A DNA stretch of 33,538 bases from Granulosicoccus sp. (GTDB lineage Bacteria; Pseudomonadota; Gammaproteobacteria; Granulosicoccales; Granulosicoccaceae). Where the stretch lies: NCBI GenBank assembly GCA_020627685.1, contig JAHDGK010000026.1:36666-70203 (forward strand). Reading direction: 5' to 3'. The position numbers and the translations under genes were made by a program. Below the pieces are notes generated by a model, which was not told where the DNA came from, ran no database searches, and saw only the letters and a list, made by a program, of their open reading frames with translations. Below, in pieces: positions 1-33,538 of the stretch. Position 1 is the first letter of the stretch; each line of letters opens with the position of its first letter.

Positions 1-36
1 ATCACGATCACGATCACGATCACGATCACGATCACG
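1..36 (+). repeat. Six perfect copies of a 6-bp tandem repeat (ATCACG) within a coding region
   Basis: Six uninterrupted ATCACG units open the window. Read in the frame of the following gene they encode alternating His and Asp, the likely metal-binding N-terminus of nitrile hydratase alpha. The window begins inside the array, so its true length is unknown. Confidence 0.95.
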
Positions 37-635
37 ACCATTCTCACCTCGACCCCACTGCATTGAGGGTCCGCTCCTTACAAACTTTGCTGACAGAGAA
101 GGGGTATATCGAAGAGCAGACTCTCAATGAGCTGATAGATACCTACGAGAATAAAATCGGCCCTCGCAATGGAGCGCAAGTTATCGCAAAAGCCTGGGTC
201 GATCCCGAGTTCAAAAAATGGCTACTTAAGGATGCTACGGCAGCCATTGCATCGATGGATTTCGAGGGTCGTCAAGGTGAACACATGGTTGCCGTAGAAA
301 ACACTCCCGACGTTCATAACATGGTGGTTTGCACATTGTGTTCTTGCTACCCGTGGCCTGTTCTGGGGCTACCTCCCACCTGGTATAAATCTGCGCCCTA
401 TCGTTCAAGAGTCGTCATTGATCCAGCAAGCGTGCTGGCTGAATTCGGTGTTCAGTTACCCGAACAGACACGCATATCAGTTTGGGACTCCACTGCCGAA
501 GTTCGCTACCTTGTCATTCCAATGCGCCCGGAAAATTCAGATCACTTATCTGCGAACGAGCTGCAGGAGCTTGTTAATAGAAATTCCATGATAGGTACAG
601 CGCTCGCCACACCGGTCAATGGAGTAAGTACGTGA
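3..635 (+). CDS. nthA: Nitrile hydratase alpha subunit, cobalt type (5' end missing)
   Basis: Catalytic subunit of nitrile hydratase, which hydrates nitriles to amides in the cytoplasm. The frame is open from base 3, so about 210 codons are visible and probably only a few N-terminal residues are missing. A TTG at 63 could be mistaken for a start, but the frame continues upstream through a His-Asp repeat into the leader typical of this family. The metal-binding claw C-T-L-C-S-C lies at 330-347. Thr in the second position marks the cobalt class (iron enzymes usually have Ser). The surrounding [10 protein letters not shown] and the downstream [10 protein letters not shown] block are strongly conserved in the family. 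The stop overlaps the beta start (GTGA), so translation is probably coupled. The His/Asp-rich N-terminus may help acquire cobalt; that is inference. Confidence 0.96.
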
Positions 636-1294
636 ATGGCGTCCATGACATGGGAGGCCTTGAATGTTTTGGTCCCATCGAACTCGAATCCGATGAAAAA
701 TTTCACGAAGATTGGGAAAAACAAGTTCTCGCTATCACGCTTGCAATGGGTGCCACAGGCACTTGGAATCTGGATCAATCTCGCTTCTCAAGAGAATCGC
801 TTGAGCCTTCCGACTATCTAAGCTTAGGTTATTACCGAATTTGGCTAAAAGCATTGGAATCTCTGCTGTTAAAGCATGAGCTTGTAACGCAGCAAGAGCT
901 GGACTCAGGACAGTCTCTTTGTAAAGCCAAACCCGTGCGCCGGGTTTTGCGATCTGCGGAAGTTGCAGCAGTACTTAAAACAGGAGGCCCTGTAGATAGG
1001 GAAGTTACCCAGAAACCTCGTTTTTCGATAGGCGATAAAATTCGGGTAAACAACATACATACCCCTACCCATACACGGCTACCATCGTACATTCGCAACC
1101 ATGTCGGGATCGTCCATGCTATCCATGGTGCGCATGTTTATCCTGATGCTAACGCCCAAGGTTTGGGAGAAAACCCACAATGGCTATACAACATTCAGTT
1201 TAAGGCCTCAGAACTCTTTGGGGAGTCCAGACATCAGCACGACTTCACCCACGTAGATTGCTGGGAACCCTATTTAGATTTCAGCCATGACTAA
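632..1294 (+). CDS. nthB: Nitrile hydratase beta subunit
   Basis: Structural partner of the alpha subunit; it completes the active-site cleft. The protein has 220 residues, a normal length. It begins M-N-G-V-H-D-M-G-G, the family's hallmark N-terminus, and ends in the SH3-like barrel (F-S-I-G-D-K-I-R-V through the final W-E-P-Y-L-D). The GTG start at 632 is supported by GGAG at 621-624 with 7-nt spacing and by the GTGA overlap with the alpha stop. The 3' end overlaps the accessory gene by 8 nt, so all three genes should be translated from one mRNA. Confidence 0.96.
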
Positions 1295-1694
1295 TTCAAC
1301 AGATACGACACCTTCCCAAATCAGTAGCGAATTACTATCAGCTGTGCCATCAATACCGAAGGATGATCAAGGCCCAGTATTTAGTGAACCCTGGCAGGCA
1401 GAAGTGTTTGCTATGACGCTGATGCTTCATAAAAAGAAACTATTTAGCTGGCCGGAGTGGGCTGATCAGTTGAGCCGTAGTATTGCGGCGGCACAAGAAA
1501 GCGGAGACCCCGATTTAGGCAATACCTATTATCTGCATTGGTTAGATGCTTTGGAAACTTTGGTTACCGCCAAGGACATCGGTAAGCCGGGGCAATTGGC
1601 CGATCTTTATAAACAATGGGAAGCAGCCGCTAATACGACGCCACATGGTCAGCCAATAGTCTTACCACCAGCATCCAAAAACACGGGTGTGTAA
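1287..1694 (+). CDS. Nitrile hydratase accessory protein (beta N-terminus-like activator)
   Basis: A 135-residue protein resembling the N-terminal half of the beta subunit (F-S-E-P-W-Q-A-E-V-F-A-M-T-L near residues 31-44 and Y-Y-L-H-W-L-D-A-L-E near 84-93). This is the pattern of the NHase accessory/activator family, which escorts cobalt-loaded alpha during subunit exchange and maturation. The ATG at 1287 lies inside the last codons of beta. No separate P47K/CobW-type metallochaperone follows: the gene ends 5 bases before a convergent gene, so this activator and the His-rich alpha tail are the only metal-handling candidates visible here. Confidence 0.88.
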   Translation: MTNSTDTTPSQISSELLSAVPSIPKDDQGPVFSEPWQAEVFAMTLMLHKKKLFSWPEWADQLSRSIAAAQESGDPDLGNTYYLHWLDALETLVTAKDIGKPGQLADLYKQWEAAANTTPHGQPIVLPPASKNTGV

Positions 1695-1699
1695 ACACT

Positions 1700-2113
1700 T
1701 TAGAATAAAACCGACAACAAAATTACCACTGTCGACAAAAAACCTGCAAACCAAACAATGGAGCGCCAGGGCACCCACCCAAACACATAGGCGGGTACGT
1801 AGATAATTCTGGCTACCAGATAAATCCAAGCACAAGCTTCTGTAACGTAAGTGGATTTGGCTGACAGAGTAACGGCCATTACTGCAATCGCGAAAAGTAA
1901 CAACCCTTCAAAGTGATTATTCATAGCCCGAATCGACCTGGCTGTTCTAACACTAACCTGCGACTCCAGTGAACCTCCCAGACGATGTAAATCTCTTGGA
2001 GATAGGGTTTTCTTAGTTCCCAGTTCAATATTAGCCGGCACCGCCATCAACGCCATCTGCAAGACCTGAAGCAGCGCTGCAAGTACTAATACGTAGAGTT
2101 CAGGAGTCATCAT
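1700..2113 (-). CDS. MAPEG family integral membrane protein
   Basis: A 137-residue protein with about four hydrophobic segments (roughly residues 5-25, 70-85, 92-112 and 117-136). It carries the MAPEG signature block A-N-I-E-L-G...R-A-x-R-A-x-x-N-H-F-E-G near residues 27-70. MAPEG proteins are small membrane enzymes, often glutathione-dependent; bacterial members mostly lack an assigned substrate. The gene begins 4 nt after the MATE stop, so the two are probably co-transcribed and coupled. Two ATGs are adjacent (2113 and 2110). The 3' end meets the nitrile hydratase operon head-on with only 5 bases between stops. Confidence 0.85.
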   Translation of the reverse strand: MMTPELYVLVLAALLQVLQMALMAVPANIELGTKKTLSPRDLHRLGGSLESQVSVRTARSIRAMNNHFEGLLLFAIAVMAVTLSAKSTYVTEACAWIYLVARIIYVPAYVFGWVPWRSIVWFAGFLSTVVILLSVLF

Positions 2114-2117
2114 TCAA

Positions 2118-3470
2118 TTAGATAGTTTTCAAGTTATTGAGCACGAAGCGTAACCTCATAGCTAGCAAAATAGAGGCTACGGATAATCCGGTTACCAAAC
2201 CAACCCACAAACCATGCGCCCCCCACCCCAGAACATGCGCACAAAAAATACCGAATCCAAAAGCTACCGCCCAATAGGAGAATGCATTGATAAACATCGG
2301 AACTCGAGTGTCCTGTAGTCCTCGAAGTGTACCGATCAGCATAATTTGAGCGCCATCGGATAATTGGAAGAGCGCTCCTAATAAAAGCAGACTACCCGCA
2401 AACTGAATAAGCGCTGGATCATCCGTGTAAATATCAGCAATGTTGAATCGGAAAAGAACCAGGATAGAAACCGTAAGACACGCCATGCCCAGCGACAGTA
2501 TCGCACCACTGACAATTCTCAGCTTAACGGGTGCAATACTACCTAATGCAGCCGCCCTACCTACTCTGGCCGTTAGCGCAAATGACATGCCCAACGGCAG
2601 CATGTAGCAAAAGGCCGAAGCACTAATTGCTATGTGATGAGCCCCGGCTTCAATAACGCCGATAAAACCCATTTGAATGGATGTAGCCACAAACAATCCA
2701 GCTTCAAAAAACAGCCCGAGAAAGATAGGAATAGACAACATCAGCATCGGTTTAATGTGAGCCCACTCCGGCTTATCGAACTGCGCAAACAAGGCAAAGC
2801 GTTTAAATCTAGGTCCACGAAGAATAAGCAACAAAACCGTTGCCATCCCGATATTAACGAGCGTAGTGGCCAAACCGATTCCGAACAATCCCAATTTAGG
2901 TAATCCGAACCAACCAAGACCTAATCCTAAATTAGCCAGAATGTTGATAATCAAACCCAATGCAGTCACATACAACACGGGGCGAGCGAGTCCTGTGGCT
3001 TCACACACATTCCTGCTCGCCATAACCAACGCAAAAAACGGCAAGCTCCAACACGCACCCCATAGATAACTTTGAATGAGTGGCGGCAATCCTTGTGCAA
3101 ACGGCAACCGGTCTACATTAGCGATAATCAGTAGAAGTACAGCCAATGCGACAAAGCCTGTGATGAGTCCCAACCACAAGCCTTGTCTGAATATCGCGCC
3201 AACAAAGACTCTGCGTTTTTGGCCAATAAGTCGAGACAGGGTCGGTGATAAACCTGCCATCAAACCGATGCAGGAAAGTGACACCACGAACCACAAACCA
3301 CCACCGATTCCCCCAGCCGCCAATTCGGCAGAGCCAAGGCGGCCCGCAACGATGGCATCGACAAGGCCGTTCCCCATTTGCAGTAACTGAGCACAGATCA
3401 AAGGCACTCCAAGCTTCATAGTTCGCCTCAGGTCGGCTTTTAGTGCAGGACTACTAATACATTCCCGCAT
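2118..3470 (-). CDS. MATE family multidrug/metabolite efflux transporter
   Basis: A polytopic protein with about twelve membrane segments and the two-lobed MATE pattern. The opening segment (K-L-G-V-P-L-I-C-A-Q-L-L-Q-M-G-N-G) with V-D-A-I-V-A-G-R-L-G is typical of NorM-like exporters, which expel cationic compounds in exchange for Na+ or H+. From the ATG at 3470 the protein is 450 residues, normal for the family. The frame also opens at a GTG at 3503 (461 residues). A later ATG at 3419 has the best ribosome binding site (GAGG, 6-nt spacing) but would remove the short tail before helix 1. The start is therefore uncertain. The gene is followed 4 nt later by the MAPEG gene, suggesting a joint detoxification unit. 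It is divergent from the alpha/beta hydrolase. Confidence 0.9.
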   Translation of the reverse strand: MRECISSPALKADLRRTMKLGVPLICAQLLQMGNGLVDAIVAGRLGSAELAAGGIGGGLWFVVSLSCIGLMAGLSPTLSRLIGQKRRVFVGAIFRQGLWLGLITGFVALAVLLLIIANVDRLPFAQGLPPLIQSYLWGACWSLPFFALVMASRNVCEATGLARPVLYVTALGLIINILANLGLGLGWFGLPKLGLFGIGLATTLVNIGMATVLLLILRGPRFKRFALFAQFDKPEWAHIKPMLMLSIPIFLGLFFEAGLFVATSIQMGFIGVIEAGAHHIAISASAFCYMLPLGMSFALTARVGRAAALGSIAPVKLRIVSGAILSLGMACLTVSILVLFRFNIADIYTDDPALIQFAGSLLLLGALFQLSDGAQIMLIGTLRGLQDTRVPMFINAFSYWAVAFGFGIFCAHVLGWGAHGLWVGLVTGLSVASILLAMRLRFVLNNLKTI

Positions 3471-3608
3471 GGACCATGAATTATTTGAGGTGACGAGTGA
3501 CACGCTGGAGGGCTCAGGTTCTTTAATTTAAGTAATTGTTAGGTATGCTGTTATGGGACGGCTATGAATACAACAGCTCAATAGGGTTATTAAACAATCT
3601 CGACGCCT

Positions 3609-4556
3609 ATGACCAACGACAGTTCAGACAATACGAAATACCAACAGCTGTTGGACGAGGAAGTGTGGTCCTTTATTTATAAAAGTAATAGCTACTACCC
3701 TGCTGATGCGGCCAATCACACGATAGAGCAGCAACGGGCATGGTACACACAAATGTGCTTGGGATTCCAACCATTAGCTGAAATTCCCGTTACGCGATTA
3801 GACTATCGCTTCAGCGATCGAGAGGTTCCGGTCCGAGAATATTTACCGGTTCATTGCGCGCTCGGCACGACAACTCTGATTTACTATCACGGGGGAGGTT
3901 TTGTCGTCGGAGATCTCAATTCACACGATGACGTCTGCGCTGCCATTTGTACTCACACAGGATTTAAAGTCTTGTCTGTTGATTACAGCCTCTCGCCTGA
4001 AAAAAAGCACCCGGAGGCATTTTTAGATGCCTATGCGGTGTTTTCAAGAATCGCCTTAGAGACAAATCATAAAATTCTTCTGGCCGGAGACAGCGCTGGC
4101 GCAACCCTTGCCGCCTGCGTCGCAGCGAGGTCCAGGCGAGACGATAAACAACCCGATGCGCAAGTCTTAATATATCCCTATCTGGGCGCCCCTGCCAATG
4201 AGGGTTCGGCAGTTGAACATGCTAACGCACCACTGCTCACCACCAGCGACATGAAGTTTTATGAAAACATCAGAATTGCTTCAAGTCAGCCATTCCCTTC
4301 TGACGAAACCTTCGCCCCTTTGTGGGGTACTGACTTTTCCAATTTACCAACTACCGTCATCTTCTCAGCTGAATGTGACCCACTCAGGGATGACGGCCCT
4401 ATCTACGCCGAAAAAATTACTCACGCTGGAGGCAAAGCCAATTGCACTGTAGAACCGGGGCTAGTCCACGGTTATCTTCGAGCCAGACATGGCTCAGATA
4501 AAGCGAATGCAAGCTTTACCCGGATACTCGATGCCATCAAGGTATGCGGCCAATAG
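3609..4556 (+). CDS. Alpha/beta hydrolase, hormone-sensitive-lipase-like esterase
   Basis: A cytoplasmic esterase/lipase of 315 residues with no signal peptide. It shows the HSL-family oxyanion motif H-G-G-G (residues 94-97) and the nucleophile elbow G-D-S-A-G (160-164, Ser162). The likely acid is Asp257 in E-C-D-P-L-R-D-D-G and the likely base is His287 in G-L-V-H-G. The triad is complete and in the usual order, so it should be active on short-chain carboxylic esters or a related acyl compound. It is divergent from the MATE gene across about 140 bp that must hold both promoters, and convergent with the phosphoribosyltransferase gene. The substrate cannot be read from the sequence. Confidence 0.92.
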   Translation: MTNDSSDNTKYQQLLDEEVWSFIYKSNSYYPADAANHTIEQQRAWYTQMCLGFQPLAEIPVTRLDYRFSDREVPVREYLPVHCALGTTTLIYYHGGGFVVGDLNSHDDVCAAICTHTGFKVLSVDYSLSPEKKHPEAFLDAYAVFSRIALETNHKILLAGDSAGATLAACVAARSRRDDKQPDAQVLIYPYLGAPANEGSAVEHANAPLLTTSDMKFYENIRIASSQPFPSDETFAPLWGTDFSNLPTTVIFSAECDPLRDDGPIYAEKITHAGGKANCTVEPGLVHGYLRARHGSDKANASFTRILDAIKVCGQ

Positions 4557-4605
4557 CTACGCTTTGAATTTGAGTTTTAGCAACGATTGAAATACACCGC
4601 ACCCA

Positions 4606-5259
4606 CTACCGAAAAGAGACTCTACCTGCAGTCGGGTACGTATTTTTAGCATCGTAACTGTCAAAACTAGAAAGGCGCTGCGCGTTGCATTCCGTTTGCC
4701 AGCGAGATCCGGGCACAACAGCCGACACACAGGGAAAACGTTTACGGTATTGTTCTGTTGCCTCATTTTCCTCAATGGCAATAGCTAATATACCGGCCAC
4801 TACCCCTTGTTGCCGTTCTACTAATTCAATGGCACCGGCCATCGTACCGCCGGTTTCAACCCATTGGTCAGCCAGTAACACGCGAGTACCCGGCGCAAAT
4901 GCAGGTGTCCGCATTTCCATATCTTGTGTACGACCGGAATAGTTGCCATATGACACTTTGTCGGTATCTACACACAGTTTTCCGGCTTTTCTAATCGGTA
5001 GAAACCCCTTGTTTAAGCGTGCGGCCAACCCTGCTCCTAAAACAAACCCCATCGCATCAAGCCCTGCCACACAATCGAATTCAATACCTTTTAAATCTGC
5101 GGTGAAGTCATCAAGCAGATCGGTATACGCAGCACTGTTGATGTAGATGGACGTTGGGTCAAGCCACGCAAATTTTTCACCCTTGGTGTTTGGAGACATG
5201 ATATTCAAATACCATCTGTCATCTCTCGGTCCCTTGTCCACATCAGCTTTGTTGTTCAA
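4606..5259 (-). CDS. Phosphoribosyltransferase, adenine-PRTase-like
   Basis: A type I phosphoribosyltransferase fold protein of 217 residues. The PRPP-binding loop is V-L-L-A-D-Q-W-V-E-T-G-G-T-M (127-140). An APRT-like G-L-D-A-M-G-F-V-L-G loop (66-75) and I-R-K-A-G-K-L (89-95) lie upstream. Such enzymes join a base to PRPP to form a nucleotide. The usual second acidic residue of the PRPP loop (Asp-Asp) is Gln here (D131-Q132), so the substrate may differ from adenine. The start is a TTG at 5259, supported by AGGAG 7 nt upstream; it forms a TTGA overlap with the stop of the TIM-barrel gene. This tight coupling suggests one pathway or complex. Confidence 0.85.
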   Translation of the reverse strand: MNNKADVDKGPRDDRWYLNIMSPNTKGEKFAWLDPTSIYINSAAYTDLLDDFTADLKGIEFDCVAGLDAMGFVLGAGLAARLNKGFLPIRKAGKLCVDTDKVSYGNYSGRTQDMEMRTPAFAPGTRVLLADQWVETGGTMAGAIELVERQQGVVAGILAIAIEENEATEQYRKRFPCVSAVVPGSRWQTECNAQRLSSFDSYDAKNTYPTAGRVSFR

Positions 5260-6023
5260 CGGGCGTCTCCTATTGTTCGAGTAACATTCATCAACGAGCG
5301 AAGCTTCAACGCGTCAATGTTATAAAAGTCGTTATCTTTATTAATACCGGTTGATACTAAAAAACAATCCACCGTTTTATAGATCAACGCGTTTTCCGGA
5401 GTCACCCCTGAAGCTAAGGCCAAAGTGTACTCGCCAATGGCCTCCCGGAAAATATCAATTTTTTCAGGATCTGCCTCTTTTCCGGTAGCGATACCTGAAG
5501 TACAAACCGCATCCATATAATGCGTGGCTAACTCAGCTGACACGGCGTAATGTTCAGGTTTTACTTCTCTTTGCTTTTTGAAGCAGGTTCCTCCCATATA
5601 GAAACCATCCCAAGAAGATTTCTCCCTCGCGGCATTAATACGTAGTGCTTCGTCTTGATTTGTTTTGTCACTATGTTCATCAATACAAGCATCGTCAGCC
5701 CAATAGGCATCAATAATACAACCTTGCTCTTTTAGTTCTCCCAATACTGGAAAAGCGACTTCACCGGTTTGCGCTAAGAAATTTAACCCTAGCCACAACT
5801 CAGGGAAAGCAGCACGAACCTCCTTTACGATAGGAAGAAATTCAGGGTAAGGGAAATCATGGTTTATTAAAAAAATCCCGTGCGCGCCCTCATGCAAAGC
5901 AACATGCACGTTCCTGATGCATTGCTCCGCGTCCAGGGCGTGAATAACAGGTGTTATCACGGGACCAGGGCTATTAAAAAGGGCGTGAAAGTCTTCTCGA
6001 CGCATAGGGACTCGATTTGTCAT
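5256..6023 (-). CDS. BtpA/SgcQ-like TIM-barrel protein of unknown reaction
   Basis: A 255-residue soluble protein that fits the BtpA/SgcQ layout. It has an opening strand P-V-I-T-P-V-I-H-A-L, a G-A-H-G-I-F-L-I-N-H block, the strand L-W-L-G-L-N-F-L, then T-S-G-I-A-T-G-K-E-A-D-P-E-K-I, and near the C-terminus A-S-G-V-T-P-E-N with F-L-V-S-T-G-I. The last two resemble a phosphate-binding end of a TIM barrel. BtpA was named for a photosystem I assembly phenotype in cyanobacteria; most relatives have no assigned function, and a nucleotide- or sugar-phosphate-related enzyme is plausible. It overlaps the phosphoribosyltransferase gene by 4 nt, so the two probably act on the same compound. A second ATG at 6005 is possible; neither start has a strong ribosome binding site. 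Confidence 0.7.
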   Translation of the reverse strand: MTNRVPMRREDFHALFNSPGPVITPVIHALDAEQCIRNVHVALHEGAHGIFLINHDFPYPEFLPIVKEVRAAFPELWLGLNFLAQTGEVAFPVLGELKEQGCIIDAYWADDACIDEHSDKTNQDEALRINAAREKSSWDGFYMGGTCFKKQREVKPEHYAVSAELATHYMDAVCTSGIATGKEADPEKIDIFREAIGEYTLALASGVTPENALIYKTVDCFLVSTGINKDNDFYNIDALKLRSLMNVTRTIGDAR

Positions 6024-6045
6024 CGAACAGGGTAGTCAAAGATAA

Positions 6046-6060
6046 CCTAATTGGCTTAGG
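6046..6060. promoter_or_regulatory. Short dyad in the divergent promoter region between the TIM-barrel and ABC importer genes
   Basis: CCTAA-TTGGC-TTAGG is a 5-bp inverted repeat with a 5-nt centre, in the 109-bp gap between two divergent operons. It is well placed for an operator acting on both sides. It is short enough to arise by chance. Confidence 0.25.
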
Positions 6061-6132
6061 ATGGTCGAGACCAATAACCGAATGCGGAAATTCTCGTTTT
6101 TTGCTGAAAATTCTACTTACAAGAGAGAACTG

Positions 6133-7275
6133 ATGAAAGATAAATTGATATCCGACAAACTCCCTACAAGCCGTAGAAAGTTCTTAAAGTACGGTGCCGG
6201 TGCTTCGGCAATCATGGCAGCGCCCTACATTACTCGGGTTAGTGCTGAGCCTACGACTATCAACATGTTGGCGTGGTACGGACATGGTGAGCCAGACATT
6301 GTCGGTGAGTACGAAGAAGCTAACAATGTGAAGTTCCAGGCCAAATACTATGCCGGCGGAGACAACATGATGGCGCTCATTGCGCAATCTCCTCCGGGCA
6401 CATACGACATCATTTTATCGGATGGCGAGTTTGTCCAACAGTTGAATGCAGCCGGGTACATCGATGAACTCGATGCCGGAGACTATAATTTTGACGATAT
6501 GTTGCATGAAGACTTCACGCAGTTTCCTGGTCATTGGGCAGATGGAAAATTGCACTCAGTGATGGTAAGAGCCGGGCATCTCGGGGTTTCGTATAACAAA
6601 AATTTCGTGACAGCCGAAGAAGCCAAAAGCTACAAATGCTTTTGGAAACCCGAATTAAAAGGCAAGGTTGGCCATTTTGACTGGCACTTACCTAGCCTTG
6701 GCCAAATGAGCTTGTTAAACGGCAATGGTGCCGGATTATGGGATTTAGACGATGCTGCGTGGCAAAAGGTGCAAGACACGACATTGTCCCTGCGTCCTCA
6801 GGTTGGCGGTTTCTTTGACTACGGCGGTACATTCAACTCACTCAAAAACGGTGAGATGCATGCTATGTGTGGCATCGGAGATTGGATCACGGGTGTTCTT
6901 GAAAAAGACGGCGCACCTGTTGCCTCTGTTATCCCTGATGAAGGTGGAATACAGTGGACAGAGTCTTACTGCATTGGCAAAGGCAGCGAGAAGGCCGATT
7001 TAGTGAAAGCGTTTATTCAGTACATGCTTTCTCCACAAGGTCAGGTTAAGTCAGCTCAGATGGCAGCCTACCCCGGCATTGCCATTACAAAAGCCGGACG
7101 TAAACTGTTAAATGAAGTTGATGCGAAAGAAGCTCAACGTACCGGTCAAGTAGATGGTTTAGAAAACGACCCCATCACGCTAATCAATGAAGGTCGCATT
7201 CACTATCGAAACATTCCAGTACAACAAAGTTTGGAAGACTGGAACGATTTCTGGTCCGAATACAAAAACGCGTAA
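6133..7275 (+). CDS. ABC importer substrate-binding protein, PotD/PotF type, Tat-exported
   Basis: Periplasmic binding protein of a polyamine/opine-type (PotFGHI-like) importer. From the ATG at 6133 it has 380 residues. It carries a twin-arginine signal, S-R-R-K-F-L-K at 13-19, then a hydrophobic stretch and a likely cleavage after V-S-A (residue 38). Open sequence upstream to 6061 would place this signal about 40 residues inside the protein, so 6133 is the better start. The body shows the PotD-like pattern: Y-D-I-I-L-S-D-G-E-F near 97-106, L-G-V-S-Y-N-K-N-F near 154-162, and W-N-D-F-W-S-E-Y-K at the C-terminus. Tat export implies folding, perhaps with a ligand or cofactor, before export. The ligand is unknown. 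Two stem-loops follow before the permease gene. Confidence 0.9.
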   Translation: MKDKLISDKLPTSRRKFLKYGAGASAIMAAPYITRVSAEPTTINMLAWYGHGEPDIVGEYEEANNVKFQAKYYAGGDNMMALIAQSPPGTYDIILSDGEFVQQLNAAGYIDELDAGDYNFDDMLHEDFTQFPGHWADGKLHSVMVRAGHLGVSYNKNFVTAEEAKSYKCFWKPELKGKVGHFDWHLPSLGQMSLLNGNGAGLWDLDDAAWQKVQDTTLSLRPQVGGFFDYGGTFNSLKNGEMHAMCGIGDWITGVLEKDGAPVASVIPDEGGIQWTESYCIGKGSEKADLVKAFIQYMLSPQGQVKSAQMAAYPGIAITKAGRKLLNEVDAKEAQRTGQVDGLENDPITLINEGRIHYRNIPVQQSLEDWNDFWSEYKNA

Positions 7276-7285
7276 TCGCGACTGC

Positions 7286-7360
7286 GTGCTTTAAAACGAC
7301 TCTTACGTTTCAAGAGCACGGCAAAGAGATAGCTGCGACTCACAGAGTATGAGTCGCAGC
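7286..7360 (+). promoter_or_regulatory. Two stem-loops after the binding-protein gene (second is a perfect 11-bp stem)
   Basis: In the 114-bp gap after the binding-protein stop, 7286-7319 can form an interrupted hairpin (GTGCT and AAACG pairing with CGTTT and AGCAC). Then 7332-7342 (GCTGCGACTCA) pairs perfectly with 7350-7360 (TGAGTCGCAGC) around a 7-nt loop. No T-run follows, so this looks more like an mRNA-stabilising or processing element than a strong terminator. It would explain higher expression of the binding protein than of the membrane parts. Confidence 0.65.
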
Positions 7361-7389
7361 AAACCAGAAACATTTCAACGCAATTGCTC

Positions 7390-8265
7390 ATGTCGCAAAC
7401 TGACACTGCCATTCGCAAATCAAAATCAAGTCAACGTCTATATGCGTTGACGTGGCGGCTACCTATCATTGTTTGGCAGGTTCTATTCTTCGTAGGCCCC
7501 TTGCTGTTTCTGATTGCAATGTCTTTTTTTCTAGTCAAAAACTACCGAATGCACGAAGCCTTCGAGATGGTCAATTGGCAGAAAATGTTTTCCCGCGATT
7601 ATTTCCGAGATAGTTACTTTTTCACGCTTGGCCTTGCTATCGGCGCCACGGTCCTATGCTCTGTCATCGCGTTTCCAGCAGCTTTTGCACTCTCATTCAA
7701 AGTGTCTGCAAATACGCGGCGTTGGGCACTGTTTTTTTTGATTATCCCGTTCTTTACCAGCTACCTGGTTAGAACGTTTTCCTGGTATGTCATTCTGGCA
7801 GAGTCCGGTGTTGTGAACTCCTTACTGCAGTTTATCGGACTAGGCCCTTTCACCATGCTCAATACCGTATTCGGCACTATGGTGGGGTATCTCACATTAA
7901 CGTTGCCTCTGGTTATCGTTCTACAAACGTTTTCGATGAGTCAGATAGACAAGAGCTACATCGAAGCTGCCTATAACTTAGGCTGCGGACGCATTCGCAC
8001 TATTACATCTGTGATTATTCCATTGGCAAAAACAGGATTAGTAATCGGCGCTGTGTTTTGTTTTATCCTGGCATTTGGTGACTTCGTCAGTCCCTATTAT
8101 TTAGGTGGATCTAAGCCTCCCACACTGTCAATTCTCATCATCGATACGACGAAATCCGGGCAACAGTGGCCGAGGGCTGCAGTCGTTGCCATCGTCATGA
8201 TGCTTACGCTCTTCACCGTTGCATTTGCCAGCATTGCTTACGCCTACCGGAAGCGACAGCGATGA
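7390..8265 (+). CDS. ABC importer permease, PotB/PotH type
   Basis: Inner-membrane permease with about six helices. The cytoplasmic coupling loop (EAA motif) begins at Glu192: E-A-A-Y-N-L-G-C-G then I-I-P-L. The ATG at 7390 gives 291 residues; a TTG two codons upstream is a less likely start. Homology is to the first permease of spermidine/putrescine-type importers. Its stop overlaps the next permease start (ATGA), so the two halves of the channel are translationally coupled. Confidence 0.92.
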   Translation: MSQTDTAIRKSKSSQRLYALTWRLPIIVWQVLFFVGPLLFLIAMSFFLVKNYRMHEAFEMVNWQKMFSRDYFRDSYFFTLGLAIGATVLCSVIAFPAAFALSFKVSANTRRWALFFLIIPFFTSYLVRTFSWYVILAESGVVNSLLQFIGLGPFTMLNTVFGTMVGYLTLTLPLVIVLQTFSMSQIDKSYIEAAYNLGCGRIRTITSVIIPLAKTGLVIGAVFCFILAFGDFVSPYYLGGSKPPTLSILIIDTTKSGQQWPRAAVVAIVMMLTLFTVAFASIAYAYRKRQR

Positions 8266-9062
8266 ACAGTGAACGTATTAGCAGTTGGATACTCAAGGGA
8301 TACCTGGTACTTATTTTCCTGTTTGTTTTCGCACCCATTATTGCCAGTGTTGTTTTTTCATTTAACTCACAAAGATTTCCAACGATACCGCTTGGAAGTT
8401 TTTCATTAGAGTGGTATGAAAAAATCTTCAACGATGCCGATATCTGGACGGCCGCTCGAACCAGCGTCATTGTGGCCATCTGCACTTCAATACTTTCAAC
8501 GTGTATTGGGTTTGCAACGGCTTACACCGACTACCGATATCAATTTCGATTTAAGGGCGTGTTTTTAGCATTAGCCTTACTCCCGCCCACTGTCCCACTT
8601 ATTATTTTGGCTCTGGCAATGCTTGCCTGGTTTTCCAAAATAGGCATTTCAGGGCAAATTAGCAGCATCATTTTCGCCCATACGGTTTTGTGTACACCGT
8701 TTGCCATGGCTATCATCAGGCTGCGATTGTCTCAGATGGATGAAAATCTGGAAGCCGCTGCATGGAACCTTGGAGCATCTCAGTGGGCAACCATGCGCAC
8801 CGTCATTATTCCTTTCACTCGGCCTGCCATCATCGCCTCTTTATGCCTGACAGCGGCAGTATCGTTTGATGAGTTTGCGGTTGCCTGGTTTGTATCCGGA
8901 TTAAACAAGACCATACCCGTTGTCATACTGGAAATCGTTCAAGGCAATATTGACCCTCAGGTCAACGCTATTGGAACACTGGTCTTTGTTATTTCAATGA
9001 CTCTCGTCATCATCGCCCAGGTGCTGATCATGACTTCACAAAAGCGCGATTCGATAAACTGA
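8262..9062 (+). CDS. ABC importer permease, PotC/PotI type
   Basis: Second permease of the same importer, 266 residues from the ATG at 8262, which forms an ATGA overlap with the preceding stop. An open frame extends further upstream within the first permease, but those residues are a shadow and lack the expected first helix. It has about six membrane helices and an EAA loop (E-A-A-A-W-N-L-G-A-S at 164-173, followed by V-I-I-P-F). It pairs with the 7390 permease to form the channel. Confidence 0.93.
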   Translation: MNSERISSWILKGYLVLIFLFVFAPIIASVVFSFNSQRFPTIPLGSFSLEWYEKIFNDADIWTAARTSVIVAICTSILSTCIGFATAYTDYRYQFRFKGVFLALALLPPTVPLIILALAMLAWFSKIGISGQISSIIFAHTVLCTPFAMAIIRLRLSQMDENLEAAAWNLGASQWATMRTVIIPFTRPAIIASLCLTAAVSFDEFAVAWFVSGLNKTIPVVILEIVQGNIDPQVNAIGTLVFVISMTLVIIAQVLIMTSQKRDSIN

Positions 9063-9065
9063 TTT

Positions 9066-10178
9066 ATGAGTGACACACTGGTTGAATTCCGTCAGGTCGT
9101 AAAACGCTTCGATGATTTCGTTGCTGTTAAGAGCCTTAATTTGTCTATTGCCGAAGGTGAGTTCGTTGCTTTAATGGGCCCCTCCGGTTGCGGCAAAACA
9201 ACGACTCTGCGCATGTTGGCAGGTTTAGAGAAACCAACATCGGGAGAGATTATTCTCAATGGTCGCGTAATGAACGATGTCAGCGCGAGCGAGCGGGATA
9301 CCCCCATGGTGTGGCAATCGCTAGCCTTGTTTCCTTTTCTAAACGCACGGGAAAACGTCGAGTTTGGCCTTAAAATGAAAGGGGTAGATGCACCCGAGCG
9401 TCGCAAAAGAGCCATTCATTGGCTGGAGCGGCTCGATATGGGTGAATTTATTGAACGTCCCGTAAATCAACTGTCCGGTGGGCAACGTCAACGAGTTGCA
9501 TTGGCGCGTTCTCTGGTCATAGAACCCAAAATACTCTTGTTAGACGAGCCACTATCAGCGCTCGACGCTCATCTGGTTATCCGTATGCAAGGGGTATTAA
9601 GCAAATTGCAGAAAGAGCTAGGTATTACGTTTGTGTATGTCACCCATTCACAGTCTGAAGCGTTTGCCATGGCTGATCGTGTCGTCATAATGGGTAATGG
9701 CGATGTTGCGCAAGTGGGCACATCGCGAGAAATATACCGCTCACCTGCCAATAAATTTGTCGCTCAGTTCGTGGGCCGGAACAATATATTAGGCGGCAGT
9801 GTGAGCTCCATCGATGGCGATCTAGCTCTCTTCGATACGGAATGCGGACAATTTGCGCTGCGTATCCCTGAGGGCAAAACATTCCAATTAGGACAGCTCA
9901 TCAACATATCAATTGCGGCAGATCGCCTGCGACTTCAGCAGCATTCAGACTCCGCTCCAAAAAACAAACCGATGGACACTGGCACTAACCAAGTTGATTG
10001 CACACTTATATCTGAGGAATTCGTGGGCGCTGTTGTGACACTGTTTTTCGAAACCAAAGACGGCACTGAGCTAATGGTACAGGTACAAGAGCGCGAGCTT
10101 GATCAACTGAAGGTTTCTCAAGATACTCTCTATACCTTGTCATGGGCCGCTGACTCAGCGCATTTGTTAAGCGACTAA
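9066..10178 (+). CDS. ABC importer ATPase, PotA type
   Basis: ATP-hydrolysing subunit, 370 residues. Walker A is G-P-S-G-C-G-K-T-T (38-46), the ABC signature L-S-G-G-Q (136-140), Walker B I-L-L-L-D-E-P (156-162), and the switch His194. The Q-loop reads V-W-Q-S-L-A-L-F-P rather than the usual V-F-Q-N-Y-A-L-F-P, a mild deviation. The C-terminal part (about 245-365) is a TOBE-type regulatory domain. The gene starts 3 nt after the second permease, completing a binding protein-permease-permease-ATPase operon. All catalytic residues are present. Confidence 0.95.
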   Translation: MSDTLVEFRQVVKRFDDFVAVKSLNLSIAEGEFVALMGPSGCGKTTTLRMLAGLEKPTSGEIILNGRVMNDVSASERDTPMVWQSLALFPFLNARENVEFGLKMKGVDAPERRKRAIHWLERLDMGEFIERPVNQLSGGQRQRVALARSLVIEPKILLLDEPLSALDAHLVIRMQGVLSKLQKELGITFVYVTHSQSEAFAMADRVVIMGNGDVAQVGTSREIYRSPANKFVAQFVGRNNILGGSVSSIDGDLALFDTECGQFALRIPEGKTFQLGQLINISIAADRLRLQQHSDSAPKNKPMDTGTNQVDCTLISEEFVGAVVTLFFETKDGTELMVQVQERELDQLKVSQDTLYTLSWAADSAHLLSD

Positions 10179-10209
10179 AACCCGTGCGTGCGGGCACACT
10201 CTAAGCTAC

Positions 10210-11052
10210 CTACTCTGGATAGGGAAGTTGCTCGATGCGCGGCTGCTGGGTAAGCACATGATTGGCAATGTCTTCGAGCGGCGCAAACCAGACATCATCT
10301 CGTTTAACGATGTCTTCTAGCCAGATCTCGAACAGCCTCCACCGCGCCAAACGCCCAGTCAGGAAAGGATGCAATACCGGCATCCAAAAACCACCCGTTG
10401 CATACGCAGCATCAAACTCTTCAAAAAAAGCACGAAGTCCATCGGACGGCGCACGTACCGGCATCATGTAGCCAATTTCTTCATAGTGAGCAAAGGGAGG
10501 CCAATCATCATTTCCCCAGTGCGGTGGCATTTCGACCAATCGGCCGGCTTCAGTTTGCATGACATAGGGAACGTCATCGGCCATGAGTGAGCTGTCATAA
10601 AGAAAGCCACGCTCTATCATACGGTCTATCATCGCCTGGGTCGTGCTATAGACCGGTGCACGGTAACCTCTGGGCATGCGCCCGGTCATACGTACATGCG
10701 TATCACAGGCTTTGCTGAATAGCGCTTCTTCAATTTCATCAGAATGCGTTGCAGGATTCTCGTGTCGCCAAGAGTGGTGAGCAACCTCATGCCCGGCATT
10801 TAGCATGGCCTCTACAGTTTCAGGGTAACGCTCCATGCACCAAGCGGGCATAAAAAACGTTTGCTTAAGCCCCATACGGGCATAGGTATCCAAGATACGA
10901 GGCATTGCAACAGTCGGCCCGTATCGCCCCATCGTGACTTGTTGAAGTCGGTCGTGACCGTCGTCAGGCAACGCGGTTCGTATAAGGCTGTCCGCGTCTA
11001 TGTCAAAGGTAATTGCACAAGCACAGCGTGCACCGTTTGGCCATTCGATCAT
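10210..11052 (-). CDS. NodB-fold (polysaccharide deacetylase family) hydrolase, PuuE allantoinase/imidase-like
   Basis: A 280-residue protein without a signal peptide, so probably cytoplasmic. Metal-site motifs are F-D-I-D-A-D (Asp17, Asp19) and H-E-V-A-H-H-S-W-R-H (His92/His93 and His97), followed by R-G-Y-R-A-P (128-133). The spacing, the F-L-Y-D-S-S block and the closing H-P-F-L-T-G-R segment resemble the cytoplasmic PuuE/HpPgdA/cyclic imidase branch rather than secreted chitin or peptidoglycan deacetylases. Members of this branch hydrolyse cyclic ureides or imides, or remove acyl groups. The ATG at 11052 has a G-rich ribosome binding site. The gene is convergent with the ABC importer, 31 bp away, and could process the imported compound; that link is inference. 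Confidence 0.85.
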   Translation of the reverse strand: MIEWPNGARCACAITFDIDADSLIRTALPDDGHDRLQQVTMGRYGPTVAMPRILDTYARMGLKQTFFMPAWCMERYPETVEAMLNAGHEVAHHSWRHENPATHSDEIEEALFSKACDTHVRMTGRMPRGYRAPVYSTTQAMIDRMIERGFLYDSSLMADDVPYVMQTEAGRLVEMPPHWGNDDWPPFAHYEEIGYMMPVRAPSDGLRAFFEEFDAAYATGGFWMPVLHPFLTGRLARWRLFEIWLEDIVKRDDVWFAPLEDIANHVLTQQPRIEQLPYPE

Positions 11053-11112
11053 ATCGCGCCCCCCATTTTATATACGTGCGACCCAGCTGTTTGCACTCGC
11101 ACCCGAGGTTCT

Positions 11113-11658
11113 CTAAGCCTCTTCTGCCTGCAATTCAATTTCGATACGTTGCCGGACTATTTCATCGCCGACTTCTGCTAGCAATGAATCTCTGTACTGC
11201 TCCCAACCCGCTCTATCGAGTAGTAGGATTATTGAGTGCAACGCACTGTCCCTGAAAAAGGAATCTGAAATTTTACGGGCTTTGGCGACACAGCCATCAA
11301 CGATGTGTCGAAACTGCCCACGCTCATAATCGTCGTCAAGCTGCTCTAAGTAAAATTCTGCATACCGACAACGGGCCATAACCCACTGGACATGCTTAGC
11401 TTCCTCAATGTTCTCTTGCGGCTCACCCTCGTTTTCTGCATCAGCGTCAGAAGGGCTCACCAATGCCGGTGAACTTTGCGCACGTTGTTGCGCAGAAGCA
11501 GCTTGCAGATTTTGTGGCTGATCACCAGTAGGTAATGACTTAGCGCCGGAGGCCCCGAGGATCTGATCAATTTTTCGATACTGTGTCAGCTTACTGGCCA
11601 ACCAGATGATTATGACTGCCTCGATTACAACAATTAGGAACAGAATGCTGTTGCTCAT
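11113..11658 (-). CDS. Membrane-anchored protein of unknown function
   Basis: I do not recognise this family. The 181-residue protein has one N-terminal hydrophobic helix (about residues 5-22) and then a Gln/Ala/Ser/Pro-rich low-complexity linker (about 40-80). The C-terminal part (about 85-181) is charged and helix-rich, with a Y-A-E-F-Y-L-E-Q-L-D-D-D-Y-E-R-G-Q-F segment. This suggests a membrane anchor carrying a cytoplasmic or periplasmic helical domain. It lies on the same strand as the GAF-GGDEF-EAL gene and 108 bp downstream of it, so it could share the transcript. The start has no clear ribosome binding site. Confidence 0.7.
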   Translation of the reverse strand: MSNSILFLIVVIEAVIIIWLASKLTQYRKIDQILGASGAKSLPTGDQPQNLQAASAQQRAQSSPALVSPSDADAENEGEPQENIEEAKHVQWVMARCRYAEFYLEQLDDDYERGQFRHIVDGCVAKARKISDSFFRDSALHSIILLLDRAGWEQYRDSLLAEVGDEIVRQRIEIELQAEEA

Positions 11659-11766
11659 CTTGAAACCGGTAAACGTGAAACTATCGTCTCAATATCGTAC
11701 CCGATTGCGGTGCCTTGAAACAGTCCATGTCAAATTTGTACTGAAATTCGTCCGAAAAGGGAGCTA

Positions 11767-14229
11767 TCAGGCCACTTTCTTCTGGACGAGATCCGATTGA
11801 TTAAGTTCGGAAACCAGCTCTGGCAGGTCTGCTGCCGTAACAGGTTTCGCGAAATAAAACCCCTGAACGAGATCGCAGTTGAGCTGTTTGATGAAATTCA
11901 ATTGCTCTTGTGTTTCGACGCCTTCGGCAATTGTCACGAGATCGAAACGGCTCTTGAGCAAATCGATGGTTTCGCTGAGCTCTTTTAGCTTTGCGCCGCC
12001 GGTTAACTTTCTGACAAAGGAGCGATCAATTTTCAGCACGTCCAAGGGCAATTCCGCTGAATACTGCAAGGAGGAATATCCAGCACCGAAGTCGTCTACC
12101 GCAATACGCACACCGTTAGATCTTAATAACTGAAAATTCCCGTTAACAGATGCCAAATCGTTGGTCAGCACGCTCTCCGGAACCTCCAGCTGCAATCGAA
12201 CAGGATCAATATCGTAGGCTTCTAGAATTTTAAGCACTGCACCTGAAAAACCCTTACTCATCAACTGCGGCCCAGCGACATTGATACCTAAATGCCAAGG
12301 GACTGGGTCGAAATGTTGCCAATCTACCATTTGCTGACAACCCTTCTCCAATACCCAAGTACCCACCATCGAAATTAATCCCAACTCTTCGGCGAGTGGT
12401 ATAAATTTAGTCGGGGGTAGAATCCCGCGAGTGGGATGCTGCCAGCGTATAAGAGCTTCAACACCACTGACTAAACCACTGGACAATGAGATTTGCGGCT
12501 GATACCACAGATCAAATTCTTGATCGGAAACCGCTTTATGCAGATCCTTGATTGAACTTTGTTCTTCGCGCAATGTGATGGCATGAGCATGGTCAAAACT
12601 CACTATACGGTTTCGACCTTTGCTCTTGGCTTGATACATCGCCATATCCGCGTGGCGTATCAAGTCATCCATGGTCACGCCATCTCTGGGATAGAAGCTG
12701 ATACCAATACTGACTCCAAGGGATACCTCAACACCATCAACCAGAAACGCATCGGAGAAACTCTCCGCAAAGTTCGCAGCGCGCTCCACAGCCTCTCTTA
12801 AACGAGGAATACTCGGAAGAACAACCGCAAATTCATCTCCGCCAAGTCGAGAAAGCATATCGCTCTCACTCTTACATTGTGTCAGTCTTTGCGCAACTTG
12901 TTCGAGTACGACATCGCCGGCAGCATGGCCATAGGTGTCGTTAATATCTTTGAAACCATCAAGGTCGAAAAAAAGCACCGCTTTGAGTGTTTCGGAATCG
13001 GTCGATTTATTCAACAAGTCAGATAAGAAATCTTCAAAACCTCGCCTGTTCGGCAAGCCTGTGAGGCTATCGTGAACCGCTTGATACTGCACTTCTCTCA
13101 ACAACTCATGTCTTTGAAGCGCTGTTGACAGTTGTCCGATTACAGTGTGCACTGTATTGACATCGTTTTCATCAAAATCGCGTTTATCCAAAGAGCGACA
13201 AACAACCAACATACCCCTCACCTTTGCATTTGCCATAACAGGCACGCATAGAGTGCTTCCTATTTTCTGCTCACGTCTAAATGCATGAATCTTTGCAGAC
13301 TCTCGTGGGTCTTCAATAGTTCTATTAATTTGGGCCGGCAGCTTGTTTTCAAAACACCAACGGCTTACCGTCTCATTAATCAGGTCAGAGCTGATAGATT
13401 CACTTAAGACAACTTCGTCGTTGTTTCGCACCCAGCTGGCATAGGCATGAAGGGTTTGGTTTTCCTGCTCCACGTTGTACAAACTAACACGGGATAAATC
13501 CAAAGCATCGAATAATTTTGGACAAACATGCAGGGCCAAATCATCCCAGTCTTGTATCTCATACATTGCTGCACTTATCTGACTAAGCGATTTGCTTCTG
13601 AAAAGTTCACGTGAGACAGATTCACGCTGCCGGGCATGATGTATTGACAACGATGCTATAACCGCAACTTGTTTAAGTAAATCTAAATCGTCCTGTAGTG
13701 GCTGCCCCATTTCGGCAGTAACAAAAACAACACCAAGAACTTCTCCCGCAAAAGTAAGCGGTAACGATACGGCTTGGATATTAGAATCAAGCTCTAAAAC
13801 ACAGTCAGGATGATTATTATAGTCTTCGACGTACTGAGCGACCCCGGTCGCCCAGACTTTCGCAGAAAGCCCAATACCGTAAAAGCGTTTTGCCCCAATC
13901 AGGCTTTCGCTTAACGGTCCACAGGCTGCCAGAACATCGAGGTGATCGCCCGTTTCATGAACCATATGCATATATGCACCGTTCGCACAACTGACATTCA
14001 CTAGCTCTCTGGCAATGTGTTGAAGCAGAGTGTCAACAGATTCATGTTGCAGCATGGCAGCCGTTGTCTCACCGAGCTCAGACAACCAACAATTATGGAT
14101 AAGCAGCGTTTGGTACCGAGCTACTAAAACTTCGTTTATATCCAGCTTACTACCATCCACGCCATCACCTGACACGCTCTCTTCAAGTGCACTTAGTTCA
14201 TTCCTGAGTGGTTCATACCAGTCGGACAT
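11767..14229 (-). CDS. Cytoplasmic c-di-GMP enzyme with GAF-GAF-GGDEF-EAL architecture
   Basis: An 820-residue protein with no membrane segment. Two GAF sensor domains (about 60-200 and 225-375) precede a GGDEF domain (about 380-545) and an EAL domain (about 555-805). The GGDEF motif is intact (463-467), so diguanylate cyclase activity is possible. The RxxD inhibitory site expected six residues before it is absent (S-E-S-D). EAL residues are complete: E591-A-L, N650, E682/E685, D712-D713, K733, E769 and Q789, so phosphodiesterase activity is expected. GAF domains usually bind small molecules or haem; the ligand here is unknown. A palindromic element overlaps the leader (14236-14291). The gene lies about 200 bp from the REC-PAS-GGDEF-EAL gene on the same strand. 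Confidence 0.95.
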   Translation of the reverse strand: MSDWYEPLRNELSALEESVSGDGVDGSKLDINEVLVARYQTLLIHNCWLSELGETTAAMLQHESVDTLLQHIARELVNVSCANGAYMHMVHETGDHLDVLAACGPLSESLIGAKRFYGIGLSAKVWATGVAQYVEDYNNHPDCVLELDSNIQAVSLPLTFAGEVLGVVFVTAEMGQPLQDDLDLLKQVAVIASLSIHHARQRESVSRELFRSKSLSQISAAMYEIQDWDDLALHVCPKLFDALDLSRVSLYNVEQENQTLHAYASWVRNNDEVVLSESISSDLINETVSRWCFENKLPAQINRTIEDPRESAKIHAFRREQKIGSTLCVPVMANAKVRGMLVVCRSLDKRDFDENDVNTVHTVIGQLSTALQRHELLREVQYQAVHDSLTGLPNRRGFEDFLSDLLNKSTDSETLKAVLFFDLDGFKDINDTYGHAAGDVVLEQVAQRLTQCKSESDMLSRLGGDEFAVVLPSIPRLREAVERAANFAESFSDAFLVDGVEVSLGVSIGISFYPRDGVTMDDLIRHADMAMYQAKSKGRNRIVSFDHAHAITLREEQSSIKDLHKAVSDQEFDLWYQPQISLSSGLVSGVEALIRWQHPTRGILPPTKFIPLAEELGLISMVGTWVLEKGCQQMVDWQHFDPVPWHLGINVAGPQLMSKGFSGAVLKILEAYDIDPVRLQLEVPESVLTNDLASVNGNFQLLRSNGVRIAVDDFGAGYSSLQYSAELPLDVLKIDRSFVRKLTGGAKLKELSETIDLLKSRFDLVTIAEGVETQEQLNFIKQLNCDLVQGFYFAKPVTAADLPELVSELNQSDLVQKKVA

Positions 14230-14235
14230 AACTGC

Positions 14236-14291
14236 TTAGCCTAATATTACCTTACAGTGCTGGTAGCGGCCGGTTAGGCTAACATGTTAGC
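14236..14291 (-). promoter_or_regulatory. Nested inverted repeats and a perfect 14-bp palindrome in the GAF-GGDEF-EAL leader
   Basis: TTAGCCTAA (14236-14244) is an exact inverted copy of TTAGGCTAA (14274-14282). The second arm overlaps a perfect 14-bp palindrome, GCTAACATGTTAGC (14278-14291). On the coding strand the repeat nearest the gene contains the only AGG available as a ribosome binding site, ending 6 nt before the ATG at 14229. It can therefore be read as an operator for a dimeric regulator or as a hairpin that hides the ribosome binding site. The 14245-14430 remainder holds no gene. Confidence 0.5.
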
Positions 14292-14430
14292 TTGCAAAGA
14301 CTTACCATCAACGCCAAGCCTATAGAATGTGACTCAAATCACGCACGCATCTGTAGTCTTACTAACAGCGTGCACCATTCACTGAGTCACTGCGCGTGGT
14401 GCTTGCCCACAACGGGTAGATAGGAGGACC

Positions 14431-16572
14431 CTAATCTCCAGTTCCCGAACGCTTTATCTCCGCTTGATTAAACTCTGCAAACATTTCAGCAATGGCAGCT
14501 CCCGGAATAGGACGGCTCAGATAATAACCTTGTGCCTCATCGCAGTTGCAATCATATAAAAATTCAAGCTGCTCCCTGGTTTCGACACCTTCTGCAATGA
14601 CCCTCAAATTCATGCTATTTGCCATCGACAGTACCGCCCTCACGATGGCTGAATCATGCACGTTGCTTAGCATGCCTTGAACAAATGACTGATCAATCTT
14701 AAGCCTATCAATTGGGAAATGCTTTAACTGACTCAAACTTGAAAATCCAGTTCCAAAATCATCAATGCTGAGCTCATACCCCAGCTGCTTCAGGGAGTGT
14801 AGAGTCTCCACAGCACTAAACGTATCGTCGACTAACACGCTTTCCGTTATCTCCAGCTCTAGCATGGCAGGATCTAGTCCAGAATCAGACACAGTGTTAT
14901 CTACCAGCGTTAAAAAATCCGGCCGGATGAACTCAAGAACAGAAATATTGACGGCTATTCTTTTTAGCGGCACACCCGCGTTAATCCACTCAACCGCTTG
15001 TTTGCACGCTGTGCTTAGCACCCACTCGCCAATTCCAACGATTAAGCCCGTATCTTCAGCAAGCGGGATAAAATCACCGGGTGAAACAAATCCCAACTCA
15101 TCGTTGTTCCAACGAACCAGAGCTTCAACACTCTCAAGCTTACCGGTTTCTAAATTAAGCTGAGGTTGGTAATGCAAAACAAGCTCATCTGATTCGATCG
15201 CAGAACGCAGTAGCTCTTCCATGCGATACCGGCGAATCGAATTAGCATCTAGTTCCAGACTGTAAGTCTGATAGCAACCTTTACCTCTTTTCTTTGCTCC
15301 ATACATCGCCACATCAGCGGTCTTCAGAAGTTCGTCTACCGAGTTACCGTGATCGGGAAAATGAGAAATTCCAATACTCGTTGAAGTATGACATTCGTTC
15401 TCATCAAGCTCGTAGACGTCTGAAAGTGACTCAGTGACATCTTCAGCAAATTTGATTACTTCAGAGCGCTCTTTAAGACCCGTGAGAAGCACAGTGAACT
15501 CATCGCCTCCCATTCTGGCGACGGTACAAGGCCCTTCTTCCAAGCCGTATGCCTTATTAACCTCATTGGCACACGCCTGTAATCGCTCGCCCACTTCCTG
15601 CAATAGAAGATCTCCATAGGCATGACCAAGACTATCGTTAACGCGTTTGAAGTTATCAAGATCAAGGAAAAGAACAGCTATGTCTTTCGGTTCTTTTCGT
15701 CCCATCGCGATGTCGCGAGCCAAACGCTCACAGAAAAGAACTCGATTGGGCAGGCGCGTAAGACTATCGTAGTAGGCCAGCATATGGATTTTTTTCTCGG
15801 CCTGATATTGTTCAGTAACATCATGAACAACACCCCATTTTCTGACTATCACACCGTCAGAATCAAAATCGTTTCGAATACGTACGGTGACGTGACGCTC
15901 TTCCCCGTCTTCGGTAAACAATCGCTGCTTTAGCATTGATTCAGGCTTGGTGTGATCAGACACAAGCCAGTTGAAAAGTTTGCTGCGATCTTCTTCGGCA
16001 ACGTACTTCATAAACAACGATAGGGTTGACGCTTGACTCTGCGGCTCCAAACCGAGGAGTCTGAATAAATTATCTGACCAGATAAGCGCGCCTGTGCTCA
16101 TGTTGTATTCCCAACTACCTAAGCTGGCGATTCTCTGTGCAACGTCCAGGCTGCTGTGACTGCGATCGAGGTCTTCCAGAATTTCACTGGTCCGAAGCAT
16201 ATTATTAAGCCGATGGGGTAACAGTGGCCAGTTCACAGGCTTCGTTGCGAAATCTGTCGCGCCCGATTCAAAAGCCATATCGACGGCCGCCGCATCGTCA
16301 CGCTTGGTAAGCATCAGTATGGGCAACCTGACGCCTTGCTCTAGCATGCGGATCTGCTCACACGCCTTGTAGCCGTCTGTAATAGGCATGTCAACATCGA
16401 GTAGAACAACATCGGGTGCGTTGCTTTCAATATATTTTAATGCGTTTTTCGCATCAAGCACGCTCTCTGCTGCAAATCCGGCGCGATTTAAAAATTCCAC
16501 AGCGCGACGACACATCGCTTCATTGTGATCAACAACCAATACTCTAGATACTTTTGAATCCAGTGTGCTCAT
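14431..16572 (-). CDS. Response-regulator c-di-GMP enzyme, REC-PAS-GGDEF-EAL
   Basis: A 713-residue soluble protein. The N-terminal receiver domain (about 8-125) has the phospho-acceptor Asp59 in V-V-L-L-D-V-D-M-P and Lys111 in T-K-P. It lacks the usual acidic pair at the first loop, having D15-H16 there. A PAS domain (about 140-255) follows, then GGDEF (355-359 intact) and EAL (483-485, with D604-D605-F-G, K625 and E661). Both catalytic halves look competent, and the inhibitory RxxD site is absent. It probably adjusts c-di-GMP on phosphorylation by a kinase not encoded beside it. Its own leader is AT-rich with no clear ribosome binding site. It lies upstream of the GAF-GGDEF-EAL gene on the same strand, but about 200 bp separates them. 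Confidence 0.95.
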   Translation of the reverse strand: MSTLDSKVSRVLVVDHNEAMCRRAVEFLNRAGFAAESVLDAKNALKYIESNAPDVVLLDVDMPITDGYKACEQIRMLEQGVRLPILMLTKRDDAAAVDMAFESGATDFATKPVNWPLLPHRLNNMLRTSEILEDLDRSHSSLDVAQRIASLGSWEYNMSTGALIWSDNLFRLLGLEPQSQASTLSLFMKYVAEEDRSKLFNWLVSDHTKPESMLKQRLFTEDGEERHVTVRIRNDFDSDGVIVRKWGVVHDVTEQYQAEKKIHMLAYYDSLTRLPNRVLFCERLARDIAMGRKEPKDIAVLFLDLDNFKRVNDSLGHAYGDLLLQEVGERLQACANEVNKAYGLEEGPCTVARMGGDEFTVLLTGLKERSEVIKFAEDVTESLSDVYELDENECHTSTSIGISHFPDHGNSVDELLKTADVAMYGAKKRGKGCYQTYSLELDANSIRRYRMEELLRSAIESDELVLHYQPQLNLETGKLESVEALVRWNNDELGFVSPGDFIPLAEDTGLIVGIGEWVLSTACKQAVEWINAGVPLKRIAVNISVLEFIRPDFLTLVDNTVSDSGLDPAMLELEITESVLVDDTFSAVETLHSLKQLGYELSIDDFGTGFSSLSQLKHFPIDRLKIDQSFVQGMLSNVHDSAIVRAVLSMANSMNLRVIAEGVETREQLEFLYDCNCDEAQGYYLSRPIPGAAIAEMFAEFNQAEIKRSGTGD

Positions 16573-16873
16573 TTTATAAAAAACAACTCGATCACTGATT
16601 CAATAAGAGATTGAAGACATCGTACATACAGCGGAATCTATCCTCACCTATTCAAGTGGCACGGCTAAACCGGTTCAAGGGGTTATTCGCTATGCAAATA
16701 ACCTAAGAACCCACATTGGACTTTCACTCGTCCACATGTAGTAAAGCGGATAGATTGGATAGACCCTGAAGTTTTCCACAGCAAAACTCTGCTTACTTCA
16801 CATTTACATGCGCTTAAACAGAAAGTTTAACGGTAGAGCTCCAGAACTAATGGCTCGCTGGAACCCGGGTTGA
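16573..16873. other. Intergenic region with one inverted repeat
   Basis: No convincing gene lies in these 301 bases. They should contain the promoter of the REC-PAS-GGDEF-EAL gene and the end of the aminotransferase transcript. The only clear structure is GGTTATT (16681-16687) facing AATAACC (16697-16703) across a 9-nt loop, a possible operator or weak hairpin. No T-tract follows it on either strand. Confidence 0.5.
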
Positions 16874-18082
16874 TCAGTAATTGCCGGATACAGACTCGCT
16901 AATTCTGCGTGTTGCAGCCTCAACCGCTGCTGCACCATGAGGGATTTTTAGCGCTTTAAGCCCGGCATCGATACAGGCCAGCACACCAAGTAACGTGGGC
17001 GGATTCAAATGCCCCATATGTCCGATGCGAAACACATTATCTAGAATGGCCTCCGTGGAGCGCGATCCTAAACCCACCCCCAAGGTAACGCCCATTTCCT
17101 GCTCACACCAACGACGCAAGCGCACAGCTTGCCCACTACCGGTTGAAATAGCGGTGACAGCCAAGGATCGGTTAGCTACCTCAGGTACCCTACATCGCAG
17201 ATCACCGTCTATACCCCATGCATCTACAGCGCTCCACACACACTGAGCGAGTATTCTATGGCGATTCCAGACCGCATCGATTCCTTCCTCCATGATCATA
17301 TCAAGCGCTTCACGAAGACCATACAAATGATGCGTAGGCGGCGTGCCACAAAAATGTTCGGGGAACATTGTAGGCTGAACTCTAGGCTTCATATCCCAAT
17401 AGGGTGTATTCAAATTTGCGGTCTCGTGATGGCTCCACACACGCTCTCCTATAAACAACAACGCAATACCAGGAGGTGTCATCAAACCCTTTTGACTGGC
17501 ACTTAGAAGTACGTCTGCACCGAGCCCATCCATGTCAAACGGTTCGCACCCAAAGGAGGCGATTGCATCGATCATAAGTAGTGCGGGATGCCCCACATGA
17601 TCTAACGTGTTCCTTATGGAGGCTATATCGTTGCGTGATGAAACTGCGGTATCCGTTTGAACCGATAAAACGGCTTTAATCTGTCGCCCGGTATCTCCTT
17701 CCAGCATCGATGCGAGTTTCTCCTGATCAATAGCGATACCCGGTTCGACCTCCAGCGATACCACATCAATGCCTAAGCCAGCGGCCATAATCGCCCAGCC
17801 TTCCCCAAACCGGCCGGTGTTGATGACTAGTATCCGGTCTCCTCGACTGAACAAGTTGCACAAGCTCGCTTCCCAGACTGCATGCCCGTTACCGTGATAA
17901 ATAGCGACGTCGCCACTGCAATTTGCCAGACGCTTTAAGTCACTAATGACTGACTTGGTGATATCCACCAGTTCGCCTTCATAAATATTTGGCGAGGCGC
18001 GATGCATCGCTCGTTGCACACGATCCGGAACAATGGATGGGCCGGGAATAGCCAGATGGTGAGGACCGTACGCTAGTGACAT
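16874..18082 (-). CDS. Class V PLP-dependent aminotransferase, serine/alanine-glyoxylate type
   Basis: A 402-residue fold-type I aminotransferase. It has an N-terminal I-P-G-P-S motif, the phosphate-binding G-N-G-H-A-V-W-E-A region (64-72), the V-Q-T-D-T-A-V-S-S region (141-149), the PLP-ring Asp172 and the Schiff-base Lys198 in S-A-S-Q-K-G-L. The family includes serine-glyoxylate, alanine-glyoxylate, ureidoglycine-glyoxylate and pyridoxamine-pyruvate transaminases; the sequence alone does not choose among them. It transfers an amino group to a small oxo-acid in the cytoplasm. It is divergent from the DUF1330/dehydrogenase operon, with which it may share a pathway. No clear ribosome binding site precedes the ATG. 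Confidence 0.9.
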   Translation of the reverse strand: MSLAYGPHHLAIPGPSIVPDRVQRAMHRASPNIYEGELVDITKSVISDLKRLANCSGDVAIYHGNGHAVWEASLCNLFSRGDRILVINTGRFGEGWAIMAAGLGIDVVSLEVEPGIAIDQEKLASMLEGDTGRQIKAVLSVQTDTAVSSRNDIASIRNTLDHVGHPALLMIDAIASFGCEPFDMDGLGADVLLSASQKGLMTPPGIALLFIGERVWSHHETANLNTPYWDMKPRVQPTMFPEHFCGTPPTHHLYGLREALDMIMEEGIDAVWNRHRILAQCVWSAVDAWGIDGDLRCRVPEVANRSLAVTAISTGSGQAVRLRRWCEQEMGVTLGVGLGSRSTEAILDNVFRIGHMGHLNPPTLLGVLACIDAGLKALKIPHGAAAVEAATRRISESVSGNY

Positions 18083-18121
18083 AGTGGGAAAGCTAAAAAC
18101 CGGAATAGGATACTGCCTGAC

Positions 18122-18151
18122 TTTACACCAAAGCTCCGATTATTCGATACC
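18122..18151 (+). promoter_or_regulatory. Possible sigma70-type promoter for the DUF1330 gene
   Basis: TTTACA (18122-18127) matches the -35 consensus at 5 of 6 positions. GATACC (18146-18151), 18 nt downstream, is only a 3 of 6 match to the -10 box. The site lies about 40 bp before the start at 18190, a suitable distance. Sequence match alone is weak. Confidence 0.3.
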
Positions 18152-18189
18152 ATGAGGCACGTTCTTTACTGAAACTTGGAGACACAAAA

Positions 18190-18480
18190 ATGGCAAAAGG
18201 CTACTGGATCGCGAACGTCACTGTCACTGACGAAGAAAACTACCCCGAGTATCTGAAAGCCGGGGCTCCTGTTTACGAAAAATACGGCGCGCGATTTGTT
18301 GTTCGCGGCGGTCGTTGCCAAGGTATGGAAGGCTCTACGCATCCCAGAAACGTTGTTGTGGAATTCAAAGACTATGAGACAGCGGTAGAAGCCTATAACA
18401 GCGAGGAATATCAAATCGCTAAAGCGCTAAGAAATAAATACGCTGACTCCAATTTTCTTATTGTTGAAGGGTTCGAGTAG
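18190..18480 (+). CDS. DUF1330 domain protein (dimeric alpha-beta barrel fold)
   Basis: A 96-residue protein with the DUF1330 pattern: a K-G-Y-W-I-A-N-V-T-V-T-D opening, Y-L-K-A-G-A-P-V-Y-E-K-Y-G-A-R-F-V-V-R-G-G and N-V-V-V-E-F-K-D-Y-E-T-A. DUF1330 proteins have a ferredoxin-like dimeric fold and no established general function; they often sit beside catabolic genes. The start is supported by GGAG at 18178-18181, 8 nt upstream. It is followed 36 bp later by the dehydrogenase gene, so the two are probably one operon. Confidence 0.92.
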   Translation: MAKGYWIANVTVTDEENYPEYLKAGAPVYEKYGARFVVRGGRCQGMEGSTHPRNVVVEFKDYETAVEAYNSEEYQIAKALRNKYADSNFLIVEGFE

Positions 18481-18516
18481 CCCGGTAAATTCTGCCACTT
18501 GTGAGAGGCACATCTG

Positions 18517-19824
18517 ATGTACATGTACCAACAGCTGTTACACAGAGCATCTACTCAAAATCCGATTAAGGTAGGGCTCATCGGCGCGGGTAAATTTGGC
18601 AGTATGTTTCTCTCACAAGTGCCTTCAACACCAGGTCTGACAGTCAGTACTATTGCAGATCTGAATCCTGCCGGTGCCATGGCAGCTTGTCGTTCCGTTG
18701 GATGGTCAGATGAGCTCATTAGTACCACGCGCTTTACCGATGATGCCGAGCAGATGCTGAACCAAGCAGATGTTGACGTCGTCGTTGAAGCAACCGGCAA
18801 TCCTGTTGTTGGACTCAAACACGGCAAACTAGCGATAGACAATGGGCTTCACATTGTCATGGTCAATGTCGAAGCAGATGTCCTTGCCGGCGCAGTGCTC
18901 GCGGAAGAAGCGCGTAAAGCTTCAGTTGTTTTCTCCATGGCTTACGGAGATCAACCTGCCCTCACCTGTGAACTTGTGGAGTGGGCCCGATCGAGTGGTT
19001 TCCAGGTTGTTGCAGCAGGCAAAGGTACAAAGTATCAACCTGCATATCATCACTCAACACCCGACACGGTATGGGAACACTATGGACTAAACGCTCAACA
19101 GGCTCACGAAGCCGGCATGAACAGCCAAATGTTCAACAGCTTTCTGGACGGTACCAAATCCGCTTTAGAAATGGCTGCTATCTCTAATGCAACCGGATTA
19201 GCAGCACCCAGCGAAGGCTTACTCTTTCCACCGGCAGGTATGGATGACCTGGCCCATGTACTTCGCCCGCGCAACGACGGCGGTATTCTTGAATCGGCTG
19301 GACAAGTAGAAGTTGTGTCCTCTTTAGAACGAGACGGCCGACCTGTTTATAAAGACTTACGCTGGGGTGTGTATGTCGTAGTCGAAGCCCCTAATGACTA
19401 TGCAGCAGCGTGTTTCAAACAATATGGAATGAACACCGATGACAGTGGGCGTTACTCTGCCATGTACAAACCATTCCACTTAATTGGACTTGAACTCAAT
19501 CTCTCTATACTGTCTGCAGCACTCCTCAATACACCGACCGGTAGCACTCAGAGTTTTAACGCTGATGTTGTCGCCACCGCCAAGAAAAACTTAAAAGCTG
19601 GTGAGGTCTTAGATGGTGAAGGAGGATATACCGTTTGGGGAAAGTTATATCCGGCAAAAATATCGACAAGCATTGGAGGCCTGCCCATTGGCTTAGCCAG
19701 CCACGTCACGTTAAAACGAGACATTGCTATTAACCAGCCAGTTTTATGGCAGGACGTTGATATAGATAAGACGCAAGAAGCCGTAAAGTTACGCCTGCAG
19801 ATGGAATCGAGCTTAGCGCCCTGA
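18517..19824 (+). CDS. NAD(P)-dependent dehydrogenase with SAF domain (predicted homoserine-dehydrogenase-like)
   Basis: A 435-residue protein with an N-terminal Rossmann fold (I-K-V-G-L-I-G-A-G-K-F-G, glycine motif at 23-28) followed by the V-V-E-A-T-G-N-P segment common to Gfo/Idh and homoserine dehydrogenase-like enzymes. The C-terminal part (about 345-425) resembles an SAF domain (K-K-N-L-K-A-G-E-V-L-D-G-E-G-G). This combination matches the family annotated as predicted homoserine dehydrogenase with SAF domain, whose real substrates are mostly unassigned small hydroxy acids. The ATG at 18517 has GAGAGG 8 nt upstream; an in-frame ATG at 18523 is less well placed. The gene converges on the FAD oxidoreductase gene. 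Confidence 0.87.
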   Translation: MYMYQQLLHRASTQNPIKVGLIGAGKFGSMFLSQVPSTPGLTVSTIADLNPAGAMAACRSVGWSDELISTTRFTDDAEQMLNQADVDVVVEATGNPVVGLKHGKLAIDNGLHIVMVNVEADVLAGAVLAEEARKASVVFSMAYGDQPALTCELVEWARSSGFQVVAAGKGTKYQPAYHHSTPDTVWEHYGLNAQQAHEAGMNSQMFNSFLDGTKSALEMAAISNATGLAAPSEGLLFPPAGMDDLAHVLRPRNDGGILESAGQVEVVSSLERDGRPVYKDLRWGVYVVVEAPNDYAAACFKQYGMNTDDSGRYSAMYKPFHLIGLELNLSILSAALLNTPTGSTQSFNADVVATAKKNLKAGEVLDGEGGYTVWGKLYPAKISTSIGGLPIGLASHVTLKRDIAINQPVLWQDVDIDKTQEAVKLRLQMESSLAP

Positions 19825-19879
19825 TTCCATAATCTCACAAGCAACTATTGGCCGTTCTGCGCGTATTAGATAGCAGGAT

Positions 19880-21187
19880 TTAGCCGATAACTGAAAAACT
19901 AGACTCCATGTTTATGGGTCGCTTTCGAGAGTAAAAGCCTGCGTCTATAGTGTGGTTGATATACGGTAAGTTAAATTGAAGTGGCCGGGTATCATGATCA
20001 TTTCCAGACTCGCAGTATTCAACTAGCGATGCCATTAATTTACCGGCTATAGGTGCGTTTTTATATTGATTGCCGCTCGAACCACACGCCATGTAATACC
20101 CGGGCAAACTGGATTTATCATATATGGGTAGCCAGTCTGTTGAAGCGTCGTATAAATCAACAATACCGCGGGTTTTCTGCGGAATACCTAAACTCGGTAC
20201 GCGTTGACCATAGCGCATCGCCTGTGTAGTCCATTGCTCAGTAAATTCCCGGTTATAAACCTTATCGTCCTCTACCCACTGATGCGGGTCGCATTCCGGA
20301 TCTTCGCTGCCTATCAGAATGTGATTACCATGTTCAGGGCGGCAATACAGAGAGATATCGCTGTCGCTAACCATCATTCCGTCTTTTTCAAAATCGTATC
20401 CTTCAGGTGCAGGGACGTGAACCACTTCTTGACGAAGTGCTCGGGTAGTTATCGTCATGTCATCTAAGACATCTGCCATTGCGTTGATCTTGCACGACGC
20501 GGGGCCAGCAACATTCACTACTACAGGCGCATGTAATTCCTCACCTCCCACAAGTCTGACCCCACTTACGCACCCGGCCTTGGTAAGAATTTGGTCTACT
20601 TCAACCCCCATACGGAACTGTGCACCATACGCACGAGCAGCATCCGCAAGATTCTGAGCTGAAAGCGCTGGATCGGTAACGTAGCCGCCATTGGGCCAGT
20701 AAACACCGCCAGTTATACGCTTACCGTTTGACTTACCAAACAGTGGATCATCGGCAGCTCTGGGTGGCGTGAAGCTCTCTAAATTGTAGAGTGGAAGTCT
20801 TTCAGCGATGGTCTCTGCTGACCAGTCTTCGTAAGGGCAATCCAGTCGACGGCTATTTTCCATATGGTTCACTAGAAACCCATTGGATTCCGACTTCATC
20901 ACCAAACAACCGGTTTGGACAAACCGGGATAATGGAGTATCTCCGGATAACTCGAGGTATTCGGGCCAATCGCGCCAGTAGTGAAACCCCTCCCAGGCAA
21001 ACGCAGTTCCATCGAACGTTGAATAATGCATTCTGATGCAGGCGCAGGAGCCAGCAGTTGAACCATGACCTACCTGCGAATTGCGATCGACAGTCAACGT
21101 TTTCTTACCAGTCTTCGCCAGCTCAAAAGCCACGGCTGCGCCAATAACTCCAGCGCCAATAATAATTACGTCAGCGGTATTGCTCAT
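19880..21187 (-). CDS. FAD-dependent amine/amino-acid oxidoreductase, DAO family
   Basis: A 435-residue flavoprotein. The N-terminal dinucleotide-binding motif is D-V-I-I-I-G-A-G-V-I-G (glycines 11-16), with Asp34 at the end of the second strand and the DAO-type G-H-G-S-T-A-G-S (40-47). The C-terminal M-A-C-G-S-S-G-N-Q-Y-K block is the second FAD contact region. The family includes sarcosine, glycine and D-amino-acid oxidases and dehydrogenases, which oxidise a C-N bond. No separate electron-transfer subunit is next to it. It is convergent with the SAF-domain dehydrogenase and lies 170 bp from the XRE regulator on the same strand. Confidence 0.9.
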   Translation of the reverse strand: MSNTADVIIIGAGVIGAAVAFELAKTGKKTLTVDRNSQVGHGSTAGSCACIRMHYSTFDGTAFAWEGFHYWRDWPEYLELSGDTPLSRFVQTGCLVMKSESNGFLVNHMENSRRLDCPYEDWSAETIAERLPLYNLESFTPPRAADDPLFGKSNGKRITGGVYWPNGGYVTDPALSAQNLADAARAYGAQFRMGVEVDQILTKAGCVSGVRLVGGEELHAPVVVNVAGPASCKINAMADVLDDMTITTRALRQEVVHVPAPEGYDFEKDGMMVSDSDISLYCRPEHGNHILIGSEDPECDPHQWVEDDKVYNREFTEQWTTQAMRYGQRVPSLGIPQKTRGIVDLYDASTDWLPIYDKSSLPGYYMACGSSGNQYKNAPIAGKLMASLVEYCESGNDHDTRPLQFNLPYINHTIDAGFYSRKRPINMESSFSVIG

Positions 21188-21357
21188 CGGGTTAACTCAG
21201 GATGTTGGTAGGTATAAAGGATATGTTATCAGGATCGTATGTTAGCTCTGGACTCATCTGTCCGAGCAGCACAATACCACCAAATTTGCCTTGACCTTAA
21301 TCCTAGTCGCGACGCTTTAAGCCAAAAAAGGTCGCTAACTCATTCCGCAGGACGAAT

Positions 21358-21657
21358 CTAGCCAGCCGCTGAGATCTTTTCGGAAATGCGTGCCCTATGC
21401 TCTTGCAAGCGTTCTTTGTCGTCTGTATCGAACAGTTTCAGACCGACAAGTGTCGCGGCTTCAAAAAACAGCCCTACGCTGATCCCCAGATCGCCACGCT
21501 CAATTTTATTCAGTGTGCCGCGATTAATTCCAGCCTGCATGGCTAGGTCCACTTCACTCATCCCACGTTGTTTACGGGCAAGTTTAATCATCTGCCCCAG
21601 CAGTAGAATCGATTCGGTCGTGAATTCTGTGTAGTTTCTTTCTTCTGGAGATTGCAT
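21358..21657 (-). CDS. XRE-family helix-turn-helix transcriptional regulator
   Basis: A small DNA-binding protein with the Cro/C1-type helix-turn-helix L-A-R-K-Q-R-G-M-S-E-V-D-L-A and G-I-N-R-G-T-L-N-K-I-E-R-G-D. No sensor domain follows. The frame opens at 21708 (116 residues), but the first 17 residues look unlike the family. The ATG at 21657 gives 99 residues and is preferred with little confidence; neither start has a strong ribosome binding site. There is no HipA or RelE-like toxin beside it. It lies downstream of the glycosidase operon and upstream of the FAD oxidoreductase on the same strand, so it could regulate the latter. Confidence 0.85.
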   Translation of the reverse strand: MQSPEERNYTEFTTESILLLGQMIKLARKQRGMSEVDLAMQAGINRGTLNKIERGDLGISVGLFFEAATLVGLKLFDTDDKERLQEHRARISEKISAAG

Positions 21658-21815
21658 GGTTAGTCGTGGCTCCACGTTACTCAGCTGGCACACCCACTCA
21701 CCGTGCATGCGCTATGCCACCCTAACCAGAGCTGGACTGAATCTGTCGACCTTGCAGCTCACCGAGCAGAACTTTTGTGCACGTCTGCCGATTTTCCGAC
21801 AGACATGCAGAGCCA

Positions 21816-23099
21816 TCAAGCAGCGTTACTTATAAACTCCATAACCATGGCCGCCGTCCACGTGAATGTGCTACCGCCACATGGCTCACCCGTATTGGGA
21901 TCGTAGTACTCGGCAAATCCGGACTGATTTATGAGCTCCAAACTTGACGACTCAATACGCTGTACGAGTTCTATATGGCCTGCTCTTCGTAAACCATCGG
22001 CAATGAGATAGTTAACAATAAGCCAACTAGGGCCCCGCCAATAACGTTTGGAATCGTAGCGTTCGTCCGTTGGATCATGACTGGGCACCAAATATTTCGC
22101 TGACTTACTAAGCTCATCTATACGTTGCGCCACAGCAGCAGATCGATTCTCCGGAAGCGCTGCGATGACAGGAATCAGGCCACCCACTGAAGCACTGTCG
22201 ACCAACTCGCGACCTTCACGGTCGTAACACAGATATTGTTGAAGAGAATTGCTCCACAGCGTTTCCAGTGCGTTCAACCCAAAGGCTGCACGCTCTTTAT
22301 TGCGCTGAGCAATGTCTTCACGGCCCAGACGACTAGCTAGCTCAGCAATGTCAGCGCATGAGCGAATAAGAATGGCGTTAAACCCCGGGTCAACAACCTT
22401 AAAAGGTGATGCATCATGAAGCACGCTGTTGTCCCAACCCAGACTTCTAAAATGCTGGACTAACCAGATATAACGATCATACTGAGCTGCTGTAGGGCGA
22501 TGGTCGGCACTAGCATGTTGCAAATCACGTCGTTGATAAGGCTCCAAGCCTTCTGTAGGCACACGGTCTAAGGCGATGTCCCAATCAACTGAGTTGTCCC
22601 GGCCGGACTCCCATGGATGAATCAATGCAACCAGACCCGTACCGTGTGGATCTCTGTTGGCATAAAACCATTCGTGCCATCGGTCAATTTTAACTAATAG
22701 TTCTGCAGCTTCTTTATTCGCCAATTCAGTGTCTTTCGCCCGATCAAACAATCGCAAGGCGGCGAAGCCTGCAACCGGCGGCTGAGTAATACCTGTCGTT
22801 GGAATTTTTCTACCGGTACTCCATACCTCTGGCCCCGGGAAATAACCATCATCCATCTCGTGGAAAACAATATGGGGAACCATCCCATCATCCCATTGAT
22901 GTTCGAACAGAGTCTTCATTTCGGCCCAGGCGCGCGCCTCATCAATGTGCTGCTGTCCAATTGAAACAAGACACGAATCCCAATTCCACTGGAATGGATA
23001 TAACCCACTGGTTGGAACCGTGTAATGACCTCGATCATTTACGCGAAGCACTTCTACTGCGCGCTCATACATGGACTGCTGGACGTTATTAGAATTCAT
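21816..23099 (-). CDS. GH63-like glycosidase, probable mannosylglycerate/glucosylglycerate hydrolase type
   Basis: A 427-residue (alpha/alpha)6-barrel glycosidase without a signal peptide. The conserved segments are G-L-Y-P-F-Q-W-N-W-D-S (32-42), H-P-W-E-S-G-R-D-N-S (161-170) and E-Y-Y-D-P-N-T-G-E-P near the C-terminus. By comparison with characterised GH63-type mannosylglycerate/glucosylglycerate hydrolases, Asp168 and Glu397 are the likely acid and base. Its position as the last gene of a sugar ABC operon and its cytoplasmic location indicate that it hydrolyses an imported small glycoside. A glycosylglycerate osmolyte is the favoured substrate; trehalose-like or other alpha-glucosides remain possible. 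The ATG at 23099 has only a weak ribosome binding site. Confidence 0.82.
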   Translation of the reverse strand: MNSNNVQQSMYERAVEVLRVNDRGHYTVPTSGLYPFQWNWDSCLVSIGQQHIDEARAWAEMKTLFEHQWDDGMVPHIVFHEMDDGYFPGPEVWSTGRKIPTTGITQPPVAGFAALRLFDRAKDTELANKEAAELLVKIDRWHEWFYANRDPHGTGLVALIHPWESGRDNSVDWDIALDRVPTEGLEPYQRRDLQHASADHRPTAAQYDRYIWLVQHFRSLGWDNSVLHDASPFKVVDPGFNAILIRSCADIAELASRLGREDIAQRNKERAAFGLNALETLWSNSLQQYLCYDREGRELVDSASVGGLIPVIAALPENRSAAVAQRIDELSKSAKYLVPSHDPTDERYDSKRYWRGPSWLIVNYLIADGLRRAGHIELVQRIESSSLELINQSGFAEYYDPNTGEPCGGSTFTWTAAMVMEFISNAA

Positions 23100-23155
23100 G
23101 ATTCTCTATGTATGGAAAGACAGACTAAAAACCGACAAATGCAATTGAATAGCGA

Positions 23156-24229
23156 TTAGTTAATTGCCAGTTCAGATTCGGGGTCAAACCAACGCACTCG
23201 ATCTGGTTGCGGCGACCATTGTAGCGTATCTCCCGGACTAACCTTCGCATCACTATCCAGTACGATTCTAAACAGCTGATCGTCAACCTTGCAGCTTGCG
23301 AGCAAATGAGAGCCGAGAGGTTCCAAAATTCTGACACCTGCCGACAAGCTGTCATCATTTGCGGCACTACCATTGCCTGACGGGCCATGAACCACAATAT
23401 CCTCAGGCCGAATTGCAAATTTCAGCGTTTTACTCGAGCTATTGGGTCCTTTAATCTTTACGCCGTTGACATTCCACCAACCATCGCCGGCGTTCTCGGC
23501 GCTCAGAAAATTCATCGGCGGATTACCTATAAACGAGGCCACGAAGTGCGCAGCAGGATTTCGATAGACTTCCACCGCGCTGGATGCCTGCACAATTTTC
23601 CCACCATTCATGATGGCAATTCTGTCAGCCATACTCATCGCTTCGACCTGATCGTGAGTAACGTAAATGGTGGTTGTCTTACTTTCAGCCAGCACCGATT
23701 TAAGTTCCGCTCTCATCTCCATGCGAAGCAGCGCATCAAGATTCGATAAGGGCTCATCCATCAGCAACACCTCGGGCTCTGTTGCCAATGCTCGGGCTAC
23801 CGCTACTCGCTGACGCTGACCACCACTTAATTGTCCGGAGTATCTTTTCAGCAAGCCTTCGATATGCATAAGAGTGGCCGTCTTTTCAACGCGCCTGTCT
23901 ATTTCCGCTTGATCGACTTTCGACATACGAAGGCCAAACGCTATATTTTCAAATACCGTCAGGTGTGGAAAAACCGCATAGTTTTGAAAAACCATAGCGA
24001 TGCCTCTGTCTTTTGGTGCAAGCTGATCAACTCTTTTGTCACCAATCCACACTTCACCGGTGGTCGCCGTTTCAAGACCTGCAACAATTCGCAGAAGCGT
24101 CGTTTTGCCGCAACCGGAAGCTCCTAGTAAAACCAGGAACTCCTCGTCAGCAACTGTCATGTCTATAGAATGCAGTGCGTGTGTATTTCCGTACTGCTTT
24201 GCAACTTGTTTAATTTTAATTTCAGCCAT
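23156..24229 (-). CDS. Sugar ABC importer ATPase, MalK/UgpC type
   Basis: A 357-residue ATPase. Walker A is G-A-S-G-C-G-K-T-T (36-44), the Q-loop F-Q-N-Y-A-V-F-P-H (81-89), the signature L-S-G-G-Q (134-138) and Walker B V-L-L-M-D-E-P (154-160). The Y-V-T-H-D-Q-V-E-A-M segment carries the switch His. The C-terminal OB-like regulatory domain starts at about residue 240, the MalK/UgpC arrangement. GAGG 8 nt before the ATG supports the start. It lies 49 bp after the 24279 permease gene and 56 bp before the glycosidase, so the whole set is likely one operon. Confidence 0.95.
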   Translation of the reverse strand: MAEIKIKQVAKQYGNTHALHSIDMTVADEEFLVLLGASGCGKTTLLRIVAGLETATTGEVWIGDKRVDQLAPKDRGIAMVFQNYAVFPHLTVFENIAFGLRMSKVDQAEIDRRVEKTATLMHIEGLLKRYSGQLSGGQRQRVAVARALATEPEVLLMDEPLSNLDALLRMEMRAELKSVLAESKTTTIYVTHDQVEAMSMADRIAIMNGGKIVQASSAVEVYRNPAAHFVASFIGNPPMNFLSAENAGDGWWNVNGVKIKGPNSSSKTLKFAIRPEDIVVHGPSGNGSAANDDSLSAGVRILEPLGSHLLASCKVDDQLFRIVLDSDAKVSPGDTLQWSPQPDRVRWFDPESELAIN

Positions 24230-24278
24230 TGTGGTGTCCTCAGTATTAGTTGAATAGCAAGCGATCGCAGAAACTTAT

Positions 24279-25124
24279 CTAGCGATTTGCAATGCCCCAC
24301 ATGGAAAAGAGGTACTTGCGCACCATGAAAATGAACAGTAGAGCCGGAAGAACGAGTACAGCCCCACCGGCAAATTTAAGATGAAGTGGTGAATCACTAA
24401 GCCCCTGCAACAAGAATGCAGGTAGGGTCCTATTCTCAATGGTTAGCACCGCTGCAGCGAACACTTCATTCCAGGAAATAACAAACGCGAAGATGGCAGA
24501 CGCGGCTATTCCGGGTAGAACCAACGGAAAAATAACCTTCATAAAGGCCTGAAATCGGTTACAGCCCAGAGTCCAGGCAGCCTCTTCTAGTTCGATCGGA
24601 ATGCCTGAAAACAGTGAATAGGTGATGAGTACGGCGAAAGGTAAAGCCAACGTTGTATGTACGAAAGCTAATCCAAGTACTGAATCATCTAATCCCACTC
24701 TTATATACATAACTGCAAGTGGCAATGCTAAAAGCGGTAATGGAAACGCTCGTGTCATCAATACTAATACGCGAAAAGTATCCTTACCTCGGAAGTCGAA
24801 TCTGGACAATGCGTATCCAGCAGGCGCTCCAGCAGATATTGACAAGATCATGGTGACTGTCGCGACCTTGATAGAATTCCACAAAGCCTGACCGACCCCG
24901 GCATAGTTCATAAAGAACTTCAAACTTTCAGTGTCTACAACAGGGAATGCTTTTTTAGGGTAAGAAGCTACTGCTTCGGGCGATGAAAACGTATTCACCA
25001 GCAACAAGTAAATAGGTACCAATACCCAAAGACATAAGAGAACTACCGCACCCGTAAAAAAGTATTTATGCCAAGAACCTGCAGATTGTACGGGGCCAGA
25101 TCCGAAACGATTTGCTTCACTCAT
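24279..25124 (-). CDS. Sugar ABC importer permease, MalG type
   Basis: A 281-residue inner-membrane permease of the carbohydrate-uptake class with about six helices. The coupling loop reads E-E-A-A-W-T-L-G-C-N-R-F then V-I-F-P-L-V-L-P-G. The C-terminal S-W-N-E-V-F-A-A helix and closing K-Y-L-F-S-M-W-G are typical of MalG-like subunits. The ATG overlaps the stop of the preceding permease (ATGA), indicating translational coupling. Confidence 0.94.
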   Translation of the reverse strand: MSEANRFGSGPVQSAGSWHKYFFTGAVVLLCLWVLVPIYLLLVNTFSSPEAVASYPKKAFPVVDTESLKFFMNYAGVGQALWNSIKVATVTMILSISAGAPAGYALSRFDFRGKDTFRVLVLMTRAFPLPLLALPLAVMYIRVGLDDSVLGLAFVHTTLALPFAVLITYSLFSGIPIELEEAAWTLGCNRFQAFMKVIFPLVLPGIAASAIFAFVISWNEVFAAAVLTIENRTLPAFLLQGLSDSPLHLKFAGGAVLVLPALLFIFMVRKYLFSMWGIANR

Positions 25125-25969
25125 ACTCTTGCCCCCTTGGGTGTTCTAAGCCCCCACATAATCAACAACGTACAAGCAATAGAAATGGCGAGAATAACCA
25201 TCGCGTAAGCGGCAGCGACATTCGCATCCTGTAAATCAAATTGCCACGTGTATATTTCGCCCATCAAGACCGGAAGGTTCGTACCTCCAAGTGCGACCAC
25301 AACGGCAAACACTTCGAACGCCATAATGATTCGCAAGATCATCGCTGTTTGCAAACTGGGCTTCAGCATAGGCAGAGTAATCTTGGTGAATCGTTTCCAA
25401 CGACCCGCACCGAAGACTTCTGCAGCCTCATAGTATTCTTTTGGTATAAGCCCCATACCGGCCACTAAAATGACTAGCACAATAGCAGTGGCGCGCCAGA
25501 CTTCTGCGACCAGAATAGCGAGGAAGATAGTGCCCTTGCTTTGGTACCCCAATAGACTCATAGGCTGATCGATGAATCCTAAGCCTTGCATAGCACTATT
25601 CAAGAAACCAGTTTGATCGAATATTGCCAGCCAAATGATTCCGGCTGCCAAGTCGGAAATTCCTAAAGGAATCGTCCAAACATAGAGGATTAGGTCTCGG
25701 CCACGCTTCATACCGTTGACCAATGTGGCCATGTATAAAGCTAAGCAAATTTGAAATGGAACCACAGCTAACGCTAGTAGTAGCGTATTAGTGAACGCTG
25801 TGTTGAATTTCCAATGCGAGCTCATCTCTACAAAAAAATCTGAAGTGAACTGCCCGGAATCGTTTACAAAGGCCTGCCAAGCCACTAACCCGAACGGATA
25901 TAAGAAAAACAAACACAGAAAAACAGCTGCAGGCAACAACAAAAGGTAGGGAAGACTTTTCGGATACAT
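25121..25969 (-). CDS. Sugar ABC importer permease, MalF type
   Basis: Inner-membrane permease of 282 residues with about six helices and the coupling loop E-A-A-E-V-F-G-A-G-R-W followed by I-T-L-P-M-L-K-P. The ATG at 25969 is chosen because AGGGG lies 8 nt upstream; the frame extends to an ATG at 25987 that has no ribosome binding site. It partners the 24279 permease. It follows the binding-protein gene after a strong stem-loop. Confidence 0.92.
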   Translation of the reverse strand: MYPKSLPYLLLLPAAVFLCLFFLYPFGLVAWQAFVNDSGQFTSDFFVEMSSHWKFNTAFTNTLLLALAVVPFQICLALYMATLVNGMKRGRDLILYVWTIPLGISDLAAGIIWLAIFDQTGFLNSAMQGLGFIDQPMSLLGYQSKGTIFLAILVAEVWRATAIVLVILVAGMGLIPKEYYEAAEVFGAGRWKRFTKITLPMLKPSLQTAMILRIIMAFEVFAVVVALGGTNLPVLMGEIYTWQFDLQDANVAAAYAMVILAISIACTLLIMWGLRTPKGARV

Positions 25970-26070
25970 ATAACAACCCCTAAACATCAGTGATTAGCGC
26001 GCCAAGGGCTGCGCTAAAATCGGCGAATTACAAAAGTACTTAGGAGGGGGCCGCTTGCGCGGTTAAAACT

Positions 26071-26103
26071 CTCACGCTGAGCTTAATGAAAGCTCAGCGT
26101 GAG
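26071..26103 (-). terminator. Perfect 14-bp stem-loop between binding-protein and permease genes
   Basis: CTCACGCTGAGCTT (26071-26084) pairs exactly with its inverse at 26090-26103 around a 5-nt loop, 16 nt after the binding-protein stop. On the transcribed strand it is followed by AGTTTTAACC, a short T-run. It should work as a partial terminator or 3'-end stabiliser, letting some transcription continue into the permease genes while keeping binding-protein mRNA abundant. Confidence 0.85.
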
Positions 26104-26119
26104 ATAACGCTAGTCGAAC

Positions 26120-27388
26120 TTAGTCAACAGGGCATGCACCGTCTGAGGCTGCATCAGGAGCCCAGCATGGAGCACCAGCTTCTTCCATGATCTTTCTTAA
26201 CGAATCAGCTTGATCATCAAGTACTGTGCGAACGTCTTGACCCGCAAGAACAATTCTCTCGAAAGCATCAACATAAACTGCGTTGAACTTTCCACCCAAG
26301 TCACCTAAACCGACAGGCAGTAAGCCTGGGTTCGCATCAGCAGAGCCGGACATTGCAGCAATTGCAGCACCAGACTTCTGTACAGCAGCAGGCATATCAG
26401 CTGGAAGCTCTACGTCAACAACCGGGAAGAAGTTGGTTGCTTTGAGAGTTTCAATTTGAGTTGAAGGTTGTAGCAAGTAAGACAGCAGCTCTTTCGATGC
26501 GGCCATATCAGGTGATGTTCCTGGAACAGCTATACCGACGACAACTGGCATAAAACCACGACCTGTTGGACCTGCAGGAGCTGGGAACGCAATGAAGTCA
26601 TCTGGACGCGAATTGAACGCATCAGCCACACGGGCTGTGTGGTCGAATACAACCCAGACTTCTTCAGTAAGCAGTTGCTCTTGCATGAATGAGAAGTTAG
26701 TGGAACCTGGGTTCGTGTAGCTCCAAAGCTCTTTAAACTTGTTCCATGCAGTTTCAGCTTCAGCTGAACGGAACTTAGTCACCATGCTATTGGTGTATGA
26801 GGGATACATATAGCCCTGGAAGAAACGATGCTTCAAGCCTTTAGGACCTGCAGGAAAACCAAATTTAGGAGAACCTGTTTCCTCTGCCATATTCTTTGAC
26901 CATTCAATGAGCTGATCATAGCTAAGAGCATTGATGTCAGCTCCTTCAGGCAGGAAAGGCAGAGCTTTCTTGTTGGCAGCCATGATGTAAGTAGCCTGCA
27001 TCCAAGGGATATATTTTTGCTCGTCAGTGCCTAGCTTACCCAGCTCGAGGAACGTGGAGTTCACACCATCTACATTGACATCTGAAAGATCAGACAGATT
27101 GTCTGACAAAGAGATTAGATTTCCATGTAGTGAACCTAGCAGACCAATTTTACCTTCGCCCGCTTGTGCTTCGGCTTCAACACGTGTTAGCCATGGGCCG
27201 TTATCACTGGGTTGAAAGTCGACTTCGCCCGAGAAACCAGCAAGCACTTTTTCTCGTACCGCTTGCGCCTCTTCCACAGGCTTAGCCTGTGTGGACCAGA
27301 AAAGTACTTCCGCTGAAGCGGCACCAGATGCTAATAAAGACATCCCCGTTGTTAAAGCAACAACTAAGGACTTACGCTTAAATGACAT
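26120..27388 (-). CDS. Sugar ABC importer substrate-binding protein
   Basis: Periplasmic binding protein of the carbohydrate-uptake family. From the ATG at 27388 it has 422 residues and a Sec signal peptide (M-S-F-K-R-K-S-L, hydrophobic core, cleavage after A-A-S-A at residue 26). GGAGAG just upstream of the ATG supports this start; upstream in-frame sequence to 27484 lacks a signal-like beginning. The pattern (F-W-S-T-Q near the N-terminus, W-M-Q-A-T-Y-I-M-A-A-N-K-K-A hinge region, G-R-G-F-M-P-V-V-V-G-I-A-V-P-G) is that of family 1 sugar-binding proteins. No lipobox Cys is present. Two Cys near the C-terminus could form a disulfide. Confidence 0.9.
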   Translation of the reverse strand: MSFKRKSLVVALTTGMSLLASGAASAEVLFWSTQAKPVEEAQAVREKVLAGFSGEVDFQPSDNGPWLTRVEAEAQAGEGKIGLLGSLHGNLISLSDNLSDLSDVNVDGVNSTFLELGKLGTDEQKYIPWMQATYIMAANKKALPFLPEGADINALSYDQLIEWSKNMAEETGSPKFGFPAGPKGLKHRFFQGYMYPSYTNSMVTKFRSAEAETAWNKFKELWSYTNPGSTNFSFMQEQLLTEEVWVVFDHTARVADAFNSRPDDFIAFPAPAGPTGRGFMPVVVGIAVPGTSPDMAASKELLSYLLQPSTQIETLKATNFFPVVDVELPADMPAAVQKSGAAIAAMSGSADANPGLLPVGLGDLGGKFNAVYVDAFERIVLAGQDVRTVLDDQADSLRKIMEEAGAPCWAPDAASDGACPVD

Positions 27389-27462
27389 AACTCTCTCCGA
27401 TTGAGTGGTGGCCTTTAAGGATACGGCCGGGTGTAATAAACACAGCTTGGAATAATCGCTTT

Positions 27463-27476
27463 CCACACGTGTTTGG
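27463..27476. promoter_or_regulatory. Possible LacI-family operator in the binding-protein promoter region
   Basis: CCACACGTGTTTGG contains the 8-bp palindrome ACACGTGT centred on CpG, about 75 bp before the binding-protein start. LacI-family operators commonly have a central CpG. The outer bases do not pair well, so support is modest. Confidence 0.35.
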
Positions 27477-27529
27477 TAATGCAACTAAAATTATTCGGTG
27501 TAGAGGCATTAAGAAATCCATTGACCCTA

Positions 27530-28612
27530 CTACCCCTTGGTTTTACTAACAGTTTTGAGGCTGTTAGGTACAGGCTTTGGAGCAGGTCCGTGACTGCCCC
27601 GTCTGATGAATATGGGTGAAACAAGCTTTTGCTGAATTTGATCGGGCGTGTCCAACGTGTCCAGAATTAAACCAGCTGTTTGTTGTGCAGTACTTCTTAT
27701 AGATTGATCAAACGTCGTCAAACCCGGGTTTGAATAGTGCGCGGCTGGGATGTTGTCGTATCCAATGACAGTCAGAGATTCTGGCACGCTGACTCCCAAT
27801 GACGCTGCGTGCTCGAGTACGCTCAAAGCAAGCTCGTCGGTAAGTGCAACTATGGCACTCGGTCGATTCTCAGATTCAAGCATCGATCGTATAGCCTCGC
27901 CCCACGATGCGGTATCGAATCGTGGTACGTGACGTGTGGTAAGTGTGACATCTGGATCACCACAATCCTTTATTGCCCCTATGAGCCCATCCTCTCGATA
28001 TCGTCGAAAGGTCATTGACTCAGTGATTGACAACAGCCCGATCTTCTTATGCCCTAACTCTTGGTACAACCACTGAAAGAGATCCGAAAAGGCTTGCTTA
28101 CCGTCGGTATCAATCCAACTGTAATCACTGTGATCGAGTGTTCTGCCGTGTGCAACAAATGGAAATCCACGCTTAACAAGGAAATCTACACGCTCATCTT
28201 CTTCGGCAATACGAGTGAGCACCATCGCGTCAGCCCGGCCAGCGTCGACAATGTGCTTGAGCACAGTGGCTTCTGACTGCGAACTTGAAACAGTTGTCAT
28301 GAAAAGATCTCTGCCCTGCTCGGCCAAGCCTGCGCTCAAACCGGTGATGTACTCACCAAGGAATGGATCGAGAATCGCAGTTTCGCGAACAGGCAACAGG
28401 AATCCGACAAAACCGCTGCGACCAGTTACCAGCATTTTGCCCGCTGAATTGGGTACGTAATCGGCCGCTGCGGCAGCAGCTCGCACTCGATTCTTCGTGG
28501 CTTCGGCAACATCCGAATAACCCGCCAAGGCTCGTGAGACCGTTGTAATAGACAAGCCCAGCTCGGCTGCTATCGCCTTCAACGTGCCTTTTTTGGGTGC
28601 GGTTATTTCCAT
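27530..28612 (-). CDS. LacI-family transcriptional regulator of the sugar operon
   Basis: A 360-residue regulator. The N-terminal helix-turn-helix and hinge (L-K-A-I-A-A-E-L-G-L-S-I-T-T-V-S-R-A-L-A, residues 11-30) are followed by a periplasmic-binding-protein-like sugar-sensing domain (about 65-340), including D-E-L-A-L and V-I-G-Y-D-N-I-P. It lies directly upstream of the importer genes on the same strand, so it is the natural local regulator, probably a repressor released by the imported sugar or its product. A good palindromic operator lies upstream of its own gene, suggesting autoregulation. Confidence 0.94.
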   Translation of the reverse strand: MEITAPKKGTLKAIAAELGLSITTVSRALAGYSDVAEATKNRVRAAAAAADYVPNSAGKMLVTGRSGFVGFLLPVRETAILDPFLGEYITGLSAGLAEQGRDLFMTTVSSSQSEATVLKHIVDAGRADAMVLTRIAEEDERVDFLVKRGFPFVAHGRTLDHSDYSWIDTDGKQAFSDLFQWLYQELGHKKIGLLSITESMTFRRYREDGLIGAIKDCGDPDVTLTTRHVPRFDTASWGEAIRSMLESENRPSAIVALTDELALSVLEHAASLGVSVPESLTVIGYDNIPAAHYSNPGLTTFDQSIRSTAQQTAGLILDTLDTPDQIQQKLVSPIFIRRGSHGPAPKPVPNSLKTVSKTKG

Positions 28613-28686
28613 GACTCTGCAGATCGAGAAATCGAAAATAATCGGCAGATCGTCTTATTTGTGAATATCTGTAACAAATCAGCCTT

Positions 28687-28702
28687 TCCAAAACGTTTCG
28701 GA
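28687..28702. promoter_or_regulatory. Likely LacI-family operator upstream of the regulator gene
   Basis: TCCAAAACGTTTCGGA is a 16-bp near-perfect palindrome: only one base pair fails. It is centred on CpG with an AAACGTTT core, the classic LacI/PurR-family form. It lies 75 bp before the LacI-type start. The rest of 28613-28907 contains no gene and no clear terminator. Confidence 0.5.
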
Positions 28703-28907
28703 TGGACGATATCACATAAGTTATGCCGTGAAAACACTAATCACAATATTTTTTGCGAGCACACCTCCTCAATAAATCACCTAAAAAGACCGGGAGGTTG
28801 TCTGAGGCGATGCTGAAGAAGCCCGCGTTATCAGAGCGCGTGATGAACAGAGAGCAAGGGTAATTCTCGAGGCAAGCGGGTTAGCTTCGACTCATTGTTC
28901 AGGCTTG

Positions 28908-30116
28908 TTAGTAACCCAGTTCGGCGGCCACGTCTCGAGCCACGGACTTCCATTCGTCCAACTTATCACTCATGGCGATACGCTCTAGGAAATCATGATC
29001 CAATTTGGATTCCACCACATCATTGGGCTCCTTCTCAACCGCCCAATGAGCCAGATAGTTGCTGATGTGGACCACCCCGACGATATCCAACTCATGTGAA
29101 AAAATCGCAGAAGGCGTGTCGTGGAATGTCACAGCCTCTACCACTGACGTGGGTACGCCCCATAAATTCAGGAAATATCCGCCAATTTCGGCGTGGGTGC
29201 ATCCAAGGATATCCCGTTCAGCAGCTGATGACGCCCATGTATATGGAGCACCGTCTTGGACACTAACCAGAGACGCAACGACTTCCGGCCGTTCGATGGC
29301 AATAATTATCTTACCTACATCGTGCAACAGACCCGCTGTCATTAAAGCTGATGAGCATTCAGAAGCCGGTGCTATCTCTTTGGCTATCGATGAACATAGC
29401 TGACTGTGTTTCTGCATAGCCGAGACATCGAAGTAATCCATCTTGGGAATGTCTTTTGATTTTTCGAAAAGCTGATCCGCAAGCAATAGAGATCGAATGA
29501 CTTCAAGCCCCAAATGGGTGACAGCTTGACGAGCAGAAACAACAGACACCTGCCTTCTAAAAAATGAAGAGTTGGCTAGCTGCAGAATTTTCGCTGTAAG
29601 CGCTAAGTCCTCCTCAACGAGATTCGCTATATCGTGAACTGAGCTATCACTTGAATTGATACTCTCCAATAATTTTCCCTGCACATTTTCACCGGCTGGC
29701 AATCTACCTGCAGCACCCGCTAACTCTTGCACGATAGGGTTATCAAACGCTTCAATTAGTCCTGTATCACGCGAAATAACTTCATCAAGTTCGTCAACTG
29801 CGCAAGGTTTGGTTAGATATCGCTGCGCTAACTCAGTGAGCTTAATGGTGTTGTCTTCATCGGCATAGCCCGTTAAGGCAATTCGAACAGCATTCGGATG
29901 ATTGTCCTTCGCGTACTGAAGCACTTCGATGCCACTTAGGCCAGGCATTCGCACGTCAGAAACAACAACGTCGTAGTTTGAGTCTGTCATCTTTGAAATA
30001 GCGGCATCGCCACCACAGGCGAATGTCATATCCCAACGTCTTCTAAATTTACGAAGGGAATCTTCAAGGCCATCAAGAACAGCAGGCTCATCATCGACAA
30101 ATAGGATCTTTTTCAT
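28908..30116 (-). CDS. Response regulator with HDOD output domain
   Basis: A 402-residue protein. The N-terminal receiver domain (about 1-120) has Asp8/Asp9, phospho-acceptor Asp54 in V-V-S-D-V-R-M-P and Lys105 in L-T-K-P. The C-terminal HDOD domain (about 140-340) has the G-L-L-H-D-V-G-K-I core at 264-272. HDOD domains are HD-related, usually without proven enzymatic activity, and act in signalling through protein contacts. The gene overlaps the histidine kinase by ATGA, so it is almost certainly the cognate partner. No DNA-binding domain is present. The pathway output must therefore be protein-protein or some undescribed activity. Confidence 0.94.
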   Translation of the reverse strand: MKKILFVDDEPAVLDGLEDSLRKFRRRWDMTFACGGDAAISKMTDSNYDVVVSDVRMPGLSGIEVLQYAKDNHPNAVRIALTGYADEDNTIKLTELAQRYLTKPCAVDELDEVISRDTGLIEAFDNPIVQELAGAAGRLPAGENVQGKLLESINSSDSSVHDIANLVEEDLALTAKILQLANSSFFRRQVSVVSARQAVTHLGLEVIRSLLLADQLFEKSKDIPKMDYFDVSAMQKHSQLCSSIAKEIAPASECSSALMTAGLLHDVGKIIIAIERPEVVASLVSVQDGAPYTWASSAAERDILGCTHAEIGGYFLNLWGVPTSVVEAVTFHDTPSAIFSHELDIVGVVHISNYLAHWAVEKEPNDVVESKLDHDFLERIAMSDKLDEWKSVARDVAAELGY

Positions 30117-31573
30117 GCTGCTAAGTCTCTGCCACCTTCTAACTGGGGCGATAGGCTTCCATTGTTGTTCGAAGCTATAGGTAGTTCAATAAAGAAGGTC
30201 GTACCATGCTCAGGAGATGTCTCAAAATACAGGCGACCGCCATGTTTCTCTACGATTATATTGTGAGATATCGATAAGCCTTGACCCGTGCCTCGCCCCA
30301 CTTCTTTGGTTGTGAAAAAGGGATCAAAAATACGATGTTGAATGTCCTTTGGGATACCAGTGCCATTGTCAGCCACGCTGACGATAACACGCCCATTTTC
30401 CATTCTTGTAGACACTTTTATCGTGCCTTCCTCGACGTTGTTTTCGGCAATGGCGTGCGCCGCATTGACGACCAAGTTCAAAAATACCTGATTTAAATCA
30501 CCCAAATAGCAATCTATCAGTGGAATTTCTTGTAAATCGGTTTCTATTCTCGCTACGTACTTATATTCGTTGCTAGCAACCGTAAGGACTGTGCCCAAAG
30601 CACGGTTGATATCCGCGTTGTCTTTTTCTTTTCTATCCGGGTGAGTAAACTCATTCATAGCACTCACAATTTCGGTTACACGCGCTATACCTTCTAACGC
30701 TCTATTGAGCGCCTTAGGCCCTCTTTCACATAAGTAGTCAAGATCTGCATCTTCAAGTTTTTCTTGGAACTCCATGACTTTCGGATCCGCCATCAAGCTA
30801 TCTTGAGAAAAGTAGCTATTTAATGTGTTGTTTAGGCCTCCAAGATCTGACAAGGAGTCATTCAAAAAACTAAGACTACTGCCAATGTATTGCATCGGGG
30901 TGTTAATTTCGTGAGCAATCCCAGCCGCTAACTGGCCAACAGATTCTAGTTTTTGCGCATGTCTCAGTTCAACTTCCACACGCTCTCGTTCCTTCATCTC
31001 ATGTTCTAATACCGATTTGGATTCCAACAGTTCTTCCGCTTGACGCTCCAAAGCTTTGGTACGCCTTAGAACTCTCTCTTCCAGCTCCTTGTTCAAGTGT
31101 GTAAGCTCATCTGAAAGACGCATACTGTCATCCAAAGAAACTTTCTGAGCCTGCACCAGTATGAGAAAGTCAGACATTGGGCTATGCACAGGAAAATCAT
31201 TCAGTGAAAATCCCAGACTATCCAACACGTCTACATCTGTTACCCAAGGCGATACCAGGAAAACAAAATGGGATTGGTTTTCGCTGACAACCATCTGTCC
31301 GCGCAATACGAGATCGGGGTGTTTTTTCGAGGCAAGTAAGAAAAGTTTGTTCTTAAATTTGGCTAGGTCTGCAACACTTTTTACACCTGACGGGTGCTGA
31401 AACGTGAAGTGATCAAACAAGCTTTTATTATCTTCATGCACTTGCCCAATCTTTCTCTCTAGGGGCTCTCCAAAACTCAGAATACTACCTAAATCATCAA
31501 TCACGATATGAAACGGAAAAGCTTGCGTCAATAGCTTTTCACTAAGTTCTGATGAATGGAATAAGCCCGTCAT
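30113..31573 (-). CDS. Cytoplasmic histidine kinase with N-terminal HNOBA domain
   Basis: A 486-residue kinase with no membrane helix. Residues about 15-150 match the HNOBA (H-NOX-associated) domain of soluble guanylyl cyclase: F-P-F-H-I-V-I-D near 19-26, L-V-L-R-G-Q-M near 88-94, F-L-V-S-P-W-V-T-D near 105-113, and F-S-L-N-D-F-P-V-H-S near 122-131. A charged coiled coil (about 150-205) leads to the H-box, with phospho-acceptor His221 in G-I-A-H-E-I-N-T-P. The ATPase domain has an N-box (N-L-V-V-N-A-A-H-A-I), D-N-G-T-G-I-P and G-R-G-T-G-Q-G-L. It starts 6 bp after the H-NOX stop and overlaps the response regulator. It should receive the H-NOX signal and phosphorylate the REC-HDOD protein. Confidence 0.93.
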   Translation of the reverse strand: MTGLFHSSELSEKLLTQAFPFHIVIDDLGSILSFGEPLERKIGQVHEDNKSLFDHFTFQHPSGVKSVADLAKFKNKLFLLASKKHPDLVLRGQMVVSENQSHFVFLVSPWVTDVDVLDSLGFSLNDFPVHSPMSDFLILVQAQKVSLDDSMRLSDELTHLNKELEERVLRRTKALERQAEELLESKSVLEHEMKERERVEVELRHAQKLESVGQLAAGIAHEINTPMQYIGSSLSFLNDSLSDLGGLNNTLNSYFSQDSLMADPKVMEFQEKLEDADLDYLCERGPKALNRALEGIARVTEIVSAMNEFTHPDRKEKDNADINRALGTVLTVASNEYKYVARIETDLQEIPLIDCYLGDLNQVFLNLVVNAAHAIAENNVEEGTIKVSTRMENGRVIVSVADNGTGIPKDIQHRIFDPFFTTKEVGRGTGQGLSISHNIIVEKHGGRLYFETSPEHGTTFFIELPIASNNNGSLSPQLEGGRDLAA

Positions 31574-31579
31574 GAAGGA

Positions 31580-32137
31580 CTATGCCGCCTTCTGCTGCTC
31601 GAAAGTGACTAAGAATTTTTCTATGGGAGATTCACCAGCAACCGTCTCCATATACTCAACTTCTACGGGAGTGCCAAATCTCTTGCCAAGCCCGCGTACT
31701 AATCCAACCAACATGGGTGCCAGACCAGCCCGCTCGCTCTGATATTCAACAACAAGCCGTCCACCTGACAGTTCTTCACAGGTAATTTGGGGAGGTCGAA
31801 GCTCTGGAAAACTTAAGCGAATTTGTGCGTGAAGGCTATCCATATTTTGTAAGAACTCAAATACAGAATCGCCGTAAAGAGACATTGTCTTACCGTAGCC
31901 CTCGTCAACAGTAAACTGGATCCAGTGCTCACCAAATGCTTCGAGTATTTGTTCAGCAGGCGTGTCAAGAACCTCACTTGCAGCACCGACCAAATCATAA
32001 GTGACCTGATCCGGATAAGGCTTCATCATGATGAAGGATTGGTCAACACCTGCCTTCTTCGCGATTTCCTGCCACTTAGCATCACCAAAATTGGATTTGA
32101 CTAATTGCTCAACCGCCTTATTTACAAGTCCATACAT
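31580..32137 (-). CDS. H-NOX haem nitric-oxide sensor
   Basis: A stand-alone 185-residue H-NOX domain. It begins M-Y-G-L-V-N. The proximal haem ligand is His103 (S-L-H-A-Q-I) and the haem-propionate motif Y-x-S-x-R is Y132-Q-S-E-R136. The position of the distal Tyr that stabilises O2 in the Thermoanaerobacter protein aligns to Pro141, so NO selectivity is expected. An ATG at 32152 is in frame, but the ATG at 32137 gives the family's usual start and has GGAGAG upstream. Its position directly before an HNOBA kinase indicates that the ferrous-nitrosyl state controls that kinase. Confidence 0.95.
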   Translation of the reverse strand: MYGLVNKAVEQLVKSNFGDAKWQEIAKKAGVDQSFIMMKPYPDQVTYDLVGAASEVLDTPAEQILEAFGEHWIQFTVDEGYGKTMSLYGDSVFEFLQNMDSLHAQIRLSFPELRPPQITCEELSGGRLVVEYQSERAGLAPMLVGLVRGLGKRFGTPVEVEYMETVAGESPIEKFLVTFEQQKAA

Positions 32138-32344
32138 ACAATCTCTCTCCACTCACTACTACCCTCAATTTTTCGGCAGAAATGGTAAAGAAGTGAACAA
32201 CGGCGTATGGATTCCGTCTATTGGTTATAGACTTCAGACCTATCGAAATGATAAGTACGTCATATTTTGGCGAGAGCCTCACTTATGACAAACGAGCGAT
32301 CGGCTGGTACTTGGGGTTTTCTGTAATTAGCTTGGCAACTAGAA

Positions 32345-32368
32345 GCCAGAGTTTCAATGAACTCTGGC
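32345..32368 (-). terminator. Stem-loop after the DUF533 gene
   Basis: GCCAGAGTT (32345-32353) pairs perfectly with AACTCTGGC (32360-32368) around a 6-nt loop, 24 bp beyond the DUF533 stop on the minus strand. The following T-run is poor (TTCT), so termination may be weak. Confidence 0.5.
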
Positions 32369-32392
32369 CGTTGGACTTAAGCTTGAAAGTGC

Positions 32393-33151
32393 TTAGGAAG
32401 AGCGCAATGGCGCTTCCAATTGAAGAACCAATGAGGCATCCAGATTGAGCGCAACCGCTAATTTATCTAAATAGACTCGCTCTTCCGCATCATCCATATC
32501 GACAACCATAGCAGAAGCAATGTACAGCTCTGCTGCAGTCTCAGGCGTATCTGCCAGAGCAGCAATTCTGTTGACATCAACAGGCTTACTCATTTCTGCC
32601 AACAAAAAGCGCGTAACGTCTTGCTCCAAACCCAGGTTATTAATTTGCTGAGTGATCATGTTCATCTCTTCATCGTCGACATGCCCATCGGCTCGAGCCG
32701 CAGTGATCATGGCTTGCATTAACGCCTCACTGCGTTTTGCAGCCGCTTGGTCGGCCAAATCGTTAATTGGAGTGCCAACGTCAAACTGATTAAGGTTCAG
32801 GGATGCCGGTTGAGCCGTCTGGTTGTTGATCTGGGCAGGCGCAGCGCTCGGGGGAGTTTGTTGGGATTGCTGTGATTGCCAATCGGTATACGCTTTGTAG
32901 GCCAAACCGCCAATCGCTGCAGTGCCGCCTAGTTTTGCAGCCTTCCCCACAAATTTACGGGTGCCTTTGCTTCCAAACAACAGTGCTACCGCCCCAGCAG
33001 CCAAAGCGCCTGCGCCAGCTCCTTTGAGCATGGCGGTACGTTCGTCGCCAGCCGGTGGAATAATGTTTCTTTCCTCGGCCATTTGCATTCCGGCCGTTGT
33101 GGCGCGTTGAGACTTATCCAGCAAACCGTCTAGTATCGCTTTAGCATCCAT
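32393..33151 (-). CDS. DUF533 / TerB-like protein
   Basis: A 252-residue protein similar to the YebE-type DUF533 family. After M-D-A-K-A-I-L-D-G-L-L-D the region about 42-88 is rich in Gly and Ala (G-A-G-A-G-A-L-A-A-G-A-V-A-L-L-F-G) and may insert in or associate with a membrane. A Gln/Pro/Ala linker (about 92-120) leads to a helical TerB-like domain (about 135-250) with A-A-R-A-D-G-H-V-D-D-E-E, an acidic motif typical of TerB folds. The function of DUF533 is not established; envelope-stress links are reported for relatives. AAGGA 8 nt upstream supports the ATG. Confidence 0.88.
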   Translation of the reverse strand: MDAKAILDGLLDKSQRATTAGMQMAEERNIIPPAGDERTAMLKGAGAGALAAGAVALLFGSKGTRKFVGKAAKLGGTAAIGGLAYKAYTDWQSQQSQQTPPSAAPAQINNQTAQPASLNLNQFDVGTPINDLADQAAAKRSEALMQAMITAARADGHVDDEEMNMITQQINNLGLEQDVTRFLLAEMSKPVDVNRIAALADTPETAAELYIASAMVVDMDDAEERVYLDKLAVALNLDASLVLQLEAPLRSS

Positions 33152-33496
33152 TGAGTAATCCTTAAGTTAAAAAGTTTTAAATACAACCTGTTAAGGTTGT
33201 GGCACACCCAAATATTTCAAGGAGTTTAACTCCTGAATAAGTGTGCATCAGGTAACAGGGTATGAGTGCAATCCCTATAGCGCAAGGCAATCTAACTTGT
33301 ATGCTGAAAAATTGCACATTCTCTCTCCGACCCACTACAGCCACAGAGTACGGGGCATTGAAAAGGCCCGATAAGCCATTTTTTATGGAATTGCCCCAAA
33401 CCTAAATCTGTCGCTTTTTGGGGTGCCTCAACGTGAGTGCACCCCCTGAGTGAACCGTTAAATCAAATTTCTAGATCTTTCAATACAGAAAGAAAG
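33152..33496. other. Intergenic region with several hairpins, no gene
   Basis: These 345 bases hold the DUF533 promoter and the end of the acidic-tail gene. Three structures stand out. ACAACCT (33183-33189) pairs with AGGTTGT (33194-33200) around a 4-nt loop. AGGAGTT/AACTCCT (33220-33234) is a near-continuous palindrome. GGGGTGC (33420-33426) pairs with GCACCCC (33439-33445), and CTCA/TGAG extends the stem inward. A GGC/GCC hairpin before TTTTTT (about 33364-33382) may be a weak terminator. No reading frame here looks real. Confidence 0.5.
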
Positions 33497-33538
33497 TTAG
33501 TCATCTTCGTCATCTTCGTCATCTTCGTCATCTTCGTC
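33497..33538 (-). CDS. C-terminal end of a protein with an acidic (Asp/Glu) repeat tail, truncated by the window
   Basis: On the minus strand the last 13 codons read D-E-D-D-E-D-D-E-D-D-E-D-D followed by TAA at 33499-33497. The rest of the gene is outside the window, so the family cannot be named. The frame is inferred from the in-phase stop and the lack of any other sensible reading; it could still be a non-coding repeat. Confidence 0.5.
   Translation of the reverse strand, partial: DEDDEDDEDDEDD
33501..33538. repeat. 9-bp tandem repeat, four perfect copies
   Basis: TCATCTTCG is repeated four times without change and runs off the window end. A period of three codons keeps a reading frame open and gives the Asp/Glu tail on the minus strand. 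Confidence 0.95.

Follow-up and report, generated by a model that had tools for sequence, protein, structure and literature searches.

The window, a 33,538-nucleotide stretch of Granulosicoccus sp. DNA, probably encodes an NO-responsive two-component system. Its head is of the soluble guanylyl cyclase (sGC) type, comprising a free H-NOX (heme NO/O2-binding) protein and the HNOBA part of a histidine kinase; it sits on a kinase/REC-HDOD chassis, and output would pass through a probably non-enzymatic HDOD protein. This explanation is based on the domains, the intact residues, the gene order, the kinase class, and the presence or absence of H-NOX in relatives. The H-NOX, HNOBA-kinase, and REC-HDOD genes were confirmed to be genuine and intact, with domain matches and key residues in all three far above chance.

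Gene layout and sensor proteins

All three genes are located on the reverse strand. The H-NOX gene (31580..32137) encodes 185 amino acids; the ORF list gives a GTG start at 32152, and the ATG compatible with H-NOX is at 32137. The gene of the HNOBA-type histidine kinase (30113..31573, 486 amino acids) is separated from it by 6 bases (31574-31579) and overlaps the REC-HDOD response regulator gene (28908..30116, 402 amino acids) by 4 bases (30113-30116). The separation and the overlap given in the original prediction both match the ORF coordinates.

The H-NOX protein matched Pfam HNOB over residues 2-161 (1e-51), as well as Alr2278 (5e-55) and sGC beta-1 (E values down to 3.3e-34). It contains the proximal histidine H103, P115-P116, and Y132-x-S-x-R136 (YQSER, 132-136), and its Pfam match, proximal histidine, and YxSxR motif place it in the HNOB class. 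No tyrosine occurs between residues 133 and 161, so the protein presumably has no distal-pocket tyrosine of the O2-binding type. The functional roles of these residues, and of those listed below for the kinase and the REC domain (H221, D54, and others), are assumed here.

The kinase consists of a PAS-like HNOBA part (about residues 10-125), a coiled coil or S-helix (about 126-205), the phospho-accepting H221, and an ATPase part (about 359-466). The original prediction was to be given up if residues 15-150 had no HNOBA hit; Pfam HNOBA matched N-terminal to the coiled coil in two stretches (5.3e-23, the best being residues 83-169), with 82.1 bits against a curated cut-off of 23.4. HATPase_c also matched (2.3e-25), and HisKA gave 6.3e-5 and 23.4 bits, which is under its cut-off of 26.9. 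H221 lies within AHEINTP (220-226), and the N, G1, F, and G2 boxes are present; the protein is a histidine kinase by its phospho-accepting histidine and ATP-binding boxes. Its sequence matched 2p04 (2.4e-10) and residues 206-394 of sGC beta-1 (2.4e-7). The structure models, which are single chains with mean pLDDT of 69 and 61, add little. The low-confidence kinase model (mean pLDDT 69) has strands in residues 22-109 and a single long helix at 133-255, and its best Foldseek matches were blue-light (LOV) receptor kinases (4gcz, 5.5e-17). None of the three proteins contains a cyclase domain, kinase domains being found instead (Pfam), which places the system outside the sGC class.

Predicted HDOD output and kinase class

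The regulator contains a REC domain (residues 4-114; Pfam Response_reg, 2.1e-18), with D8/D9, the phosphoacceptor D54, T82, and K103, and an HDOD domain (residues 139-335; 5e-43), which scored 147.3 bits against a cut-off of 22.9 and assigns the protein to the HDOD class. The HDOD part matched the solved proteins 3m1t, 3hc1, and MmoQ, and the best Foldseek match of the low-confidence regulator model was the HDOD protein 3hc1 (4.5e-8). In agreement with the original prediction, no GGDEF/EAL or DNA-binding domain was detected in the regulator. An alignment of six orthologous regulators revealed that all six are devoid of the GYP signature, and that five, including the window's, keep the HD dyad, which reads HS in G390. 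Since the dyad is kept, the HDOD domain of the window's regulator could still be enzymatic; HDOD domains have been described as being without phosphodiesterase activity. The regulator is the sole output encoded within the gene cluster, which does not imply that it is the only one in the cell.

Phylogenetic analysis showed that the kinase core nests among kinases located beside REC-HDOD genes of other Gammaproteobacteria, apart from those located beside H-NOX genes, with a split of 100/100. The tree contained 23 rows, made up of 5 HNOBA-kinases, 10 of 13 REC-HDOD-side kinases, and 8 H-NOX-side kinases. The kinases hdodHK_L169, L175, L177, and L090 were left out. Also dropped were three hybrid kinases with HNOBA, L094, L096, and L098, which scored 58, 59, and 19 bits against the kinase core of the window. 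The kinase therefore falls outside the HnoK/HahK class as represented by the eight H-NOX-side kinases, which include no experimentally studied HnoK. Its core grouping and the REC-HDOD gene directly downstream assign it to the kinase/REC-HDOD pairs.

Such pairs are common. Among 15 REC-HDOD loci of other Gammaproteobacteria (L166-L180, the genes of L169, L173, and L176 being located by tblastn), a similar kinase core is encoded upstream on the same strand in 12 (with an ORF in between in L178), 1 has a kinase nearby on the opposite strand, and the remaining 2 have none in the fetched stretch. The kinases adjoining these 13 REC-HDOD genes have no HNOBA match, and the five that were scanned contain REC, PAS, GAF, MHYT, or Tll0287-like domains in HNOBA's place. 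In Pseudoalteromonas xiamenensis, a REC-HDOD gene lies next to an H-NOX/kinase pair. The HDOD output, which had been considered unusual, is thus unusual relative to H-NOX pathways but common in general. Because the kinase is not of the H-NOX-side class, the system probably arose when a kinase/REC-HDOD chassis common in Gammaproteobacteria acquired an sGC-like head, and the HDOD output would have belonged to the chassis. The same grouping led us to reject an output swap on an H-NOX/HnoK system, with HDOD replacing EAL or HD-GYP.

It is also quite improbable that the genes form an ordinary H-NOX/HnoK pathway into c-di-GMP, in which the HDOD protein, as a degenerate HD-GYP of the HnoD-like kind, would allosterically control other encoded enzymes. 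The window does encode two GGDEF-EAL proteins, of which one also has a REC domain, and in L104, of the same family, H-NOX/kinase genes adjoin genes for REC proteins in which EAL and HD-GYP were recognized by motif only. The nearest NCBIfam model to the REC part is that of the NosR-family HD-GYP proteins (NF053512), with 97.1 bits, the next one having 47 bits. However, this match covers residues 4-116 only, i.e., the REC part, and is far under the cut-off of 400, and the kinase core is separated from the H-NOX-side kinases at 100/100.

Presence, possible loss, and history of H-NOX in relatives

The HNOBA-kinase/REC-HDOD pair was found in six genomes of the window's family and has an adjacent H-NOX gene in three. 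The three-gene order, for which a genome survey had been proposed, is present in three Granulosicoccus-like genomes, the third gene of G399 running off the contig. G397, G400, and G392 have the orthologous pair without an adjoining H-NOX. G392 encodes an H-NOX elsewhere, and none was found in the draft genomes of G397 (90% complete) and G400 (84% complete), from which, as drafts, an unlinked gene could be missing. These pairs indicate that the kinase can persist without an adjacent H-NOX, and the original claim that the genes must work together is too strong. They would also suit a chance neighborhood, with the H-NOX acting on some other target and the kinase pair working on its own, but this is hardly credible given the 6-base gap, the repetition of the order in three genomes, the role of HNOBA as a known H-NOX partner domain, and the in-order alignment of both to sGC. 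A DUF533 gene upstream of the three genes is common to G399 and the window and absent there in G390, which has the order without the window's flanking genes.

Outside the window's family, H-NOX is encoded within 220 bases of the HNOBA PAS part in 15 of 17 genomes, which suggests that HNOBA normally serves an H-NOX. This frequency makes it unlikely that sensing rests mainly with the HNOBA kinase, through a ligand of the PAS part, the redox state, or a different partner, with H-NOX as an optional tuner where present. The three family genomes without an adjacent H-NOX, the open pair of G397 beside a seemingly decayed H-NOX, and G753 (100% complete), with an HNOBA-PAS-kinase and no H-NOX match, would fit such a sensor. 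However, an unlinked H-NOX may be hidden in the two drafts, and HNOBA shows the lowest conservation of all kinase parts in each of the 10 pairwise comparisons, unlike a strongly constrained ligand-binding site. The idea that this fast evolution reflects lost function where H-NOX is missing was dropped, since it is seen with or without H-NOX and the identities are too low to tell the two cases apart.

A probable decayed H-NOX C-terminus is located just upstream of the G397 kinase. The tblastn match covers 41 residues with 32% identity (E = 0.21, not significant alone). None of 500 shuffles attained its score of 50, nor did any of 132 stretches taken from other parts of L163; of 1500 length-matched real stretches picked at random, 4 did. 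When the match was anchored at the H-NOX C-terminus and the stretch end, a rule chosen after the match was seen, 0 of 3000 random 200-base stretches reached it (top score 39); the random stretches came from 24 loci and overlap, and are thus not independent. DNA-level alignment of the relic gave nothing. No relic was seen upstream of the kinases of G392 (score 25, equalled by 477 of 500 shuffles) and G400 (score 30, without a shuffle control). Tentatively, and with the odds against it, HNOBA might be a detachable adaptor that outlives the heme sensor: Granulosicoccus-like lineages would have lost H-NOX and kept the other two genes open, leaving orphan sGC-type kinases that sense a non-NO signal, similar to the heme-less sGC alpha subunit.

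Vertical descent of the three genes was rejected, since the kinase and regulator trees pair G399 with G390 (94/94 and 96/95) and the rpoB tree pairs G390 with G392 (96/95) and G000 with G399 (87/95). The rpoB gene was recovered from 17 of the 26 genomes searched, those of G397 and G400 being missing. Horizontal exchange or hidden duplication is the likely history.

Proposed mechanism and known systems

In the proposed NO-responsive system, the residues of the heme H-NOX suggest that it binds NO. By analogy with sGC, it would dock on the dimeric kinase at the HNOBA-coiled coil part and alter autophosphorylation at H221. In HnoX/HnoK systems, the kinase is inhibited by NO, and on this precedent inhibition is slightly favored over activation here. 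The gene overlap and conserved residues point to D54 of the REC-HDOD partner as the phosphate acceptor. The HDOD domain would produce the output by binding or scaffolding and not by catalysis, with motility or attachment as its most likely target; the HDOD proteins SadB and GsmR are described as acting on motility.

The route of the NO signal from H-NOX to the sGC catalytic domains is a long-standing question. In this naturally split form, read out by a kinase, the H-NOX:HNOBA step could be tested by adding or omitting one soluble protein, and comparing related kinases that have a linked H-NOX with those that do not could reveal the role of HNOBA alone. In addition, little is known of the signals and targets of REC-HDOD regulators, and here the input of one such regulator is predicted to be a gas. 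The window's host is a marine-type bacterium, with the sGC front half as two genes on a common kinase-regulator pair.

Pfam and in-order alignment bear out the predicted likeness to animal sGC beta-1, with a kinase for the cyclase: H-NOX residues 1-181 correspond to beta-1 1-185 and kinase residues 8-183 to beta-1 206-394, and the gene boundary falls in the linker. Unlike sGC, the window has two polypeptides, a histidine kinase, and no identified alpha subunit. The nearest solved relatives of the two sensor parts are the H-NOXA-histidine kinase 2p04/2p08, presumably from Nostoc, and the Alr2278-type H-NOX of Nostoc. The match to the solved kinase domain shows that a bacterial HNOBA-kinase was known already (the original prediction had named bacterial HNOBA domains and H-NOX/kinase pairs as known), and a solved Nostoc punctiforme H-NOXA is mentioned in PMC2828450. 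MmoQ is a response regulator with a solved HDOD part. In the HnoX/HnoK systems of Shewanella, Vibrio, and Pseudoalteromonas, an H-NOX gene likewise adjoins a histidine kinase gene, but the eight H-NOX-side kinases compared have no HNOBA match and form a separate clade. Partner regulators in these pathways carry EAL, HTH, or HD-GYP, L104 (by motif) and L183 being examples. Free H-NOX proteins are also encoded beside HNOBA-GGDEF-EAL proteins (L076, L077, L083, and L105, some in the window's family), whose output domains differ in being those of c-di-GMP turnover. The H-NOX/HNOBA split is therefore known in kind, and what the survey adds is the kinase class and the lack of an adjacent H-NOX in three of the six pairs.

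The three-gene locus and its surroundings

The trio lies on the minus strand and comprises an H-NOX gene (31580-32137; Pfam HNOB, 1e-51), an HNOBA-histidine kinase gene (30113-31573; HNOBA, 5.3e-23; HATPase_c, 2.3e-25), and a REC-HDOD regulator gene (28908-30116; Response_reg, 2.1e-18; HDOD, 5e-43). The H-NOX and kinase ORFs are separated by 6 bases, and those of the kinase and regulator overlap by 4 bases. The original prediction was thus right in its coordinates, spacing, and domains, including the HNOBA domain for which a Pfam search of the kinase was proposed. The residues expected of functional proteins are all present in the trio. The window H-NOX has two relatives in named genomes, both labelled Granulosicoccus (83% and 82% identical), which places the window's genome near that genus.

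The trio is flanked by a DUF533 protein gene upstream and by LacI-type regulator and ABC transporter genes downstream. Positions 21816-28612 encode ABC transporter proteins, a solute-binding protein, a LacI-type regulator, and an MGH1-like glycoside hydrolase of the mannosylglycerate hydrolase family, probably as an operon for the uptake of compatible solutes or sugars. The window also contains two large GGDEF-EAL proteins in tandem (11767-16572, minus strand), one with GAF domains and the other with REC, and, at 632-1694, a nitrile hydratase beta subunit with a short second protein after it that is similar to the beta N-terminus.

HNOBA proteins with and without H-NOX

Among 48 genomes of the family Granulosicoccaceae, H-NOX was found in 25 and HNOBA in 9, with HNOBA-kinases in six. 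An H-NOX gene adjoins the kinase in the window's own genome (G000) and in G390 and G399 (loci L074 and L075), and none is adjacent in G397 (L163), G392 (L164), or G400 (L219), which contradicts the claim that the genes must work together. The G400 kinase is divided between two contigs with overlapping ends, and its final part adjoins the regulator (L165). No H-NOX match was obtained in the whole draft genomes of G397 (90% complete) and G400 (84% complete), and the sole H-NOX of G392 is on a different contig, adjoining an HNOBA-GGDEF-EAL gene (L105). Upstream of the G392 and G400 kinases, no H-NOX relic was seen. A 60-codon stretch resembling the H-NOX C-terminus occurs in G397, where it is followed by a stop codon, one base, and the kinase start. 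Its score of 50 was reached by 0 of 500 shuffles, 4 of 1500 random real stretches, and 0 of 132 stretches elsewhere in L163; when matches had to reach the H-NOX C-terminus and the stretch end, a rule set after the match was seen, 0 of 3000 overlapping random stretches reached it, and the tblastn E value was only 0.21.

The three H-NOX-bearing pairs of kinase and regulator form a single clade (supports of 99/99 in the regulator tree and 100/99 in the kinase tree), the inner order of which conflicts with rpoB. The upstream DUF533 gene is common to G399 and the window (87% identical), and the stretches fetched from G390, G397, G392, and G400 contained no DUF533 or LacI matches. HNOBA-kinases with versus without H-NOX in one genus are the part worth following.

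Outside the family, class and phylum samples of 369 and 398 genomes contained the HNOBA PAS part in 17 genomes, with H-NOX no more than 220 bases away in 15. The HNOBA gene of G473 starts 98 bases from its contig end, too close to show a neighbour, and G753 (100% complete) has no H-NOX. Six further genomes, as well as G656, G757, G032, and G273, matched only the coiled-coil end of the HNOBA model, and H-NOX was absent from all six. No HDOD match occurred around these outside-family HNOBA genes in the loci examined (approximately 3 to 7 kb on each side in 9 genomes, contig permitting, and 1.5 kb in the others), and therefore no second genus combining the trio was found in the samples. Within these samples, the proposed survey of gene order recovered H-NOX beside the HNOBA-kinase/REC-HDOD pair in G000, G390, and G399 only.

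Other HNOBA proteins carry GGDEF-EAL at L076, L077, and L105 and GGDEF at L101; those of L094 and L096 are hybrid kinases of other kinase classes, and the GGDEF-EAL protein of L102 scored 23.2 bits for HNOBA, slightly below the cut-off of 23.4. HNOBA has become joined to different outputs on more than one occasion. HNOBA-GGDEF-EAL genes directly follow H-NOX at L076, L077, L083, and L105 in the family and at L095 and L102 elsewhere, the L083 and L095 assignments resting on phmmer and motif only.

Behind a second H-NOX in the window's own genome (contig C18, 14879-15349) come genes for a SpoIIE-type (PP2C) phosphatase and for an HATPase_c_2 protein that is anti-sigma-like (L103:4176-6353), which suggests a putative NO-controlled partner-switching module. 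SpoIIE was found in 12 of 12 scanned proteins that adjoin family H-NOX genes and have no kinase or HNOBA match (L103, L078, L080, L081, L082, L084, L085, L086, L088, L089, L093, and L109), with HATPase_c_2 seen at L103 and L084.

Probable origin of the HDOD output

The kinase-core tree contained 23 rows: 5 HNOBA-kinases, 8 H-NOX-side kinases (7 from the family and 1 from Pseudoalteromonas), and 10 REC-HDOD-side kinases from other Gammaproteobacteria. The HNOBA-kinases nest within the REC-HDOD-side kinases and are split from the H-NOX-side kinases with supports of 100/100. Fifteen REC-HDOD loci were chosen by likeness of the regulator, not the kinase (the best 14 outside the family and one lower-ranked), and 12 have a similar kinase upstream on the same strand, with a 274-amino-acid ORF intervening at L178. 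The kinase of L175 is nearby on the opposite strand, and none was found within the stretches fetched for L176 and L180. None of the 15 loci had an HNOBA match; five scanned kinases carry REC, PAS, GAF, MHYT, or Tll0287-like domains. Given this tree and the kinases at most REC-HDOD loci, the HDOD output is most likely part of a common kinase/REC-HDOD chassis, with the sGC-like head as the new part; kinase ancestry best explains the HDOD output of the trio. Pseudoalteromonas xiamenensis (L183) represents an independent instance, in which REC-HDOD adjoins H-NOX and a kinase without an HNOBA match. At L183:2474-6491, a NosR-family HD-GYP regulator (520 bits), REC-HDOD, H-NOX, and the kinase lie side by side.

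Each of the 15 pairings of the six regulator orthologues shows stronger conservation of REC than of HDOD. Catalysis by HDOD is predicted not to be a need common to the six, because the HD dyad, retained in five, is replaced by HS in G390. According to passages of PMC6543031 and PMC4114195, HDOD is an HD-related domain that lacks phosphodiesterase activity, and motility is affected by SadB and by GsmR, an HDOD response regulator; c-di-GMP binding by SadB is reported in a passage of PMC6543031. The open-licence library searched yielded no paper with both "H-NOX" and "HDOD" and none combining "nitric oxide" with "HDOD domain" and "response regulator."

Resemblance to soluble guanylyl cyclase

Among solved structures, the kinase N-terminus is most similar to 2p04 (2.4e-10), a Nostoc H-NOXA domain titled as a signal transduction histidine kinase; because this relative is already solved, a bacterial HNOBA-kinase is known and not new here. 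A part of PMC2828450 mentions a solved Nostoc punctiforme H-NOXA. Residues 1-185 of animal sGC beta-1 align with H-NOX residues 1-181 (9.2e-32), and residues 206-394 align with kinase residues 8-183 (2.4e-7); therefore, the boundary between the two genes corresponds to the linker region of beta-1. The original interpretation holds in part: the sGC-like order that had been proposed across the H-NOX and kinase genes is real, though known in kind.
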